Made by a program: the position numbers and the translations under genes. From Anaerolineae bacterium (lineage in GTDB: Bacteria; Chloroflexota; Anaerolineae; Aggregatilineales; Phototrophicaceae): a stretch of 64,000 nucleotides of DNA. Shown here one piece after another: positions 1-64,000 of this stretch. Location: the NCBI GenBank assembly GCA_022826865.1, contig JAJDUC010000079.1, positions 1-64,000 on the forward strand. The letters are read 5' to 3'. A model generated the notes under the pieces. It saw only the letters and a program-made list of their open reading frames with translations, had not been told where the DNA came from and searched no databases. Numbering within the stretch: position 1 is the first letter of the stretch; every line of letters starts with the position of its first letter.

Positions 1-105
1 CCCACAATTTGCAGGCCATTTTCAACGGGCGTCTCACGAGACGCCCCTACACTTCCGCAATTTTCGTAGCGAACCGCTCATTATGATTTTGATGCGATTG
101 CCCTG
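1..105. repeat. MITE-like repeat family A, copy 1 (left end outside window)
   Basis: Partial copy of a roughly 190 bp dispersed element that recurs at 22514, 31942 and 45748. It holds the hairpin half GGGCGTCTCACGAGACGCCC and ends in ATTTTGATGCGATTGCCCTG, which matches the inverted terminal sequence of the complete copies. No coding capacity is seen, so the listed ORFs crossing it are treated as chance. Confidence 0.8.
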
Positions 106-160
106 GACGGGGAGGAGTGCATCGAAGTCGGTTGAAATTCCAATGAACCAATATCAACTT

Positions 161-186
161 CACCACAAAGGCACAAAGGGCACAAG
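161..186. repeat. Short ACCACAAAGGCACAAAGG-type dispersed repeat
   Basis: The motif ACCACAAAGGCACAAAGG belongs to a degenerate family of low-complexity 'accacaaagacacgaag' sequences. Further copies in this window lie near 3256, 54700 and 55966 (the last in opposite orientation). Similar sequences are common between genes in many environmental bacterial genomes. Function is unknown. Confidence 0.5.
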
Positions 187-204
187 TAACATCAGGAAAG
201 TAAT

Positions 205-318
205 GCAACAATCTGAAGAACGGTGTAGGGGCGATTCGGTCGCCCGCCGACATAAGCGCGAATTTTCGGGCGACACACAGAATCGCCCCTACATATCGAC
301 CTTATGCTGAATTCGCAT
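205..318. repeat. Palindromic repeat family B, copy 1
   Basis: Inverted copy of the element at 3278-3429. It shares the core GTAGGGGCGATTCGGTCGCC, a central GCGCGAATTTTCGGGCGACA stretch and the flank CGACCTTATGCTGAATTC. The outer 17 bp inverted repeats of copy 2 are not recognisable here, so this copy is probably eroded. Bases 319-554 hold only a degenerate accacaaag-type sequence near 377-409; nothing else is recognised before the first gene. Confidence 0.75.
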
Positions 319-554
319 GACTAACTTGATTCTACTGAGAAAAGGGCATATTTCGTACACGATTCTCGACGCTCTCGTTTTTCTCGATGTACTCGGTGGC
401 AAAGTTTTTTCTGTTTCAACCGAAAAGGATACACTACCGGACGGGGCGACTCTTGGCTTGCACTGTCAATGGCAATGGAGCGGCGCTGCTTGAAACGGCC
501 CGGCACAGCAGTGATACAATGTCTGCCAGCGACTATCTTTCGGCAGGTCCATTT

Positions 555-1508
555 ATGCTTCGGTTGACCTCGCGCTTTGGCCTAATGCTCTGGCCGCTAT
601 GCCTGGCTTTTGCCTTGTTCGTTGAAGCGGCGACGCCACTTTTGCCGCCAAGCGAGCGCGCTGTTTATGTCGCCGGCATAAGCGGTCGACGGCAGCTGAT
701 GATCTCCGATCTGTCCTGGATTATCAGCATTGACCTGCCACCGCACAGCGGCGACGTTTTCCAGCCCAGCGTCTCTCCAGATGGGCGGGAGGTGGTCTTT
801 GCCGCCAATATTGAGGGCGACCGGGAACTGTATTTGCTCAAACTGGGTGAAAGCCAGCCGCGGCAGCTAACGGACAACGACCATGAAGACCTGCACCCGC
901 AGCGGTCGCCCGATGGAAACAAGATCGTCTATCAGTCCAATCCGGACGGCATATACCAGTTCTTCCTTTTGGACGCGCGCAGCGGCGAATCGCGCCGGCT
1001 CACCGACAACGACGTGGCTTATTCCCGCCCGGCCTGGTCGCCCGACGGGAAAGCGCTCGCCTACGACTCGGTCGGCGAGATAATGATCCTGGACATCGCC
1101 AGCCTCGAAAGCCGCGCGCTAACACGCGACGAATTCTGGGATGCGCAGCCGGCCTGGTCGCCCGATGGCGCTACCATCATCTATGATTCCTATAGAGACG
1201 GCCGCTGGAATCTCTACAAGTTTGAGCTTGGAAGCGGTCGCGTCAGCGCCTTGACCAGCCCCGACCGCGACGAGCAGCACGCCACCTTCACAAACCGGCC
1301 GGGACAGATCGCCTTCCAGTCGGTAACCCGCTTTCCCGGTCGCCTGTTTGTCATGGATACTGCCGGCTCCTGGGCGGTCCGCACAGTGGAAATACCGCCG
1401 AACACGGGCAGCCACTTGCATTTGCTCTTTGGCAATCGCGATGTTCTGGATATCGATTGGACCGACATCCTCGAGCCGGACTGGCTGCGGCACGAGGCTG
1501 GCGCCTAG
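555..1508 (+). CDS. Secreted TolB-like (PD40) beta-propeller protein
   Basis: Predicted exported beta-propeller built from TolB/PD40-type repeats, seen as repeated 'SPDG' blades: FQPSVSPDGREVVF, HPQRSPDGNKIVY, RPAWSPDGKALAY and QPAWSPDGATIIY, each followed by a D-rich loop. Such propellers usually bind proteins or ligands and have no catalytic residues. The ORF is open from 387, but I favour the ATG at 555 because it follows GGCAGG and opens a clear signal peptide (MLRLTSRFGLMLWPLCLAFA); an ATG at 519 is the alternative. The gene is convergent with the WD40 gene on the minus strand and the stop codons overlap by 4 bp. Binding partner unknown. Confidence 0.8.
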   Translation: MLRLTSRFGLMLWPLCLAFALFVEAATPLLPPSERAVYVAGISGRRQLMISDLSWIISIDLPPHSGDVFQPSVSPDGREVVFAANIEGDRELYLLKLGESQPRQLTDNDHEDLHPQRSPDGNKIVYQSNPDGIYQFFLLDARSGESRRLTDNDVAYSRPAWSPDGKALAYDSVGEIMILDIASLESRALTRDEFWDAQPAWSPDGATIIYDSYRDGRWNLYKFELGSGRVSALTSPDRDEQHATFTNRPGQIAFQSVTRFPGRLFVMDTAGSWAVRTVEIPPNTGSHLHLLFGNRDVLDIDWTDILEPDWLRHEAGA

Positions 1509-3139
1509 CCCGAACCCTGGGGCACGCCGTAGAACGAGAGCCTGTGCCCCGCTGTTGACACGACAATCATGGTTCCGTCCGGGCTGAAACTGACAGCGTG
1601 AACGCCGCTCTCCGCTTCGTAGGTCGCTATCCGTTCATGCCTTCTTGTGTCCCAAATGGAAAAGGTTCCCTCGGCTGCGCCGACAACCAGCATGGACCCG
1701 TCCGGATTGAATGCAAGCGATGTCGTGCCGGCCGTCGGCTGCGCATAAGTCGCTTCCAACAACAGCGACTCGGCATTCAGGATCTGCAAGTTCGGGCCGG
1801 GGCCGGCGACGCCAACTGCCAAGAGTGAGCTGTCAGCGCTGTATGCCAATGCCACCGGCGGCGCGCCGTATGGAAAATCGGGATAGCTTGAACCGCTGCT
1901 CACATCCAAGAATCTGACGTTGTTGTCTTCCGCGCCGGAGGCGACGACGCTCCCGTCTGGACGGAAAGCCAGCGATCGGATCAAACCACGATGGCCCGAG
2001 AGAATAGTATGTTGGGAGACCGTCGGCAGATTCCAGACGATGCCGGCGAATTCAGGGCTGGCATCCCGATTTGCATAGGCCAACGGGCCGGCGCTTGCGA
2101 AATAATCGCCATCGGCGCTGAAGGCCAGGGCGGAAACCGCGCCGCCATGCGCGTTCAGATATAGCAGCTCCTCGGCTTCAAGCGCCTCTCCGGGTTCAAG
2201 CTGCCATAAATGCAGGCTGCCGTCGACGCTGCCGAAGAGTATCTGTGAGTGACCTGGGCGAAAAGCCAGTTCCGTGATGCCGGTGTCGTATTCCAGGATA
2301 GAGGGAGAAAGTTCCGGCTGACGCAGATCATAAAGCCAGAGGCTGTCCGAGCCGGCCGCGCCGGGCAAGGCGAGGTAATGACCGTCGCCGGACCAGGCAT
2401 GGGCGGGACCGAAATTGCCTTCGACATATGTGATTTCCCGCAGGAAGCGGACGAGATTGACGTTAAGCCCTTCGCGGCTGGGCAGCGCTGGCGGCGCTTT
2501 GGGCGCGACAAAATAAGCGCTGTCCCCGGCTTCCGCCAGGTAGCCCATCTGGCCGTTGACATTGACCAGCCACCAGGTATAGCCGTCGACGCAATCCGGA
2601 CCGGCGGCGACCGCGAAGGGCAAACCGGCCGGCACCTCCATGAGCGCTTGCCCGTCAGTGGACGGCTGCCCGCGCAGATGCGAGTAACCGCGAATGACTT
2701 CAGCTTCAATGCCGTAAATGATTCGTGAGCGCATATAGGGTCCGCCAGAAGCATCATCGGCGCAGAGGCGATTGGAGTAGACGTCTACTGACGCTGCGGC
2801 CGCCGCTGCCGGGGCCAAGACGCCACAGTAAACAAGCAGAGCGCTATCCGCGGACACGCGATAGTCGTAGGCGATCCCGTTATAGCTTAACTCAAATCGG
2901 TAGCCGAGGACCTCGCCGCCGCTGCCGCTAAGCGTCGGGCAGCCCAGGGCGGAATCGGGAAAATTGGCCTGTTCCCAGCGCCACTTCGCCAGATTGTCTA
3001 TGCCGATTGAATGGCCCAGCCGCGCGCTCAAATCGAGGAGGGCGGCATCAATTTGCGCCGGCGCCCCCTGCCCCGCGGCAAACATAGACGACGCCAGGAC
3101 GATTAGCAGCAGGCTTGCCAAGATCAAGACCGGTCTCAT
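1505..3139 (-). CDS. Secreted WD40-repeat protein with N-terminal LGCP-type and SH3-like domains
   Basis: 544-residue exported protein. An N-terminal signal peptide (about 1-23) is followed by a compact domain at about 30-110 with the pattern W.WEQANFPDSALGCP...YDYRV...YCG, which I recall from exported proteins of Chloroflexota. Next comes an SH3b-like segment (about 120-205, RLCADD...MRSR...WWLVNVNGQMGYL) and then a WD40 propeller (about 225-540) with GH/SPDG blades such as LSGHRGLIRSLAFRPDGS and HAVSFSPDGTMIVV. Likely an extracellular scaffold or sensor. It is convergent with the TolB-like gene, so two propellers sit tail to tail. Domain assignments are by motif only. Confidence 0.8.
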   Translation of the reverse strand: MRPVLILASLLLIVLASSMFAAGQGAPAQIDAALLDLSARLGHSIGIDNLAKWRWEQANFPDSALGCPTLSGSGGEVLGYRFELSYNGIAYDYRVSADSALLVYCGVLAPAAAAAASVDVYSNRLCADDASGGPYMRSRIIYGIEAEVIRGYSHLRGQPSTDGQALMEVPAGLPFAVAAGPDCVDGYTWWLVNVNGQMGYLAEAGDSAYFVAPKAPPALPSREGLNVNLVRFLREITYVEGNFGPAHAWSGDGHYLALPGAAGSDSLWLYDLRQPELSPSILEYDTGITELAFRPGHSQILFGSVDGSLHLWQLEPGEALEAEELLYLNAHGGAVSALAFSADGDYFASAGPLAYANRDASPEFAGIVWNLPTVSQHTILSGHRGLIRSLAFRPDGSVVASGAEDNNVRFLDVSSGSSYPDFPYGAPPVALAYSADSSLLAVGVAGPGPNLQILNAESLLLEATYAQPTAGTTSLAFNPDGSMLVVGAAEGTFSIWDTRRHERIATYEAESGVHAVSFSPDGTMIVVSTAGHRLSFYGVPQGSG

Positions 3140-3255
3140 CCTACGCTCCCGAAATCGCGCTCTTCGATTCGCGCATTATATCATTTTGGCGCCGGCGACC
3201 CGGGGAGTGGTGAATATCGTGGATGTAATTCTCTTGGCGAACACGACACAGGTTT

Positions 3256-3277
3256 TTCCCACCACAGAGAACACAGA
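3256..3277. repeat. Degenerate accacaaag-type repeat
   Basis: CCCACCACAGAGAACACAG is a member of the short dispersed family also seen at 161, 54700 and 55966. It directly abuts the left terminal inverted repeat of repeat B copy 2. Confidence 0.4.
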
Positions 3278-3429
3278 AGTAAACGCAAGTAAGTAATGCG
3301 AAATTCAGCATAAGGTCGATATGTAGGGGCGACACTGTGTGTCGCCCGAAAATCCGCGCTTGTGTCGGCGGGCGACCGAATCGCCCCTACACCGTTCTTC
3401 AGATTTTGCAGGACTTACTTGCGTTTACT
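3278..3429. repeat. MITE-like repeat family B, copy 2, with perfect 17 bp terminal inverted repeats
   Basis: A 152 bp non-coding element bounded by AGTAAACGCAAGTAAGT (3278-3294) and its exact inverse ACTTACTTGCGTTTACT (3413-3429). Inside are GTAGGGGCGACACTGTGTGT and an opposing GCGGGCGACCGAATCGCCCC block. An inverted, eroded copy is at 205-318. No ORF of its own, consistent with a miniature element mobilised in trans. The rest of the 3140-3576 gap shows no gene. Confidence 0.85.
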
Positions 3430-3576
3430 GAGGGCACAGAGTTATCTTGTTGCTCGGCGCAGTTTGTAATAACCGCCTATTCACCACTACCGCGACCCGG
3501 CAATGCTTGAAAGTGGACGGACAATTTGCCACAATGACAACATGAGTTGGACACGGGCTAGATAGAGGCCGCCGGT

Positions 3577-6288
3577 TTGAGCAGCGCGCTGGAATTCGTG
3601 ATACTCAGTCAAGACGTCGACGAGGCTGGCGAACCGCGCCGCAAGCTGCTTCTGTTTCATGGGGCGCTGCCGTCGCTCGAGCCGGCGTATTACGCGCAGT
3701 TGATTGAGTTGGAGCCGATGGTCGATGATCAAGGCGAAGACTGCCCGGTCCTGGCATTGGTGGATTACGACAGCGCGCGCAAGCTCCTGGTTGCGCTTCA
3801 GCCGTCAAATGAGCCACAGGCTTCTTATACCGGGCATTACGTGTTTATTCCGGCTGCCGCGCTTGCCGAATCCGCCCTGCAGCTTGAAGAATGGCTGGCC
3901 ATGCTGCCAGAAGTCTCCCGTGACATCAATGTCACTTTGCCGCTCCTGCAGCCGCCCGATTTCACCGGCCTGGATGGCGTGACGCGCGCCGCGGCGCTGC
4001 GGCGACTCCTGGATCAATTTCCGGATGAGGGTTTCGAACATGCGCTGGCCATGCTTGGCGCGGTCACGGGCCGGGAGACCTTGCACATTCCCAACTTTCC
4101 CGCGGACTTCAGCCGGCGGCTGGCGCTGGTCGCTGGCATCCAGGCGCTGCTGCCCGGCAAGCTGGCGGCGCGCATCACCTTCGCCAGCCACGGTCCGATC
4201 AAAAGCGATTTTGCGCCGCAACTGATGTTTGTGGAATCGCCGCCGGAAGACGCCGTCCGCGTTTATGACTGGCAGGAACCGCAGTTGTTCAAGGACCCCG
4301 CCCGACATGCTTATGTTGAATTGCTGCGCACGCTGTGGCGCGGCGATGTCCCGGCGCTGGTGGAAGAAATCCAGAGCCTGGTGGCCTACGGTCTGGCAAT
4401 AGACGACAGCGGCGACCTGGCTGCCGCGCTGGAGCGGCTGGCGGAACGCCACTGCCTGGACCGAAAGGTGCAATCCCAAGACGAAGTCCCGACGGAACAG
4501 ATGATAAGCGCATTGGAAAGCGCTTCGCCGCCCGGCGCGGCGCTGCGCCGGCGATACATCGAAAGATTGCTGCAAAACGCCCTGCATAACCGCGATGCCG
4601 CTGCCGGCCGGCGGGTTGCCGAGGAACTGGAGCGCGATGCCGATTTGGAGAATGCCCTCGCCGGCGCTTTCGACGACATGCTGGAGGACCAGCCCGATGC
4701 TGTTTATGTTTTCACCCGCAATCGCTTGCGCCATCTGGGATTGGATGAACGCTGGATAGCGCGCTTGCAGAGGGCCGCGCGAAGCTCGCTTAATGTCGCT
4801 ATCCAGGAGGGCGATGCCGGCACATTGACCGGTTGGCTGGAATTGATCGCGCATGAGCCCCAGTCTTATCAACTGCATGACATATTGCGCGAAGGCGTCT
4901 TGCAGGCCTCGGCGCGCGCTTATGACGATGGCGAATTGGGCATCCACTTGATCTTGATCGCGGCGCGCCGAGTTCCGTCAATTGTCGATGATCTATACGC
5001 TGACAAGCGGCTGATTGACGCGCTGGAAAGCAACGTCCGGGTGGCGCTGCAAAAGCCGTCGGCGGAATCCATCGAGCGATTGATTGATAACAAAGCCGAG
5101 TACTTCCTGCTGGCGCTCTATCACGGCATCAAAGTGTCCGAAGAGCGGTTGGCGACGGCGGCTTCGGTCCGGCGGCTCTGGACTTTGTATGAATCCCAAG
5201 AAAGGGTCGACTTGCCGGCCATGTACCGCGCGCCGGCGGTGATACGGCTGTTGGCCACGGGCGCCAGCCATCAGATGACGGACGATGCCCTGGAGTTCTT
5301 GTTCAGCAGCATCATCGACGGCGACGACCGGCGGCTGATTGCGGATGCCGTGCGGCATTTCGCCGAATGCGAATTGCTTTTCCCGCGTTTGCGAACGGCC
5401 CTGGAAAGCGACAAGGTGCCACTGGACAAGGTCTTGTCGATCATGAATACCGTCAGCGGCATCAAAAGCGTCGAAGCTCGCGCGGTCATCGATACTTTTT
5501 TCGATTTGCTCGATTATTACCAATGGGCGCCGCAAACGCAGCGGCTAATGGAAGCGCTGGCGCGCATGATGTCCAAGCACGGCGAAGCGCAGGTGTCCTA
5601 TCGCAATCTTTGGAAGCTCTTTGATCGCTGTCATGAATTGCAGATCGAAGGCGCCGCCCGCGTCTCGATCAATCAACTCATGCGGCAGTACTTTGAAGAA
5701 GAAGATTTGAAGGTGGTGGCGGAGGGACTGGCGCGCATCTGCCCGCAGGTCGCCTGGAGCAAGGGCTTGCAGGATACGGTCAACGGCTGGTGGCGGGATT
5801 ATACGCAAGCCTGCGCGCTGCCTCAGTTGCAGCGTTTGCAGCGAGAGCTGGATGGGCAGCGCCACCTCGAAGCGCAGAAACATATATTGAAGACGGCGCT
5901 GGCCATGCGCCGCTGGCTGCATAACCGCGACCCGGCGCAATTCGCCGAGGCGATCAACACGACCTTCACCATTTTGGAACATATCACGGAAGCCTTTGAC
6001 GAGGCCCATCTGGCGGAAATCGATTCGCGAACGATTCGCCGCGAAGTGGATGCCGCCAGCAGCGGCCTGTCGTCGGAAGAGCGGCACATTCTGGCGAACA
6101 ATCTGCGCAATATCGCGCAGCGCGTCACGCAAATGGCGGAGAAACGCAGCAAGCCTTCGCTCATCCGCAGCGACGACAGCATTGACCGGCAGTTGACGCA
6201 TGGCGAGGCAAGCCCGCATGGCTCGATCGATATGATGAAGTGGATCGCCGGCTACCTGGATGGCGCGCATCCGCGCTCCGAAGACTGA
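3577..6288 (+). CDS. Large protein of unknown function, possible distant GAP1-N-like region
   Basis: A 903-residue soluble protein with no signal peptide or clear membrane span. The N-terminal 250 residues are mixed alpha/beta; the remainder is alpha-helical and rich in Leu, Ala, Arg and Glu, like a helical-repeat scaffold. The stretch LVAGIQALLPGKLAARITFASH (about 188-209) loosely recalls the 'LLP..lr..LTFst' segment of GTPase-associated protein 1 (GAP1) N-terminal domains of predicted bacterial conflict systems; this is weak recall from memory. The start is a TTG at 3577 preceded by AGAGG. It lies just upstream of the type III R-M operon, and the R-M promoter -35 overlaps its stop codon. 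I do not recognise the family with confidence. Confidence 0.75.
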   Translation: MSSALEFVILSQDVDEAGEPRRKLLLFHGALPSLEPAYYAQLIELEPMVDDQGEDCPVLALVDYDSARKLLVALQPSNEPQASYTGHYVFIPAAALAESALQLEEWLAMLPEVSRDINVTLPLLQPPDFTGLDGVTRAAALRRLLDQFPDEGFEHALAMLGAVTGRETLHIPNFPADFSRRLALVAGIQALLPGKLAARITFASHGPIKSDFAPQLMFVESPPEDAVRVYDWQEPQLFKDPARHAYVELLRTLWRGDVPALVEEIQSLVAYGLAIDDSGDLAAALERLAERHCLDRKVQSQDEVPTEQMISALESASPPGAALRRRYIERLLQNALHNRDAAAGRRVAEELERDADLENALAGAFDDMLEDQPDAVYVFTRNRLRHLGLDERWIARLQRAARSSLNVAIQEGDAGTLTGWLELIAHEPQSYQLHDILREGVLQASARAYDDGELGIHLILIAARRVPSIVDDLYADKRLIDALESNVRVALQKPSAESIERLIDNKAEYFLLALYHGIKVSEERLATAASVRRLWTLYESQERVDLPAMYRAPAVIRLLATGASHQMTDDALEFLFSSIIDGDDRRLIADAVRHFAECELLFPRLRTALESDKVPLDKVLSIMNTVSGIKSVEARAVIDTFFDLLDYYQWAPQTQRLMEALARMMSKHGEAQVSYRNLWKLFDRCHELQIEGAARVSINQLMRQYFEEEDLKVVAEGLARICPQVAWSKGLQDTVNGWWRDYTQACALPQLQRLQRELDGQRHLEAQKHILKTALAMRRWLHNRDPAQFAEAINTTFTILEHITEAFDEAHLAEIDSRTIRREVDAASSGLSSEERHILANNLRNIAQRVTQMAEKRSKPSLIRSDDSIDRQLTHGEASPHGSIDMMKWIAGYLDGAHPRSED

Positions 6289-6314
6289 CAGGCTGGGATT
6301 CGGCTTGCTATAAT
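6285..6314 (+). promoter_or_regulatory. Predicted sigma70-type promoter of the type III R-M operon
   Basis: CTGACA (6285-6290), an 18 bp spacer and a perfect TATAAT (6309-6314). Transcription would begin near 6321, leaving a short leader with a G-rich ribosome binding site (CAGGGGG) before the mod ATG at 6334. The -35 overlaps the stop codon of the upstream gene. Confidence 0.7.
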
Positions 6315-6333
6315 CGGGAACGCAGGGGGCCCT

Positions 6334-7512
6334 ATGCCGACATTGGACTTCAAGGGCAAGAATCACATCTACGCCCATCATCTTTCAGTGCCATATCGCC
6401 CGCTTGAAGTGGATGCGTCGCGCTCGGTAAACGGGGGCGAAAGCATACCCCTAACCGACCAAAACCTCATCATCCACGGCGACAATCTGGAAGCGCTGAA
6501 AGCATTGCTGCCGCATTACGCTGGCAAGGTCAAGTGCATCTACATCGACCCGCCCTACAATACTGGAAACGAGGGCTGGGTCTACAACGACAACGTAAAC
6601 AGCCCCATGATGCGGGAATGGTTTGAGAAGCAAAGCCCGGTTGATGGTGAAGATTTGGAGCGCCATGACAAGTGGCTCTGCATGATGTGGCCCCGCTTGC
6701 ATTTGCTGCGAGAGCTGTTGCGAGATGACGGCGTGATATTCGTGAGCATTGATGATAACGAAGTCCATCACCTGCGGATGATGATGGATGAGATATTTGG
6801 GGAGGAGAATTTTGTAGCATGTTTTGTCTGGCAAAGTACAAAATCGATTACAAATCCTGCCTTGGTTTCGGAATCACATACTCATAATCTCGCGTATGCG
6901 AAAAGACTTGATACGATTAAGCAAAATCGAGTCAACTTCAAATTACCTGCAATCGTGACTGGATTTGAAAACCCGGACAAAGATCCAAGAGGACCTTGGA
7001 AAGCAGACCCGTTTGAAGCTGGTGGCAAACGCCCAAATCAAATGTATCCAATTACGAATCCAAACACAGGGCAAGTGTTTTTACCAAAAGATGGAAACTG
7101 TTGGAAAAATGACCTAAATCGATTCAAACTGCTCCTAGCAGATAATAGGATTGTTTTTGGGCGGAGTGGCAAATCCCGCCCTCAGCGAAAGCGTTTTTTG
7201 TCTGAAGCAAAGTCCAGGGGACTTACAGCAAACACATGGTGGGACAACGTTGGCACAAATACTTCTGGGACAAATACACTGACAAATATATTTGGAAGCA
7301 AGGTTTTCACTAATCCCAAACCCGTCGATTTTATCAAACGTGTGCTACAATTAAGCACCCAACCCAACCCAACCCAACCCAAGAACATCCGTTCTGCGCG
7401 AACCCGACATCATTCTCGACTCCTTCGCGGGCAGCGGCACCACCGCTCACGCTGTACTGGCGCTCAACAAAGAAGATGGCGGCCACCGGCGTTTCATCCT
7501 GGTGGAATGTGA
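6334..7512 (+). CDS. mod: Type III R-M methyltransferase (Mod), N-terminal frame, ends early at a (CCCAA)n tract
   Basis: N-terminal two thirds of a beta-class N6-adenine DNA methyltransferase of the type III Mod kind. Visible are NLIIHGDNLEALKALLPHYAGK, catalytic motif IV YIDPPYNTGNEGWVY and FVSIDDNEVHHLRMMMDEIFG. The middle (about residues 155-340) is AT-rich and would be the target recognition domain. After RVLQLSTQPNPTQP the frame enters a pentanucleotide repeat and is then out of phase: the last 42 residues are frameshifted and stop at 7512 before the AdoMet-binding motif. That motif (ILDSFAGSGTTAHAV) is encoded immediately downstream in the +1 frame. As read, the product would be inactive. 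Either a true OFF phase or a length error in the tract is possible. Confidence 0.85.
   Translation: MPTLDFKGKNHIYAHHLSVPYRPLEVDASRSVNGGESIPLTDQNLIIHGDNLEALKALLPHYAGKVKCIYIDPPYNTGNEGWVYNDNVNSPMMREWFEKQSPVDGEDLERHDKWLCMMWPRLHLLRELLRDDGVIFVSIDDNEVHHLRMMMDEIFGEENFVACFVWQSTKSITNPALVSESHTHNLAYAKRLDTIKQNRVNFKLPAIVTGFENPDKDPRGPWKADPFEAGGKRPNQMYPITNPNTGQVFLPKDGNCWKNDLNRFKLLLADNRIVFGRSGKSRPQRKRFLSEAKSRGLTANTWWDNVGTNTSGTNTLTNIFGSKVFTNPKPVDFIKRVLQLSTQPNPTQPKNIRSARTRHHSRLLRGQRHHRSRCTGAQQRRWRPPAFHPGGM
7357..7382 (+). repeat. Pentanucleotide tandem repeat (CCCAA)5 inside mod
   Basis: Five exact CCCAA units (7358-7382), preceded by A. The downstream Mod reading frame is +1 relative to the upstream one. Adding one unit (6 copies) or removing two (3 copies) would join them, while 4 or 5 copies give a truncated protein. 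Slipped-strand mispairing at such tracts is the established mechanism of phase-variable mod genes in other bacteria. Confidence 0.9.
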
Positions 7513-8044
7513 AGACTATGCCGACAGCATTACCGCCGAGCGCGTCCGCCGCGTCATCCAGGGCGTGCCGAACGCGAAAGACAAGCAGCTCAAAGCAGGG
7601 CTGGGCGGCAGCTTCGCTTACTGCACGCTGGGCGAGCCGATTGAAATCGACGGCTTGCTCACTGGCAAGCGCTTGCCTGACTTTGCAACGCTTGCCAGCT
7701 ACCTGCTGCACACTGCATCTGGCATTTCCGTCTCGCCGGGCGACTTGAATGCGAACGACGCCCCCCACCCCAAACCCCTCCCCGAACGCCAGTGTCTACG
7801 CGGCGCAGATGAGGGAGGGGCATTTTACTCCACCGAGACAACTGACTATTATCTCATTTATGAGCCGAGCCTGGATTTTCTGCGGGGAGGCGCTGCGGCG
7901 CTCAACCTGGAACGCGCCGAGCGCATCCGCGAGAATGGCCGCCCGGCGGTGGTCTTCGCCGCTGCCACGTATATCAGCCAGAGCGACTTAAGCAAATGGC
8001 ATATCACCTTCTGCCAACTGCCTTATGAACTCCATAATCGCTAA
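7502..8044 (+). CDS. mod: Type III R-M methyltransferase (Mod), C-terminal frame
   Basis: Remaining third of Mod. The coding frame really begins just after the repeat (about 7383), with ILDSFAGSGTTAHAVLALNK forming AdoMet motif I, then GHRRFILVECEDYADSITAERVRRVI and the conserved tail YYLIYEPSLDFLRG...AAATYISQSDLSKWHITFCQLPYEL. The GTG at 7502 offered by the ORF track is not a natural start. With one added repeat unit the whole gene would span 6334-8044 and code for about 571 residues, normal for Mod. The segment APHPKPLPERQCLRGADEGG looks like a palindromic element inserted in frame. Confidence 0.85.
   Translation: MECEDYADSITAERVRRVIQGVPNAKDKQLKAGLGGSFAYCTLGEPIEIDGLLTGKRLPDFATLASYLLHTASGISVSPGDLNANDAPHPKPLPERQCLRGADEGGAFYSTETTDYYLIYEPSLDFLRGGAAALNLERAERIRENGRPAVVFAAATYISQSDLSKWHITFCQLPYELHNR
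7759..7822. repeat. GC-rich palindromic element inserted in frame within mod
   Basis: CCCCAAACCCCTCCCCGAAC faces GAGGGAGGGGC across a short loop inside the 3' part of mod. It translates as HPKPLPERQCLRGADEGG, composition unlike the surrounding Mod sequence. I infer a small inserted palindrome of the type usually found between genes; the reading frame is kept. Confidence 0.55.
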
Positions 8045-8050
8045 GGAAAC

Positions 8051-8101
8051 TCCCCTTCCCGCATTTTGGGATGCCCGCAATAGAGATTGCGGGAAAGGGG
8101 A
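8051..8101. repeat. Hairpin element between mod and res
   Basis: TCCCCTTCCCGCA (8051-8063) pairs with TGCGGGAAAGGGGA (8088-8101) with one bulged base. It resembles the CCCCTCCCC/GGGGAGGGG palindrome inside mod, so it may be the same kind of element. It is not followed by a T-run, so I do not call it a terminator. It lies where the res ribosome binding site would be. Confidence 0.55.
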
Positions 8102-8113
8102 TGGGGGCAAGAA

Positions 8114-10588
8114 TTGGAACTCAAGGAATATCAGGTCAAAGCGCTGGAAGCGTTCGACGATTACTTTGAGGCTTTGACGCGCAACGAGCGGGAAGGTCAA
8201 GAGCAAGCAAAGCGCTATCAAGACGCGGGCTTGCCCATGCCGGAAAATACGCTCGACTTTCCCCGCCAAGCATGGAAAGAACTGGCTGAGGTCGGCAAGG
8301 TGGCTGACCGCAGATATGCCGAGCGCAGCGATGGATTGGGACGACCCATTCCGCACGTCTGCATCAAAGTGCCGACGGGCGGCGGCAAGACCCTGCTCGC
8401 GGCTGAGGCGCTGGGGCGGATTCAGCATCCGACGGGACTTGTGCTGTGGATCGTGCCCACGCGCGCCATCTACCGGCAAACGAAGGGCGCGCTCTGGAAT
8501 CGAGAGCATCCATACCGGCAGCGCCTGGAGCGAGCCAGTGGCGGTCGCGTCAAGATGCTGGAAAAGGACGTCCGCTTCCAGCCGGCCGACATCGCCAATT
8601 ACCTCTGCGTGATGCTCTTGATGTTTCCAGCTGCCAACCGTCAAAAGGGTAAAGAGTTTCTGCGCTTTTTCCGGGATTCAGGACGATACAACGCCTTCTT
8701 TCCCAATAGCGATCACGCTCTTTATGCTGCGGAACTGCTCAAGAAATTCCCGGATCTGGACGCGGAAGACGGTCCCGTCAAACAGAGCCTGTTTAATGTA
8801 ATCAAGATGCAGCGTCCCGTAATCATCTTGGACGAAGCGCATAAGGCATACGGGAAAAAGTTAGAGGGCGCGCAGGATTTCGCCAAGTCCATCAATCGCC
8901 TGAACCCGCGCCTCGTCATTGAGTTTTCCGCCACGCCCAACCCGCAAATCAGCAACCTGCTGGTGGATATCACAGGCGTGGAACTCAAAGCCGAAGAAAT
9001 GATCAAAATGCCGGTGCAGGTAGTCAGCCAGATGAAATCCGACTGGAAGGATACCTTGTCGGCCGCCGAGGCTGAATTGACCAAAATCAACAATGCCGCG
9101 CGGCGCCTGCATCAACAGGAAGACCGATACATCCGTCCCATCGCCGTGGTTCGCGTGGAACGAACCGGGCGCGATCAGCGAGACGGAACTCGTGTTCATG
9201 CGGAAGATGTGCGTGAATACCTGATACAGAACGAAGGCATCTCAACAGAAGCCATTCGCGTCAAATCCGCCGAAAATGATGAATTGGGGCGGGAGGACTT
9301 GCTGTCTGAAACAAGTGAAGTTCGCTGGATCATCACCAAAGCGGCGCTGATGGAAGGCTGGGATTGTCCCTTCGCCTACTTGCTAGTCCTTCTCGACAAT
9401 ACTCGTTCGCAAATCGCCCTGACGCAACTGGTGGGCCGCATCTTGCGCCAACCACATGCCCGGCTCACAGGCGTCGAAGCATTGGATCGCTCTTATGTCT
9501 ATTGCTGGAATCTTGATGTGCTCAAAGCGGTGGATCAAGTGAGACAGGGCTTGCAGGATGAAGGCCTTACCGGCTTGATGGATCAAGTCCAAAGCGCGGA
9601 TGGCGACGACCCCACTCAGCGCAAGATATCTATTCCGAGGCGAGAGGCATTTCGAGAATTTCCCGTCAGCATTCCGAAAGTTTTGCACCAACATCGGGGC
9701 GGCTGGCGCATACTGGATCACCTGCAAGACATTCTGGCGGAAGTGGACTGGAATGAAGTCCGCCTGCCGCCCATACAAATGTATACTCACGAACCGCCGT
9801 ACATGCATCGAGCGGAGGTTGATGTCGACGAAGAAAGTCCATTCTACTCCCCAAAAGAAGAGTTCGATGCCTATGACAAGACGCTGTCCGTTTCCTGGTT
9901 TACGCGGCGGCTTTCCGATATCGTGCCCAACCCCTGGCGGGCGGCTCAATTTGTTATGGAATTGTTCGACCAATTACGCGCTAGCGGACGCTCCGAATCT
10001 GAAATATATTTTAACCGCGCAGGATATGCTGCGCAGCTAAGGGCACACCTGAGCGCTGAATGCAATCGCCTGTGCAAATCGATATATGAACAGAAACTCA
10101 AAGAGGGAATCATTCGTTTTGATTTTTGCGCGGAGCCAAGTTTTAAATTGCCGCCTGCGTTCCCGTTGACAATTGGAGATAAGGACCATACTTTAGAGCG
10201 CGGCGGGATGCCGGTGCAGCTCAGTTTCTTCGACAAAGTTTTCGAGAAACAATTTGATTCGGAATTGGAAAAGGATTTTGCCTTTCACCTGGAAAAACAG
10301 CCGCTCAAATGGTGGCATCGAGTACGGCGGGAGTATTATGTGCTAGGATGGCGCAGTCAGAAAATATACCCTGATTTTGTCACCTTTGCCGACCGGCATT
10401 TTGGCATGTTTGAGACCAAAGGCAATCACCTAAAAAACGAAGATACGATTTATAAGCGCGAAGTATTCGAGCTATTAGAACAGCATTTCAATACCACCGA
10501 ACGCGGGGTTCGCATTGAAAAGCGCGAGAACCGAAAAGGACAATTCCAGATTGTGTATGACTCCAAATTCCCGTCTATAAAAAATTGA
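8114..10588 (+). CDS. res: Type III restriction enzyme, helicase/endonuclease subunit (Res)
   Basis: ATP-dependent translocase-nuclease partner of Mod. Superfamily 2 helicase motifs are in order: Walker A VPTGGGKTLLAAEAL, DEAH box IILDEAHK, motif III EFSATPN and motif VI QLVGRILRQPHA. The C-terminus has the PD-(D/E)xK nuclease signature IYPDFVTFADRHFGMFETKG. The gene is intact. The ORF is open from a TTG at 8087 inside the hairpin; I prefer the TTG at 8114 (LELKEYQVKALEAFDDYF) because it follows GGGGGC and begins where Res homology is expected. It follows mod after 69 bp and probably shares its promoter. If mod is OFF, Res would normally be inactive, because Res needs Mod for site recognition. 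Confidence 0.92.
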   Translation: MELKEYQVKALEAFDDYFEALTRNEREGQEQAKRYQDAGLPMPENTLDFPRQAWKELAEVGKVADRRYAERSDGLGRPIPHVCIKVPTGGGKTLLAAEALGRIQHPTGLVLWIVPTRAIYRQTKGALWNREHPYRQRLERASGGRVKMLEKDVRFQPADIANYLCVMLLMFPAANRQKGKEFLRFFRDSGRYNAFFPNSDHALYAAELLKKFPDLDAEDGPVKQSLFNVIKMQRPVIILDEAHKAYGKKLEGAQDFAKSINRLNPRLVIEFSATPNPQISNLLVDITGVELKAEEMIKMPVQVVSQMKSDWKDTLSAAEAELTKINNAARRLHQQEDRYIRPIAVVRVERTGRDQRDGTRVHAEDVREYLIQNEGISTEAIRVKSAENDELGREDLLSETSEVRWIITKAALMEGWDCPFAYLLVLLDNTRSQIALTQLVGRILRQPHARLTGVEALDRSYVYCWNLDVLKAVDQVRQGLQDEGLTGLMDQVQSADGDDPTQRKISIPRREAFREFPVSIPKVLHQHRGGWRILDHLQDILAEVDWNEVRLPPIQMYTHEPPYMHRAEVDVDEESPFYSPKEEFDAYDKTLSVSWFTRRLSDIVPNPWRAAQFVMELFDQLRASGRSESEIYFNRAGYAAQLRAHLSAECNRLCKSIYEQKLKEGIIRFDFCAEPSFKLPPAFPLTIGDKDHTLERGGMPVQLSFFDKVFEKQFDSELEKDFAFHLEKQPLKWWHRVRREYYVLGWRSQKIYPDFVTFADRHFGMFETKGNHLKNEDTIYKREVFELLEQHFNTTERGVRIEKRENRKGQFQIVYDSKFPSIKN

Positions 10589-10603
10589 GCACGACGAACG
10601 CTG

Positions 10604-10945
10604 ATGCAAAAACTGTTCACATACGGCACGCTCCAGGACCCGGCAACGCAGGAGAGACTGCTGGGCCGGACCTTGGGCGCGGGCAGCGCCGATACCTTGC
10701 GCGGCTATCGGCTGGCGCGCCTGACCGGTATTCACCAGGTCTTCTCCATTCTTCAGCCCCATCCCGGTTCGACCGTGGAAGGCATGTTATTCGAAGTGTC
10801 GCAGGAAGAGCTGGAGCGCCTGGACGACTACGAAGGCGACGCCTACCAGCGCGTCAGCGTCACGCTGGTGAGCAAGACGCGGGCCTGGGCTTATATCGAG
10901 AATCCCAAATCCAGCTTTCGCATCCATATTGAAGCGCCCGAATAA
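10604..10945 (+). CDS. Gamma-glutamylcyclotransferase-like (AIG2/GGCT fold) protein
   Basis: 113 residues, the usual size for the family. The N-terminal LFTYGTLQDP matches the conserved YGTL substrate loop, and the acidic QEELERLDDYEGD segment carries the conserved Glu and the LDxYEG motif. Likely cleaves gamma-glutamyl amines or dipeptides to 5-oxoproline; the true substrate cannot be read from sequence. It starts 15 bp after res and may be read from the same transcript, but its base composition and family suggest housekeeping rather than a role in restriction. Confidence 0.88.
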   Translation: MQKLFTYGTLQDPATQERLLGRTLGAGSADTLRGYRLARLTGIHQVFSILQPHPGSTVEGMLFEVSQEELERLDDYEGDAYQRVSVTLVSKTRAWAYIENPKSSFRIHIEAPE

Positions 10946-11006
10946 GTCCGGCCACGGACGGGCATTGCTTCGCTGATTGACATACAGGCTCGACGAAAGA
11001 AGGCAA

Positions 11007-12182
11007 ATGTCAACACTCGGCATCGGCGTCATCGGCATGGGCTGGATGGGCCAAGTGCATGCGCGCTCTTACAGCTTGGCGCGGCAGCGATTCCCGGATA
11101 GCGACGTCGCGGCGCGGCTGGTCATCTGCTCCGACAGCGTTGCCGCCCGCGCGGAAAGCGCGCGTGAGCTTCTCGGCTTCGAAAGCGCCACAACGCGCTG
11201 GCAAGATGTTGTCGCCCAGCCCGACGTGGATATTGTCAACATTGCCACCCCGAACAACCTGCACCTGGAGATCGTCGAGGCAGCCGCGGCCGCCGGCAAA
11301 CATATTTTCTGTGAGAAGCCGGTCGGGCGGAAGCCGGAGGAGACGGCGCAGATCGAGCGCCTCGCGCGGGAGGCGGGCGTTCTGAGCTTCGTCGGTTTCA
11401 ATTATCGCTGGGCGCCTCTGGCGCTGCATGCCAAGCAGTTGATCGACGCCGGCGACCTGGGCGAACTCACGCATTATCGCGGGCGCTTCTTCAGCATGTA
11501 TGGCAGCGACCCGCTGGGTTTGCTGTCCTGGCGCTTCGACCGCCGCATCGCGGGTTACGGCGCGCTGGGCGATATCATGGCCCACGTCAGCGATATGGCG
11601 CTTTACCTCTGCGGCGGCATTAGACGCCTGGTCAGCAATTCACATACCTTCATCCCGGAGCGTCCGCTGCCGATACCGGGCAAAGGCACGCATTACTCGC
11701 GGGGCGCGCCAGAGGATCCGCATGGCGCAGTCAGCAACGAAGATTATGTCGGCGCGCTGGTGGAATTCGCGAACGGAGCGCGCGGCACACTCGAAGCATC
11801 ACGCGCGATATTCGGTCCGAAGAACCAGATGGCCTTTGAAGTCAACGGGACCAAGGGCGCGCTCAGCTGGGATTTCGAGCGTATGAACGAGTTGCAGCTT
11901 TACCTGCCGGGCGAGGATGGCCGGCACGATGGATTCATGCGCGTAGTTGGCGGCGATCGCTATCCCTTCCACGGCAACTTCAATCCGGGAGAAGGCAGCG
12001 GCATCGGTTATGAAGATATGAAGGTCATCGAAGCTCATCAGTTCCTCAAGGCGGTGGCGGCCGGGCGGCAAGCGAAACCCGGCTTGGCGGAGGCGCTGGC
12101 GGCAGCTGATGCGCACGCGGCCATGATCCGCTCCTGGGAAAGCGGCGGCTGGGAAGAGGTGAACAGCCTGCGCATCCCTTAA
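11007..12182 (+). CDS. Gfo/Idh/MocA family NAD(P)-dependent oxidoreductase
   Basis: About 391 residues. The N-terminal Rossmann fold shows GIGVIGMGWMGQVHA, the family motif is FCEKPVGRKPEE, and GDIMAHVSDMALYLCGG carries the His/Asp region of the C-terminal substrate domain. Probably oxidises or reduces a sugar or inositol derivative. The start is the ATG at 11007 after AGAAGG; the longer ORF from 10977 has no ribosome binding site. It lies ahead of guaD on the same strand, but no shared pathway is evident. Confidence 0.9.
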   Translation: MSTLGIGVIGMGWMGQVHARSYSLARQRFPDSDVAARLVICSDSVAARAESARELLGFESATTRWQDVVAQPDVDIVNIATPNNLHLEIVEAAAAAGKHIFCEKPVGRKPEETAQIERLAREAGVLSFVGFNYRWAPLALHAKQLIDAGDLGELTHYRGRFFSMYGSDPLGLLSWRFDRRIAGYGALGDIMAHVSDMALYLCGGIRRLVSNSHTFIPERPLPIPGKGTHYSRGAPEDPHGAVSNEDYVGALVEFANGARGTLEASRAIFGPKNQMAFEVNGTKGALSWDFERMNELQLYLPGEDGRHDGFMRVVGGDRYPFHGNFNPGEGSGIGYEDMKVIEAHQFLKAVAAGRQAKPGLAEALAAADAHAAMIRSWESGGWEEVNSLRIP

Positions 12183-12245
12183 GGCGCGCTTCCGCTTTGT
12201 ATGGCACAATCAGCACGGTAGAGAATCGCATAAACGGAATCGACC

Positions 12246-13559
12246 ATGCCGCAACTCGCGCTGCGTGGCGCCCTTTACACGCTTATAGATGACCCCTTCT
12301 TGCATCCGGCGGAGGATTGCGCCCGGTACGAAGAGGATGGCCTCATCCTGATCCAAGACGGTCGGATCAGCGCAGTCGGCCCTTTCAATCGGCTGCGCTC
12401 GCGACTGTCCGCTGAGGTCCCGCTGCGTCATTATCCCAACGCAATCTTGCTGCCCGGCTTCGTCGATGCGCATATCCATTATCCCCAGGTGGAGATCATC
12501 GGCTCATACGGCACGCAGCTGCTGGAATGGCTGAACAAATACACCTTTCCGACCGAAGCCAAATTTAATGATCCCGAGCACTCGGCGCGTATCGCGGAAT
12601 TTTTCATATCCGAATTGCAGCGCAACGGCACTACTGCGGCATCGGTGTTCTGCACATCGGCGCCCGCTTCGGTCGATGCGATATTTGAGGCGGCCCGGCA
12701 AGATAACATGCTCATTCTGGCCGGCAAAATGATGATGGACAGCCATGCGCCGAAGAATATCCTCGACAGCGCGCAATCCAGTTACGATGACTCAAAGGCG
12801 CTGATCGAACGCTGGCACGGGCGCGGCCGTTGCCTCTACACTGTGACGCCGCGCTTTGCCTTAACCAGCAGCCCGGGCCAACTGAAATTGGCCGGCGCCT
12901 TGCTGCGCGAATACGGCGATGTCAGATTGCAATCACACATTTCCGAGAATCGGGACGAGCTCGCCCGCGCGGCCGATCTTTACCCGGATCGGGCGAATTA
13001 CACGGACATCTACGACCATTTCGGCCTGCTGGATGAGCGGGCGATATACGGGCATGGCATCCATCTCTCCGAGGGCGAATTGCAGCGCTTCCACGATACC
13101 GGCGCGAAGATCGCTCACTGCCCGACATCAAACTTCTTTATCGGCAGCGGCCTCTTTGACATTGAAAAGACCAGGTCGGCCGCCCGACCGGTCACCGTTG
13201 GCCTGGGCACTGATGTGGGCGGCGGCACGAGCTTCTCGATGCTGCAGACGATGAGCGAAGCCTACAAAATGGCGCAACTCCGCGGCATCTCGCTAACGGC
13301 GGCCCAGTGCTTTTACCTGGCGACCCTGGGCAGCGCTGAATCGCTTGGCATTGAGGACCGGGTTGGCAGCCTGCGGGCCGGATACGCGGCCGATATTGTT
13401 GCATTGGATCCGCGGGCGACGCCTCTGCTGGAATTGCGATCGGAAGTAGCCGAATCGCTGGATGAACTGCTGTTCGCCCTGATGATATGCGCGGACGACC
13501 GGGCGGTCGAAGCGACATACGTCGCCGGAGAGCCGGTCTACCTGCGCGCGCAAGGATAG
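12246..13559 (+). CDS. guaD: Guanine deaminase
   Basis: Amidohydrolase-superfamily enzyme converting guanine to xanthine and ammonia, 437 residues. Family hallmarks are the zinc-binding PGFVDAHIHYPQ motif, SHISENRDE, YGHGIHLSEGE, CPTSNFFIGSGLFD and LGTDVGGGTSFSML. These match GuaD rather than other aminohydrolases. Cytoplasmic purine salvage. It stands 63 bp downstream of the Gfo/Idh gene and is convergent with the glycosyltransferase on the minus strand, with 7 bp between stop codons. Confidence 0.93.
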   Translation: MPQLALRGALYTLIDDPFLHPAEDCARYEEDGLILIQDGRISAVGPFNRLRSRLSAEVPLRHYPNAILLPGFVDAHIHYPQVEIIGSYGTQLLEWLNKYTFPTEAKFNDPEHSARIAEFFISELQRNGTTAASVFCTSAPASVDAIFEAARQDNMLILAGKMMMDSHAPKNILDSAQSSYDDSKALIERWHGRGRCLYTVTPRFALTSSPGQLKLAGALLREYGDVRLQSHISENRDELARAADLYPDRANYTDIYDHFGLLDERAIYGHGIHLSEGELQRFHDTGAKIAHCPTSNFFIGSGLFDIEKTRSAARPVTVGLGTDVGGGTSFSMLQTMSEAYKMAQLRGISLTAAQCFYLATLGSAESLGIEDRVGSLRAGYAADIVALDPRATPLLELRSEVAESLDELLFALMICADDRAVEATYVAGEPVYLRAQG

Positions 13560-13566
13560 GCCAAAT

Positions 13567-15513
13567 CTAACGCAGGGCGATCTCCGCGAGCGCGACATAA
13601 CTTTCACCTTCCGTCAGCAGGCGCGCGGCCGGATCGTCGATGTCATAAAGTCCGGCGATCAAGCGATAGGCGCCGGCCGGCAGATCGGCCGGTATCAGAA
13701 GACCATGATTATCGACAATGACATCGCCCGGCTGCCAGGCTGTCGCCGGCGCTGAGCCGCCGACCGGTTCACTGTCGCGCTGCGCGACCAGGGCGCCCGC
13801 GCCATTGAGAAGCTGCAAGAACACTTTGTATCTTTGGTCCGGGCGGCGGTCCGCCGTCCAGCGCAATTGAATTTGCAGCAGGTCGCCCGCCGCGACCGAA
13901 TCAGCGCTCAGCGCAAAAGACCGCAGCCTGATATCGGCGCCAAAACGCCGGTCGATCTGAACGGGATCGCCCAGGTCAGCAGGGCGGGCGTATTGCAAAT
14001 AACGAAAATCGTCGAACCAAGCCTCGCTGATTTCAAAGGCGTACCGGTTCAGGGTCGTCTCAAGGACGCGCTTCGGGTCTTGTTCCGCTTCGCCGTACAA
14101 AATGACGTGCAAGCGTTCGCGCGCGGCGACGATTTCAAGCGTTTCGTCCCGAGTCTGTTGCGCGTCCGCCGAGTTTGGCAAGCCGTAGACCGGGGCGCCG
14201 GCCGTATAGTAGTAGCGCAGCAATTCTTCCAAGCCGGTGCCGCTGACAATCAGCGCATCCTCCGCGCCAAGCTCCGCCTCTATTATTCGAACCAGGGCGC
14301 GCATATCGTCCCGCTGAAATTCGGGCGCATGGTACAGGCGCGGCAGACTGCTGGCTTGGGCCAGGAATATGGCGCCGACGCTGATGCCGGCCGCCAGCTT
14401 CGGCAAGATGCCGAGCGCGGCGCCGGTCCGGCGCAAGCGCCACGAAGCCAGGATCCAGACGCCCCGCCCCATCCAGAGGGCCAAGCCCAACTGCGCCGGC
14501 AATAGAAAGCGAAGGTAACGGTCCGTCAGTTCGAGATAAAGGTAGCCCGCGAGCGAGACGAGAACCCAGGCCAAGGGAAGCAGCGCGTCCCAGCGCCACT
14601 TTTGGCCACCGGGCGCGGGCAGCAAACCGAAGAGCAGAATGATACAGATGCCATAAATCCAGATGTCCGAGGCTGTATCGTATGTATTGCCGACGGCTAA
14701 GTGCCCCAGGATCATACCCAAGGCTTGATGCGGCGCGGCCGCCGCCGAAAGGTTTGGCTGCGCGAAGACTCGCTCCAGCGAAATCGGCAGCCAGGGCGCG
14801 AAAAGCAACAGCGTCGTCAAATTGGGAACGAGGGCCCAAGTCGCGATGCGCCGCAGGCTCCCGAAAGCCAGCGACATTGGCCTTTCCTTCAGCAAAGAAG
14901 ACAAAACGACGAGCGCCAGGACGCTTAATTGCGACAAGATGACCAGGGCATAGGCGACATGGGTATACATGCCCAGGGCATTGATTAGACCCAGCCCAAT
15001 CATGTTCCGTCCGGATTGCGAGCGCAAACAGCCGGCGAAGAGCCACATGCTCGCGCCGGCGGTCGCCGCCAACATGGCATACATGCGCGCCTCTTGCGCG
15101 TAATAGATGCTGAAGCTGTTGAGAGCGACCAGAGCGGCCGCGGCCAAACCGACGCCGGGATGGAGCAAACGCTTGCCCAAGGCGTATGCCCAGGCGACGC
15201 TGATGACACTGAACAGCGCAGACATAGCGCGTAAAGCAAATTCGGATGTTCCTGTCAAGTTCTGCCAAAGACCGTGCAGCGCGAAGTATGCCGGCACATG
15301 GACATCGCTATGGAGGCGCGGGATCACCTCCAGAGGGCTGCGCAGAGAATGGGCATAGGAGACGCCCTCGTCGTACCAGAGCGATTGCTCGTCGAGGCGG
15401 TGGAAGCGAAAGGCTGCTGCCAGCAGAATGAGGGCCAGAGCCAGCGCCAAGGGCAGATAAGACCAGCGAAGGCGCCTCTCCCCGGCCATGACGACGCCAG
15501 AGCTCTCGCTCAT
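13567..15513 (-). CDS. Polytopic membrane glycosyltransferase (GT-C, ArnT/PMT-like)
   Basis: About 648 residues with many hydrophobic spans. Early signature WYDEGVSYAHSLRSPLEVIP and HSDVHVPAYFALHGLWQNLTG match the catalytic DE and D.H.P loop of GT39/GT83-type lipid-phosphate-sugar-dependent glycosyltransferases. The C-terminal 130 residues are soluble and probably extracytoplasmic. I place the start at the ATG at 15513: it overlaps the upstream stop as ATGA, whereas the ORF-track extension runs 25 residues into the upstream gene. Translational coupling with the glycoside-hydrolase-like gene suggests a joint role in an envelope or exopolysaccharide glycan. Confidence 0.85.
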   Translation of the reverse strand: MSESSGVVMAGERRLRWSYLPLALALALILLAAAFRFHRLDEQSLWYDEGVSYAHSLRSPLEVIPRLHSDVHVPAYFALHGLWQNLTGTSEFALRAMSALFSVISVAWAYALGKRLLHPGVGLAAAALVALNSFSIYYAQEARMYAMLAATAGASMWLFAGCLRSQSGRNMIGLGLINALGMYTHVAYALVILSQLSVLALVVLSSLLKERPMSLAFGSLRRIATWALVPNLTTLLLFAPWLPISLERVFAQPNLSAAAAPHQALGMILGHLAVGNTYDTASDIWIYGICIILLFGLLPAPGGQKWRWDALLPLAWVLVSLAGYLYLELTDRYLRFLLPAQLGLALWMGRGVWILASWRLRRTGAALGILPKLAAGISVGAIFLAQASSLPRLYHAPEFQRDDMRALVRIIEAELGAEDALIVSGTGLEELLRYYYTAGAPVYGLPNSADAQQTRDETLEIVAARERLHVILYGEAEQDPKRVLETTLNRYAFEISEAWFDDFRYLQYARPADLGDPVQIDRRFGADIRLRSFALSADSVAAGDLLQIQLRWTADRRPDQRYKVFLQLLNGAGALVAQRDSEPVGGSAPATAWQPGDVIVDNHGLLIPADLPAGAYRLIAGLYDIDDPAARLLTEGESYVALAEIALR

Positions 15514-17237
15514 CGCCGGCGGGCGCTGAGCGCCATGCCAACTGTTGCGACCAGGGCGACGACTAGCGCGAAACCCAGAGCGATCCAAGACAGCAGACGT
15601 CCCGTACTCCGGTCGTATACAACGATTTCATCGACGACCAGCGCTTCTGAACCGAAGGCGACATGCTGCGATCGCGCCAGCCCGGAAGACAGTCCGATAT
15701 GCGTCATGCGCCAAGCGGACCGGCCTTCGCCCTCCGGCCGCCAGCGGATATCCAGGGCCGTGCCCTGCGCGCTGAATTCCAGGCCGCTGTCCAAGCGGAG
15801 GGCGCGACCAAAGCGAGCGGAGGCGTCGGCAACAAGTTCGCCGTCGGCGTCAATCTGCCAAGTCTCCGCTTGGTGAACGCCGCGATAGAGTATCGGCGTC
15901 TGCGCAGTAATGTAGTCCTTGACCGCATGATAGACGGGCAGAGGCGTGAAGGTCGGCTTTTCCGGCTGGTAGTCGGGCTCGACCATTCGAAAATAATAGA
16001 ATGCCTGGTCAGCTTCGAAGGGGTCTTTGCGCGTGAAGAACCAGTACATGACATTGCCGACCCAAGTCCATTCCTCTTGTACGCGATCGTATAGCTGCGG
16101 CATATAGCGCGCCGCCTGCTCTTGCGTGACATTGCCGTAGTTGCTGTAGAGCGCAATCCGCTCGGGCGGCAGGGCGGCGTCCAGCGTTGCGTTCCAGGCG
16201 GCTTCGCTCAACCAGATCGGCTTATGCGCGTCGCCGTTTCGCACCATAATATCGCGATAGTAACTGTGCCGCGCCACATTGACGCTGGTCGCGCGCATGC
16301 GCCGGTCGGTCGGTCCGCTGAACAGCCCGTATCCCTGGGCCGAAAGCACATCAAAGCATTCGCCGCCGCCGCTGTCATAAAATGCCTGGAGAAATACCAG
16401 ATCGCTCAGGTCGCGCGCGCCATCCAGGGCGATGGTTGGGGCGATGGCGCCGCTGATGACAACAATCTCCGGATCGACTGTCTTTAGCGCCGCATGGGCG
16501 CGGCAAATCAAATCGGCATAACCGGCCGGATCAATCGGCTGATTGCCCCACTCTGGATAGATATTCGGTTCATTCCAGATCTGATAATGGCGAATGCGGC
16601 CGCGATAGCGTTCCGCCACGGCGACGGCATAGTTGACAAAATCATTCAGGTCGTCGGGCGGCGCATGGGCGCCGGCTTCCGGATCGGCGCGCGACCAGGC
16701 GGGCGGATTGCTCAAGCGCGCCATCAGCCGCAAGCCGTATGCTTCTACCATGTCGACAATCCGGTCATATTTTGCCCAGGCGTCGACCGTGTCTTTCCGG
16801 CCATCGCCATCGCGATCCTGGCGCGAATCGGTGAATTGCCCGCGTCCATCCACCTCGAGGTCTTCCCAGGGGAATTCCTGCCGCAACCAGACGAAACCGG
16901 CGTCGCGGATCATGCCCAGCATCGCCTCAATTTTTTCCGGCTCAACCTCCTGCTCCAAAAATGTATTGATGCCGTAGGGGATCTGCGCCTTGTTATCAAT
17001 GGGCGCATGGGCATCGGTCGCCAAGGGATGGCGTATAAGATTGCCGGCCAGCTCGACCATGCCTCTGATCTGCCCGAGCGCCTCTTCCTCTCCGGTTTGG
17101 GACCAAAAAAAGCGCCAAAGGAGGCCCTGCCCGCGCAGATCAAAGCCGAGCGCCAACAGTAGAAGGAAGACGGCTAAAATGGCCAGCGCAAGGCGCCGAA
17201 GCCCCGAACCTGGCCTGTGGAGCGACGCGTTAGACAT
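15510..17237 (-). CDS. Membrane-anchored glycoside hydrolase-like protein (clan A type)
   Basis: About 575 residues. An N-terminal membrane anchor (LALAILAVFLLLLALGF) is followed by a TIM-barrel region with the acid/base motif YQIWNEPNIYP and a second catalytic-type motif PIWLSEAAWNA, typical of clan GH-A (GH5/GH39-like). A C-terminal beta-rich domain (GRALRLDSGLEFSAQG) and a terminal membrane span (WIALGFALVVALVATVGMAL) follow. It may act on an extracellular glycan. The likely start is ATG at 17237; a TATAAT (17245-17250, reverse strand) sits just upstream, so the mRNA might be nearly leaderless. An ATG at 17246 is an alternative. Confidence 0.8.
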   Translation of the reverse strand: MSNASLHRPGSGLRRLALAILAVFLLLLALGFDLRGQGLLWRFFWSQTGEEEALGQIRGMVELAGNLIRHPLATDAHAPIDNKAQIPYGINTFLEQEVEPEKIEAMLGMIRDAGFVWLRQEFPWEDLEVDGRGQFTDSRQDRDGDGRKDTVDAWAKYDRIVDMVEAYGLRLMARLSNPPAWSRADPEAGAHAPPDDLNDFVNYAVAVAERYRGRIRHYQIWNEPNIYPEWGNQPIDPAGYADLICRAHAALKTVDPEIVVISGAIAPTIALDGARDLSDLVFLQAFYDSGGGECFDVLSAQGYGLFSGPTDRRMRATSVNVARHSYYRDIMVRNGDAHKPIWLSEAAWNATLDAALPPERIALYSNYGNVTQEQAARYMPQLYDRVQEEWTWVGNVMYWFFTRKDPFEADQAFYYFRMVEPDYQPEKPTFTPLPVYHAVKDYITAQTPILYRGVHQAETWQIDADGELVADASARFGRALRLDSGLEFSAQGTALDIRWRPEGEGRSAWRMTHIGLSSGLARSQHVAFGSEALVVDEIVVYDRSTGRLLSWIALGFALVVALVATVGMALSARRR

Positions 17238-17379
17238 GCGGCGCATTATAGCTTTTGCGCCGACGATTGGAATAGCGCCAGCGCGATCGCCGACCGTCCT
17301 GAGCAAGCTGGGCGGCGTCTCTTCTTTGATTTGCGCCCGGGAATATGTTTAACTTGTCAAAACTGCAGCGGGCTTCCGC

Positions 17380-18849
17380 ATGATTCTTCGTCTTTACATT
17401 CTTCCTCTGGTTTTCCTCCTGGCGTCGCTCGCTTCCAGCGCGCAAGGCGCCGTCGAACGCGCCGACTGCATTTCTGAACCCGACGGCTTCGTATCCCGCT
17501 GCGGTTATGTCGCGCTGCCGCAGGATTATCAGGATCCGCGCGGCGGCCGGGTCCAGATATATTACACCTTGGTCCACAGTCAAAGCGCGGAGCCACAGCC
17601 CGACCCGCTGGTCTACCTGGTCGGCGGGCCCGGCAGCAGCGGCTCCCGGTTGCTGCCGATTTCTTTCGGCGCCTATTTGAACGCTTTCGCCGGCGAGCGC
17701 GACATTATTGTCATTGACCAGCGGGGAACCGGGCTTTCCAATCCGCCCTTGTATTGCCGGGAAGCGGTCTACCGTTTTGATGAGATCTTGGAAAGCCGAC
17801 ATGCCGAACATGCCGAGCTGGTCCTCGATATATTGACCGACTGCCATCGGCGCCTGGCGAGCAGCGGCGTCAAGTTCGATGCTTACCATAGCGATAATAA
17901 CGCCCGCGATATCGTGAATGTGCTGCGGGCGCTGGGATACGAACGCTGGAATCTGGTTGGCGTCTCTTATGGCTCGCGCCTGGCGCTGGTGATGATGCGC
18001 GATTTTCCACAATTCCTCCGCAGCGTGATCCTGGACTCGGTCTATCCGCCGCAAGCCGATATCTACCTTGATGTCTATCACAACGGCGAACGCGCGCTCA
18101 AACTGCTCTTTGAGGCTTGCGCCGCGTCGGAAGGCTGCGGCGGGCGTTACCCCCACTTGGAGGCGGTCTTCTACAACTTGTATCACCGCCTGAATAAAAC
18201 GCCGATGTCGGTCGTTTATTCGCCGCCCGATTACAGAACGCTCGACATGGAGATCAGCGGATACCGTCTTTATGACTGGGTCTTCAGCTGGCTCTATGAA
18301 GTCGATTCAATCGCGCAGATCCCTAAGATGATATACGACCTGCATCAGGGACGGCCGGATTACGCGGCGCGATACGGCGCCGCCTATGAAATGACCATGA
18401 CGACGCTCAGCCTGGGCATGCACTACAGCGTACAGTGCCAGGAAGAATACGGATCAGGCGTATTCCGCGATTATGCCGGCATGCTGGCCGACCACCCGCA
18501 CTTGAGCGGATTCTTGCGCTATCCGGTCGAGGGGACCGCCACGCTGCCGCGGCTCTGCGGCCTGTGGGGCGCGAAGGCGCGCCCGGATCATGTGAATGAT
18601 CCGGTTGCCAGCGATGTGCCCGCTCTGCTGCTCTCGGGCGACTACGATCCGATCACGCCGCCGGCATACGCCCAGGCGACATACGAGACCTTGACGCGCG
18701 CCTACAATTATACCTTTCCCCATGTCGGCCACGGCGTGCTGCGCTCCGATGATTGCGCGGTGCGCATCGCGGTCGATTTCATCAATGATCCGCTCATGGA
18801 TCCCGACAGCAGCTGCATCGCCGAAACGCGGGCGATTGAGTTTGAGTGA
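17380..18849 (+). CDS. Secreted alpha/beta hydrolase, proline iminopeptidase/TAP-like
   Basis: 489 residues with a signal peptide (about 1-24). Catalytic layout of S33-type peptidases: YLVGGPGSSGSRLL (oxyanion HGGPG-like motif), VIDQRGTGLSNPP, nucleophile elbow LVGVSYGSRLAL, acid LLLSGDYDPITPP and histidine FPHVGHGVL. The last two lie in the TAP-like C-terminal segment. Likely an exported aminopeptidase or esterase. Several Cys pairs fit an extracytoplasmic location. It is divergent from the glycoside hydrolase gene with a shared 142 bp control region. Confidence 0.85.
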   Translation: MILRLYILPLVFLLASLASSAQGAVERADCISEPDGFVSRCGYVALPQDYQDPRGGRVQIYYTLVHSQSAEPQPDPLVYLVGGPGSSGSRLLPISFGAYLNAFAGERDIIVIDQRGTGLSNPPLYCREAVYRFDEILESRHAEHAELVLDILTDCHRRLASSGVKFDAYHSDNNARDIVNVLRALGYERWNLVGVSYGSRLALVMMRDFPQFLRSVILDSVYPPQADIYLDVYHNGERALKLLFEACAASEGCGGRYPHLEAVFYNLYHRLNKTPMSVVYSPPDYRTLDMEISGYRLYDWVFSWLYEVDSIAQIPKMIYDLHQGRPDYAARYGAAYEMTMTTLSLGMHYSVQCQEEYGSGVFRDYAGMLADHPHLSGFLRYPVEGTATLPRLCGLWGAKARPDHVNDPVASDVPALLLSGDYDPITPPAYAQATYETLTRAYNYTFPHVGHGVLRSDDCAVRIAVDFINDPLMDPDSSCIAETRAIEFE

Positions 18850-18998
18850 TTTCGCTTTCGGCGCCCGAGCCCGGCGCAGGATGCGACGCGGAGACATGCG
18901 GCGGAATGCAGCGCATTCGTCGGCTCGCTGAGGCTGTACCGTCCCGCCTTTCATGCTAAAGTCGGTCAAAGTCACTGAATCAGTCAGGGCAGAGCGAG

Positions 18999-19964
18999 AT
19001 GATCAATTTGAAAGATGTGCAGGCTGCTGCGGCGGCTGTCGCGCAATACACGATTCCTACGCCACAGCGCCAATCTCCCGGCTTGAGCGCGCGGCTGGGC
19101 GTCGCGGTTGAGCTCAAACTTGAAATGCGGCAGCATAGCGGCTCATTCAAGACGCGCGGCGCCTTCCATCAGATGCTGGCCTTGGGCGCTGAGGCGCTGG
19201 CCAGTGGCGTGGTCGCCGTAAGTGGCGGCAATTTCGCGCGCGCAGTCGGCTATTGCAGCGGCGCGCTCGGCGTCGACGCCGTCGTCTGCATGCCAGAGAA
19301 TGCGCCCGCGGCTTCAATTGAGGCGACGCGCGGCTATGGCGCCGCGGTCGAGTTGCTGCCCGATGCTGTTGCCGCCTTTGCCCGCGCCGACGAGTGGGTT
19401 GCGCGCGGGCGCAGCGCCCTTCACCCCTTTGACAATAAAGAGCAGATCGCTGGCAACGGCATCGTGGCGCTTGAGATCCTGGAAGATTGCCCGGGGCTGA
19501 CCGATATCGTCGTCAGCATCGGCGGCGGCGGCTTAATCGCCGGGATCATCGCGGCGCTGAAAGCGGCAAAGCCGGCGGCGCGCGTCTGGGGCGTCGAACC
19601 GGAAGCGGCGCCGACGATGCGGCGCGCCCTGGATGCCGGCGAAATCGTAAACATCGTGCCGGCATCCTTGTCGAAGACACTAGGCGCGCCCTTCGTCGGT
19701 CAGGCTACGCTTGACCTCTGCCGCGAGCATCTGGAAGATCTGGTTCTGGTGAGCGACCTCGACATGATTGCCGCTCAGCAGTATTTCATCACGGAGGAAA
19801 ACTTAAATCCGGAATTGGCGGCGGCCAGCACACTCGCGGCTGCCGAGCGCATCAAAGATCGTCTGCCTGCGGATGCGCAATTGGCGCTGCTAATCTGCGG
19901 CTGCAACGATTCCCCAGCTGACATTGCCGCTTATGCGCAGATGCTGGCAAGCGCGACGAGTTAA
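18999..19964 (+). CDS. Threonine/serine dehydratase-like PLP enzyme (fold type II)
   Basis: 321 residues, catalytic domain only. The PLP lysine is in SGSFKTRGAFHQM, the phosphate-binding loop in VSIGGGGLIAGIIAALK and the cofactor-side motif in VSGGNFARAVGY (SSGNHAQ in classical enzymes). Short enzymes of this type deaminate L-threonine or L-serine to 2-oxoacids, or act on related hydroxy amino acids. The absence of an ACT domain argues against isoleucine feedback control. The altered SGGNF loop leaves substrate uncertain. Its stop overlaps the convergent FGGY kinase stop by 4 bp. Confidence 0.85.
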   Translation: MINLKDVQAAAAAVAQYTIPTPQRQSPGLSARLGVAVELKLEMRQHSGSFKTRGAFHQMLALGAEALASGVVAVSGGNFARAVGYCSGALGVDAVVCMPENAPAASIEATRGYGAAVELLPDAVAAFARADEWVARGRSALHPFDNKEQIAGNGIVALEILEDCPGLTDIVVSIGGGGLIAGIIAALKAAKPAARVWGVEPEAAPTMRRALDAGEIVNIVPASLSKTLGAPFVGQATLDLCREHLEDLVLVSDLDMIAAQQYFITEENLNPELAAASTLAAAERIKDRLPADAQLALLICGCNDSPADIAAYAQMLASATS

Positions 19965-21409
19965 CTATAGAGGCGGCGATAGAGATCGGTCTGCCGGTCG
20001 CGGGCCGCCCGCAGCGCCTTCACGCCGGCGGCATCGGGTTCGATGACGGCGCAGATCGGCGGCGGGTCAGCGTCAAGCGGCACATGATCGAGGCTACGGC
20101 GCAGGAGCAGGGCCACGCCCCGCGCCGTAATTTCGGCTTCCGCCAAGAGATGTATCGGCCGGTCGAAGGCATCCGCAATCATCTGCGCCCAGGCCCTGGA
20201 TGCGCCCAAGGCGCCTCCGCCCGCCATCACGACGCCTTCCTCCGCCTCGAGCAACTCGAGAATCAGCGAGAGTCTTATGGCCACCGCCTCCAGTTGCGCC
20301 TGCAGGATGTCGATACGGCTGGCGCCGCGGCGGATGCCATGGATGGTGCCGGAGGCGTTGGGCTGCCAGCCCGGGCTGCGCTCGCCCGCCAATAGCGGCA
20401 ATACCGTCAGCCCATGGGAATCGGGCGCGCGCTCGCGCAGTGTCCCCTCCAGCCCGGCTTCGTCGATGTCCAATTCCTGTACCGCCCACTGATAGACGTT
20501 GCCGCCTTCGCTGGTTGCGCCGCCGACGAGCGGCATGCCGGCGCAGACCAGGTAACGCCAGAGCCCGGCCGGCAAGCGCGGGATTTCCCTCACGACGCGC
20601 AGGGCGGACGTCGTGCCGATCGTCAGAGCAATATGACGGGCGTCAACCGCGCCGGAGCCGATATTGGCGACGGCGCCATCGCCAAGCGCCAGAAAAAACG
20701 GCGTATCGCGCAGGGCCGGCCAGCGCTCGGCGTAGCGGACGGAAAGGCCGCGCTGGACAGAGTCAAAGTCCGCCAGGGTCGGCAGCTTGTCGAGCAGCGT
20801 CTCCCCGACAAGCAGATGCGCGTATTCGCGGCGCCAGACCAGCTCCCGCGTGTGCAGCAATCCCGACCAACTTGCGATCGAATAGCTGGTGGGCGTCTCA
20901 CGGCCAAACCAGCGGCCGTACAAGAAGCCGCCGATATCGCTAACGCGTTTGATGCGCGCTTCCGCCGCCGGGTTCTTGCGCAGCAGATGCGCATATTGCG
21001 CCGGCAGATACGCCGTATGCAGCATACAGCCGACCGCCTGATGATAGCGGTCAGCATCGCCACCGAGTTTGTGCAGCAGACGCGGGATCTCGTCCCGGCT
21101 GAGCGTATCCGCGTATGTGAAGACCGGCGTGCAGGCTTCGCCCGTTTCGTCCAGGCCGAGCCAGTTGCCGGCGAAGCTGGCCATGCCAACGGCGTGGATG
21201 CTGCGGGCCGCGGGCTGCTGCAAGACCTCGTCCAGGCAAGCCTCGATGTTTGCCCGTATCCGCGCGGGGTCGGCAGTGGCGCGCCCGGCCCTATCCGTAT
21301 GAAAGTCTTGCCTGCGGCTGCGGATTGAGCCCGGTATCAGCCGGGCGTCATCGTCGAACAGCAGCGCCCGCGCCGATGAACTGCCGAGGTCGATCACGAG
21401 CAGAGTCAT
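19961..21409 (-). CDS. FGGY-family carbohydrate kinase, gluconokinase-like
   Basis: 482 residues with the N-terminal phosphate-binding VIDLGSSSARALLFDDD, a second ATPase motif ALTIGTTSALRVV and GGGALGASRAWAQMIADAF near the C-terminus. Layout matches FGGY kinases of the gluconate/xylulose group. It phosphorylates a sugar or sugar acid with ATP in the cytoplasm; the substrate cannot be fixed by sequence alone. It lies 32 bp downstream of the aldo/keto reductase gene on the same strand, so the two may form a small sugar-metabolism operon. Confidence 0.88.
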   Translation of the reverse strand: MTLLVIDLGSSSARALLFDDDARLIPGSIRSRRQDFHTDRAGRATADPARIRANIEACLDEVLQQPAARSIHAVGMASFAGNWLGLDETGEACTPVFTYADTLSRDEIPRLLHKLGGDADRYHQAVGCMLHTAYLPAQYAHLLRKNPAAEARIKRVSDIGGFLYGRWFGRETPTSYSIASWSGLLHTRELVWRREYAHLLVGETLLDKLPTLADFDSVQRGLSVRYAERWPALRDTPFFLALGDGAVANIGSGAVDARHIALTIGTTSALRVVREIPRLPAGLWRYLVCAGMPLVGGATSEGGNVYQWAVQELDIDEAGLEGTLRERAPDSHGLTVLPLLAGERSPGWQPNASGTIHGIRRGASRIDILQAQLEAVAIRLSLILELLEAEEGVVMAGGGALGASRAWAQMIADAFDRPIHLLAEAEITARGVALLLRRSLDHVPLDADPPPICAVIEPDAAGVKALRAARDRQTDLYRRLYS

Positions 21410-21441
21410 GGGCGGAAGCTCTCAGGCCGGCCGCGTCCCGA

Positions 21442-22425
21442 TCAAGACTTCAGGATGGCCTCAATGCGCGTCAGCTCCGCGTCAGAGAAATCCAGGTTGT
21501 TCAGCGCGGCAACGGCATCGTTAAGCTGCTCGGGTTTGCTGGCGCCAATCAAGGCGGAGGTCATCTCCGGATGGCGCAGGCTCCAGGCGATTGCAAGCTG
21601 AGCCATGTTTTGGCCACGTTCATTGGCGATGTCGTTGAGCTTGATTACCTTGTCGATCTTGTCCTGCGCCAGGCGGTCGCCCCATTCATGTTTGCTCGCG
21701 CGCGAGTCCGCCGGGGTCGCGCCGATATATTTGTTCGTCAGGATCCCTTGATCGAGCGGCGAAAAGCAGATGCAGCCGACGCCTTCGTCGCCGAGGATGT
21801 CCAGCAAGCCGTCTTCAATCCAGCGGTCGAACATGTTATAGCGCGGCTGGTGAATCAGGCAGGGCGTGCCGAGTTCCTTCAGAATGCGCGCCGCCTCGCG
21901 GGTCTGCTCCGGCCGATAGCTGGATATGCCGGCATAGAGCGCGCGCCCGCTGCGGACTATCGTATCCAGCGCCCCCATCGTCTCTTCCAGCGGCGTATCC
22001 GGATCGTAGCGGTGGCTGTAGAAGATATCAAAGTACTCCAAACCCGTGCGCTGCAAACTCTGGTCGCAGCTGGCGATCATGTATTTGCGCGAGCCCCATT
22101 CACCGTATGGACCCGGCCACATGCGATAACCAGCTTTATTGGAGACGATGAGCTCGTCGCGATAAGGCGCCAGATCGCGGCGGAAGACCTGGCCGAAAGT
22201 CTCTTCGGCCGAGCCCGGCGGCGGGCCGTAATTGTTGGCGATGTCGATATGGCTGATGCCAAGATCAAAAGCCCGGCGCAGCATTTGACGGCTGTTCTCA
22301 AAACTGTCAACGCCGCCGAAATTCCACCAGATACCGAGGGAAATAGCCGGCAAGAGCAGACCGCTGCGGCCGCTGCGTCGGTATTTCATCGCGTCATAGC
22401 GCTCGTCCGCCGCCCGATAAACCAT
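21442..22425 (-). CDS. yghZ: Aldo/keto reductase, YghZ-type (L-glyceraldehyde 3-phosphate reductase)
   Basis: 327 residues. The opening resembles the E. coli YghZ sequence I recall closely: RYDAMKYRRSGRSGLLLPAI, FDLGISHIDIANNYGPPPGS with the catalytic Asp and Tyr, AGYRMWPGPYGEWGSRKY, and IFYSHRYDPDTPLEETM. NADPH-dependent reduction of aldehydes such as L-glyceraldehyde 3-phosphate is the known activity of the family. It precedes the FGGY kinase gene. Upstream lies repeat A copy 2. Confidence 0.92.
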   Translation of the reverse strand: MVYRAADERYDAMKYRRSGRSGLLLPAISLGIWWNFGGVDSFENSRQMLRRAFDLGISHIDIANNYGPPPGSAEETFGQVFRRDLAPYRDELIVSNKAGYRMWPGPYGEWGSRKYMIASCDQSLQRTGLEYFDIFYSHRYDPDTPLEETMGALDTIVRSGRALYAGISSYRPEQTREAARILKELGTPCLIHQPRYNMFDRWIEDGLLDILGDEGVGCICFSPLDQGILTNKYIGATPADSRASKHEWGDRLAQDKIDKVIKLNDIANERGQNMAQLAIAWSLRHPEMTSALIGASKPEQLNDAVAALNNLDFSDAELTRIEAILKS

Positions 22426-22513
22426 GCTTCACTCCTTGACTTTAAAAATGTGGAAGAGCCGCGCCAACTATAGCGCATCGCGTCGGACTTCCCAAGTGCG
22501 GCTGCTGCGCGAG

Positions 22514-22705
22514 CAGGGCAAAATCATGAGCATCATAATGAGACGTTCGCCACGAAAATTGCGAAAGTGTAGGGGCGTCTCGTGAGACGCCCGTTGAAAA
22601 TGGCCTGCAAATTGCGGGCGTTTCAGCGAAACGCCCCTACGGATTACATAATTTGAGGGAAAATGTCATTTATCGGCGCAATTTAAATTTGATGCGATTG
22701 TCCTG
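22514..22705. repeat. MITE-like repeat family A, copy 2 (complete)
   Basis: A 192 bp non-coding element in the 461 bp gap between yghZ and coxB. It begins CAGGGCAAAATCATGAGCAT and ends TTTGATGCGATTGTCCTG, an imperfect terminal inverted repeat. It holds two opposed hairpins, GGGCGTCTCGTGAGACGCCC and GGGCGTTTCAGCGAAACGCCC, framed by GTAGGGGCG and CGCCCCTAC. It ends only 20 bp before the -35 of the coxB promoter. Confidence 0.88.
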
Positions 22706-22724
22706 GGTCGCCGCAGACAGGAAC

Positions 22725-22753
22725 TTGAAAAGGCCTCAGCAATTCGCTAGAAT
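22725..22753 (+). promoter_or_regulatory. Predicted sigma70-type promoter of the cytochrome oxidase operon
   Basis: TTGAAA (22725-22730), a 17 bp spacer and TAGAAT (22748-22753): one mismatch from consensus in each hexamer and ideal spacing. Transcription would start near 22760, giving a leader of about 125 bases before the coxB ATG. Confidence 0.72.
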
Positions 22754-22770
22754 TGTGACAAATTTAACAA
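22753..22770 (+). promoter_or_regulatory. CRP/FNR-like inverted repeat over the coxB transcription start
   Basis: TTGTGACAAATTTAACAA reads as TTGTGA-N6-TAACAA, one base from a perfect dyad of the TTGTGA/TCACAA kind bound by CRP/FNR-family regulators. It covers the predicted start site, a position that would suit repression. This is inference from pattern only. Confidence 0.4.
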
Positions 22771-22886
22771 GCGAGTTTTCGCCAGTGAAAGACGCGCTTG
22801 CGGCGCTTCCGCCGAGGCATAAAGAGTGGACGCGCCTGGCGGGCGAGGCTGATTGCAAAGCCATAAAACTCAGGTGGTAATCCAGT

Positions 22887-24215
22887 ATGGATAACAGTCG
22901 TTCAAATATCCCGTCGATAAGCCCGGCTGCTGTCGTTGTAACCGCTGTGTTTCTGCTCGTCAGCATTATCGGCGTCAACTGGTTTACGACCTTTGTTCCC
23001 CTTGTGCTGCCGCCGCAGGCTTCGGCTGAATCCAAGAGCGTTGACGAGCTCTTCTACATCTTGATGATCATCGGTGGCGTGGTTTTCTTTTTGATACAGG
23101 GCATGCTGCTGATTTCTGTGTTGTTTTTCCGCGCCCGCGACGGCGATCTTGGCGATGGGCCGACCTATCACGGCAACCCGCTGCTGGAGATCGTCTGGAC
23201 GATCATTCCGGCGCTGGTGATCGTCTTTCTGGCTGTGGTCAGCTATAACATCTGGACCCAGAACTCCGAGCCAAAAGCGGCTGTCAATATGATCGACGGC
23301 GAAGAGACCAAGATCAAGGTCACAGGCGCCCGCTATGCCTGGACGCATACCTATGAGACGAATCGCCTGGATGCGGACGGCGACCCGATCGTTATCAACA
23401 GCGGCGACAAGCTCCATACCTATATCGGCCAAAATGTCGACTTGGAATTGCGCACGCAAGATGTCATTCATTCTTATTGGGTGCCGGCGATGCGCGTCAA
23501 ACAGGACTTGCTGCCCGGCAATCCGGATTTTGGCGGTCGACCAACCGACATCCGTTTCACGCCCATTCGCGTCGAAGGCGCGGCATACCCGGCCGAATAT
23601 CCAATCGTCTGCGCCGAGCTCTGCGGCGATGGCCACGGTCGCATGCGCGGCACGGTTGTCGTCCACGAAGACGAGAGCCAATTCCTGGCGCAGTTTTTCG
23701 AGCCGGCCATCTACGCCATTCTCAACCCGCCGGCCGACCCGGTCTTGCGCGGAGAGATTGTCATTCAAGAGTACATCTGCAACAGTTGCCACACCCTGGA
23801 CAGTCTGGAATGGAGCAGCCGCACCGGACCCTCGCTCAACGGCATAGCCGAGCGCGCCGGCGAGCGCGTCGCCGGCCAATCGGCTGAGGAATACATTGCC
23901 ATCTCGGTTTGGAATGCGCCGGCTTTCGTTGTCCCCGGCTATACCGAGCAGATGGCAGTTTTCGGCCCCGATCAGACGGACGCCAACCACATGACCGCGG
24001 AAGAACTCTATTCGATTGTCGCCTTCCTCTGCACCCAAGGCGAACAATCCGATTGTGATTTGGAGAATCTGACCGAGGCGATACCGCAGGCGATCAAGAC
24101 CGCCTTCGGTCTTGAAGTTGATATCAGCTTCGGGCAAGACGACGCCGAGGCTTCCCAACCGGAGGCCGCAGCCGACGGGAGCGACGAGAGCGAAGCGGAC
24201 AGCGAATCCGACTGA
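22887..24215 (+). CDS. coxB: Cytochrome c oxidase subunit II with fused cytochrome c domain
   Basis: 442 residues. Three hydrophobic N-terminal segments (about 15-40, 55-80, 99-122) precede the periplasmic cupredoxin domain. Its CuA site shows His194 in HSYWVPAMRVKQDLLPG and CAELCGDGHGRM (about 242-253). A class I cytochrome c domain follows with CNSCH (about 298-302) binding haem c. Electrons would pass from this haem through CuA to subunit I. The acidic Ser/Glu/Asp C-terminus is disordered-looking. First gene of the oxidase operon. Confidence 0.95.
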   Translation: MDNSRSNIPSISPAAVVVTAVFLLVSIIGVNWFTTFVPLVLPPQASAESKSVDELFYILMIIGGVVFFLIQGMLLISVLFFRARDGDLGDGPTYHGNPLLEIVWTIIPALVIVFLAVVSYNIWTQNSEPKAAVNMIDGEETKIKVTGARYAWTHTYETNRLDADGDPIVINSGDKLHTYIGQNVDLELRTQDVIHSYWVPAMRVKQDLLPGNPDFGGRPTDIRFTPIRVEGAAYPAEYPIVCAELCGDGHGRMRGTVVVHEDESQFLAQFFEPAIYAILNPPADPVLRGEIVIQEYICNSCHTLDSLEWSSRTGPSLNGIAERAGERVAGQSAEEYIAISVWNAPAFVVPGYTEQMAVFGPDQTDANHMTAEELYSIVAFLCTQGEQSDCDLENLTEAIPQAIKTAFGLEVDISFGQDDAEASQPEAAADGSDESEADSESD

Positions 24216-24276
24216 TGCCTGGACGGGAATCGCCCGTCAGCCAATGAGAACAAGAGTGGAGTGAAAAGGCGCAAAC

Positions 24277-25968
24277 ATGGCAACCATTGCCGTCCCCTTG
24301 GGGGCACAGGAGCAAGGTCAAGCAGCGGAAGCGGTTCAGCGCCCGGCACTAAGCGAATACTTGCGCTGGAGCGTCGATCACAAAATCATCGGCGTGCAAT
24401 ACGGCGTTGCCTCCTTCCTCTTCTTTCTCATCGGCGGCGCAATGGCCATGGGCATTCGCCTGGAGCTGTGGACGCCGGACCTCGACCTGATGGTTTCTGG
24501 CGCCGCCTACAATAGCCTCTTCACCTTCCACGGCACCATTATGATATTCCTGTTTATCATCCCGATGTGGGCGGCCGTCGGCAATTTTGTCGTGCCGCTG
24601 CAGCTCGGGGCCAAAGACATGGCCTTTCCCTGGCTGAATGCATTCGCCTTCTGGTTAATTCCGCCGGCGGCGGTGGTCGTGCTGCTGGGATACTTCGTCA
24701 GCCCGGCGGAAGCGGGCTGGACCTCTTACCCGCCCCTGTCCACCCTGTTCAGCGGCGACGGACAGACGCTTTGGGCGCTGGGCGCGCACCTGCTTGGCAT
24801 CTCGTCGATCATGGGCTCAATCAACTTCATTGTGACCATCCTCAACATGCGGCCGCCACAGATGACGCTCTGGCGTATGCCGCTGCTTTGCTGGGCGGTT
24901 TTGGCGACCAGCATCATCGCTGTCATGGCGACGCCGTTCCTGGCGGGCGCCTTGACCCTGCTGCTGCTGGATCGCGTTGCGGGAACCACCTTCTTTGACG
25001 CGGCGGGCGGCGGCGACGTGCTGCTCTGGCAGAATATATTCTGGTTCTACAGCCACCCGGCGGTCTATATCATGGTGCTGCCGGGCATGGGCGTGCTCTC
25101 GGAAGTGCTGTCGGTCCACAGCCGCAAGCCGGTCTTCGGTTATCGCATGGTCGGCTTGTCCAGCATGGGCATTGCCTTTGTCGGCTTCACCGTCTGGGCG
25201 CATCACATGTTCACCAGCTTGCAGCCGGAATTGCGCATCCCCTTCATGATTACAACGATGATCATCGCCGTGCCCACCGGCATCAAGATGTTCAGCTGGC
25301 TGGGAACGATCTGGGGCGGCAAGATCCATTTCACCAGCGCCATGCTCTTTGGGCTTGGCTTCATGTCCATGTTCGTCATCGGCGGCATTACAGGCGTCAT
25401 GCTGGCCGCCTTGCCCTTCGATATTCACGTCCACGATACCTATTTCGTCGTCAGCCACTTCCACTTTGTGCTCTTCGGCGGGAGTGTCTTCGCCATTTAC
25501 GCCGCGCTTTATCACTGGTTCCCGAAGGTAACCGGACGCATGATGAACGAGCGCCTGGGCCGGATCCATTTCGCCTTTACCTATTTCGGTTTCCTCTTCA
25601 CATTTTTCCCGATGCACATTGTCGGCATGCTGGGCATGCCGCGGCGCGTGGCCGTGTATGTGCCCGAATTCCAACCCTGGAATCAACTGATCAGCTTTTC
25701 CGCCTTCGTTCTGGGCTTTTCAACTTTTATCGTGATTTACAACGTCATCAAGTCCTATTATCACGGGCCCATCGCCGGGGCCAATCCCTGGCGCGCCTTG
25801 ACCCTGGAATGGGCTACCACATCGCCGCCGCCTGTGACCAACTTCGTCGACGATCCGATTCCCTTTGAAGACCCCTACGGCTACGGCACGGAAGCGGCTG
25901 CCGCCTATGTCGAAGCTGTTGAGGCGGCTTTCAGTCCCGGCGGCTCCGCCGCAAGAACGGAGCGCTGA
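24277..25968 (+). CDS. coxA: Cytochrome c oxidase subunit I
   Basis: 563 residues, polytopic catalytic subunit carrying low-spin haem and the haem-CuB centre that reduces O2 and pumps protons. Key motifs are YNSLFTFHGTIMIFLFIIPM (haem ligand His), WFYSHPAVYIMVLPGMG (CuB His and crosslinked Tyr), VWAHHMFTSL (two CuB His) and DTYFVVSHFHFVLFGG (haem ligands). The Tyr in the HPAVY motif supports the A family. It begins 61 bp after coxB. Confidence 0.97.
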   Translation: MATIAVPLGAQEQGQAAEAVQRPALSEYLRWSVDHKIIGVQYGVASFLFFLIGGAMAMGIRLELWTPDLDLMVSGAAYNSLFTFHGTIMIFLFIIPMWAAVGNFVVPLQLGAKDMAFPWLNAFAFWLIPPAAVVVLLGYFVSPAEAGWTSYPPLSTLFSGDGQTLWALGAHLLGISSIMGSINFIVTILNMRPPQMTLWRMPLLCWAVLATSIIAVMATPFLAGALTLLLLDRVAGTTFFDAAGGGDVLLWQNIFWFYSHPAVYIMVLPGMGVLSEVLSVHSRKPVFGYRMVGLSSMGIAFVGFTVWAHHMFTSLQPELRIPFMITTMIIAVPTGIKMFSWLGTIWGGKIHFTSAMLFGLGFMSMFVIGGITGVMLAALPFDIHVHDTYFVVSHFHFVLFGGSVFAIYAALYHWFPKVTGRMMNERLGRIHFAFTYFGFLFTFFPMHIVGMLGMPRRVAVYVPEFQPWNQLISFSAFVLGFSTFIVIYNVIKSYYHGPIAGANPWRALTLEWATTSPPPVTNFVDDPIPFEDPYGYGTEAAAAYVEAVEAAFSPGGSAARTER

Positions 25969-26011
25969 TCGGCTATGACGCTTCATTCCAGGCAAGCGCT
26001 GCGAGCAGGGC

Positions 26012-26623
26012 ATGACCAGTTACGTTGAGCGGCGGGTAAAGCCAAAACTCAGCCTCGATCGCGATGCCGAGTTGCGCCTGAAGAACAATCGTCTCGGCAT
26101 GAATATTTTCCAGGCGAGTTGGATCATGGTGTTTTTCGCGATGATTGTCGTGAACTGGCAGTTGCGCTACAGTTACGCCCAGTGGCCGCCGGCGGGCGTG
26201 ACGCCTTTTGACCCGCTTCTGCCCAGCATCGCGACGCTGGCGCTGCTATTGAGTTCGGTATTGGTCCGGCGCGGCAGACAGTCTTTGCAGGCGGACGAGG
26301 TCAGCGGCTTCCTGGCATGCTGGCGCCTGGCGATGGCGCTCGGCGTCGCCTTTATGGCGATCATCATTTATGAATTTGCAACGGTTTCGCAGGCGGCTCT
26401 GGCGACACAATACGGGGCCACCATGCGGCTGATGACCGGTTTTCATTTTGTGCATGCGCTGGCGATTCTGGCTGTTATGCTATGGGTATACCGCGCAGGC
26501 CTGAACGACATGCGCAGTGGCAGGCCCTATAATTCCTGGGCGGTTGAAGGGACGGCCAAGCTCTGGTATTTCGTAAGCTTCGCCTGGATTCTTTTCTACC
26601 TCGTGCTTTACTGGATCCGTTGA
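26012..26623 (+). CDS. Divergent cytochrome c oxidase subunit III-like membrane protein
   Basis: 203 residues with about five membrane spans. TGFHFVHALAILAVMLWVY and AKLWYFVSFAWILFYLVLYWI resemble the subunit III signatures (TGxHxxHV and YWHFVDxVW), but most conserved polar residues are replaced. A canonical subunit III gene is further downstream in the same cluster, so this is probably a second, degenerate subunit III-family protein or an accessory subunit. It is 43 bp after coxA and clearly in the operon. Inference from motif resemblance only. Confidence 0.7.
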   Translation: MTSYVERRVKPKLSLDRDAELRLKNNRLGMNIFQASWIMVFFAMIVVNWQLRYSYAQWPPAGVTPFDPLLPSIATLALLLSSVLVRRGRQSLQADEVSGFLACWRLAMALGVAFMAIIIYEFATVSQAALATQYGATMRLMTGFHFVHALAILAVMLWVYRAGLNDMRSGRPYNSWAVEGTAKLWYFVSFAWILFYLVLYWIR

Positions 26624-26633
26624 GGAAAGCGAC

Positions 26634-26708
26634 TTGAACGCCAAGGAAATCGAACAAACGCGGCGCGCGGCAGGCCTATGGGCTAAGGGAGTGGCAAGAC
26701 ATGGATAA
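26634..26708 (+). CDS. Possible 24-residue leader or coupled peptide
   Basis: TTG-initiated ORF of 24 codons (MNAKEIEQTRRAAGLWAKGV...) with GAGGAAAG six bases upstream. It overlaps the start of the next gene (ATGGATAA), a layout that favours translational coupling. It is too short for coding statistics and may be spurious. Confidence 0.2.
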   Translation: MNAKEIEQTRRAAGLWAKGVARHG

Positions 26709-27711
26709 ACCCGGACTCTCCAGGGCGATCCCGGCTCTCATTGTGGGCTTCATCGCGTCGCTCGCCTTCGTTTACGCCGTGCGAACGCTGCAAAATATGG
26801 AACCGGTTTGGATGAATGCCGAAACCAGCGAAGGCGCGCAGGTCGGCCTGGTGCTGGCGGCTTTTGTCTGCATGGGCGCCTTCATGTGGGGAGTCGGCGC
26901 CTTTGACCCCAAGATGAGCGAGCATGGGGAACACGCCGAGGAACATGAAGACGAATCGCCCGAAACAGACTTCTCTCTGCGCAGCAGCGGCCCTGTCTTC
27001 CGCTTAGGAAAATGGCTCTGGGACGCGGCCTGGACGATCATCAACGATACTCCAAAGGCTTGGCGCTTTCCCTATTGGCATGTCAGCTTCTTCCTGATCA
27101 ACTGGGTGGTGAACATCATCTGGTTCATCGTCTGGTTCGCTATTCCCTTCCTCGCCTGGCGCATCTTTTTGATTACTTTCGCTGGCATCCCGGGCACGCT
27201 GGGCGTGCTGCTCATGAGCATTTCCTGCCTTTGGCAGATGATTTCTTTCTATGCCGGTCAACTCTTCCTGGTGTTGACAATCGCCGTCATCGTCACCATC
27301 GTGCTCTTCACGTTTGCGCTTCTGCCGCATGGCTTGGGCTTGCAAATTTCGACCGAGCCAAACGCTGATTTTTTCGCCAATGGCTTCGGCGATTTTGTCA
27401 TCCCCATACAAGATATCCTCGGTTTGGTCCTGCCGCCGGATGATTTCGCCAATGATACGATTGCAGGCACGAGCCAGTTCACGGTGCTGTTGGGATTCAT
27501 TTTGATCATATTTGTCTCGCTCGCGCTCGCGGCCGGCGGAATTGCCATCTTCTTTTATCTTGCGCATCGCGGCGTGAGTGAAGTGAAAGAATTTGAAGCG
27601 ACCGATGGCGAGCGCACGCAGATCTTGCCCATCCGTGAAGCGGGCAAAATTGCGGGCGGCGTCGCCAATTTCATTCGCGCCATCCCGCGCGCGATCGGCT
27701 ATGAGAAGTAA
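26701..27711 (+). CDS. Unknown polytopic membrane protein of the oxidase cluster
   Basis: 336 residues, no family recognised. It has two N-terminal spans (about 8-27 and 43-62), a His/Glu-rich cytoplasmic or periplasmic loop HGEHAEEHEDESPETDFS (about 80-97), then about four spans from 120 to 210, an amphipathic region (HGLGLQISTEPNADFFANGF), a further strong span (about 262-290) and a basic tail. The His/Glu cluster could bind a metal, but that is speculation. Its place between oxidase genes suggests a subunit, assembly factor or copper-handling protein. Confidence 0.75.
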   Translation: MDKPGLSRAIPALIVGFIASLAFVYAVRTLQNMEPVWMNAETSEGAQVGLVLAAFVCMGAFMWGVGAFDPKMSEHGEHAEEHEDESPETDFSLRSSGPVFRLGKWLWDAAWTIINDTPKAWRFPYWHVSFFLINWVVNIIWFIVWFAIPFLAWRIFLITFAGIPGTLGVLLMSISCLWQMISFYAGQLFLVLTIAVIVTIVLFTFALLPHGLGLQISTEPNADFFANGFGDFVIPIQDILGLVLPPDDFANDTIAGTSQFTVLLGFILIIFVSLALAAGGIAIFFYLAHRGVSEVKEFEATDGERTQILPIREAGKIAGGVANFIRAIPRAIGYEK

Positions 27712-27726
27712 GTTAGCACAGGAGAA

Positions 27727-28578
27727 ATGAACTTGACCGATCATACCCCATATCGAGAATTTACAATACGACTCAAACTTCTTATCAGTAAACACCCGAA
27801 TCTCATCACCACGACTCTGAGCAACATATTTACTATGCGATTAATTGGAAATAAGACGCATGGCGATCTTGCTGAGATAGCTATTCCAGAATTCATTAAT
27901 CAGTATATGTATGACTTTAAGTCTACTCATGTTGGTAAAGACAGATTTCGCGCCAAGAAGCACGAAGAAGATATCTCTGTCGTAAATCAGATCACTGAGG
28001 ATGAAGTGCTCATCAGCATTAAAGCCTACGGTGTAGGTCCACTTCAGTTATCTACAGACAAAGAGGCGCGTATGTTTCCGTACATGGAATCACAGGGCGA
28101 AGCTGAAATCAACGATTCTAATCGTATTCGCGCAATTCTGGAGTCGCCAGCCTTTTCAGAAATTGAACAGATGAATGTCCTCCCTCTAATATATGATGAG
28201 AAGAAGAACAGGTGCAACATATTAGTGTTCGATTCAGAACAGGCTAAGCAAGATGTTGCAACTATTAGAAAGGTTACAGGTGGGCGCGGCAGAAAGCATC
28301 CTATCTACGAATTTCTAAATGAAAACAACGAGTACATCTGCGAGGTGAGATATGGGGGTGCAGCTGCTAATGCCCTTCAACGCGGCTTGTGGACGAATAC
28401 GCGAAACGCCATCCAGTATTTCGACAGCATTACCGGTGGTTGGATCGACTATTCTCATAACTTGATCCTAGTAAAGCTGTTCTCGCATGCTCTTGTGGCT
28501 TCAAAGAGAGGACATGTTGAGGCACTGGAAAGTGTGAAAAGGGATATAGCAACCTTAATTCAAGGTGAGGGATTGTGA
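27727..28578 (+). CDS. Putative type II restriction endonuclease
   Basis: 283 residues, visibly more AT-rich than its neighbours. Identity rests mainly on context: it overlaps by 4 bp (GTGA) a D12-class adenine methyltransferase gene. In the protein, HGDLAEIAIPEFINQYMYDF followed by EEDISVVNQITEDEVLISIKAYG offers acidic residues and an xIK motif consistent with a PD-(D/E)xK nuclease core, although the exact catalytic triad is uncertain. The GGRGRKHPIYEF loop is a candidate DNA-contact region. The ATG follows GGAGA, 15 bp after the previous oxidase-cluster gene. Recognition site unknown. Confidence 0.7.
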   Translation: MNLTDHTPYREFTIRLKLLISKHPNLITTTLSNIFTMRLIGNKTHGDLAEIAIPEFINQYMYDFKSTHVGKDRFRAKKHEEDISVVNQITEDEVLISIKAYGVGPLQLSTDKEARMFPYMESQGEAEINDSNRIRAILESPAFSEIEQMNVLPLIYDEKKNRCNILVFDSEQAKQDVATIRKVTGGRGRKHPIYEFLNENNEYICEVRYGGAAANALQRGLWTNTRNAIQYFDSITGGWIDYSHNLILVKLFSHALVASKRGHVEALESVKRDIATLIQGEGL

Positions 28579-29711
28579 ATCAACCACAGCTTCAGCTCGG
28601 ACTGTTTTCTGATGAAAAGCCCCAGTCAGCAAACACCGAAGGAATCAAATACATCGGTTCCAAAATGCTAATGATTCCATACATATTGGACGTTGCGCGA
28701 AGGACTAACGCCCGAACAGTATTGGATGGGTTCTCGGGTAGTACACGTGTTTCTCAGGCATTTGCCCAGAGTGGCTACGATGTTATTTCTTCTGACATTT
28801 CTGCATGGTCGGAAGTTTTCGCTACATGCTATTTGAGACCAAAGCGCGACTGGCAATTGGCGGAACTTATTGAGGAACTTAATAGCACCTCCCCGATCGA
28901 CGGATGGTTCACCGAGCACTATGGTGGAGACGTCAAGGAATCAGGGATCGTCGAAAACAAGAAGCCTTGGCAAAGGCACAACACTAGAAAACTAGATGCC
29001 ATTCGAGAAGCAATTGACGAAATGTCTCTTTCCGAAATAGAAAAATCAGTGGCGATAACTAGCTTAATTTTGGCGCTTGATAAAGTAGATAGTACATTAG
29101 GACACTTTGCCTCATATCTAAAGGAATGGTCTCCACGTTCATACAAGAGTCTTCAACTCAAGGAGCCCATGTTTATTGAAACCACCGGGAGTCACGAGGT
29201 TCGCCGTGGTGACATTTTCCAGGTCTTAGACGACGTACCTGAAGTTGATCTGGCATATTTCGATCCACCCTATGGTTCAAACAACGAGAAGATGCCGCCG
29301 TCTAGAGTACGCTACGCAGCCTATTATCACATTTGGACAACGGTATGTCTCAACGACAAGCCAAGACTGTTCGGTAAAGCAAAGCGTAGAGTCGATACGC
29401 GTGATAAAGTCGCAGCGTCAGTATTTGAGGATTTTCGACGTAGCTTTAGTGGGCGGTTTCGTGCCGTCGAGGCTATCGATAGACTGGTACGCACTGTCCG
29501 CGCCAAGTATGTTCTGTTGTCTTATAGTTCCGGCGGCCGTGCAACTTCCAGTGAACTTGTAGAGGTGTTGAAGCGAGTGGGGGAGATCAAAGAAATTATT
29601 GAAATAGAGCACAAGAGAAATGTAATGTCTGGTATGCGCTGGACTAACAAATGGATTCGACCAAAAGAAGGTAAGAACTTCGAATATCTATTCTTAGTTG
29701 AAAAGCACTAA
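28575..29711 (+). CDS. DNA adenine methyltransferase (D12 class), type II R-M partner
   Basis: 378 residues, starting at a GTG that overlaps the endonuclease stop. AdoMet-binding YIGSKMLMIPYI and VLDGFSGSTRVSQAFAQSGY (motif I) come first, followed after a long middle region by catalytic motif IV DLAYFDPPYGSNN. The order I-TRD-IV fits alpha-class N6-adenine methylases of the Dam/D12 family. It would protect host DNA from the adjacent endonuclease. The pair is AT-rich and sits inside the oxidase operon, a strong sign of horizontal insertion. Confidence 0.88.
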   Translation: MNQPQLQLGLFSDEKPQSANTEGIKYIGSKMLMIPYILDVARRTNARTVLDGFSGSTRVSQAFAQSGYDVISSDISAWSEVFATCYLRPKRDWQLAELIEELNSTSPIDGWFTEHYGGDVKESGIVENKKPWQRHNTRKLDAIREAIDEMSLSEIEKSVAITSLILALDKVDSTLGHFASYLKEWSPRSYKSLQLKEPMFIETTGSHEVRRGDIFQVLDDVPEVDLAYFDPPYGSNNEKMPPSRVRYAAYYHIWTTVCLNDKPRLFGKAKRRVDTRDKVAASVFEDFRRSFSGRFRAVEAIDRLVRTVRAKYVLLSYSSGGRATSSELVEVLKRVGEIKEIIEIEHKRNVMSGMRWTNKWIRPKEGKNFEYLFLVEKH

Positions 29712-29737
29712 TTGAGAAAAAAGGCGAGAAACCCGGT

Positions 29738-30370
29738 ATGGCGGAATTGACAGCGAACCAGCTCGGCGCAGCGGCTCATGACGACAATGGGCACCTCAGC
29801 GAAGAAGAGAAGAACGAAAACCTCAAGCTCGGTGTCTGGCTGTATCTGGCGTCCGAGATCGTGATTTTCTCCATCATGATCGTGGGTTATATCATTCTGC
29901 GCATTAACGAGCCGGCGGTGGTGGAACAGGCGCATGAGCAACTCGGGGTCGGTTTGGTGACAGCCAATACTTTTGTATTGCTCGCAAGCAGCTTTTTTAT
30001 GGTGATGGGCTTGCGCGCCATGCAGGGGGGCAATCGGGCCGGCATGCTGCGCTGGATCGGGCTGACCGCAGTCGGCGGAACCGTCTTCCTCATTGGGCAA
30101 TATATCGAATACAGCGAACTGGCCCACTTGGGCATCATCCTTGGCTACACCGATTCCCAATGGAGCACGCTGGGCATGCGCTTTTACGCGCCGACCTTCT
30201 TCCACGGCGCGCACGTCTTTGTCGGTGTGATTTGGGCGCTGGAAGTCCTGCGCCGCGGCGCCAAGGGCCGTTATGACCATAACCCAATCGGCATTGAAAT
30301 GTTCGGCCTCTACTGGCACTTCGTCGATGTGGTCTGGATCATGCTGTTCACCCTGATTTATCTGGTATAG
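29738..30370 (+). CDS. coxC: Cytochrome c oxidase subunit III
   Basis: 210 residues with five spans. Signatures include KLGVWLYLASEIVIFSIMIV (start of the conserved core with the membrane Glu), FYAPTFFHGAHVFVGVIWAL and MFGLYWHFVDVVWIMLFTLIYL, all typical of bacterial subunit III. It stabilises subunit I and its proton uptake. It follows the methyltransferase by 26 bp; without the R-M pair it would directly follow the unknown membrane protein. Confidence 0.95.
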   Translation: MAELTANQLGAAAHDDNGHLSEEEKNENLKLGVWLYLASEIVIFSIMIVGYIILRINEPAVVEQAHEQLGVGLVTANTFVLLASSFFMVMGLRAMQGGNRAGMLRWIGLTAVGGTVFLIGQYIEYSELAHLGIILGYTDSQWSTLGMRFYAPTFFHGAHVFVGVIWALEVLRRGAKGRYDHNPIGIEMFGLYWHFVDVVWIMLFTLIYLV

Positions 30371-30381
30371 GAGCGCGCGGG

Positions 30382-30762
30382 ATGGCGGAAGCGACACATC
30401 ACGAAGACGGACAGCACAGCAACACCGTCCGACTGCTCGGTTTTGAAATCACGGTTGAAGGCGGCATCTACACCGTCGTCTTCGGCGGCCTGGCCATCTT
30501 GACGGTGATCGAGGTCCTCAGCGCCGAATATCTCAAAGAGGCGATCCACAATGCCCCGGAGGCGGCGGCGACGCTGCAAGCTATCAAAGCGATACTGCTG
30601 CTTGGCATTGCCATCATCAAATCCTGCCTGGTGATTTGGTTCTACATGCATCTGCGCGATGAAAAGCGGGTGCTGGCCGTCGTGCTGCTCCTGCCCCTCC
30701 TGATCGCCAGCTTGTCAATCATGTATCTGCTGGCTATCCCGCCGATTGGCTACGGCGTCTGA
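30382..30762 (+). CDS. coxD: Cytochrome c oxidase subunit IV (prokaryotic type)
   Basis: 126 residues with three hydrophobic spans: GIYTVVFGGLAILTVIEVLS, AILLLGIAIIKSCLVIWFYMHL and VLAVVLLLPLLIASLSIMYLLA. The KSCLVIWFYMHLRDEKR segment matches the conserved 'K..lv..fFMHL' motif of CyoD/CoxD-type subunits. Small accessory subunit, last gene of the oxidase operon, 11 bp after coxC. Confidence 0.9.
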   Translation: MAEATHHEDGQHSNTVRLLGFEITVEGGIYTVVFGGLAILTVIEVLSAEYLKEAIHNAPEAAATLQAIKAILLLGIAIIKSCLVIWFYMHLRDEKRVLAVVLLLPLLIASLSIMYLLAIPPIGYGV

Positions 30763-30849
30763 CCAATTGCCCGCCCGCCGCATGGATGACAAATCAGGCC
30801 GAGCATGAGATACAATGCCTTCAAGTACGCTGACGGAGTGGCTTCGTCC

Positions 30850-31431
30850 ATGATTGTCGAGAAGCAGATCTACACAATCGATGATGTTAGGGAACTGGCG
30901 CAAGATCCCGCCAATGACAATGTGTTGTTCGAACTCATTGATGGAGAATTGTTCCGCATGACGCGCCCAAACCGACAACATGGTCTTCTGGCATCCGAGA
31001 TTGCGTTTTTTCTAAGGTCTTTCACAAGACAGATTGAAATTGGCGAGGTTGTAGTAGAATCAGGGCACCATCCGCCCGATTACCGCTACACCTTGCTGGG
31101 ACCGGATGTCGCCTTCACACGCTATGAAAGGATCCCCGATTCAAAGTCGGACGATTTCTATCCCGTCATGCCCGATCTGGCGGTTGAGGTCCTTTCTCCG
31201 AGCGAGAGCCTGAATAAGGCGCGCCAGAAAGCTGAAGTCTACCTGCGCAACGGAACGAGCCTGGTATGGCTGGTCCAGCCGGACAAGCTGGGTGTTGAAG
31301 TATGCCGCCTTATTGACGGTTCCCAATTGCAAATCGAATTTGTCAGCCACGATGGCAGCTTGAGCGGCGGGGCTGTCTTGCCCGGATTCGAGCTGAGCGT
31401 CAAGCAGATTTTCGCCGTCCTGCCCTCATAA
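30850..31431 (+). CDS. Uma2 family (DUF820) putative endonuclease
   Basis: About 193 residues. The PD-(D/E)xK-like core typical of Uma2 proteins is visible: FELIDGELFRMTRPNRQHG, LLGPDVAF, and PDLAVEVLSPSESLNKARQKAEVYLRNG followed by VWLVQPDK. These are abundant in cyanobacteria and Chloroflexota; function is unproven and may involve DNA cleavage. The ATG at 30850 is preferred to the ORF-track start at 30805. A weak ATGACA...TACAAT promoter-like pair lies at 30786-30816. Confidence 0.88.
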   Translation: MIVEKQIYTIDDVRELAQDPANDNVLFELIDGELFRMTRPNRQHGLLASEIAFFLRSFTRQIEIGEVVVESGHHPPDYRYTLLGPDVAFTRYERIPDSKSDDFYPVMPDLAVEVLSPSESLNKARQKAEVYLRNGTSLVWLVQPDKLGVEVCRLIDGSQLQIEFVSHDGSLSGGAVLPGFELSVKQIFAVLPS

Positions 31432-31485
31432 AGCGGACACCGCGCCTTCGCACGAATCAGACTGACAGATCTAAAGGAGCGGCGC

Positions 31486-31911
31486 ATGCCGGTTGATATC
31501 GAACTTTCTGAAGGAACGCGCACGACCATCAACATTAGACATCACCAATGGCATGCCGACGAGCCAATCGCGGATGGCGGCGCCGATACCGCTCCCACGC
31601 CCGGCGAGATGATGCTGGGCGCGCTCGGCTCCTGCATGGCGATTACTTGCAAGCTTTATGCCGAGCGCAAGGGCTGGGATCTGCAGCGGATCGAGGTCAA
31701 GCTGGACTACGAACGCTTTCGCGGGCGGGATTATCCGTCGCATGACGGCGATGAGCTTTTTGTGCATGAAGTTCGCGAGGCGCTGGTCTTTCATGGCGAT
31801 CTCGACGAAAAACAACTGGCGCGCCTGCGTGATATCGCCGGCAAATGCCCGGTGCATCGCCTGCTCGCATTCCCCACCTACTTCGTCGATTTGTCGCCGG
31901 TCAAGGAATAA
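31486..31911 (+). CDS. OsmC family peroxidase-like protein
   Basis: 141 residues. PTPGEMMLGALGSCMAITCKLYAERKGW holds the first redox Cys, and LRDIAGKCPVHRLL holds the second (CPVH motif). OsmC/Ohr proteins reduce organic hydroperoxides through this Cys pair; this one is closer to general OsmC-like than Ohr. The ATG follows AAGGAGCGG. Monocistronic by context. Confidence 0.9.
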   Translation: MPVDIELSEGTRTTINIRHHQWHADEPIADGGADTAPTPGEMMLGALGSCMAITCKLYAERKGWDLQRIEVKLDYERFRGRDYPSHDGDELFVHEVREALVFHGDLDEKQLARLRDIAGKCPVHRLLAFPTYFVDLSPVKE

Positions 31912-31941
31912 ACGCCGCGCCTACCGGTCGGCCTGAACGCG

Positions 31942-32134
31942 CAGGGCAATCGCATCAAATTGAAACTGCGCTGATAAATGACAATTTCCCCTCACATTTC
32001 GTAATCTGTAGGGGCGTTTCGCTGAAACGCCCGCAATCTGCAAGCCATTTTCAATGGGCGTCTCACGAGACGCCCCTACATTTTCACAATTTTCGTGGCG
32101 AACGGCTCATTATGATTTTGATGCAATTGCCCTG
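31942..32134. repeat. MITE-like repeat family A, copy 3 (best preserved ends)
   Basis: A 193 bp element, inverted relative to copy 2. It begins CAGGGCAATCGCATCAAAT and ends ATTTTGATGCAATTGCCCTG, giving clear terminal inverted repeats of about 20 bp. It contains GGGCGTTTCGCTGAAACGCCC... and GGGCGTCTCACGAGACGCCC hairpins in the same arrangement as the other copies. It fills the gap between the OsmC gene and the convergent glycosyltransferase gene. Confidence 0.9.
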
Positions 32135-32151
32135 CCTGATCGCGCCCGCCG

Positions 32152-33678
32152 TCATCGCGTCACGGCATATAGCTGGAGCTTGCTCGCGTTGCCGGGGCGG
32201 GGGAACTCCGCTTGGAGTTGGAGTGGGACCGTGGTCAATTCCTCGCGGGAAAGCAAGCCGCCCGTTTCCAGCAGCAGATAATAACGCTCATGTTTATCCG
32301 CTTGCTGGGGCAGGCGCGCGTTAAGGTATGCGGCCCGCCTTTCGCCGGACAGTACATTTGGACATTGAATATGGACCTTGTCGGCGTCGGCGACATACAG
32401 GCGCAGGGTGTAACAGCCGACGACAGCGCCCTCAATCACAATTGCGCCGTCCGCGGCCAGGTCGCTCAAGTATGAGGACAGTTCGGGAATGCCGAAACCG
32501 GATGAGTTTCTGCTGACATACTCACCCCAATCTCCGGGCGCCAAACCTGCGGAAGCCGGCGCCTGTTGAAGCGCCTTGATAAAGGGCAATGACAGCATGG
32601 CAATCCAGATAAGCAGCGAACCAACAGCTAGCGGAAAGATATCTCGCTTGAACAATCGGCCGGCAAGTTGAGATAGGTCGGCCAGGGCAATAGCGGCCGA
32701 CACGATGAATAGGGGAAACACCGGCAGAAAATACCGATTGAAGAGCGCGTCGCCGCCGAGCCAAATCAGGGCGAATTCGTAGCCGACAATGCCCGCGAGC
32801 AACGGAAGCAAGGGGCGTGGTCTGCGGAATACGCCAGCGAGACAAACCAAGGCTGCGGCCAAGATGAAGACCGCGCCTTCGTAGACGCTGAACATATCCA
32901 GCAAGGCCGAGAGATTGTTTCGAATCCGATCGGCGTCAATTAGGCCGCTTGCCGACGGGCGGCCGGCGGATTTACCGAAGTAGTCGATCTGCCGCGATAA
33001 GATAACGAGCGCAAAGGGCATCCACATCGCAGCGATTGCGCCATAAAACGCGAGCAGGCTGCGCAAGCGATCGCGAATGCTCCAGCGCGGCAGCGCCCAG
33101 GCGAATACCAGGGGCAAGGGCAATAAGAACAAAGCCGGCGCTTTGGCCAAAAGAGCGACGACGTACAAAACGGCGGAGAACAGCGCCCGTCTGTAGCCGG
33201 GATGCGGCCGGTCATATACCGCGAACAGAGACCAGATCCAGAGGCTAAGCGCGGCATGCAGCATCGTATCCGCCAGGACAAGGCGATCGAAAAAATAAAG
33301 TGCGGGCGAAAAGACAAGCGCCATAGCCGCGAGCAAACTCCCCTTCAGGCCGCCATAGCGATTGGCTATCGCCAGGGCGCCGGCGAACCCAAGACAGCAG
33401 AGAATGAGGAAACTGGCGCGGGCGATCCAGGCGGCATTGAGATGGGGTTGAAATGGAAGCAAGTAGTAGGGCAGCAGGAACTTGCCGGCGCGGGCATGTT
33501 GCAGGTAAACCCCGTCCCGAATATTTTCACTGCGCTCGATGGCGATTGCTTCATCAATGAATAGCGGAATCGCGTCCAGTTGGTGCAGCCGCAATCCAAA
33601 GAATGCCAGGACGCCAATTACAAACAAGCCAACAGGAGCCGGTGATCGTTGCAAAGTCGCGGCGCCTCCGCCTTTCAA
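32152..33678 (-). CDS. Polytopic membrane glycosyltransferase (GT-C, GT39-like)
   Basis: 508 residues with about ten hydrophobic spans. PLFIDEAIAIERSENIRDGV in the first loop carries the DE pair expected of GT-C enzymes of the ArnT/PMT group. The C-terminal 110 residues form a soluble domain with SYLSDLAADGAIVIEGAVVG. It likely transfers a sugar from a polyprenyl phosphate donor to an envelope acceptor; substrate unknown. Its 3' end lies 17 bp from repeat A copy 3. Confidence 0.83.
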   Translation of the reverse strand: MKGGGAATLQRSPAPVGLFVIGVLAFFGLRLHQLDAIPLFIDEAIAIERSENIRDGVYLQHARAGKFLLPYYLLPFQPHLNAAWIARASFLILCCLGFAGALAIANRYGGLKGSLLAAMALVFSPALYFFDRLVLADTMLHAALSLWIWSLFAVYDRPHPGYRRALFSAVLYVVALLAKAPALFLLPLPLVFAWALPRWSIRDRLRSLLAFYGAIAAMWMPFALVILSRQIDYFGKSAGRPSASGLIDADRIRNNLSALLDMFSVYEGAVFILAAALVCLAGVFRRPRPLLPLLAGIVGYEFALIWLGGDALFNRYFLPVFPLFIVSAAIALADLSQLAGRLFKRDIFPLAVGSLLIWIAMLSLPFIKALQQAPASAGLAPGDWGEYVSRNSSGFGIPELSSYLSDLAADGAIVIEGAVVGCYTLRLYVADADKVHIQCPNVLSGERRAAYLNARLPQQADKHERYYLLLETGGLLSREELTTVPLQLQAEFPRPGNASKLQLYAVTR

Positions 33679-33946
33679 GGCCGGCGCATGGGGCGCGGGC
33701 CGGCCGCCTGATCAAAAGTCGCCAAGATAGCTACCCGGTCGCCGACGCCATTGCGCAACCGGGATGGCGCAGTCAGAACGAGAATGTCACAGTCTTTGAA
33801 GGTCATGGTCAAGCCGGATCGGGAGTCTCATTCCGCATTCATTCTAGCAGACCCGCTCGTCTTGACGACGCCGCAAACCCTACCAAAATTACCGGCGCTG
33901 TGGTCAACTGGAAGCGTCGCGCGAACGTGCCGACCAGGGGTGGACG

Positions 33947-34783
33947 ATGTCGCTAAGTCCCAAGGCGCTGCTCGATAGCTATGATATCCTGCCCAAGAAA
34001 AGCCTTGGGCAAAACTTCATGCATGACCCCAAGGCTCTGGCGAAGATTGTCTCCCTCGCCCAATTGCAGCCGACGGACACCGTGGTCGAAGTCGGGGCCG
34101 GGACCGGCGCGCTGACAGATCTGCTATCGCAAGCCGCCGCCCAGGTCTATTCAATCGAGGTCGATCAGCGCTTACAGCCTATCCTGGAAGAGCGCTTTGA
34201 TTACAGGCCTAATGTCTATCTCCACTTTGCCGATGTGCTGAAAACCGATATCGCGACCCTGGTGGGTGACAATACCTACATCGTTGTCGCCAATATGCCC
34301 TATTACATCAGCAGCGCGATTCTTTGGCATTTCCTCGAGTCGCGGCGCCCGCCCGAGCGCTTGGCGATGACCATGCAACTGGAAGTGGCGGAGCGCGTCA
34401 TCGGCAAGCCAGGCGCCATGAATCTGCTGTCGATCGCCGCGCAGCTCTATGGCCGCCCCCGGATTGTCAGCAAATTCGGCCCGGCGGTATTCTGGCCCCG
34501 CCCCAACATTCACAGCGCCGTCATTCGCATCGACATACACGAGTCGCCGCCGGTGGAACTGCCATCGACGCAAATGTTCTTCCGTGTCCTGCGGGCGGGT
34601 TTCAGCCTGAAACGCAAACAACTCAAAAACGCCTTGTCGAGGGGATTGCGCCTGAATGGAGCCAGCGCCGGCAAACTGATCGACGCCGCCGGCATCGATC
34701 CGCGGCGACGGGCCGAGACCCTGTCACTGGAAGAATGGGCGCGATTGACGGACGTGGTCGCCGAAGCCGAGCTGCCGCTCTGA
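33947..34783 (+). CDS. rsmA: 16S rRNA (A1518/A1519-N6)-dimethyltransferase
   Basis: 278 residues, the usual length of RsmA (KsgA). Motifs: KKSLGQNFMHD at the N-terminus, AdoMet motif I VVEVGAGTGALTDLL, catalytic VVANMPYYISSAIL (NLPY-type) and FWPRPNIHSAVI. It dimethylates two adenines in the 3'-terminal helix of 16S rRNA during small-subunit maturation. The start ATG follows CAGGGG. The 268 bp upstream shows no gene. Confidence 0.95.
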   Translation: MSLSPKALLDSYDILPKKSLGQNFMHDPKALAKIVSLAQLQPTDTVVEVGAGTGALTDLLSQAAAQVYSIEVDQRLQPILEERFDYRPNVYLHFADVLKTDIATLVGDNTYIVVANMPYYISSAILWHFLESRRPPERLAMTMQLEVAERVIGKPGAMNLLSIAAQLYGRPRIVSKFGPAVFWPRPNIHSAVIRIDIHESPPVELPSTQMFFRVLRAGFSLKRKQLKNALSRGLRLNGASAGKLIDAAGIDPRRRAETLSLEEWARLTDVVAEAELPL

Positions 34784-34867
34784 CGGGAGATTTACGCGGC
34801 CGTAGGATTTAGGCAAGATTCATCAGCCATACTGGAAGGCAACTGGACGAGCAGAGGGATGAACGCA

Positions 34868-35404
34868 ATGAGCAAGGAAGTCGCGACATTGGGGGGCGGA
34901 TGCTTTTGGTGTGTGGAAGCCGTCTACAATCAACTAACCGGCGTCGAGTCCGCCATATCAGGATATATGGGCGGGCATGTCGATCATCCGACATACGAGC
35001 AAGTCTGCGCCAAAACCACCGGTCATGCCGAGGTCGTCAACGTCGCCTTCGACAACGACGTCATCAGTTTTCAGGATGTGCTGGATATCTTCTTCACTAT
35101 TCACGATCCGACAACGCTCAATCGGCAGGGCAACGATGTGGGACCGCAATATCGTTCCGGCATTTGGTATCACGGCGAAGAACAGAAGCGCATCGCCGAA
35201 GACACTATTGAGCGCATCGATAACGACGGCCTGTATCGCAACAAGATCGTGACAGAGGTAACGCCCGCCAGCGCGTTCTGGGTCGCGGAGGATTATCATC
35301 AGGATTATTTCGTCAATAATCCGCGCACGGGCTATTGCGCTTATATCATCGCGCCGAAAGTTGCCAAGTTCCGCAAGCAATACTTCGAGCGGCTCAAGCA
35401 ATAA
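34868..35404 (+). CDS. msrA: Peptide methionine-(S)-sulfoxide reductase
   Basis: About 178 residues. The catalytic motif LGGGCFWCVEAVYNQL carries the active-site Cys, and GHAEVVNVAF, DPTTLNRQGNDVGPQYRSGI and AEDYHQDYF complete the MsrA signature. It repairs methionine-S-sulfoxide in proteins using thioredoxin. Start chosen as the second ATG (34868), about nine bases after AGAGGG; the ORF-track ATG at 34859 abuts that site with no spacing. Convergent with rplA. Confidence 0.94.
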   Translation: MSKEVATLGGGCFWCVEAVYNQLTGVESAISGYMGGHVDHPTYEQVCAKTTGHAEVVNVAFDNDVISFQDVLDIFFTIHDPTTLNRQGNDVGPQYRSGIWYHGEEQKRIAEDTIERIDNDGLYRNKIVTEVTPASAFWVAEDYHQDYFVNNPRTGYCAYIIAPKVAKFRKQYFERLKQ

Positions 35405-35575
35405 ATGGGAAGGCGCAAAGAGCCGCCGGTGGCGCCTCGCACAGGGCGCTTCTGTTGGGGTCATCGGTCCGGCCGCTGGAAGATAACGAGCCGGTTTTGC
35501 CCGCATGGGGAAACATAAAGAGCGAGCCGCTGGCCCGCCCTTGGAAGCGCCTTGCTGTTTCCGCGTCGTTGAGAG

Positions 35576-36262
35576 TTAAGCCCCGGCCTCGACGCGAACG
35601 CCCGGCCCCATAGTCGAAGTCAAGGTCATTCGGCGAACATAGGCGCCCTTCTGCGATTCCGGCTTGACGCTCTGCACCGTATCCACCACAGCCTGCAAGT
35701 TTTCCACCAATTGCTCATGCGAAAAACTTGCTTTGCCAACCGGTATATGCAGGTTGCCGGTGCGATCATTCCGAAACTCGACCCGTCCGGCTTTCAATTC
35801 GTTGACGACGCGCGGAAGATCATCCGGCTGGACAACCGTGCCCGCCTTGGGATTCGGCATCAAGCCGCGCGGGCCAAGGATGCGGGCGATTTGCCCAATC
35901 TTGCGCATCATCGGCGGCGTGGCGATGGTCGCGTCGAATTCCAGCCAGCCGTCATTGCGAATCTGGTTGATCACCTCGTCCGTGCCGATGATATCGGCGC
36001 CGGCCGCCAAGGCCGCCTCCTCGTGCTGCTCGTCGACAAAAGCCAGTATCCGCACGCTCTTGCCCGTTCCATGCGGCAGCATGACTGTCGTACGGACTTG
36101 TTGATCGCTGTGGCGGGGATCAATACCCAGCCGGAAATGCACCTCGATGGTCTCATCAAACTTGGCCCGGGCATTGCTCTTCACGATCTTCAGAGCGTCT
36201 TCCATCGGGTAGTTCGTCTGCCGATCGAAGGCTTTCATTGCATCTTTGTAGCGCTTTCCCAT
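35576..36262 (-). CDS. rplA: 50S ribosomal protein L1
   Basis: 228 residues. The L1 signature is present: GTGKSVRILAFVDEQ, GTDEVINQI, IGQIARILGPRGLMPNPKAGT and GRVEFRNDRTGNLHIPVGK. It forms the L1 stalk of the large subunit and in many bacteria represses its own operon. It is last in the tRNA-rpmG-secE-nusG-rplK-rplA run; rplJ and rplL, which often follow, are absent here. Confidence 0.97.
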   Translation of the reverse strand: MGKRYKDAMKAFDRQTNYPMEDALKIVKSNARAKFDETIEVHFRLGIDPRHSDQQVRTTVMLPHGTGKSVRILAFVDEQHEEAALAAGADIIGTDEVINQIRNDGWLEFDATIATPPMMRKIGQIARILGPRGLMPNPKAGTVVQPDDLPRVVNELKAGRVEFRNDRTGNLHIPVGKASFSHEQLVENLQAVVDTVQSVKPESQKGAYVRRMTLTSTMGPGVRVEAGA

Positions 36263-36338
36263 CTTATACTCTCCTCGTGGTCAACGGGCGCTCTCGCCCT
36301 CCCACAAATCATTGTCGATACGCAGCAGCGCCGCGGCC

Positions 36339-36764
36339 TTAGTCAGATACTTTTACACCCATCTGCCGGGCTGTGCCCTCGACCTGGCGCATCGCGCCTT
36401 CAATGTCGATGGCGTTCATGTCATTTATCTTGACCTGGGCGATCTCCCGCACTTGGTCGCGATTCAGGACCGCAACGGTTTCCGCAAGCGGATTGGAAGC
36501 CGCCTTTTGCAGGCCGGCCGCCTTCTTGATCAGAAATGAGGTCGGCGGGCTCTTGAGCGCGAACTTGAAGGAGCCATCGGCGAAGACGGTGATCTCAGCC
36601 GGCACGATTTCACCCATGCGGCTTGAGGTGCGGCCGTTGTACTCCTTGCAGAACTGCATCAGATTGATGCCGTGCTGAGCCAAGGCCGGCCCAATCGGCG
36701 GCGCGGGATTGGCTTTTCCCGCTGGAATTTGCAGCTTCACAATTGCTTTGATCTTCTTCGCCAT
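36339..36764 (-). CDS. rplK: 50S ribosomal protein L11
   Basis: 141 residues, exact family length. IKAIVKLQIPAGKANPAPPIGPALAQHGIN is the N-terminal domain with the conserved proline-rich loop, and EIAQVKINDMNAIDIEGAMRQVEGTARQMG is the rRNA-binding C-terminal domain. It binds the GTPase-associated region of 23S rRNA. It precedes rplA by 76 bp. Confidence 0.97.
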   Translation of the reverse strand: MAKKIKAIVKLQIPAGKANPAPPIGPALAQHGINLMQFCKEYNGRTSSRMGEIVPAEITVFADGSFKFALKSPPTSFLIKKAAGLQKAASNPLAETVAVLNRDQVREIAQVKINDMNAIDIEGAMRQVEGTARQMGVKVSD

Positions 36765-36858
36765 TCTTAATCCTCACTCACTCAGAAACTTAGCCCGGCG
36801 CCCAAGGGGCCAGGCAGCGTGTTTTCGACTAACTTGTCCCTTCCGGCGTCTACGGAGC

Positions 36859-37692
36859 TTACATGCGCTCAACTTCCATAAAGCTGAGCACGACGGCGGT
36901 CTCGCGCCCGAAGAAATCAACCATGACGCGCACTTTCTCCCGCCCCGAATCAATGGAGGCCACCGTACCGGGAAAGTCATTGAATGGGCCGCCAACGATA
37001 CGCACACGCTCGCCGATCTTGTAATCGACCTTGACGACCTTGTCCTCGGAGTCCATCCGATCCATGATGCGCTTGACTTCTTCCGGCCGCAGCGGCGTCG
37101 GCTGGCTCTCCCCGCCGACGAAGCCGACAACGCCCGGCGTGTTGCGCACCGTATACCAGGCGTCTTTGTCCAGCTCTCTCTCCCAGCCGGATTCCATTTC
37201 TTCGACATCTTCCTCAGTGATGACGTGTCCACAGCCGCCGCTGCTGACATCGCAGCGCCATTCCAGTTTCGCTTCCTCGCCAGCTTGCGCCGGCGCGCTC
37301 ATTTCGATTATGGCGCTCTTGCGACACCTTGGGCAGATCTTCATCCAACGCATCTGCACCATGACATAACCGGGGAAAACACGCTTTTCAACCGTGCGGC
37401 GCTTGCCGTCCTTCACCTCGATTTCGTCTTCTGTGGGGATGAGCACATCGTAAATCAGATCTTGCATGCCCATCGTTTCGATACGTTGACGCAAGGCATG
37501 CTCGACCTTTTTCTCGTAACCGGAATAGCAATGGATGAAGAACCAACTGCGTTCCAATTCATCTTCGACCGCTGCCTCGTCGAGCGCGCCCGGCAGGCCT
37601 TCGACTGCTTCCGGCGCTTCCGCCTCGTCCAGATATACCGGCGCCGGATCGTAATCCGTTGTTTCCGTGCTTGTAATTGTTTGCTCGTCCAT
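36859..37692 (-). CDS. nusG: Transcription termination/antitermination factor NusG with a Cys4 insertion
   Basis: 277 residues, about 100 longer than ordinary NusG. An acidic N-terminal extension (1-47) precedes the NGN domain: WFFIHCYSGYEKKVEHALRQ, then RRTVEKRVFPGYVMVQM, then, after an insertion, AWYTVRNTPGVVGFVGG. The insertion (about 115-175) contains CPRC (120-123), C147 and C154 with GCGHVI, the pattern of a zinc ribbon. The C-terminal KOW domain (KIGERVRIVGGPFNDFPGTV) is normal. NusG binds RNA polymerase and couples it to Rho or ribosomes. Metal binding by the insert is inference from Cys spacing. Confidence 0.93.
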   Translation of the reverse strand: MDEQTITSTETTDYDPAPVYLDEAEAPEAVEGLPGALDEAAVEDELERSWFFIHCYSGYEKKVEHALRQRIETMGMQDLIYDVLIPTEDEIEVKDGKRRTVEKRVFPGYVMVQMRWMKICPRCRKSAIIEMSAPAQAGEEAKLEWRCDVSSGGCGHVITEEDVEEMESGWERELDKDAWYTVRNTPGVVGFVGGESQPTPLRPEEVKRIMDRMDSEDKVVKVDYKIGERVRIVGGPFNDFPGTVASIDSGREKVRVMVDFFGRETAVVLSFMEVERM

Positions 37693-37735
37693 GAGTTCAA
37701 TTCGTCCAGACTTACAGAAGCTTCCAAGGTCCCGG

Positions 37736-38125
37736 CTAAATCGAGCCGCGGCGAATCATAAAGAAAGCCCCGCCGACCATCGCCACTATTACCGCCAAGA
37801 GCATCCAGGCGTTGCCCGGGTTCAAGCCGATGCGCATGAACTCGGACCAGATCACCGCCAATATCCCCAAGAAGATTGCCGACGCGATCGTGACGTTTAT
37901 ACAGAGGATTGTCAGACGGCGTGTATCTTCCCGGCTCGGCCAGGACACCTTGTTCAACTCGGAACGCACATTGACGAAATAGTCGACCGTCATATACAAG
38001 GGCCGCGTCAAAGTGTTGCCCTGCGGCTCGCTCTTGACATTTTTGACCTTGCGCGTGCGCCGCCCCGGTGTCGCCTTGCCTTTTTTCTGGGTTATCGCTT
38101 GCTGAGTTTTTTCTTCCACCGCCAT
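37736..38125 (-). CDS. secE: Protein translocase subunit SecE
   Basis: About 129 residues. The SecE core YFVNVRSELNKVSWPSREDTRRLT with the VxWPxR motif precedes the conserved membrane span ILCINVTIASAIFLGILAVIW. A second hydrophobic stretch (AWMLLAVIVAMVGGAFFMI) follows, an extra to the usual single-span SecE. The basic, Lys/Arg-rich N-terminus is cytoplasmic. I start at the ATG at 38125 after GAGGAG; the ORF-track start at 38185 reads through the upstream hairpin. It stabilises SecY in the translocon. Confidence 0.93.
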   Translation of the reverse strand: MAVEEKTQQAITQKKGKATPGRRTRKVKNVKSEPQGNTLTRPLYMTVDYFVNVRSELNKVSWPSREDTRRLTILCINVTIASAIFLGILAVIWSEFMRIGLNPGNAWMLLAVIVAMVGGAFFMIRRGSI

Positions 38126-38177
38126 CTGCTGACGCTCCTCACTCGCATCCGGGGCGCTGCTGGCCCGTTCCCGATAT

Positions 38178-38207
38178 ATAAACACCGCCGCGGAGGACGG
38201 TGTTTAT
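38178..38207 (-). other. Strong hairpin between tRNA-Trp and secE
   Basis: ATAAACACCG (38178-38187) pairs perfectly with CGGTGTTTAT (38198-38207) across a 10-base loop. There is no clear T-run after it on the minus strand, so an RNA-processing site or attenuator that separates tRNA-Trp from the secE message is more likely than a simple terminator. Confidence 0.6.
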
Positions 38208-38218
38208 GTGATTCAATA

Positions 38219-38291
38219 CAGGGGCAGAAAGACTCGAACTCTCGACCTACGGTTTTGGAAACCGGCGCTCTACCAACTGAGCTATGCCCCT
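38219..38291 (-). tRNA. tRNA-Trp (CCA)
   Basis: 73 nt cloverleaf on the minus strand: acceptor AGGGGCA/TGCCCCT, D-arm TAGCTCAGTTGGTAGAGC, anticodon loop TTCCAAA giving CCA, and T-arm GAGAGTTCGAGTCTTTC (one weak pair). Discriminator G. Its place between rpmG and secE is the common bacterial arrangement. Confidence 0.95.
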
Positions 38292-38341
38292 ATGTGATCC
38301 GCGCGTCCCGCAACTACTATACACCAATACGAAGCACAAAT

Positions 38342-38503
38342 CTACTTGGTTTCGCGATACAACACGTGCCGGCGCAGGTAGGGGTCGAATTTGCGCAACT
38401 CAAGACGCCCCTGGGTATTGCGGCGGCTTTTCTCCGTGATATAGATGTGACCGCTTTCCGTGCTGCGCAGCTTGACGACGATGCGCTGTCCTTTTTTCGC
38501 CAT
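38342..38503 (-). CDS. rpmG: 50S ribosomal protein L33
   Basis: 53 residues, too short for the ORF track. Translation begins [21 protein letters not shown], continues with [20 protein letters not shown] and ends [12 protein letters not shown], a standard L33 of the Cys-free type. The ATG follows AAGGAAAG. Small large-subunit protein near the E site. It sits between tRNA-Thr(GGT) and tRNA-Trp, and the Cys-free form implies no zinc requirement. Confidence 0.95.
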
Positions 38504-38553
38504 GATCTTTCCTTAAGCAACTTCTTCGGGCGCCTTGCGCAGCGCCGGGCTAG

Positions 38554-38625
38554 AGCCTCCGATGAGATTTGAACTCATGACCTCGCCCTTACCAAGGGAG
38601 CGCTCTACCCCTGAGCTACGGAGGC
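38554..38625 (-). tRNA. tRNA-Thr (GGT)
   Basis: 72 nt cloverleaf: acceptor GCCTCCG/CGGAGGC, D-arm TAGCTCAGGGGTAGAGC, anticodon loop TTGGTAA giving GGT, and T-arm CATGAGTTCAAATCTCATC. Discriminator T. CCA is not encoded. Confidence 0.95.
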
Positions 38626-38663
38626 GTTTCGCCGCCCGCGCAAAGCATGCGGCGACAAATCAG

Positions 38664-38746
38664 TGGGCCGGACTGGATTCGAACCAGTGTAGGCTCTCGC
38701 CAGCGAATTTACAGTCCGCCCCCTTTAGCCACTCGGGCACCGACCC
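38664..38746 (-). tRNA. tRNA-Tyr (GTA)
   Basis: 83 nt class II tRNA with a long variable arm. Acceptor GGGTCGG/CCGGCCC (one T-G pair), anticodon loop CTGTAAA giving GTA, and T-arm ACTGGTTCGAATCCAGT. Discriminator A. Confidence 0.94.
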
Positions 38747-38769
38747 GCTTGATTCGGCTGTTAAGCCAG

Positions 38770-38842
38770 AGCCACCACTGGGATTTGAACCCAGAACAAC
38801 CTGTTTACAAAACAGGTGCTCTGCCGATTGAGCTATGGTGGC
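38770..38842 (-). tRNA. tRNA-Thr (TGT)
   Basis: 73 nt cloverleaf: acceptor GCCACCA/TGGTGGC, D-arm TAGCTCAATCGGCAGAGC, anticodon loop TTTGTAA giving TGT, and T-arm TCTGGGTTCAAATCCCAG. First gene of the tRNA/ribosomal-protein transcription unit. Confidence 0.95.
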
Positions 38843-38907
38843 GCAGACCCGTAAGTCTACCACGCGGACAGAGCGCGCTCAAGGCAAGTTTCCAATGATG
38901 GGCAATG

Positions 38908-38936
38908 ATTGTACGACGGCGCTCCGGCCTTGTCAA
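38908..38936 (-). promoter_or_regulatory. Consensus promoter of the tRNA-rpmG-secE-nusG-rplKA unit
   Basis: Reading the minus strand: perfect TTGACA (38936-38931), exactly 17 bp, then TACAAT (38913-38908), one base from consensus. It lies about 65 bp before tRNA-Thr(TGT). The -35 overlaps the last codons of the upstream dehydrogenase gene. Its strength fits a stable-RNA and ribosomal-protein operon. Confidence 0.85.
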
Positions 38937-39850
38937 GAGCGCCTGCCGCTGCCAGGGTCGAGGAAGTCGGGCTGTTCCCAAGCAGGATTCGGGTAGCGGT
39001 AAAAGCCCCGGCCGGTCTTGACGCCAAGCTCGCCGCGCTCGATACGGTCCGTCAATATCGGCCGCGGCCGGTCGGCCGGATCGCCACTCTCGGCCGCGTA
39101 GCGCAGCTCAATGTCGCGGATCACATCGAGGCCGATGCGATCCATCTGCGCGAAGGGCGGCGGTTTTTCCCGTCCGAATTTGATCATCCAGGCGCGGTCG
39201 ATATCTTCAAAGCTGGCCACGCCGCTATCCGCCACGCGCATCGCTTCCTTCTTGACCGCGCGCCAGACTCGGTTGAAAACCAGACCAGCGCTCTCCTTGT
39301 TCACACGCAAGGGCAATAACCGGATCGCGCGGGCGAACTGCGTCAAGTCATGCAGCACATCGTGTCGCGTACAACTGCCGCCGCCCAGATCCACCATCGG
39401 ACTATCCCAAACCGGCAGGTAAAAATGGAGATTCGCCACCTGCTCGGGGCGCTCGGTCGCGCCTTCCAGCAAGCTCACGCGAATCGACGAACTGTTGGTC
39501 GCGATGATCGCGCCCGGATTGAGTGTCTTATCCATTTGGGCGAACAGAGCCCGCTTGAGCTCAAGCCGTTCCGGCGCCGCTTCAATGGCCAGGTCCACGC
39601 CGCGCAGGGCGCCCTCCAAGCGCGTGGCGTAAGTGATCCGCGCGAAGATCGCGTCCGCTTCGCAAGCGGATGGTCCAGCTTCCGCCAGCCAGCCGGCGAC
39701 GGTCTGTCGCTGCGATGCTTCCGCATCAATCAGTACGGCGGCATCAATATCGTAAAGCGCAACCGGGAAACCATGCCGCGCAGCCTGCAGGGAAATCTGC
39801 CGGCCCATCGTACCGGCGCCAATTACCGCGACACTTTGTATCTTCGACAT
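38933..39850 (-). CDS. 3-hydroxyacyl-CoA dehydrogenase family protein (second of a pair)
   Basis: About 305 residues. The N-terminal Rossmann motif is VAVIGAGTMGRQISLQAARHG. DLAIEAAPERLELKRALF and IIATNSSSIRVSLL correspond to the family motifs 'E.i.E....K...f' and 'ATNTSS'. The C-terminal part has NRVWRAVKKEAMRVADSGVA and GVKTGRGFYRYP. The catalytic His region reads NLHFYLPVWDSPMVDL instead of HFFNP, so substrate may differ from classical FadB/PaaH types. Start set at the ATG at 39850. It is 17 bp downstream of a second such gene. Confidence 0.86.
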   Translation of the reverse strand: MSKIQSVAVIGAGTMGRQISLQAARHGFPVALYDIDAAVLIDAEASQRQTVAGWLAEAGPSACEADAIFARITYATRLEGALRGVDLAIEAAPERLELKRALFAQMDKTLNPGAIIATNSSSIRVSLLEGATERPEQVANLHFYLPVWDSPMVDLGGGSCTRHDVLHDLTQFARAIRLLPLRVNKESAGLVFNRVWRAVKKEAMRVADSGVASFEDIDRAWMIKFGREKPPPFAQMDRIGLDVIRDIELRYAAESGDPADRPRPILTDRIERGELGVKTGRGFYRYPNPAWEQPDFLDPGSGRRS

Positions 39851-39867
39851 TTCTGAATGCCCCACGC

Positions 39868-40818
39868 TTAGCGCGCCTCCGAAGGAAACTCGGCCAACAA
39901 GCGAGCGAGCGCGGCATATCGCTTGTCGCGTTCGATTAGCAATTGTTCGCGTTCATCTTCACTATAGCCATAAAAGCCTGCAAGCGATTTGCTACCGTGA
40001 TTGCCCTTCGCCACGATTTCCTCCAGGGCATGCGGCGTCGCCCATTCCTCGCCCAGCCCATCCCGCAAAACGGAAAATATGTTGGCGTAGACATCCAGGC
40101 CGGCCATATCGGCGATTTGAAAGGGTCCGTAAAATGGCAGCCGAAAACCGAAACAGCTGCGTACAACTTCGTCGACCTCCCGCGGCGTCGCCAAGCCGGC
40201 TTCAACGCAGGCCAAGGCCTCGCGAAACAGCGCCAACTGGATGCGATTGGCGACAAATCCGGGACCGCTGCTGACCGTCGCCGGCCGCTTGCCGAGCGCC
40301 AGCAGGAATGCGCGCGCGGCATCCACAACCCGGGGATCGGTGAACGCCGAAGGGATAAGCTCAACGCCGGGCGTCCATTCCGGCGGATTGAACCAGTGCA
40401 TGCCCAGGAAGCGGTCCTTGCGCTGGACAAATTCCGCCAGGTCGTCAATCGGCAAGGAAGATGTGTTCGTGGCAATGATGGCTTCAGCCGGCGCTTGCGC
40501 CGCGCATTCGGCGAGCACCGCGCTTTTGACCTCGATGCGCTCGGGCACGGCTTCAAAGACCAGATCGGCGCTGGCTGCAGCCGTAGCGATCCCATCGGCA
40601 GTGGAAACTTTCCGCGCCGCGTCAAGGGCCCGCTCCGGCAGCAGATCCGCCTCAACCTGCCCGCGTACGCGCTCCAGCAGTGCAGCCGAAGCCTGGCGCG
40701 ATCGTTCCGGCGTCTCGTCGACTATGACGACATCCAGGTCGGCAAGCGCAAAGCACTCGGCGACACCCAAGCCCATCGTGCCGGCGCCGATGACAGTGGC
40801 GCGCTTAATCCTCTTCAT
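39868..40818 (-). CDS. 3-hydroxyacyl-CoA dehydrogenase (first of a pair)
   Basis: About 316 residues. ATVIGAGTMGLGVAECFALA (NAD-binding), DLVFEAVPERIEVKSAVLAE, IIATNTSSLPIDDL and FLGMHWFNPPEWTPGVELIP with the catalytic His-Phe-Asn-Pro element are all present. The C-terminal substrate domain is GPGFVANRIQLALFREALACVE. It oxidises 3-hydroxyacyl-CoA or a related hydroxy acid with NAD+. Start at ATG 40818 after GAGAGG; the ORF track extends further upstream without support. The tandem pair suggests a dedicated catabolic route, but no thiolase or hydratase gene is nearby. Confidence 0.9.
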   Translation of the reverse strand: MKRIKRATVIGAGTMGLGVAECFALADLDVVIVDETPERSRQASAALLERVRGQVEADLLPERALDAARKVSTADGIATAAASADLVFEAVPERIEVKSAVLAECAAQAPAEAIIATNTSSLPIDDLAEFVQRKDRFLGMHWFNPPEWTPGVELIPSAFTDPRVVDAARAFLLALGKRPATVSSGPGFVANRIQLALFREALACVEAGLATPREVDEVVRSCFGFRLPFYGPFQIADMAGLDVYANIFSVLRDGLGEEWATPHALEEIVAKGNHGSKSLAGFYGYSEDEREQLLIERDKRYAALARLLAEFPSEAR

Positions 40819-40949
40819 CGACCTCTCATTCACTACGAAAAAAACGAACATGCCGTCACTAGACAGCATGCCCGCCTTAAAGCTCACTATCTGATTTTCA
40901 CGCGACCGCTATTGACAAAATGCAATCACGCTTCAGCCGATACCAGGGC

Positions 40950-41753
40950 TTAACGACGCCTGCCGGGGCGACGCCCGCGCCGACCTTCCGTCAACAGCAT
41001 TTCGCTGCTGACGTACTCCGACTGATAGGCGTAGCTTTCCATCTGCATCGCGCTTTCCCCAGCCGCGAGGATCATCGCGCAGCCATCGCGCAAGCAACGG
41101 AGCACATCGTCGCCGGGTCCTGTCTGCGTCAAGACGACTTGCGTGCGCTCGGCATAGGCCACATGCTTCTCAACCTCGTGGAAGACCTCACTGCCGGCAT
41201 AGAACATCGCCCCGCCGGGGCCTTCGGCCATCATGCGCACCTGCGACGCGGCGAAAAGCTCACGCTTGCTCGCTTGGTAATGGCGCTCGGTCGTCATGAC
41301 CATGCTGAGTTTGGGCTGCTGCAGATAATGTTCGAGCTTGGCTTCCGCTGCGCGTCGGGCATTGTCGGTCGCCGCGAGCAGTTGCGCGCCCCGCGCCATC
41401 TGATTGGCGGCTGCGCTCAACCTGCGCGTCAAGTGATCGCGATGATCGGTCAACTGCCTGATATGCTCGCCGGCATATTCAAGCGCGCTGGCGCTCTTCC
41501 GCAATACAAGCGACTGATCCTGGATGTTCTGCTGCGCGGCGGCGAGATCGCTGCGTGTGTGGTCAAGCTCATTCTGCGTCTTGCCAAGCTCATATTGACT
41601 GGCGGCAAGCGCTTCATGCGCAGCGGACAAATCGCCCATCAGGTTCTTGACGCCACCGAAGACCAGCACGGCAACGATCGCGAAGGCGATCAGCAATCCA
41701 AGCATCCGAGACCAAAACAATGACTTGCGTTCTAAGTACTGTGTGCGTTTCAT
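40950..41753 (-). CDS. Single-span membrane protein with coiled coil, unknown function
   Basis: About 267 residues. A basic N-terminus is followed by one span (MLGLLIAFAIVAVLVFGGV), then a long Ala/Gln/Glu-rich helix (about 40-145) with heptad character, and a C-terminal mixed region containing HVAYAERTQVVLTQTGPGDDVLRCLRDGCAMIL and a basic tail EGRRGRRPGRRR. Start at ATG 41753 after GGAGGAAAAT. No family is recognised. It lies downstream of sdhB on the same strand, separated by 73 bp, but a link to respiration is not evident. Confidence 0.75.
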   Translation of the reverse strand: MKRTQYLERKSLFWSRMLGLLIAFAIVAVLVFGGVKNLMGDLSAAHEALAASQYELGKTQNELDHTRSDLAAAQQNIQDQSLVLRKSASALEYAGEHIRQLTDHRDHLTRRLSAAANQMARGAQLLAATDNARRAAEAKLEHYLQQPKLSMVMTTERHYQASKRELFAASQVRMMAEGPGGAMFYAGSEVFHEVEKHVAYAERTQVVLTQTGPGDDVLRCLRDGCAMILAAGESAMQMESYAYQSEYVSSEMLLTEGRRGRRPGRRR

Positions 41754-41826
41754 ATTTTCCTCCAATTCTTTCATCACAATTGCAGGTCAATTTGCCGCGA
41801 TACTGCTGGAATTGTATTCCATCAAC

Positions 41827-42570
41827 CTAGTGTACCTCATCAATTTGAATAATGCCAAATGTTTCACCTTTTCGGATCGCAAGTTTGACTTCGCCAATGG
41901 CCTTGGTGACTTCAATATCGCGCGGGCAGGCGGGCGTGCAGTTGAATATCGTGCGGCAGCGCCAGACGCCATTCGGCTCGCTGAGGATATCCAGGCGCTC
42001 TTTCTCGGCTTGATCGCGGGTATCAAAGATGAATCGATGCGCCCCCACAATCGCGGCCGGGCCGACATAATTTCCATTTGCCCAGAAGCTCGGGCAGGCC
42101 GTCGTGCAGCAGGCGCAAAGGATGCACTTGGTTGTATCGTCAAACTGTTCGCGGTCGGCTTGCGTTTGCAGGCGCTCGCGCCCGTCTTCGGGCAGGGCCT
42201 CGTCATTGACAAAGAAGGGCATCACCTGCTTGTAATGATCAAAAAAGGGCTCCATATCGACGATCAGATCTTTGATAACCGGCAGTCCCAGAATCGGCTC
42301 CACCTGAACCTTTTCGCCGACATCGCGAACCAGAATCTTGCAGGCCAGCCGATTGACGCCGTTAATCCGCATCGCATCCGAACCGCAGACGCCGTGCGCG
42401 CAAGAACGCCGCAGCGACAGAGAGCCGTCCTGCTCCCACTTGATGCGATGCAGCATTTCCAGCACGCGGTCGGTCGGGTCCACATCCCGCAGGACAAATT
42501 CTTGCCAATAAGGCTTTTCCTGGCCGGGTACATCCGGGTTCTGCCGTCTGATTCTGAATGTGACTTCCAT
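41827..42570 (-). CDS. sdhB: Succinate dehydrogenase iron-sulfur subunit
   Basis: 247 residues. The N-terminal ferredoxin domain has the [2Fe-2S] ligands in RRSCAHGVCGSDAMRINGVNRLAC. The C-terminal domain has TKCILCACCTTACPSFW for [4Fe-4S] and CRTIFNCTPACPRDIEVTKAI for [3Fe-4S] and the last [4Fe-4S] ligand. It relays electrons from the flavin to quinone. Third gene of the sdh operon, 38 bp after sdhA. Confidence 0.96.
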   Translation of the reverse strand: MEVTFRIRRQNPDVPGQEKPYWQEFVLRDVDPTDRVLEMLHRIKWEQDGSLSLRRSCAHGVCGSDAMRINGVNRLACKILVRDVGEKVQVEPILGLPVIKDLIVDMEPFFDHYKQVMPFFVNDEALPEDGRERLQTQADREQFDDTTKCILCACCTTACPSFWANGNYVGPAAIVGAHRFIFDTRDQAEKERLDILSEPNGVWRCRTIFNCTPACPRDIEVTKAIGEVKLAIRKGETFGIIQIDEVH

Positions 42571-42608
42571 GATTCTCTCGATTCCGTTTGACGAATTGGC
42601 GCCGCCGA

Positions 42609-44453
42609 TCAGTAGACCCGCTCAATCGGGCGGAACTTCTGCTGGTCTTCCGGTATGCCCTGTTCGATCTCTTCTTCCCAGAGCGACAGGTCAACCTTCT
42701 TGTCGAAATGGGCTTCGTAGGACGGATCACTCATCTCGCCAGTTTGATAAATTAGGGAGTGCGCCATCCAATTCTCGTCGTCGCGCTTCTTGAAGTCCTC
42801 GCGGCTGTGGGCGCCACGGCTTTCCTTGCGCTCGTAAGCTGTCCGCGCCGTCACATCAGCCAGATCCAGCAGGCAGCCCAGCTCCCAGGCTTCCATCACA
42901 TCGGTGTTGAATACACGCGATTTGTCATCAATTTGCAGATCAGTGCGGAAGCGCTCGCGCAGTTCGGCCAAATCGTCGATGCCCTTTTGCAATGTTTCTT
43001 CGGTGCGGAAGACACCGACATTGTCCATCATCGTCTGCTGCATCAGAGCGCGCAGTTCACCCGGGCGCGATTTGCCCGAGCCGCCGCGAATCCGCTCGTA
43101 TTCCGCTTCAATCTCCCCGCCGGCGTCAGCGGGCAACGGCGTCCAGTCGGCGCCTTTGACGTATTCAGCGACTTTCATGCCGCCTCGCCGCCCGAAGACA
43201 ACCAGATCGACCAGCGAATTGGTGCCGAGTCGGTTGGCGCCGTGTACGCTGACGCAGGCCGTTTCACCCGCCGCATAGGCGCCGGGCATGACCGCGCCGT
43301 CGGCGTCAATCACGACCTCGGCATCGACATTCGTTGGAATGCCGCCCATCGCATAATGCGCGGTTGGCTGCACCGGCATCGGCTCCTTCACCGGGTCGAC
43401 GCCCAGGTAAGTACGGCAAAAGTCGAGGATATCAGGGAGTTTTCGCTCGACCGTGCCTTCGTCAATGAAATCTTTACGGTCCCGCCCCTCTTCGGCAAAG
43501 TAGCGGTTGACCGTCTGCGGCCGCACATCCAGGTGCACATAACCGCGGTTCTTGATGCTGCGGCCGGCGCGGGTCTCCAGATATATGGCGCGGCTGACGA
43601 CATCGCGGCTCGCCAGGTCTTTTGCGCTCGGCGCATATCGCTCCATGAAGCGCTCGCCCTGGCTGTTGATCAGCACGCCGCCTTCGCCGCGCACGCCTTC
43701 GGTGATCAAAATGCCCATCCGATAGATGCCGGTGGGGTGAAACTGGAAGAATTCCATATCCTGCAGCGGCACACCGCGGCGCAGCGCAATCGCCGCGCCA
43801 TCGCCCGTCAGCGAATGGGCATTGCTCGTGACTGACCAGCAGCGCCCCCAGCCGCCGGAAGCGAAGAAACTGGCCTTGCCATGAAAGATGTGAAACTCGC
43901 CCGTGCCCAACTCAATCGCGACAACGCCGGCGACCGTTCCGCCAACGACGATCATGTCGACGACCTGGAATTCGTCAAAGAACTTGACTTCGTTCTTGAT
44001 GCATTGCTGATACAGCGTCTGCAATATCATGTGCCCGGTGCGGTCGGCGGCATGACAGGCGCGCCGCACCAATTCTTCGCCGAAGTTGCGCGTATGCCCG
44101 CCAAAGCGCCGCTGGCTGATGCGTTTTTCGGAGGTGCGGTCGAAGGGCAAACCCATATGCTCCAACTCGATCACGGCGTCGACGGCATTCTCCGCCAGGA
44201 TTTTCGCCGCCGCCTGATCCGTTAGATAATCGCCGCCTTTGACGGTGTCATAAGTGTGGTAGATCGGACGGTCCTCGTCCAGATTCCCGAGCGCCGCGCC
44301 GATGCCCCCCTGCGCCGCGCCGGTATGGCTGCGCGTGGGGTAGAGCTTGCTCACCACAGCAACATCAGCGCCGCCTTTGCTGGCATAGAGCGCCGCCATC
44401 AAACCGGCCCCGCCGGCGCCAATGATGATTGCATCGTGTTTATGAACTTGCAT
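42609..44453 (-). CDS. sdhA: Succinate dehydrogenase flavoprotein subunit
   Basis: About 614 residues. FAD-binding [21 protein letters not shown], covalent-flavin His in [20 protein letters not shown], active-site region [21 protein letters not shown], and [23 protein letters not shown] are all present. It oxidises succinate to fumarate in the TCA cycle. Start at ATG 44453 ([14 protein letters not shown]); the ORF-track extension lacks homology. Second gene of the operon, 69 bp after the anchor gene. Confidence 0.97.
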
Positions 44454-44522
44454 GAATGGCCCGCTCCCGCAGCTGTCTCGCCGCGCCCGCCCAGGGTCCA
44501 AACCGCCAGGCGCTGATTTGGC

Positions 44523-45629
44523 TCATTCTCCCGCCTCCGCGTCGCCAGCGCCGTTGAGCCAGGCTTCGAGCTCGGCCGGCACTTCTTCACCGCGCAGCTC
44601 ATAGATCTCAGCCGTGGCCGCCATGGCTTCGCCGATGATGTCCTTTTCCAGCGGAACGAATAGCGCCGCCGCCCCCAGCGCCAGCAAGACGGCCGCGATC
44701 ACCGTGCACAACGCCACAGATGTCCGCCGGGCGAAGTGATTGAAGCTGGTGAAATCGGTCAAGACATAACGCAGGCCGTTGAAGCCGTGCAGCGTGACAA
44801 GCACCAGCAGAAACATATCGTAGACGCGCCAGACAAAGACGCCGCCGGCCGCATAACTCCAGCGATGATAAACGAACTCGACCGCGCTCGGCACTGCGCC
44901 GATGGTCCCGTTGCTTGCCAATGTCCCGGCGACCTCTTGCGCCGCGGTAATATCAAACACGCCTTGCACGACGTGCATCAGCGCCAGATGACCAAAAACC
45001 AGCGGCAGGATCAAGATGCCGCTCAAGCGCATGAAGGCCCACCAGAAGCCTTCGATCGGGCTCGCTTGCGGGTACCGCGAGCGGGTTGAAGAATCGCCGC
45101 TGATCAAGCTGTAAACCGCCGCCAGAACAATCGCCGCCACCAGAACAGCGACGAAACCGGCGATGAAGGGCAGCTGCTCCAGGATCGAGAAGAGGACCAC
45201 ATCCAGCAGCCTGTCCCCGGCGATGGCTTGCTCGACCAGATAAAAGTCGATGACATGCGATAGCATGCCCAGGAAAACCGGCGCCAGCGCCAACAGCGTC
45301 AAGACCAGCACGGCGACCGCCGCCTGGGCCTGATGCCGCCACAACTCCGGCTTGTAATCAAAGATGACGATGCGAATGCCGTTGAAGGCGTGATAGACAA
45401 CCGCGAAGACCAGACCAAATTCGCCAATCGTGAATATTGGCGATTGATAGGCGGCGATGGCTTTGACATAGAGCTCGGGATAGAAGACCGCCCATGAGGT
45501 ATCGACCACATGCAGCGCCAGAAACAAGACCACGCCGACGCCGGTCAAACGGTGCAGAACCCAACTCCACTGCCCGATGGCGCCGCGATAACGCAGAGTT
45601 TCTCTGACGGTAAGGACGAGGCTGGTCAA
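44523..45629 (-). CDS. sdhC: Succinate dehydrogenase cytochrome b/membrane anchor, SdhC-SdhD fusion
   Basis: About 368 residues, roughly the sum of SdhC and SdhD. The first half has the SdhC opening YRGAIGQWSWVLHRLTGVGV and FAVVYHAFNGIRIVIFDY (His80). The second half has WWAFMRLSGILILPLVFGHL and LVTLHGFNGLRYVLTDF (His281). Both halves thus carry H-x2-NG-[IL]R-x-V-x2-D, the haem-b/quinone side motif. Two extra spans (about 103-122, 155-177) join them. It would anchor SdhAB and hold haem b. Start inferred as TTG at 45629 after GAAAGG; no in-frame ATG fits and the ORF upstream runs into repeat A. An internal missed stop is not seen. Confidence 0.88.
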   Translation of the reverse strand: MTSLVLTVRETLRYRGAIGQWSWVLHRLTGVGVVLFLALHVVDTSWAVFYPELYVKAIAAYQSPIFTIGEFGLVFAVVYHAFNGIRIVIFDYKPELWRHQAQAAVAVLVLTLLALAPVFLGMLSHVIDFYLVEQAIAGDRLLDVVLFSILEQLPFIAGFVAVLVAAIVLAAVYSLISGDSSTRSRYPQASPIEGFWWAFMRLSGILILPLVFGHLALMHVVQGVFDITAAQEVAGTLASNGTIGAVPSAVEFVYHRWSYAAGGVFVWRVYDMFLLVLVTLHGFNGLRYVLTDFTSFNHFARRTSVALCTVIAAVLLALGAAALFVPLEKDIIGEAMAATAEIYELRGEEVPAELEAWLNGAGDAEAGE

Positions 45630-45701
45630 GGGATGGCCTTTCTCATGTATGCCCTTCGGCGCTTGCCCGGGTATGCTGCGTCCCGGGGAACAATCGCGAT
45701 G

Positions 45702-45707
45702 ATTATA
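45702..45707 (-). promoter_or_regulatory. Possible -10 element of the sdh operon
   Basis: Perfect TATAAT on the minus strand, 73 bp before the inferred sdhC start. No convincing -35 at 16-18 bp, so the call is tentative. Confidence 0.35.
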
Positions 45708-45747
45708 ACACGCGCATCGGCAGGCGAAAGGGCAAGCAGACCTGCCA

Positions 45748-45932
45748 CAGTGCAATCGCATCAAAACATTATCCGCCGATGGCCATGTAAAAATGTAGGG
45801 GCGTCTCGTGAGACGCCCGTTGAAAATGGCTTGCAAATTGTGGGCGTTTCAGCGAAACGCCCCTACAGATTACGATGGTTGAGCAAAATTTGACATTTAT
45901 CGGCGCAATTTCAATTTGCGGTGTTTGCTCTG
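45748..45932. repeat. MITE-like repeat family A, copy 4
   Basis: A 185 bp copy in the same orientation as copy 2. The left end CAGTGCAATCGCATCAAAAC and right end GCGGTGTTTGCTCTG are more diverged than in copy 3, while the central double hairpin (GGGCGTCTCGTGAGACGCCC, GGGCGTTTCAGCGAAACGCCC) is intact. It lies between the divergent sdh operon and rmuC. Confidence 0.87.
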
Positions 45933-45944
45933 AGCATGCGCCTG

Positions 45945-45972
45945 TTGACAGGTCGGCGAATCGGAGTAAGCT
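45945..45972 (+). promoter_or_regulatory. Possible rmuC promoter
   Basis: A perfect TTGACA (45945-45950) is followed after 16 bp by TAAGCT, a poor -10. It lies just after repeat A copy 4 and 30-57 bp before the rmuC ATG. Tentative. Confidence 0.35.
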
Positions 45973-46001
45973 GAAACAGACTTAGCGCGGGAGGTTAGCC
46001 G

Positions 46002-47417
46002 ATGAACGACTTCAATGCATTAATCAATGGCCTGCATGGTTTCAGTATCGCTATTGGCCTGGTCCTGGGATTGGTGGGCGGGTTTGTCTTTGCCATGTTG
46101 ACCTATCGATTCTATGGCAAAAACTTCCGCAATACGTTTGAGAGGCTGTCGGATGAAATGAAAAAGTCGTATGACGGCGTGACCAGCGAAATGAAATCGT
46201 CTTTCAAAAGCCTTTCTTCTGAAGCATTGGCTAACAATCAGAGCGACTTCTTGACACTGGCCGACCGTGAGTTGGACAAAAAGAGCCAACAGCACACGAC
46301 CGAACTTCAATCCAAGAAGGCGCTCATCGACACGCAACTACAGCAAATGTCCGAGACCCTCAAGGCGGTGCCTGCGGAATTGGAAAAGAACCAGAGCAAA
46401 GTCACAGAAGTATTAGACAAATCGGCAGAGCAAATTGAGAAATCGAATAAGAGCTATCTGGACCAGTTGACGGAGAAATCCGAGACGCAGACGAAACAGC
46501 ATAGCAAGGAATTGGAGGGCAAGAAGGAACTTATCGACCAACGTCTTACTGATATGGATGTGAAGCTGGGCAAAGTTGAGCGGCTGGTGCAAGAATTGCA
46601 AACGGACCGCAAGGCGCAATACGGCGCGCTCGGCCAACAGCTGCAAAGCCTCACGACCACCGCCACCTCGCTGCAAAAGGCGCTGGCTGATAATCAGGCG
46701 CGTGGCCAATGGGGTGAACGCATCGCCGAGCAGATTCTGGAATATCTGGGGCTGAGAGAGGGGATCAGCTACACGCAGCAGACGCTCACGCCGTCGGGCG
46801 AACGCCCGGACTTTACCTTCCTGCTACCCAATCACCTGTCGCTCAACATGGATTGCAAGTTTCCGATCGACAATTACCTCAAATATGTCGAGGCGGACAG
46901 CGACAGCGAGAGACAGGAATACAGCAAAAACTTCCTGCGCAACGTGGAGAAGCATGTCACGGACGTCACGAACCGGGATTACATCAATCCGAAGACAGTC
47001 GATTGCGTGCTGATCTTCATTCCGAACGAGCAGATCTACCGCTTCATCCATGAAGCGGGAACTTCTGTCATAGACTCAGCGCTGCAAAACAAAGTCATTC
47101 TCTGCTCGCCTCTGACTCTGTACATGGTCTTGGCTGTCATCAGGCAAGCCTCGCAGAATTTCAATATCGAACAGCGCTCGCGCGAGATATTCTCCCTGGT
47201 CAATGAAATCCGAGACGAGTGGAAGAAATACAGTGAGCAAATGGCCAAGCTCGAGCGCAGCTTCAAGTCAGTGAATGACAATTTCCACCGCTTGAATTTC
47301 ACGCGATCACGCGCTCTGGACAGACGTTTCGACAAGATTGAAGTGATGCTGGACAGCAACGAACTCAGCAGAGGCGACGCCGAGGATCTGACGCGACTCC
47401 CGGAACAGACGACCTAA
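46002..47417 (+). CDS. rmuC: DNA recombination protein RmuC
   Basis: 471 residues. An N-terminal membrane span (GFSIAIGLVLGLVGGFVFAML) is followed by a long coiled coil with repeated Q/K/E heptads (about 45-225) and the RmuC nuclease-like domain. This contains ARGQWGERIAEQILEYLGL, RPDFTFLLPNHLSLNMDCKFPIDNYLKY with the PD-(D/E)xK-type acidic and Lys residues, and VDCVLIFIPNEQIYRFIHE. RmuC limits inversions at short inverted repeats. It overlaps the convergent yvcK stop by 4 bp. Confidence 0.94.
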   Translation: MNDFNALINGLHGFSIAIGLVLGLVGGFVFAMLTYRFYGKNFRNTFERLSDEMKKSYDGVTSEMKSSFKSLSSEALANNQSDFLTLADRELDKKSQQHTTELQSKKALIDTQLQQMSETLKAVPAELEKNQSKVTEVLDKSAEQIEKSNKSYLDQLTEKSETQTKQHSKELEGKKELIDQRLTDMDVKLGKVERLVQELQTDRKAQYGALGQQLQSLTTTATSLQKALADNQARGQWGERIAEQILEYLGLREGISYTQQTLTPSGERPDFTFLLPNHLSLNMDCKFPIDNYLKYVEADSDSERQEYSKNFLRNVEKHVTDVTNRDYINPKTVDCVLIFIPNEQIYRFIHEAGTSVIDSALQNKVILCSPLTLYMVLAVIRQASQNFNIEQRSREIFSLVNEIRDEWKKYSEQMAKLERSFKSVNDNFHRLNFTRSRALDRRFDKIEVMLDSNELSRGDAEDLTRLPEQTT

Positions 47418-48427
47418 TCCAGCGCTTCGGCGACCATCCGCTCCCCCATCAAATCCATCAGCGTATTGGCGATCAACTCCGGATTGTGCCGGATGGTATC
47501 CTGCTTCTGCCAGAGCGCCCGCTTGCCGGACTGGGTATCGGCCACATCGGCCAAGACCGGCCGGACGTTCATCGTCAAGATGTTATGCACTTCGTGCGTA
47601 GTCGGCAGGAGGACATTCACCTGCTCGCGGGCGTACAAGTCCATCAATTCTTCACCTGGTTTACTGGCATTCAGCACCACAAAGTCGAGCACGCCGATTC
47701 CCAGGTACGATATCACCTGCTGTACATGATCCGACAAGGTATAGCCATCGGTTTGACCGGGCTGGGTCGTGGTATTGCAAATGTAGACCTTGGTCGCCTT
47801 TGAATCGCGAATGGCCTGCGTAATTTCTCTGAATGCCAGACAAGCGATCACTGTGGTAAACAGGCTGCCCGGCCCGATTGTGATCAGGTCCGCTTCATGC
47901 AGCGCGGCGAGGCAGGGCGCGTAGGCGGTGGCGTCCGGATTCTGCACGAAGATGCGTTTGATGGCCGCTTTGTCCAGTTGTCTTACATTGAGCTCCTGCT
48001 CGACAATTGTGCCGTCCACCAACTCGGCGCAAATATGTGTGTTCTCTTCCGTTACCGGGTAGATATTTGCCTGCACATCAAGAAATTCGCTGAGCTGCTC
48101 GATCGCCCGGACAAAACTGTCCGACATCTGCGTCAAGGCGGCAATAAAGAGGTTGCCAAAGGCCATGCCATCCAGATTGGGATCGCCCGGCGCGACAATG
48201 CGATGCTGCATCAGCCGCGTCATAAGCGGCTCATCCTTGAGCGCGAGCGTCGCCAAAGCATTCCGGATATCGCCCGGGGCGGGAATCTGAGCAAATTCGC
48301 GGACGATGCCGGTGCTGCGTCCTGTATCGGTGACGGCAATTATGCCGGTTAGATCGCTGCTATGACGCTGCATGCCTTGCATCACTTGCACAGCGCCCAA
48401 ACCGCCGCCAATGGCAACAACTTTCAT
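47414..48427 (-). CDS. yvcK: YvcK/CofD-like gluconeogenesis factor
   Basis: 337 residues. The nucleotide-binding start VVAIGGGLGAVQVMQGM is followed by IIAVTDTGRSTGIVREFAQIPAPGDIRNAL, matching the YvcK 'TDDGGSSG...GDIRN' region with Arg and Thr changes. DLITIGPGSLFTTVIACL and VYICNTTTQPGQTDGY are also conserved. YvcK proteins bind UDP-GlcNAc and support growth on gluconeogenic carbon and cell-wall synthesis in other bacteria. Here it stands alone rather than with rapZ and whiA. Confidence 0.92.
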   Translation of the reverse strand: MKVVAIGGGLGAVQVMQGMQRHSSDLTGIIAVTDTGRSTGIVREFAQIPAPGDIRNALATLALKDEPLMTRLMQHRIVAPGDPNLDGMAFGNLFIAALTQMSDSFVRAIEQLSEFLDVQANIYPVTEENTHICAELVDGTIVEQELNVRQLDKAAIKRIFVQNPDATAYAPCLAALHEADLITIGPGSLFTTVIACLAFREITQAIRDSKATKVYICNTTTQPGQTDGYTLSDHVQQVISYLGIGVLDFVVLNASKPGEELMDLYAREQVNVLLPTTHEVHNILTMNVRPVLADVADTQSGKRALWQKQDTIRHNPELIANTLMDLMGERMVAEALD

Positions 48428-48683
48428 CTAGTGGAAGCTCCGTGTGCATCGACCGCAATACTGTCCTAGTATAGCGCAGAAGTTTTCCGCGATGCGCCAA
48501 CTTGCCGGTTAATTCGCCCAGCGGCGACGCCTTCGGACGCGCCAAAACCGGGCAGCAGCAACGGAAAAAACACCGGCAAATCAAGGCCGTGTCCCGGGTA
48601 GAGGCGCGTGAAAGCGCTGGAAAATCAAGCAAACTGTGTCATGATATGGCCTGTTGCCCGCCGGCCATTCGATCGAAGGGCCT

Positions 48684-50039
48684 ATGCCCGGCTCAACTCT
48701 GGAAAAGACGCTGTTCCGCGCCATTCTGCTGGCGTATTTCTTCGTCGGCGCGCTCTACGCCATCTACACACCGGATTGGCAAGCGCCTGATGAACCGGCC
48801 CATTACAACTACATTCGCCAGATCGCCCAGGACGGCTGCTGCCCGGTCATCCGCGCGGGCGACTGGGACAGCGAATATCTGTCTGAGTTGACGACGGCTC
48901 GCTTTGCGCCGGCGCTTCTTGGCAAGCTCGAAAGCATCCAATACGAAGATCACCATCCACCGCTCTATTACCTGCTGGCAGCGCTCGTATTCAAGCTGAG
49001 CGCCGGCGACCTTGCTGCGCTGCGCCTTTTCAGTTTGCTCTTGGGGGGCGCTGTGGTCGCTTTGAGTTATTTCGTCAGCAGAGGCATCCGGCCCGATCTA
49101 CCGCAGGTCGCTCTCGGCGCGATGGCGCTGACCGCTTTCCTGCCGCAACATTTGCATATGCTCAGCGCGGTCAACAACGATGGGCTGGCGGAATCGCTCG
49201 TCGGGCTGGCGCTGCTCTGGATCCTGCGCTACCTGCGGACTGACGCCGCCCTCGTCTGGCAGTTGGGCTTGATCGTTGGCTTGGCCTTCTTGGCCAAGCT
49301 CACGATATATTTTTTGGCGCTGCCGGCGCTGCTGGCGATCATGCTGAAATGGCGCCACAAGGGCGAGACCGCTCGTGAATTGCTGCGATCGACCTTGGTG
49401 TTCGCGCTGCTGGCCGGCGTCATCGGCGCCGTCTGGTGGCTGCGCAACAGCGCCGTGTACGGCTTCCCGGATTTTTTCGGTTTGGCCGCGCATGACCGGA
49501 TTGTCGCCGACCAGTTGCGCAGCGCCGATTACATCGCCGCGCATGGCGGCGCGCATTTTGCGGGCCAGCTCCTGAGCACGAGTTTCAAGAGCTTTTGGGG
49601 GCAGTTCGGTTGGATGGCGCTGCCGCTCGATGGCGTCTTCGGAGGCTGGATATATCGGGGCTTCGCCCTTTTCACTCTGGTCGGCTGCTCGGGCGCGCTG
49701 CTTGCGGCGCATCAGCGCAGGAAATCAGCCAATGACCGGGAATCGTCCCGACGAATTCAAGAAGCCGTCCGCGCCATCCTGCTGACTACCGCGCTTCTGG
49801 TAGTCCTGCAATTTATCTATTACAACACGGAATTTCTGCAATGGCAGGGGCGCTATCTGTTCCCGGCGCTGATTCCGATAGCGTACACGCTGGTTTTTGG
49901 CATTGACCACTGGCGCGAGCGCCTGCTGGGAGCCCGGGAGGCGTCCCGCTGGCTGACGCCGCTGACGCTGATCTGCCTCGCGCCGCTGGATGTTTATCTC
50001 TTGTTTCGGGTGATCGCGCCCGGACTATCGCCCGGCTGA
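48684..50039 (+). CDS. Polytopic membrane glycosyltransferase-like protein (GT-C)
   Basis: About 451 residues with roughly ten spans. The first loop contains DWQAPDEPAHYNYIRQIAQD and the second EDHHPPLYYLLAALVFKLSAG, equivalent to the DE and D.HPPLYY motifs of lipid-linked glycosyltransferases. The C-terminus is short, unlike the other two such proteins in the window. Start at ATG 48684 after GAAGGG. Probably builds an envelope glycan; substrate unknown. Confidence 0.82.
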   Translation: MPGSTLEKTLFRAILLAYFFVGALYAIYTPDWQAPDEPAHYNYIRQIAQDGCCPVIRAGDWDSEYLSELTTARFAPALLGKLESIQYEDHHPPLYYLLAALVFKLSAGDLAALRLFSLLLGGAVVALSYFVSRGIRPDLPQVALGAMALTAFLPQHLHMLSAVNNDGLAESLVGLALLWILRYLRTDAALVWQLGLIVGLAFLAKLTIYFLALPALLAIMLKWRHKGETARELLRSTLVFALLAGVIGAVWWLRNSAVYGFPDFFGLAAHDRIVADQLRSADYIAAHGGAHFAGQLLSTSFKSFWGQFGWMALPLDGVFGGWIYRGFALFTLVGCSGALLAAHQRRKSANDRESSRRIQEAVRAILLTTALLVVLQFIYYNTEFLQWQGRYLFPALIPIAYTLVFGIDHWRERLLGAREASRWLTPLTLICLAPLDVYLLFRVIAPGLSPG

Positions 50040-50134
50040 GCGGCAAGCGATGAGCCTGGTCGCCTAGGGAGAGATTCCAGCGCGAATGCAAATTGTGGGC
50101 AAGCTGAAAGGCGTCTTGTCAGGTTACTCAACCG

Positions 50135-50698
50135 TCATTTGCTGACGCGGGTGACGTAGCTCTCTTCTTCGAGGTTGACCTTCACCACATCGCCGACGTT
50201 GATGAACATCGGCGCATGCACTTCAAAGCCGCTTTCAAGTTTGATCCTTTTGGTCGGGCTGTTGGCGGTGTCGCCGGCGACCGCCGCCTCCACCTCAATG
50301 ACCGCGTACTCCATCGTCTTGGGCAACTCGTAGTCAATAATCTCGCCCTCATAACTGAGCAGCTTGATCTCCATACTGTCTTTGATGTATTTGAGGTCTT
50401 CACCAAAGATGGAGCGGCTGAGCTGGGGCTGTTCATAATTTTCAGTATTCATGAAGGTGACAAAGTCGTCATCGGCGTAGAGGTATTCGACTTTGCTGGC
50501 TTCGACGCGGATGTCCTCCACGCGCTCGCCGGAGTTAAAGGTCATTTCAGTGGTCGAGCCGCTGCGGAGGTCGCGCACCGTCACGCGAATCGTGGCTTTG
50601 CCGCGCCCGGGTTTGTGATGGCGGTATTCCATCACGCGATAGAGATTGCCATTCTCGGTGAAAGTCGTGCCCTTCCGCAATTGATTGACATCAATCAT
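50135..50698 (-). CDS. efp: Elongation factor P
   Basis: 187 residues, full length. N-terminal KOW-like domain MIDVNQLRKGTTFTENGNLY with the tip loop HHKPGRGKATIRV, then two OB domains ending in GDVVKVNLEEESYVTRV. EF-P rescues ribosomes stalled at proline runs. The tip residue equivalent to E. coli Lys34 is Arg (PGRGKA). Start at ATG 50698; the ORF-track extension of 33 residues crosses a TATACT -10-like sequence. Confidence 0.96.
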   Translation of the reverse strand: MIDVNQLRKGTTFTENGNLYRVMEYRHHKPGRGKATIRVTVRDLRSGSTTEMTFNSGERVEDIRVEASKVEYLYADDDFVTFMNTENYEQPQLSRSIFGEDLKYIKDSMEIKLLSYEGEIIDYELPKTMEYAVIEVEAAVAGDTANSPTKRIKLESGFEVHAPMFINVGDVVKVNLEEESYVTRVSK

Positions 50699-50771
50699 GG
50701 TATGTTTCCGCCCCTGGAATCGACATGGCTCGCGCCAACAGTATAGCAGAGGCGTCGCCGCCTTAGAACGG

Positions 50772-51509
50772 CTACTCCGGTTGCGGCTGCAGACCAAAGA
50801 ACTGGCTGAGCTTCCGCCAGATCACGCCGTCGTCCGGTTGCGCAAGCAGCCAGGCCATGCCGTGCAAGTCGCTGCCGGCTGTGGCCAGGACGCTAATGTT
50901 GGCGCATGAGCTGCGGCGGACATGTTCCTGGAGAGAGGCCATGCCATCGCCCGGGGAATTCAGAACCAGGATGTCAATGCCATGATAACAATCCTCGAGG
51001 ACTAGCTTGGCGACGTTTACCTCGTCAAAGCGATTGTAGGCGCCGACCGTGACAATGCCCTGGCAGGCGCTCGGCAGCAAGTCGCAATGGAGAATTGCCA
51101 AGGCGCCGCCGGCGCTGGCGCCCATGGTATAAAACTCGCCCTTCAGGCCGCGCCGCCACAGAAAAGCATGAATTTCGAAGACCAATTGGGCGAAGCGCCG
51201 CCGCTCAAAACGGCGCGCCGCCGCTGGGTTAAACCAAGGATGGTCGATGGCCAGGATATTGTATTGCGCTTGCAATCGCTCGCCCTGCGCGCGCTGGAGC
51301 AGGCCCTCCCAACTTGCGCGCCCGGCTGGAATGCCCAGAGCCGTCTGCAAGTCGAATTGATGCCAGAGGACGAGTGTCGGTTTGTTCAGGCCGCTGAAGT
51401 AGAACCCGGCCTCCTGCCCGGCGATCGTATGCGTCTCCTCGCCATCAAGCGCCTGGAACGACGCCGCCCAGCCAAAAAACACAATGACGATAAACCACAG
51501 CAGGCCCAT
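50772..51509 (-). CDS. Exported alpha/beta-hydrolase-like protein
   Basis: 245 residues. A hydrophobic N-terminus (LLWFIVIVFFGWAASF) suggests a signal peptide or anchor. The nucleophile elbow is FYTMGASAGGALAIL (GxSxG), with a candidate acid in LNSPGDGMASL and His in GSDLHGMAWLL. Likely an esterase or peptidase-like enzyme; no closer family is recognised. It is 6 bp downstream of ridA, so the two may be co-transcribed. Confidence 0.72.
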   Translation of the reverse strand: MGLLWFIVIVFFGWAASFQALDGEETHTIAGQEAGFYFSGLNKPTLVLWHQFDLQTALGIPAGRASWEGLLQRAQGERLQAQYNILAIDHPWFNPAAARRFERRRFAQLVFEIHAFLWRRGLKGEFYTMGASAGGALAILHCDLLPSACQGIVTVGAYNRFDEVNVAKLVLEDCYHGIDILVLNSPGDGMASLQEHVRRSSCANISVLATAGSDLHGMAWLLAQPDDGVIWRKLSQFFGLQPQPE

Positions 51510-51515
51510 GCGCGC

Positions 51516-51902
51516 TTAAGACCCCAGCAGCGCGACCGCTTCAATTTCGATCAAGGCGCCGGCCGGAAGGGCGCCCGCCTGCACCGTTGTTCGGGCCGGC
51601 GGGTCCTCCGGGAAATATGAGCCATAAATCGCGTTGAACTCGGCGAAGTCATTGATATCGGCCAAGAAAACGGTCGTCTTCACCACCTTGCGCATGCCGC
51701 TGCCGGCCGCCTCCAGCACGGCGCTGATATTATTCATCACTTGGCGTGTCTGCGCCTGGATGCCGCCCTCGCGCAGATCCGTTGTGCCCGGGATCAGCGG
51801 GATCTGCCCGGCCGTGAAGACGAAGCCATTGACGATGATGCCTTGCGAATAGGCGCCGACCGCGCCAGGCGCTTTTCCCGTGGAAATGACTTGTTTTGGC
51901 AT
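51516..51902 (-). CDS. ridA: RidA family reactive imine/enamine deaminase
   Basis: 128 residues. KQVISTGKAPGAVGAYSQGI, TAGQIPLIPGT, QTRQVMNNISAVLEAAGS and the C-terminal signature ARTTVQAGALPAGALIEIEAVAL (with the Arg that positions the substrate acid) match RidA. It hydrolyses 2-aminoacrylate-type enamines made by PLP dehydratases, such as the enzyme encoded at 18999. Start set at ATG 51902 (MPKQVIST), because a second copy of exactly this start occurs in the chimeric ORF at 52578. Confidence 0.94.
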   Translation of the reverse strand: MPKQVISTGKAPGAVGAYSQGIIVNGFVFTAGQIPLIPGTTDLREGGIQAQTRQVMNNISAVLEAAGSGMRKVVKTTVFLADINDFAEFNAIYGSYFPEDPPARTTVQAGALPAGALIEIEAVALLGS

Positions 51903-51989
51903 GTTCGCTACCTTTATCTTTTGAGCGAATGGAATTCGTGGGGGCATTGTGGTATCTTTAGCGTGAGTGTCAAGGGAGAGGATACTCTC

Positions 51990-52220
51990 ATGGATCCCAT
52001 TGAACGCAAGACTCCGGCTCAGGTGATAGAAGACGCCAGCGAGTTCGCCCCGACGATTGATGACGACGAGCCGACCTCGGAAGAACTCATTGAAATGCTC
52101 CGCGAAAGACTCGAGGATGTAAAAGCTGGCCGAACCCGTCCAGCAAGAGAATTCTTACGCGAACTCCGGGAAACCCTAGCCGCAGATGAAGACGCTGGTC
52201 AAGACCACAGAGACTTTTGA
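51990..52220 (+). CDS. Antitoxin-like protein, copy 1 of a duplicated module
   Basis: 76 residues, very acidic. MDPIERKTPAQVIEDASEF and EEPTSEELIEMLRERLED resemble copy 2 at 52772 throughout. Partner of the downstream RelE-type reading frame, which starts inside it (35 bp overlap). In RelE-type modules the upstream protein neutralises the toxin. Start at ATG 51990 after AGGGAGAGG; the longer ORF-track start is inside ridA on the other strand. Confidence 0.75.
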   Translation: MDPIERKTPAQVIEDASEFAPTIDDDEPTSEELIEMLRERLEDVKAGRTRPAREFLRELRETLAADEDAGQDHRDF

Positions 52221-52521
52221 GAGAGAAGCGGAGCGGCTAGCTCGAAAGTTCCCATCGCTAGAAGTCGATATTGACCTGCTGACAACGCAGCTTGAGCATG
52301 GCGCGCGACCAGGGATCAGGCTGACCGGAATCGGCTATACGTCGTTCAAAGTCCGCCTGCCGAATCGGTCGGCGCGGCGTGGCTAGCGCGGCGGGTTTCG
52401 TGTCATCTACTATGTAAAAGAGGCAACACTCGTGTTGCTTCTCATCGTCTACTCCAAGACGGAACGCTCCAATATCCCAAACGAAACCGTTCGGCGTCTG
52501 ATTGACGAAACCCATCGGTAA
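52186..52521 (+). pseudogene. RelE/ParE-type toxin, copy 1, interrupted by an in-frame stop
   Basis: The first 66 residues (ETFEREAERLARKFPSLEVD, RLTGIGYTSFKVRLPNRSARRG) align with intact copy 2. At 52384 the codon AAG of copy 2 (GGCAAGCGC) is TAG (GGCTAGCGC). Beyond it the frame stays open to 52521 and still reads GGFRVIYYVKEATLVLLLIVYSKTE, the conserved RelE core. So a single base change has removed the catalytic half. Readthrough or sequencing error cannot be excluded. Confidence 0.85.
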
Positions 52522-52577
52522 ATGGGATACAACTGTCGCAGGAGAAATCCCGCCCAATACTGGTTTGGGCGTTTGCG

Positions 52578-52691
52578 CTACCTCGTCCCCCGCCGTCCAT
52601 GACAGCGCTTGAACTTCAAGCCGCTGCCGCAGGGGCAGGGATCGTTACGATCCCAGTTCGCCTTGCCAGTTGAGACGACTTGCTTTGGCAT
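52578..52691 (-). CDS. Chimeric 37-residue ORF: RidA N-terminus joined to a SEC-C motif
   Basis: Not in the ORF track. [11 protein letters not shown] copies the start of RidA and then runs into [19 protein letters not shown], the SEC-C zinc-binding tail of the radical SAM gene at 53343. This is the junction of a tandem duplication, so the ORF is probably accidental, though it keeps a ridA-type start and a complete Cys3His-type SEC-C motif and could make a tiny metal-binding peptide. Confidence 0.5.
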
Positions 52692-52771
52692 TTGGAATCC
52701 TTTCGAACGCATGGCAGTTGTACCGGCACTGTGGTATATTTGGGGCGGCTGTCAAGGTAGAGGATACGCTG

Positions 52772-52984
52772 ATGGATCCCGTTGAACGCAAGACGCCGGC
52801 CAAGGCGATAGAAGACGACAGCGAGATCTCCACGGCGATAGATGACGAAGAGCCGACAACGGAAGAACTCATTGACATGCTCCGCGAAAGTGTCCAGCAG
52901 GCGAATTCGGGACAGACGCGACCGATTGAAGAGCTTCTGAGCGAGCTTGATGAAATTCTAGCTGACGATGACGACGCGCGTTGA
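52772..52984 (+). CDS. Antitoxin-like protein, copy 2
   Basis: 70 residues, acidic: MDPVERKTPAKAIEDDSEIS and EEPTTEELIDMLRESVQQ. Closely similar to copy 1, including the untranslated leader (CTGTGGTATATTT and AGAGGATACGCTG against CTCATGG-type sequence in copy 1). A TATATT preceded by a weak ATGGCA at 18 bp (52711-52740) may be its promoter. The toxin gene begins 17 bp before its end. Confidence 0.78.
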   Translation: MDPVERKTPAKAIEDDSEISTAIDDEEPTTEELIDMLRESVQQANSGQTRPIEELLSELDEILADDDDAR

Positions 52985-53300
52985 ATCCACCGGCCGCTTT
53001 GACAATGAGTCGCGTCGCCTGATTCGCAAGTTTCGTTCTCTGCGAAATGAACTGGATCTGCTGAAGTCACAGTTGCAGCAAGGTAATCGCCCCGGCGACC
53101 GACTGACTGGAATCGGTTACGAGGCATACAAAGTCCGATTCCCAAATCGCTCGGCGTGGCGTGGCAAGCGCGGCGGGTTTCGTGTCATCTATCAAGAGCG
53201 ATCGGGGCGGTTCGTGCTGCTATTGCTGGTCTACTCCAAAACAGAGCGCGCGGACATTCCCGACGATGTCATTATTCGCGTGATTGAAGAAGCCGGTTAA
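52968..53300 (+). CDS. RelE/ParE-type toxin, copy 2 (intact)
   Basis: 110 residues, basic. GRFDNESRRLIRKFRSLRNELDLL is the N-terminal helical pair, and YKVRFPNRSAWRGKRGGFRVIYQ followed by FVLLLLVYSKTERADIPDDV is the RelE-fold beta sheet with the Arg-rich active face and C-terminal Tyr/Lys region. Such toxins cleave mRNA on the ribosome or poison gyrase. It overlaps its antitoxin, as expected of a coupled module. Confidence 0.85.
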   Translation: MTTRVESTGRFDNESRRLIRKFRSLRNELDLLKSQLQQGNRPGDRLTGIGYEAYKVRFPNRSAWRGKRGGFRVIYQERSGRFVLLLLVYSKTERADIPDDVIIRVIEEAG

Positions 53301-53342
53301 GCTCGGGCGGCAACAGCATGCCTTCAAGCCAGGCTCCGGTTG

Positions 53343-54638
53343 CTAGCGCCGCCGCCCATGGCAGCGCTTGAATTTCAAGCCGCTGCCGCAGGGGCAGGGA
53401 TCGTTGCGCCCGGCTGTGGCGAAAGCCCGCTCAAGCTCGGCATCGTAACGCGCCATCTGCAGCATCACATTGGCCGGGGGCCGGCGCCCGGCCAGCTCAG
53501 CCGCCATGAAACTCATCGACGGCCGCGCGTGATTGAAGAAGGCGCGATAACCGGCGCAGAGGTAATTCAAGCCCGGCTCGCCATCCGGCGTCGAAATGAA
53601 GCGGTTCTTTGGGCAGCCGCCGTTGCAGACGAACTTGACTTCGCAATCCAGGCAATATTGCGGCAAGGTATCGCGCTTGTCTTGGCCGAACTTGATCTGC
53701 TCGTCCATGACCACGATCTCGCTCAGCGGCACATCCATGATATTGCCGAGCTTGTAATCGGGCTCGACATAGTGATCGCATGAAAAGACATCGCCGTTAT
53801 GCTCCATCGCCAGCGCCAGGCCGCAGGTCTCATCGAAGATGCAGAGCCCGGGCGGCGCGCCGGTCCAGGCGGCCAGCGCGATATCAAAGATCTGCACGAA
53901 GACCCGGCCGACATCGCGCCGCACCCACTCTTCGTACATATCAATCAGGAATTGCCCGTAACCCGCCGCAGTGATTGAGCGCTCGGTGACGCGATCGCCT
54001 TCTTGATAGCCGGTGTCGTTGTCGCGTTCGACGATGGGGATGAATTGCATGAATTGCGCGCCGACCTCATCGCGCAGGAACTTGTAAACGCGCGCGCCCT
54101 GCCCTTCGTTGGCGGCATGCACCGTGGTCAAAATGTTGTATTCGGCCTCGTGCTTCTGCAGCAGCCGCAGGCCGTCCATGACGCGCTGGAAGGTGGGCTG
54201 GCCGCCCTTGTCGACGCGATAGTAGTCGTGCACATCGCGCGGACCATCGAGACTGACGCCGATGAGGAAATCGTTGCCGGCGAAGAACTCGCACCATTCG
54301 TCATCCAGCGTCACGGCGTTGGTCTGCAGGGCGTTGCTGATGCGCATGCCCGGGCGTCGGTGCTTCTGCTGGTAGCGGACGGCTTGCCGAAAGAACTCGA
54401 CGCCCATGAGGGTCGGCTCGCCGCCTTGCCAGGCGAAGTTGATGTCATTGACCTGCTGCGCCTCGATGTACTGGCGGATGTATTCTTCGAGCAGATTGTC
54501 GGACATGCGGAACTTGCTGCCAGGGTAGAGCGCTTCTTTGGAGAGGAAGTAGCAATACTTGCAATCGAGATTGCAGATGGCGCCTCGCGGCTTGGTCATC
54601 AGGTGGAAGGCGGTGGGGCGTTCTGTCGTGGTTTGCAT
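53343..54638 (-). CDS. Radical SAM/SPASM sulfatase-maturating enzyme (anSME-like) with SEC-C tail
   Basis: 431 residues. Radical SAM cluster motif GAICNLDCKYCYFLSKEALYP (CxxxCxxC), FAWQGGEPTLMGVEFF, and SPASM cysteines in PPGLCIFDETCGLALAMEHNGDVFSCDHYV and PQYCLDCEVKFVCNGGCPKNRF. These match anaerobic sulfatase-maturating enzymes that make formylglycine in sulfatases. The C-terminal [22 protein letters not shown] is a SEC-C zinc motif. No sulfatase gene is in the window, so the target is elsewhere or different. A TATACT element lies 15 bp upstream of the start. Confidence 0.92.
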   Translation of the reverse strand: MQTTTERPTAFHLMTKPRGAICNLDCKYCYFLSKEALYPGSKFRMSDNLLEEYIRQYIEAQQVNDINFAWQGGEPTLMGVEFFRQAVRYQQKHRRPGMRISNALQTNAVTLDDEWCEFFAGNDFLIGVSLDGPRDVHDYYRVDKGGQPTFQRVMDGLRLLQKHEAEYNILTTVHAANEGQGARVYKFLRDEVGAQFMQFIPIVERDNDTGYQEGDRVTERSITAAGYGQFLIDMYEEWVRRDVGRVFVQIFDIALAAWTGAPPGLCIFDETCGLALAMEHNGDVFSCDHYVEPDYKLGNIMDVPLSEIVVMDEQIKFGQDKRDTLPQYCLDCEVKFVCNGGCPKNRFISTPDGEPGLNYLCAGYRAFFNHARPSMSFMAAELAGRRPPANVMLQMARYDAELERAFATAGRNDPCPCGSGLKFKRCHGRRR

Positions 54639-54699
54639 GGAGGGGAGTATAGCTTAATTCGGCGCGGGGGCACACAGGGCAATCGCTGCATATTTTTTT

Positions 54700-54727
54700 A
54701 CCACCGAGTACACCGAGGACACAGAGA
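54700..54727. repeat. accaccgagtacaccgag-type dispersed repeat
   Basis: ACCACCGAGTACACCGAGGA belongs to the short family also seen at 161, 3256 and 55966. Next to it at about 54675 is CAGGGCAATCGC, the end sequence of repeat A without the rest of the element. Confidence 0.45.
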
Positions 54728-54828
54728 GTCGCGTGGACACTGACCGCCGGCACAGAGAAAAGCGGCTTGGGGTTGGGTGTGATAAACTTGGATCAATGCG
54801 ATCAATCTGATGAAATTGGAAGTGCATT

Positions 54829-55905
54829 ATGACGCTTTATGATTCTCTGAGCAAGATTGCCGAACAAATTCAAAGTCAGCGCCATTTGATAACTTCTGAG
54901 CAAGCAACGATACTTGTTTCAATCCAGCCCTTCATCCGCGCATTGGGCTACGATACACAGAATCTGGCCGAGGTTCAGCCGGAGTTTACTGCCGACCCGC
55001 ATTCCAGTGGCACAGAAAGAGTGGATTATGTGATAAAGCGCGATGGCAAGCCAATCATGTTAATTGAGGTGAAATCGGCCAACACAACGCTGAATCAACA
55101 TCATTGGAAACAGCTACACAGCTACTTTGTCTCGCTGGATGTGGAATTCGGCGTACTTACAAATGGCTTGGAGTATCGCTTTTATACCGATACCAAGAAA
55201 AACAATGTCATGGATGAAGAGCCGTTTCTGTCTATTGATATGCTCAGGCTCGACGCAACGGAGATTAGCATTCTCGACGGCTTTAGCAAAACTCGTTTTG
55301 CACCGGCGCAAACGCTACGCAAGATTAAAATTAGCAACTTGCTGGAGAAGGAACTGAATCGACCCTCAGACAACTTCGTCAAGCATTTCGCCAGACAAGT
55401 TCATTCAGGATCAATTTGGCAGACAGTCATTGAGGAATTTAGGCCGCTGGTCAAGCGGGCATGGGATGACTTGGTGGATCAAGAAATTTCTCGCCGCCTG
55501 CGCCGGCCAGATGATGAAGAGGAAGATGGGGAAAATCTAACTCTACCCGATACAGTCAACACGATCCAGAAAGATGAGAAAAATCCATTACCAGAAACAT
55601 CTGCTAAAATCCCAGTTTTTCTGAGATATAAGGGCGAAATCTTAGCTCAGGAAGCGACTCTGACACTCCCGCCAGACATGCATGTATCTTTCAAGAAAGT
55701 CATTCACTTTCAAGGCAAAGACTGGACGATTGGGGGTTCAGCAACGGCAATTATCCATCCCTTAACGGCTCCCGCAAAACCTGCCATGAATGGTCTCGAT
55801 TATTGGCGAGTGATTGATCCGCTTGATGGCAAGGATTGTGGCCTCCGTACGATATGGAAAGATGAAGCATTGGCTGCGCGGCTGTTTGAGAAGTACGCCA
55901 AATGA
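54829..55905 (+). CDS. Stand-alone HsdR_N-type nuclease domain protein with RAMA-like C-terminus
   Basis: 358 residues. The N-terminal half matches the type I restriction enzyme R N-terminal domain: RALGYDTQNLAEVQPEF, then VDYVIKRDGKPIMLIEVKSANTTL with the PD-(D/E)xK residues, and FGVLTNGLEYRFYTD. There is no helicase part. The C-terminal 95 residues (VIHFQGKDWTIGGSATAIIH, PAMNGLDYWRVID) recall RAMA domains, proposed readers of modified DNA. Together this would suit a modification-dependent nuclease or sensor. No hsdM or hsdS gene is adjacent. The C-terminal assignment is weak. Confidence 0.78.
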   Translation: MTLYDSLSKIAEQIQSQRHLITSEQATILVSIQPFIRALGYDTQNLAEVQPEFTADPHSSGTERVDYVIKRDGKPIMLIEVKSANTTLNQHHWKQLHSYFVSLDVEFGVLTNGLEYRFYTDTKKNNVMDEEPFLSIDMLRLDATEISILDGFSKTRFAPAQTLRKIKISNLLEKELNRPSDNFVKHFARQVHSGSIWQTVIEEFRPLVKRAWDDLVDQEISRRLRRPDDEEEDGENLTLPDTVNTIQKDEKNPLPETSAKIPVFLRYKGEILAQEATLTLPPDMHVSFKKVIHFQGKDWTIGGSATAIIHPLTAPAKPAMNGLDYWRVIDPLDGKDCGLRTIWKDEALAARLFEKYAK

Positions 55906-55965
55906 TCACCTCAATCCATGCATGCAACGCAATATCACCTTCACCGCCCGAAACGCCATAACAAA

Positions 55966-56004
55966 TCCTTCGTGACCTTTGTGCCTTCGTGTCTTTGTGG
56001 TCAA
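55966..56004. repeat. Dispersed repeat CCTTCGTGTCTTTGTGGT, reverse orientation
   Basis: TTTGTGCCTTCGTGTCTTTG is the inverse of the accacaaagacacgaag family seen at 161. The clearest member in the window. Confidence 0.55.
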
Positions 56005-56036
56005 CAAAGTCCCCGCGCCCTCTGCCGTGACTTACC

Positions 56037-56078
56037 CTACCGCAGCTTCTCCAGCACAGCCCGCAGAAAAGCCGCGAC
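56037..56078 (-). pseudogene. Remnant of an rluD-like 3' end
   Basis: The minus strand reads AAFLRAVLEKLR and a TAG stop, matching the last residues of the rluD product at 56364 (GLRAVLEKLR). The DNA CTTCTCCAGCACAGCCC is identical in both places. A small ORF and its leader lie between the two copies, so the duplication probably accompanied insertion or a local rearrangement. Confidence 0.55.
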
Positions 56079-56151
56079 ATAATACGTTGCAAATTCAAGC
56101 ATATTACTATAGCATAGGTGTAGCCGCTTACATCATGCTAGGAATACAACA

Positions 56152-56367
56152 ATGAGCGCTCAAGCAACTGAAATGCAAACGAACAATCCTGAACCACTTG
56201 AACAGCGCGTCACAGACCTTGAGCTTCGCGTAGCGAAAATTGAAGACCCTATGCAAGCCATCCTGGAAAATGTCCTTCACATGCGCAAAGTTCAGGACGT
56301 GCAAGGCCAATTGTTGCTAAAGATTGCGGATCATCTCGGAATTGATCCCAATCCATTTCGGTCCTAA
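56152..56367 (+). CDS. Small putative coiled-coil protein
   Basis: 71 residues. LEQRVTDLELRVAKIEDPMQAILENVLHM is strongly helical with heptad spacing; the C-terminus LLLKIADHLGIDPNPF is also helical. No family recognised. It overlaps the rluD stop by 4 bp on the opposite strand. The ATG is not preceded by a strong ribosome binding site. Confidence 0.55.
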   Translation: MSAQATEMQTNNPEPLEQRVTDLELRVAKIEDPMQAILENVLHMRKVQDVQGQLLLKIADHLGIDPNPFRS

Positions 56368-57287
56368 CGCAACTTCTCCAGCACAGCCCTTAAGCCAACC
56401 GGCAGCTCGCTCACGAAGCGCAGCCGCTCGCCACTTACCGGATGCTCAAACGCCAACTCATGCGCGTGCAGAAACTGCCGCTTCATTCGCACCCGCTGCT
56501 TGCGCCTGCCATAGACCGCATCCCCAACCACCGGGCAGCCGATGAAAGCCATATGCACGCGAATCTGATGACTGCGCCCGGTTAGCAGATTCAAGCGCGC
56601 CAGCGCCCGATCGCCCTGAAAGTCATCGTCCAGCACCTCGAATTCAGTCTGCGCTGGCTTGCCGCCGCGCCGTACCGCCATGCGTTTGCGTTGCCGCGGA
56701 TCGCGAGCGATGGGCGCGTCGATGAGACCCATGTTGGAATCCGGACGCTTCTCGAGCAGCGCCAGGTATATTTTCTCCACGGTCCGCGCTTGAAACTGCG
56801 CCATCAAGGCCAGCAGCGCCGGCTTGTTGCGCGCGGCGACCAGCAGGCCGCTCGTGCCGCGATCGAGACGATGGATGATGCCCAAGCGGTCCTGCGTCTC
56901 TGGGTCGTCCATCATGTCCGCCAGCTCGGGATAGCGCGCCAGCAGCGCATTGACGAGGGTGCCGGATGCGTTGCCTGGTCCCGGATGGACCACCATGCCG
57001 GCCGGCTTGTCGATGACGGCCAGACGCGCGTCTTCGTAGACGATATCGAGGGCAATATCTTCCGGCTCGACCGAGGTTTCCGCGCGCGGCGGGATGCTCA
57101 CGCTGACCGCTTCGCCGCCTTTGAACTTGTAGCCGATCTTCCGCGCCTCGCCATCGACAAGCACATGCCCGGAGCGAATGAGCGCTTGCACCTGCGCCCG
57201 CGAGTAGCCGGGCAAATGCGCCAGCAGGAATTTATCAAGCCGCTGCCTGGCTTCGTTGACGCTGAGCCTTAGCGATTGCTCTGGCAC
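56364..57287 (-). CDS. rluD: 23S rRNA pseudouridine synthase, RluD family
   Basis: 307 residues. N-terminal S4 RNA-binding domain (EARQRLDKFLLAHLPGYSRAQVQALIRSGHV), then the catalytic domain with VIDKPAGMVVHPGPGN, the active-site Asp in GIIHRLDRGTSGLLVAARN and RSHQIRVHMAFIGCPVVGD. RluD makes pseudouridines in helix 69 of 23S rRNA; RluA/RluC-type specificity cannot be excluded. Its start overlaps the HNH gene stop by 19 bp. Confidence 0.94.
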   Translation of the reverse strand: MPEQSLRLSVNEARQRLDKFLLAHLPGYSRAQVQALIRSGHVLVDGEARKIGYKFKGGEAVSVSIPPRAETSVEPEDIALDIVYEDARLAVIDKPAGMVVHPGPGNASGTLVNALLARYPELADMMDDPETQDRLGIIHRLDRGTSGLLVAARNKPALLALMAQFQARTVEKIYLALLEKRPDSNMGLIDAPIARDPRQRKRMAVRRGGKPAQTEFEVLDDDFQGDRALARLNLLTGRSHQIRVHMAFIGCPVVGDAVYGRRKQRVRMKRQFLHAHELAFEHPVSGERLRFVSELPVGLRAVLEKLR

Positions 57288-57691
57288 GGGTAATTGCCCA
57301 GGAGCCGTTCGCCTAAGCGCTGCTCGACGCGAGGCGCTTCATTCATGCGCAGCACAAGAATCGTCGCCCGTCCTTCCGGCGTCATTCCCGAAAGCGACGC
57401 GTCTGGATTGATTTGAAAATGCTCAGGCCAGTGCTGTCGACGGGGGTTGTAAAGCTTGGTTGCTTCGTCAGTGAGGGGGTCAATCGACGCGATTGTAGAG
57501 CCCTTGTAAAGGTTGCATTCTGAACACGACAGGCAAAGATTATCAACACGATCTTCCCCTCCATGTTTTATTGCCTGGATATGATCGATATGGAACGCGA
57601 TAGGTTCTCTGCCATCGCCAACACGGCAGTATTCACAGCATCTTCCTGCCCGTTCAAATACATATCGGCGCTGTTGGGCAGAGATTGTCAC
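57269..57691 (-). CDS. HNH endonuclease
   Basis: 140 residues. The zinc-HNH core is GRCCEYCRVGDGREPIAFHIDHIQAIKHGGEDRVDNLCLSCSECN: two CxxC pairs and the catalytic HIDH with Asn. A C-terminal region of about 70 residues has no recognised domain. The start is a GTG that overlaps the stop of the preceding small gene as GTGA, so the two are translationally coupled. It may be a solitary nuclease or part of a mobile or defence cassette. Confidence 0.9.
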   Translation of the reverse strand: MTISAQQRRYVFERAGRCCEYCRVGDGREPIAFHIDHIQAIKHGGEDRVDNLCLSCSECNLYKGSTIASIDPLTDEATKLYNPRRQHWPEHFQINPDASLSGMTPEGRATILVLRMNEAPRVEQRLGERLLGNYPCQSNR

Positions 57692-57945
57692 GCTTCCAAG
57701 CCCCGCATCCGAAGCTCGGTTTTGATTTTCAGCGTAGTAATCATGCGGTTTGCGCGGATGTAATCATCAAGTTCATGCCGCTCTTCACAGGTCAATTCGG
57801 CTTCGCGATTTTGTTCGAGCAGATAGCTCACGCGCGCCTGCATATCGTCTGGCAGCGCGAAGGCGAGCAGGTCAGCATCCGTCGGATCGGAAGCCAAGAA
57901 ATCGGTTATTAGACAGAACACATCTTGCGCAGGCGCTTTTATCAT
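57688..57945 (-). CDS. Small acidic protein coupled to the HNH endonuclease
   Basis: 85 residues, helical: ITDFLASDPTDADLLAFALPDDMQARVSYLLEQNREAELTCEERHELDDYIRANRM. The region 'L.E.nr.g.Lt.eE..EL..y......l..lk.k' is shared, as I recall, with small proteins that precede HNH nucleases in cyanobacteria and Chloroflexota. It could be a regulator or inhibitor of the nuclease. ATG at 57945 after GGAG. Confidence 0.75.
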   Translation of the reverse strand: MIKAPAQDVFCLITDFLASDPTDADLLAFALPDDMQARVSYLLEQNREAELTCEERHELDDYIRANRMITTLKIKTELRMRGLEA

Positions 57946-58009
57946 CGCGATGCTCCTTTACCTCCGCCCAATTGTACCGCAATACCTTACAGTAATCACC
58001 CAGCGCGGC

Positions 58010-58162
58010 TTAAAGCGGACCCAGCGCCGAACTGAGCAGCGCCGCGAGCGTGCCAGCCACGACAATCGCCAGCAGCATGATCAGCGCCATTCGGATCAGC
58101 TTGCGCAGCGCCGCGCGCTCAGCCGCCGACCAGCCGCGCTTGTCTTCGTCCTCACCCGCCAT
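58010..58162 (-). CDS. Small single-span membrane protein
   Basis: 50 residues, absent from the ORF track. MAGEDEDKRGWSAAERAALR is a charged cytoplasmic stretch and MALIMLLAIVVAGTLAALLS a clear membrane span. Unknown function. Codon use fits the neighbours, but no ribosome binding site is strong and coding status is uncertain. Confidence 0.45.
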   Translation of the reverse strand: MAGEDEDKRGWSAAERAALRKLIRMALIMLLAIVVAGTLAALLSSALGPL

Positions 58163-58277
58163 GACCAACCCTAAAGCGCCTTCGTCCGACTTCGATTAAA
58201 CCACAGTTCAATCGCGCCCTTCAAGTTTGGCCTGAGCGACCGGGCCGTGACGCAATCGCCCGCGCCCAGCCCGATAT

Positions 58278-58305
58278 ATGACCGCCCAAGCTGTCGGGCT
58301 ATAAT
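58278..58305 (+). promoter_or_regulatory. Predicted galE promoter
   Basis: ATGACC (58278-58283), a 16 bp spacer and a perfect TATAAT (58300-58305). Transcription would start near 58312, close to the ribosome binding site AGAGGAGAGG. Confidence 0.6.
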
Positions 58306-58331
58306 GTCTTGCCGAGAGGAGAGGCCCGTTT

Positions 58332-59318
58332 ATGAGGGTATTGGTGACCGGCGGCGCCGGATACATCGGCAGTCATGTCGTACAACTGCTTATCGAGCGC
58401 AATGTGCAGGTCGTCGTCTTCGACAACTTGAGCACAGGCCATCGCGGCGCGGTACATCCGGACGCGACCCTCATCGTCGACGATTTGCACAATCGGTCCG
58501 CGCTCGCCGCACTGTTTGAAGCGGGGGCATTCGATGGCATCCTGCACTTCGCCTCCCAAATCCTGGTCGGCGACAGCATGCGGCAGCCCTTCACTTACCT
58601 GCGGGACAATGTTTATACGGTCATCAATGTGCTGGAAGCGGCCAGCCGCCACAATGTCAAACGCTTCATCCTCTCCTCCACCGCCAACCTATATGATCAG
58701 CCTGAGCGCATGCCTATCGATGAAAGCGAATCATTGAAGCCCGGCAGCATCTACGGCGAAACAAAGTATATGGCGGAGCGGCTCCTCGGCTGGATGGACC
58801 GCCTCTACGGCATGAAATACTGCAGCTTGCGCTACTTCAATGCCTGTGGCGCGCACCCTGACGGCCATATCGGCGAAGCCCACGATCCCGAATCCCACCT
58901 GATCCCGCTCGTGCTGCAAGTCGCCCTGGGGCAGCGCGACTCCATTCAGATTTTCGGGACGGATTACGACACGCCCGATGGCACCTGCATTCGCGATTAT
59001 GTGCATGTGCTCGATTTGGCGCGCGCCCATATCCTGGCGCTGGAAGCGCTGTCGGACGGGGGGAGCCGCGTCTACAACCTCGGCAGCGGCAGCGGCTACT
59101 CCGTGCTGGAAGTCATCGAAGCCGCTCGCGCCGTCACCGGCCAGCCGATTCCCGCCGTCGCCGCGCCCCGCCGCGATGGCGACCTGCCGGTCCTGGTCGC
59201 CGATAGCGACAGGATCGGCCGCGAATTGGGCTGGGAGACCGACTATAACGATCTCCAGTCGATCATCCGGACCGCCTGGAATTGGCATCAGCGGCATCCC
59301 CGGGGTTATGAAGCCTGA
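58332..59318 (+). CDS. galE: UDP-glucose 4-epimerase
   Basis: 328 residues. Extended SDR motifs: [18 protein letters not shown] (NAD binding), [27 protein letters not shown] (Ser/Thr of the triad) and [16 protein letters not shown] (YxxxK). [27 protein letters not shown] is characteristic of GalE. It interconverts UDP-glucose and UDP-galactose and would feed the glycosyltransferases of this window. Confidence 0.93.
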
Positions 59319-59372
59319 GTGGTGAATCAGGCGCTTGCCTCTGTATCAGTTCTCGAATAAAGAGGGGCTGAT

Positions 59373-60254
59373 ATGACTCGCCTGGCTGTTCTCGCCGATA
59401 TCCATGGCAACCTGCCCGCGCTGGAAGCTGTCATAGACGACATGGCGCAGTTCGATGTTGATCATGTTGCGGTCGCCGGCGACAGCGTCAATTGGGGACC
59501 CTACTCGCGCGAGGTGATGGAAATCATCAGCGCGGGCCGCTGGGCAGTCATCCGCGGCAACAACGAGTTTTACGCCCTCGATTACGGCACGCCGCGCATG
59601 CCGCCGCATTGGTCCTCATTCACCATGCCGCCGATCCTGCGCGAACACCTGGGCGCGGATTGGCTCCGCATTATTGCCTGCTTGCCGGATGACCTTTGCT
59701 TGCGTTTTGTTGACGCGCCTGCGATCCGCATGGTTCACGGGATTCCCGGCAATCCTTTCCAGGCGATCAGCCCCGGCTCTTCCGCCCGCGAAGTCGAGGC
59801 TTGGCTGGCCGATGTGCCGGAAACCACCGTCATCTGCGGCCACAGCCATATTGCCCTGGAGCGCCGCATCGGCCGCTGGCATATCTTCAATCCCGGTTCC
59901 GTCGGCATTCCTCTGGACGGCGAAATCAGCGCCAGCTATATGATTCTCGACGGGGACGCAAGCGGTTGGAGGATGGCCGCGCATTGCCGGGCGCCGTTTT
60001 CCAACGAGGCGAACTTCGCGCGTTTTGCAGCGCAGCGCTTCGCCGAACGCGGCGGCGTTACCGCGCGGCTCGTCATCGAAGAATTCAAACGCGCTCGCCT
60101 GCGCCTGCATCCCTATCTAATCTGGAAAGACGCCAACCGCCCCGACCAGCCCGACAGCATCAAGCTGATGGAAGAATTTCTCAAACTGGGCAACATCAGC
60201 GGTTTCATGCACTCCGATTATCAAGATCTGAGGCCGGCGCTGTATCGCGACTGA
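59373..60254 (+). CDS. Calcineurin-like metallophosphoesterase
   Basis: 293 residues. Metal-binding motifs in order: LAVLADIHGNLPALEAV (DxH), VAVAGDSVNWGPYSREV (GD), VIRGNNEFYAL (GNNE) and TTVICGHSHIALERRIG (GHSH). The layout resembles YfcE/MJ0936-type phosphodiesterases, extended by about 100 C-terminal residues (RARLRLHPYLIWKDANRPDQ). Substrate unknown. ATG after AGAGGGG. Confidence 0.9.
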   Translation: MTRLAVLADIHGNLPALEAVIDDMAQFDVDHVAVAGDSVNWGPYSREVMEIISAGRWAVIRGNNEFYALDYGTPRMPPHWSSFTMPPILREHLGADWLRIIACLPDDLCLRFVDAPAIRMVHGIPGNPFQAISPGSSAREVEAWLADVPETTVICGHSHIALERRIGRWHIFNPGSVGIPLDGEISASYMILDGDASGWRMAAHCRAPFSNEANFARFAAQRFAERGGVTARLVIEEFKRARLRLHPYLIWKDANRPDQPDSIKLMEEFLKLGNISGFMHSDYQDLRPALYRD

Positions 60255-60310
60255 TTGCCCCGGGCATGGTAGGATAGACGCAGTCAACCGCCAGGGACCC
60301 GGAGCCGCCC

Positions 60311-60583
60311 ATGTGCCGCAACATCCGCGCGCTGTACAATTACGAGCCGCCCAGCACGGGCGCCGACATTGAGGCGGCGGCCCTGCAATATGTGCGCAAA
60401 GTGAGCGGCTATAAGAAGCCGTCCGCCGCAAATGAAGCCGTCTTTCAACGGGCGGTTGCCGACATCGCGCGGGCGACGGCGTCCCTGCTTGACTCATTGC
60501 AGACCACGGCGCCGCCCCGCAACCGCGAAGCCGAAATCGCCAAGGCGCGCGCCCGCAATGCCGCGCGCTTCGGCCGCGCCTGA
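60311..60583 (+). CDS. DUF2277 family protein
   Basis: 90 residues. MCRNIRALYNYEPPSTGADIEAAALQYVRKVSGYKKPS is the hallmark N-terminus of DUF2277, with the conserved MCRNI start and FNxEPP-type segment. Function unknown; widespread in soil and marine bacteria. 57 bp after the phosphoesterase gene. Confidence 0.9.
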   Translation: MCRNIRALYNYEPPSTGADIEAAALQYVRKVSGYKKPSAANEAVFQRAVADIARATASLLDSLQTTAPPRNREAEIAKARARNAARFGRA

Positions 60584-60587
60584 GCCG

Positions 60588-60616
60588 TTTACACGCCGAA
60601 TAGCTTGCGCTAGACT
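60588..60616 (+). promoter_or_regulatory. Predicted promoter of the MDR oxidoreductase gene
   Basis: TTTACA (60588-60593), exactly 17 bp, TAGACT (60611-60616). It lies directly after the DUF2277 stop and 36 bp before the ATG at 60652. Confidence 0.6.
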
Positions 60617-60651
60617 ACGGCCCGGAACGGCGAGACAGACGAGAGGACTGC

Positions 60652-61689
60652 ATGACGGAATCCGGCAGCAGCATGCGCGCCGTCATCATCGAAAACATCG
60701 GCCGCCCGCGCGCCCTCAAGGTGACGCGCATTCGCCGTCCACAACCGGGCGCGGGCGAAGCGCTCGTCAAGATTCACGCCAGCTCGGTGAACCCGCAGGA
60801 CCTATTGCTCCGCAGCGGCCGTCTCATCATTCGCAAGCCCATGCCGCATATCCTGGGCGCGGACCTGGCCGGCGAGATCGCGCAGCTCGGCGACGGTGTG
60901 AAGGACTGGCAAATCGGTGACCGCGTCGCCGCCAGCTTTGAGCAGCTCGGCTGCGAAATCGATGGCGCTTATGCAGAGTACTGCGCCCTGCCCGCCAGCC
61001 AATTGATCAACTTGCCTGACGATCTCGACTTTCAATCAGCCGTTGCCGCCGGCGCCGCATTTGCCGCCGCCTTCCAGGCTCTGGTGACCTGCGGCAAACT
61101 CAAAAAATCGGACACAGTGGTAGTGCGCGGCGCGGGCAACAGCCTCGGCGCATCGGCGGTGCAGATCTCCGCCGCGCGCGGCGCCAAGGTCATCGCCATC
61201 AGCGAGAGCGAATTCGCGGGGCGCTTGCGCGAAATCGGGGCGACAGTTGTGCTTGAGGACGCCGGCGACGATTTGCTGCGTCAGGTTCAACTCGCGAGCT
61301 TGGAAGAAGGCGCCAGTCTCATTCTGCATTGCAGCGACGAGCTCGACCTGGTTCAGTCCCTGGGCATGCTCAGAAATGGCGGCCGGCTGGCTATCGCCTG
61401 CGCCCTGCGCAAACCGGCAGCCCGCTTTGACGCGCTGGACCTGCACTTGAGGAATCTCAGCATCCTGGGCGCCAGCGGTTCCATCAAGCCCAAAGATTTT
61501 GAATCCATCTTGCGCAGCGTGGCCAATGGCGCCTATCGCGCGCTGGTGGACGAGATTATGCCTCTGAGCCAAGCCCAAAAGGCCCATAGAAAGATGGAGA
61601 AATCGCCCGGGTTCGGCAAAATTGTTCTCGTTCCCGATTCGATTCTGGAAGCCGAGAAAAAACCCTCCAATTGGATCCCGATCGAATAA
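60652..61689 (+). CDS. Zinc-independent medium-chain dehydrogenase (quinone oxidoreductase-like)
   Basis: 345 residues. GroES-like N-terminal part with AGEALVKIHASSVNPQDLLLRSG and HILGADLAGEIAQLGDGVKDWQIGDRVAA, then the nucleotide-binding VVVRGAGNSLGASAVQISAARGAKVIAI. No zinc-binding Cys/His set is seen, as in NADPH:quinone oxidoreductases of the MDR superfamily. The C-terminal AHRKMEKSPGFGKIVLVP is typical. Reduces quinones or enones; the physiological substrate is unknown. A second ATG at 60676 is a possible start. Confidence 0.9.
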   Translation: MTESGSSMRAVIIENIGRPRALKVTRIRRPQPGAGEALVKIHASSVNPQDLLLRSGRLIIRKPMPHILGADLAGEIAQLGDGVKDWQIGDRVAASFEQLGCEIDGAYAEYCALPASQLINLPDDLDFQSAVAAGAAFAAAFQALVTCGKLKKSDTVVVRGAGNSLGASAVQISAARGAKVIAISESEFAGRLREIGATVVLEDAGDDLLRQVQLASLEEGASLILHCSDELDLVQSLGMLRNGGRLAIACALRKPAARFDALDLHLRNLSILGASGSIKPKDFESILRSVANGAYRALVDEIMPLSQAQKAHRKMEKSPGFGKIVLVPDSILEAEKKPSNWIPIE

Positions 61690-61696
61690 CCGGCGC

Positions 61697-62716
61697 TCAA
61701 TCGAGCCCGGGATAATCCAGAAACAGCGCGTCCAGCGCCAAGCGCAAGTTGGCGTTGGTATCAAGCGTTTGCAGCATCCGCTGTGTCGCCTTCAGCGCTT
61801 CAAGAGCATTCGCCGGTCCAATGCGCTGGGCGAGAGCGCGAATCTCGGCGCGGCGGTCGCCATTGCATGGTTTGACTGGGCTGTCCAGGCACTGCAGCGC
61901 GACATCGCGCCAATAGGTTTGCCAGATATCCAGGACATGACGCAGTTCCGCTTTGTCCCGTCCCACGCGCTTGCTCAGCGTTTCCGCGGCTTTTATGCGC
62001 GCCAAACGCGTCCCGGCCAGGACATCGCGCAGCAGATTCAGCATTTCTTCGCGTATGGCGAGCGTCTCGTCGTCCGCCAGGGCCTTCAGCGCCCAACCGG
62101 CGCGGCCGCAGCTTAACCTGGCGATCAAGTCCGCGCGCTCTTCATCACAGCCGCGGCTGATCAGCGTGTCTTTCATCAGCTCCAGAGGCGCCGGCCGCAG
62201 CGGCAGCATCTGCGCGCGGCTGCGCACGGTCGGCAATATGCGTTCGGCGTTGGCGGCGATCAAAATCATAACCGCATAATCTGGCGGTTCTTCCAGCGTC
62301 TTAAGCAGCGCGTCCTGCGCCAGCGGCGCAACCAGATCAAAGTCATCGAATATGGCGATTCGGTAGCGCGAGGCAAAGGGCTTCAGCGCCAGCGCATGCG
62401 CGGCATGCCGTATCTCGTCAATCTTGGGCGGCTGGCCATCCGCCTGGCTGATGACGAGCAGGTCTGGATCGGATCCCCGGTCGACGGCTTTGCAGGCGCG
62501 GCAGTCAAGACAGGGACGGTCCGCTGCGTTCCGCTTCTCGCAGTTGAGCGCCATCGCATAGGCGCGGGCCAGCTTCATCTTGCCCAGCGACGGGCTGCCA
62601 CTTATCAAATAGGCATGGCGATTACGCCCGTGCCGCAGCGCCCGGCGCAGAAAATCCACAGCCCACTCGTGACCGATGACGCCCCAATTCGCGGAGGCCC
62701 GGCTACCTTCGTCCAT
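61697..62716 (-). CDS. holB: DNA polymerase III delta' subunit
   Basis: 339 residues. AAA+ clamp-loader fold: GVIGHEWAVDFLRRALRHGRNRHAYLISGSPSLGKMKLARAYA, a zinc module CEKRNAADRPCLDCRACKAV with four Cys, PPKIDEIRHAAHALALKP, and the sensor region DALLKTLEEPPDYAVMILIAANAERILPTVRSR. It loads the sliding clamp with tau/gamma and delta. The P-loop-like SGSPSLGK may still bind nucleotide. Convergent with the MDR gene, 7 bp between stops. Confidence 0.92.
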   Translation of the reverse strand: MDEGSRASANWGVIGHEWAVDFLRRALRHGRNRHAYLISGSPSLGKMKLARAYAMALNCEKRNAADRPCLDCRACKAVDRGSDPDLLVISQADGQPPKIDEIRHAAHALALKPFASRYRIAIFDDFDLVAPLAQDALLKTLEEPPDYAVMILIAANAERILPTVRSRAQMLPLRPAPLELMKDTLISRGCDEERADLIARLSCGRAGWALKALADDETLAIREEMLNLLRDVLAGTRLARIKAAETLSKRVGRDKAELRHVLDIWQTYWRDVALQCLDSPVKPCNGDRRAEIRALAQRIGPANALEALKATQRMLQTLDTNANLRLALDALFLDYPGLD

Positions 62717-62920
62717 GCGCCGATTATACAGCGCGGGCCTGGCAAATTGAAATGCGCGGCGACGTCTGCTTGCAAATGGCCAGCCTCGCGTGAAACCCGC
62801 GTAAAGTCGGCAAGCGCCGTCGTATGTTAGCTATGAAAGACTCTATAATGGTAAGCGGGAAGCGCTCAATAAACCGCCGCCCCTTAGGAATAGCCGATGG
62901 ATCAAGCAAAGGACATTCGC

Positions 62921-64000
62921 ATGCCATCATTGATCGCGCGACTCATTCGCCTGATTATGCTCATGTTCATTTTGACACTGTCGATTCAGGCCCAGGACGC
63001 GCCGGCCATCTCCATCAGTCCTCAAGCGGGCGAGGTCGAAAGCGCTGTATTCGACATCGTCATCAGTGGATTGCAATCGGAAACGGTTTACCAGATCGAG
63101 ATCCTCTTCGCCGGCGCTGTCGTCTTCAGCAGCGAAGAAACGAGCGACGCCGACGGCCTGATACCCTATCCCATTCGCAGCACAGAAGGCGATCAAGCCG
63201 GCGCCTATACGATTCGCGCGCTCCATCAAGGCGAAGTCGTCGTCAGCGCGGCATTCCACTTGATCGCTGCGGGCGAGGGCGCTGAAGACCAACGCGAACT
63301 CCTGGGGAATGTCATGGTTTCGCCCGAGACGGCGCCCTTTGGGCAAATACAGACGATACGCATTTCCGAACTCGCGCCGGAAAGCGATTATGCGCTGGCG
63401 ATCACCGCCAGCGAGACGCAAGAATCGGCTTATCGCCGGCAGCTCAGGAGCGACGCCGACGGGGTCATCGAGATCGAGGTGTTCGCGGAAGCAGGCGATT
63501 CGCCCGGGCAGCGTCAGGTCGACGTCTACAACGTCGGCGGCCAGTTGATCGCCACGGGCGAATTCACAATTGAAGCGCCAGCCGTGCGCGACCTGAGCCT
63601 GCATCTGGCGCCGACCGCCTTGGCCGCCGGCGGGACGGTGGAGATCGCCGTTGCCGGGGCCGTGGCCTTGGACAGCGTCACCGCCCAGATCACGACCGTC
63701 GACGGCGTGCTGATTGATACCGTGCTGGCGCAAGCCTCGGCTGCGGGGGAAGCGGCGCTGCGTTTCGCGACTTCGTCGAACCTGCCCCCGGGCGAATACG
63801 CAGTCGCTATCTTTATCGAAGGCGAGAAGCTCGCGACGACGAGCTTTGAAGTCACAGCCGTCGCAATGGAGACACAAGCTCAAGACCAAGCAGATGCGAC
63901 CGCGGGGCTGCCGAGCGTTGCCGATGCGGTCGCGACGATTTCGCCCCAGTCGGCGCCGATCGGTTCCGGCCACCGCATCACGGTCAGCGGCTTGCAGGCG
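62921..64000 (+). CDS. Secreted protein with tandem Ig-like repeats (truncated by window end)
   Basis: Missed by the ORF track because it runs off the window. A signal peptide (RLIRLIMLMFILTLSIQAQD) is followed by at least three repeats of about 85-90 residues, each starting near xISPQAG/xVSPETAP/xLAPTALAAGG and ending in a beta-strand before the next. A fourth begins ATISPQSAPIGSGHRITVSG. This is the pattern of bacterial Ig-like or IPT/TIG surface domains. Start ATG 62921 follows AAAGGA; an in-frame ATG at 62897 is also possible. A TATAAT lies at 62844-62849. Confidence 0.75.
   Translation, partial: MPSLIARLIRLIMLMFILTLSIQAQDAPAISISPQAGEVESAVFDIVISGLQSETVYQIEILFAGAVVFSSEETSDADGLIPYPIRSTEGDQAGAYTIRALHQGEVVVSAAFHLIAAGEGAEDQRELLGNVMVSPETAPFGQIQTIRISELAPESDYALAITASETQESAYRRQLRSDADGVIEIEVFAEAGDSPGQRQVDVYNVGGQLIATGEFTIEAPAVRDLSLHLAPTALAAGGTVEIAVAGAVALDSVTAQITTVDGVLIDTVLAQASAAGEAALRFATSSNLPPGEYAVAIFIEGEKLATTSFEVTAVAMETQAQDQADATAGLPSVADAVATISPQSAPIGSGHRITVSGLQA

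Follow-up and report, generated by a model that had tools for sequence, protein, structure and literature searches.

A type II restriction-modification (R-M) pair is located inside the cytochrome oxidase operon of an Anaerolineae bacterium, in the 64,000-nucleotide stretch of contig JAJDUC010000079.1 that was analysed here (the window). The pair is probably a cassette at one fixed docking site, the translation start of coxC, where it has been gained and/or lost recurrently, with parts exchanged between species. All six carrier genomes have the pair at this one site, the remaining genomes of the genus have a clean empty site, the host trees call for at least six changes, the two genes have discordant histories, and the borders are precise.

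The genes run on one strand in the order coxB, coxA, COX3-like gene, membrane gene, endonuclease, methyltransferase, coxC and cox4 (Table 1). The stop codon of the membrane gene at 27711 is followed after a 15-bp gap by the endonuclease ATG at 27727; the endonuclease and methyltransferase genes overlap by GTGA at 28575-28578; and a 26-bp gap (29712-29737) separates the methyltransferase gene from coxC. For the membrane gene (26701-27711), searches of Pfam and NCBIfam gave nothing at E ≤ 0.1. A gene of the Uma2 family, described in Pfam as putative restriction endonuclease, was found 3′ of cox4 at 30805-31431 of the window, and most relatives have one to three Uma2-family copies at the same place.

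Table 1. Positions in the window of the R-M cassette, the surrounding oxidase genes and the upstream sites
Feature	Position	Strand	Basis
Sigma-70-like hexamers TTGAAA-17-TAGAAT, abutting the operator	22725..22753	+	Consensus scan
Rex-like operator, palindrome TTGTGA-N8-ACAA, 5′ of coxB	22753..22770	+	Half-sites invariant in 33/33 genus regions
coxB, oxidase subunit II, cytochrome c-like at its C terminus	22887..24215	+	Pfam COX2_TM, COX2; Cytochrom_C match under its cut-off
coxA, subunit I	24277..25968	+	Pfam COX1 E=7e-155
COX3-like subunit, second copy	26012..26623	+	Pfam COX3 E=3e-17
Membrane-type protein, operon-conserved, left flank of cassette	26701..27711	+	Ortholog directly 5′ of the junction across the genus
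Left leader, serves endonuclease translation	27712..27726	+	Positional counterpart of the coxC leader in empty relatives
Type II restriction endonuclease, 283 aa	27727..28578	+	PADLOC REase_II PDLC03568 E=6e-128
D12-class N6-adenine DNA methyltransferase, 378 aa	28575..29711	+	Pfam PF02086 and PADLOC MTase_II
Right leader of cassette, new coxC translation leader	29712..29737	+	11/16 against the G030 coxC leader; 0.02 of shuffles equal
coxC, subunit III, right flank	29738..30370	+	Pfam COX3 E=3e-17
cox4, prokaryotic subunit IV	30382..30762	+	Pfam COX4_pro E=6e-13

The G + C content is 0.43 for the endonuclease gene and 0.46 for the methyltransferase gene, against 0.56-0.59 for coxB, coxA, the second COX3 gene, the membrane gene, coxC and cox4. 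The difference is larger at fourfold sites, with 0.39 for the R-M pair versus 0.76-0.87 for the neighbouring operon genes. Elsewhere in the window, a second AT-richer stretch extends from 54501 to 56500 (GC 0.47-0.50). The initial annotation had given the same gene limits, overlap, gaps and shared orientation, and had described an AT-rich type II R-M pair inserted into the oxidase operon; all of these points were borne out, the family assignment by the PADLOC matches and the insertion by the comparison with sister genomes given below.

Both proteins match the PADLOC models PDLC03568 and PDLC03342 across nearly their full length, the methyltransferase with E=1e-145 to MTase_II (PDLC03342). The methyltransferase also matches Pfam MethyltransfD12 (PF02086, E=2.7e-20) with 73.6 bits against a cut-off of 22, which places it in class D12. 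With an endonuclease gene next to a DNA methyltransferase gene, both from families that go together, the pair has the make-up of a type II R-M system. For the endonuclease (P0001), Pfam gives no match and the PDB holds no sequence relative. Its AlphaFold2 model, with a pLDDT of 83, was built from the 64 sequences of alignment A1, from which L049, L095 and L102 (stops) and further outside loci had been excluded. The top structural neighbours of the model are restriction endonucleases, the best being NaeI (Z 8.8, 149 aligned residues, rmsd 3.8), followed by SwaI (Z 6.4), SfiI (6.3), HinP1I and MspI in the range 5.9-6.4. The rankings differ on the nearest known endonuclease, which is NaeI by Z-score versus SwaI by Foldseek (E 1.8e-3). 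The model lends modest support to a putative PD-(D/E)XK-type nuclease, and the pair is predicted to be active in both restriction and modification.

To place the pair in its genus, 34 genomes were compared, including that of the window (G000), and 27 more distant genomes were added for the endonuclease search. Of these 61 genomes, 6 have the endonuclease, every one within the genus, and the same 6 of the 34 genus genomes have the methyltransferase at ≥70% identity. Far from being carried by all relatives with matching composition, the pair is thus confined to G000, G001, G006, G008, G011 and G027, and in 6/6 it sits between the membrane gene and coxC and at no other site. The orthologous site is uninterrupted in the other 28 of the 34, as a clean junction with neither gene of the pair. 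In 21 of these 28 empty genomes the coxC ATG lies 17-19 nt from the stop codon of the membrane gene; the other junctions measure about 100 bp in five, 40 in one and, by alignment, 11 in G033. No different gene cassette was found at the junction in the 28 non-carriers, just leaders or ~100-bp spacers, and outside the six pairs the genus has no methyltransferase match above 34% identity.

The ~100-bp junctions of the five empty genomes (L121, L140, L141, L145 and L148) open with a GCCGCTCGGCGGC-type palindrome, as a variant in L145, and a palindrome of this type was also found between coxC and cox4 in L132; a small repeated element may therefore also use the junction of the membrane gene and coxC. 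These junctions were considered as remnants of the pair and rejected as such, given the palindrome at their start and the methyltransferase search above. In G026 the assembly is interrupted precisely where the membrane gene meets coxC, leaving two contigs (L138 1-72 and L154 1-60) that overlap by 55 bases. The break resembles a branch of an assembly graph, and the junction may be variable within the G026 population; the G026 bin has no third contig with the junction sequence.

R-M pairs can move without obvious vectors. No vector was seen here either, since the endonuclease has no match among plasmids, phages or IMG/VR viral contigs. Six viral contigs encode methyltransferases at 41-61% identity, with no endonuclease match in the stretches examined, and methyltransferases occur in 98 plasmid records, each below 60% identity. 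The cassette itself carries no recombinase gene. ComEC-type proteins, below the family cut-off, are encoded in 34/34 genomes, which says little.

Host trees were built from rpoB (33 rows, with the fragment of G024 excluded) and from the cox genes (34 rows). On both trees the carriers are split into six lineages among empty genomes, the fewest presence/absence changes being 6 on the rpoB tree and 6 on the cox tree, and the rpoB data reject the carriers as one clade (AU p=1e-6). Since the carriers belong to six separate lineages, gain and/or loss has been recurrent, and repeated change at this single site is firmly established. Trees of the pair included 68 (endonuclease) and 72 (methyltransferase) of 76 loci from outside the genus, loci with coverage <85% or a stop being dropped; the six pairs formed one clade for both genes, with support 100/99.

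The histories of the two genes disagree within that clade. The endonucleases of G000 and G011 are identical at 76 of 96 fourfold sites, versus 743 of 1317 for the pooled host genes (Fisher p=9e-6). An endonuclease clade of G000, G011 and G027 is rejected by rpoB (AU p=1.6e-4), and the methyltransferase clade of G006 and G011 is rejected by the endonuclease DNA (AU p=4e-7); in the opposite direction, the endonuclease clade is not rejected by the methyltransferase sequences (AU p=0.075). Without G027, the methyltransferase tree is fairly close to the host tree, as expected from vertical descent. The G027 methyltransferase is odd, with 66-67% DNA identity to the others, and the G027 endonuclease has 65-84%. 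Because the two genes differ in history and the G000 and G011 endonucleases are closer than the host genes, parts appear to have moved between species, and on these trees the cassette reads as a mosaic.

These data have to be weighed against a single ancestral insertion followed by vertical descent, many precise losses and some later exchange of endonucleases among carriers. The identical site and the monophyly of the six pairs fit such a history, as do flanks that are species-typical right up to the border and a methyltransferase tree that follows the host tree in part, and 11-14 losses would be enough. It fares less well in likelihood, where, from the common ancestor of the carriers and with equal parameters, loss-only scored below gain-only by 3.7 (cox) or 2.2 (rpoB) log units, and a model with both gain and loss scored above either. 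A first pair of likelihoods (loss-only -39.6 versus gain-only -19.8) was set aside because the gap had been inflated by a root on the long outgroup branch; with the smaller gap after re-rooting, the case against a single origin followed by loss is mild. Composition also speaks against such a history, the fourfold GC of the pair being 0.26-0.48 versus 0.76-0.94 for the hosts in all six carriers, an argument tempered by 69 of 71 loci outside the genus, where the family is likewise lower in GC than its flanks. We regard one ancestral insertion as unlikely, though it is the alternative that survives best.

G011 is identical to its empty sister G010 up to the ATG, and the 100-bp windows just outside the borders are 98% (left) and 96% (right) identical. 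In G027, G008, G001 and G006, comparison with near sisters at 100-bp resolution likewise showed flanks free of any clear donor tract, a result as compatible with precise loss as with precise gain. Leaders were compared with those of 27 of the 28 empty genomes, G033 being excluded and G026 typed from its contig. In five of the six carriers the left leader matches the coxC leader of an empty relative at 14-16 of 16 positions; that of the window matches empties at just 9/16. On the right side, 12-13 of 16 positions agree between the leaders of G006, G008 and G011 and coxC leaders from other species (shuffle p≤0.004), the G000 leader has a weak likeness to coxC leaders (p=0.02), and that of G001 has none (p=0.58). 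In G027 the right leader is the same as the left leader, within a perfect 30-bp direct repeat found at both borders, and partial repeats of 12 bp and 9 bp were found in G006 and G008. No border repeat is visible in G001 (11/32 aligned positions) or in the window's own copy (10/32, longest common stretch 6 bp), and because of this absence the window's copy is not classed as an insertion with long target duplication. The endonuclease starts with MAE or MAD in three of six carriers, versus 1 of 70 outside sequences, with starts chosen by script; coxC starts with MAE.

A cassette that docks at the coxC start, as we favour, would consist of three parts, the endonuclease gene, the methyltransferase gene that overlaps it and, last, a cox-type leader. 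On entry at the coxC start codon, the coxC leader of the host would turn into the endonuclease leader, and the cassette would bring a replacement leader for coxC, so that with leaders exchanged at the start of coxC the operon would stay whole. The route in and out may be recombination at the short repeated leader-start sequence. A bolder version, in which the cassette would be a minimal mobile unit without recombinase, with the coxC leader and start as its attachment site, interchangeable R and M genes and expression tuned by Rex, is speculative and in our judgement rather improbable. If it were true, restriction would be tuned to the NADH/NAD+ state through Rex, and the swapping of leaders on entry and exit would never break the host operon.

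Three further explanations fare worse. That unrelated R-M pairs were inserted independently at a general hotspot would account for the use of one site by six lineages, but it was rejected because both genes form one clade at 100/99, and the 28 non-carriers have no other gene cassette at the junction; we give it very little credence. Type II R-M pairs can behave as addiction modules, and this capacity, together with the position inside a respiratory operon, underlies the proposal of the initial annotation that the essential operon stabilises the pair, its loss being damaging to respiration. This lock-in did not hold up and is even less credible, as 28 of the 34 genomes are empty with intact-looking, clean junctions and the host trees require at least six changes; gain and/or loss evidently leaves the operon whole, and with scarless change at the site, loss need not hurt respiration. 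An artefact of assembly or binning, conceivable since the genomes are metagenome assemblies, is the least credible of all, given that the pair lies on contiguous contigs in six genomes with mutually different sequences and that the flanks of five of the six carriers are close to an empty sister species.

The region upstream of coxB was scanned in 33 of the 34 genomes, G002 being without coxB on the examined stretch. The initial annotation had noted a possible CRP/FNR-like site there, which is better read as Rex-like: the palindrome is conserved in 33/33 genomes, fitting the Rex consensus (TTGTGAAW4TTCACAA, as given in PMC2883068) at 11-12 of 14 positions, and none of the 33 has an FNR-like site with ≤1 mismatch in the 250 bp before coxB. 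Five upstream regions were shuffled 200 times each; of the 1000 shuffled sequences, 5 reached 11 of 14 positions and none reached 12. A Rex repressor is encoded in G000 (NF003995, E=2e-82; L197 1036-1710, minus strand). The scan for sigma-70 consensus sites is weak, with 8 sites in the region against 5.3 expected. From the gaps and the shared orientation it is plausible that the pair is co-transcribed with the cox genes; the oxidase promoter would then drive both R-M genes, probably with Rex in control.

Outside the genus the pair is widespread, with 76 loci and relatives from many phyla. The order of endonuclease and methyltransferase is the same as here in 75 of the 76, the remaining locus stopping at a contig edge. 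Unlike here, none of the 76 is located in a cox operon, no cox-gene match being found in the examined stretches.

R-M units are described as inserting without a mobility gene, some with variable target duplications of ~100 bp, and individual R and M genes as moving alone (PMC3874152, PMC3031569). Insertion with target duplication is reported from Helicobacter pylori and others (Nobusato et al. 2000 and Furuta et al. 2010, as cited in PMC3874152, PMC3031569 and PMC4978471), and in H. pylori one orthologous locus can host different R-M systems, one of them flanked by a direct repeat (PMC4978471). As in the H. pylori-type insertions of these accounts, the cassette has no mobility gene of its own, occupies orthologous loci in some genomes but not in others and sometimes has direct repeats. 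It differs from those insertions in using one junction of a respiratory operon across six lineages, with the following gene's start codon as border, and its repeat, 30 bp long in one carrier, is degenerate or missing in the rest, against the variable ~100 bp of PMC3874152. PMC4176335 suggests that R-M systems are acquired in small regions, perhaps at hotspots of integration, and depend less on known mobile elements. The uptake of R-M regions as small units is common to both; that account concerns hotspots in general, whereas here a single translation-initiation site serves as the hotspot, and its operon has a conserved Rex-like operator. R-M genes are stated to be abundant in sponge symbionts (PMC5649159), and the present host may have a sponge habitat. 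A literature search of limited reach found no earlier report of an R-M system associated with cytochrome oxidase or with a housekeeping operon. The mobility of R-M systems is already known; the present case stands apart in that one translation start within a respiratory operon has been used repeatedly.

The genus thus offers a natural system for studying the route by which R-M systems move, with presence and absence at one precise site and some sister genomes of >90% identity. Residence in an essential operon need not stabilise an R-M pair, and two ideas that are commonly mixed are hereby separated. The Rex-like operator before the operon would tie the expression of defence to respiration.
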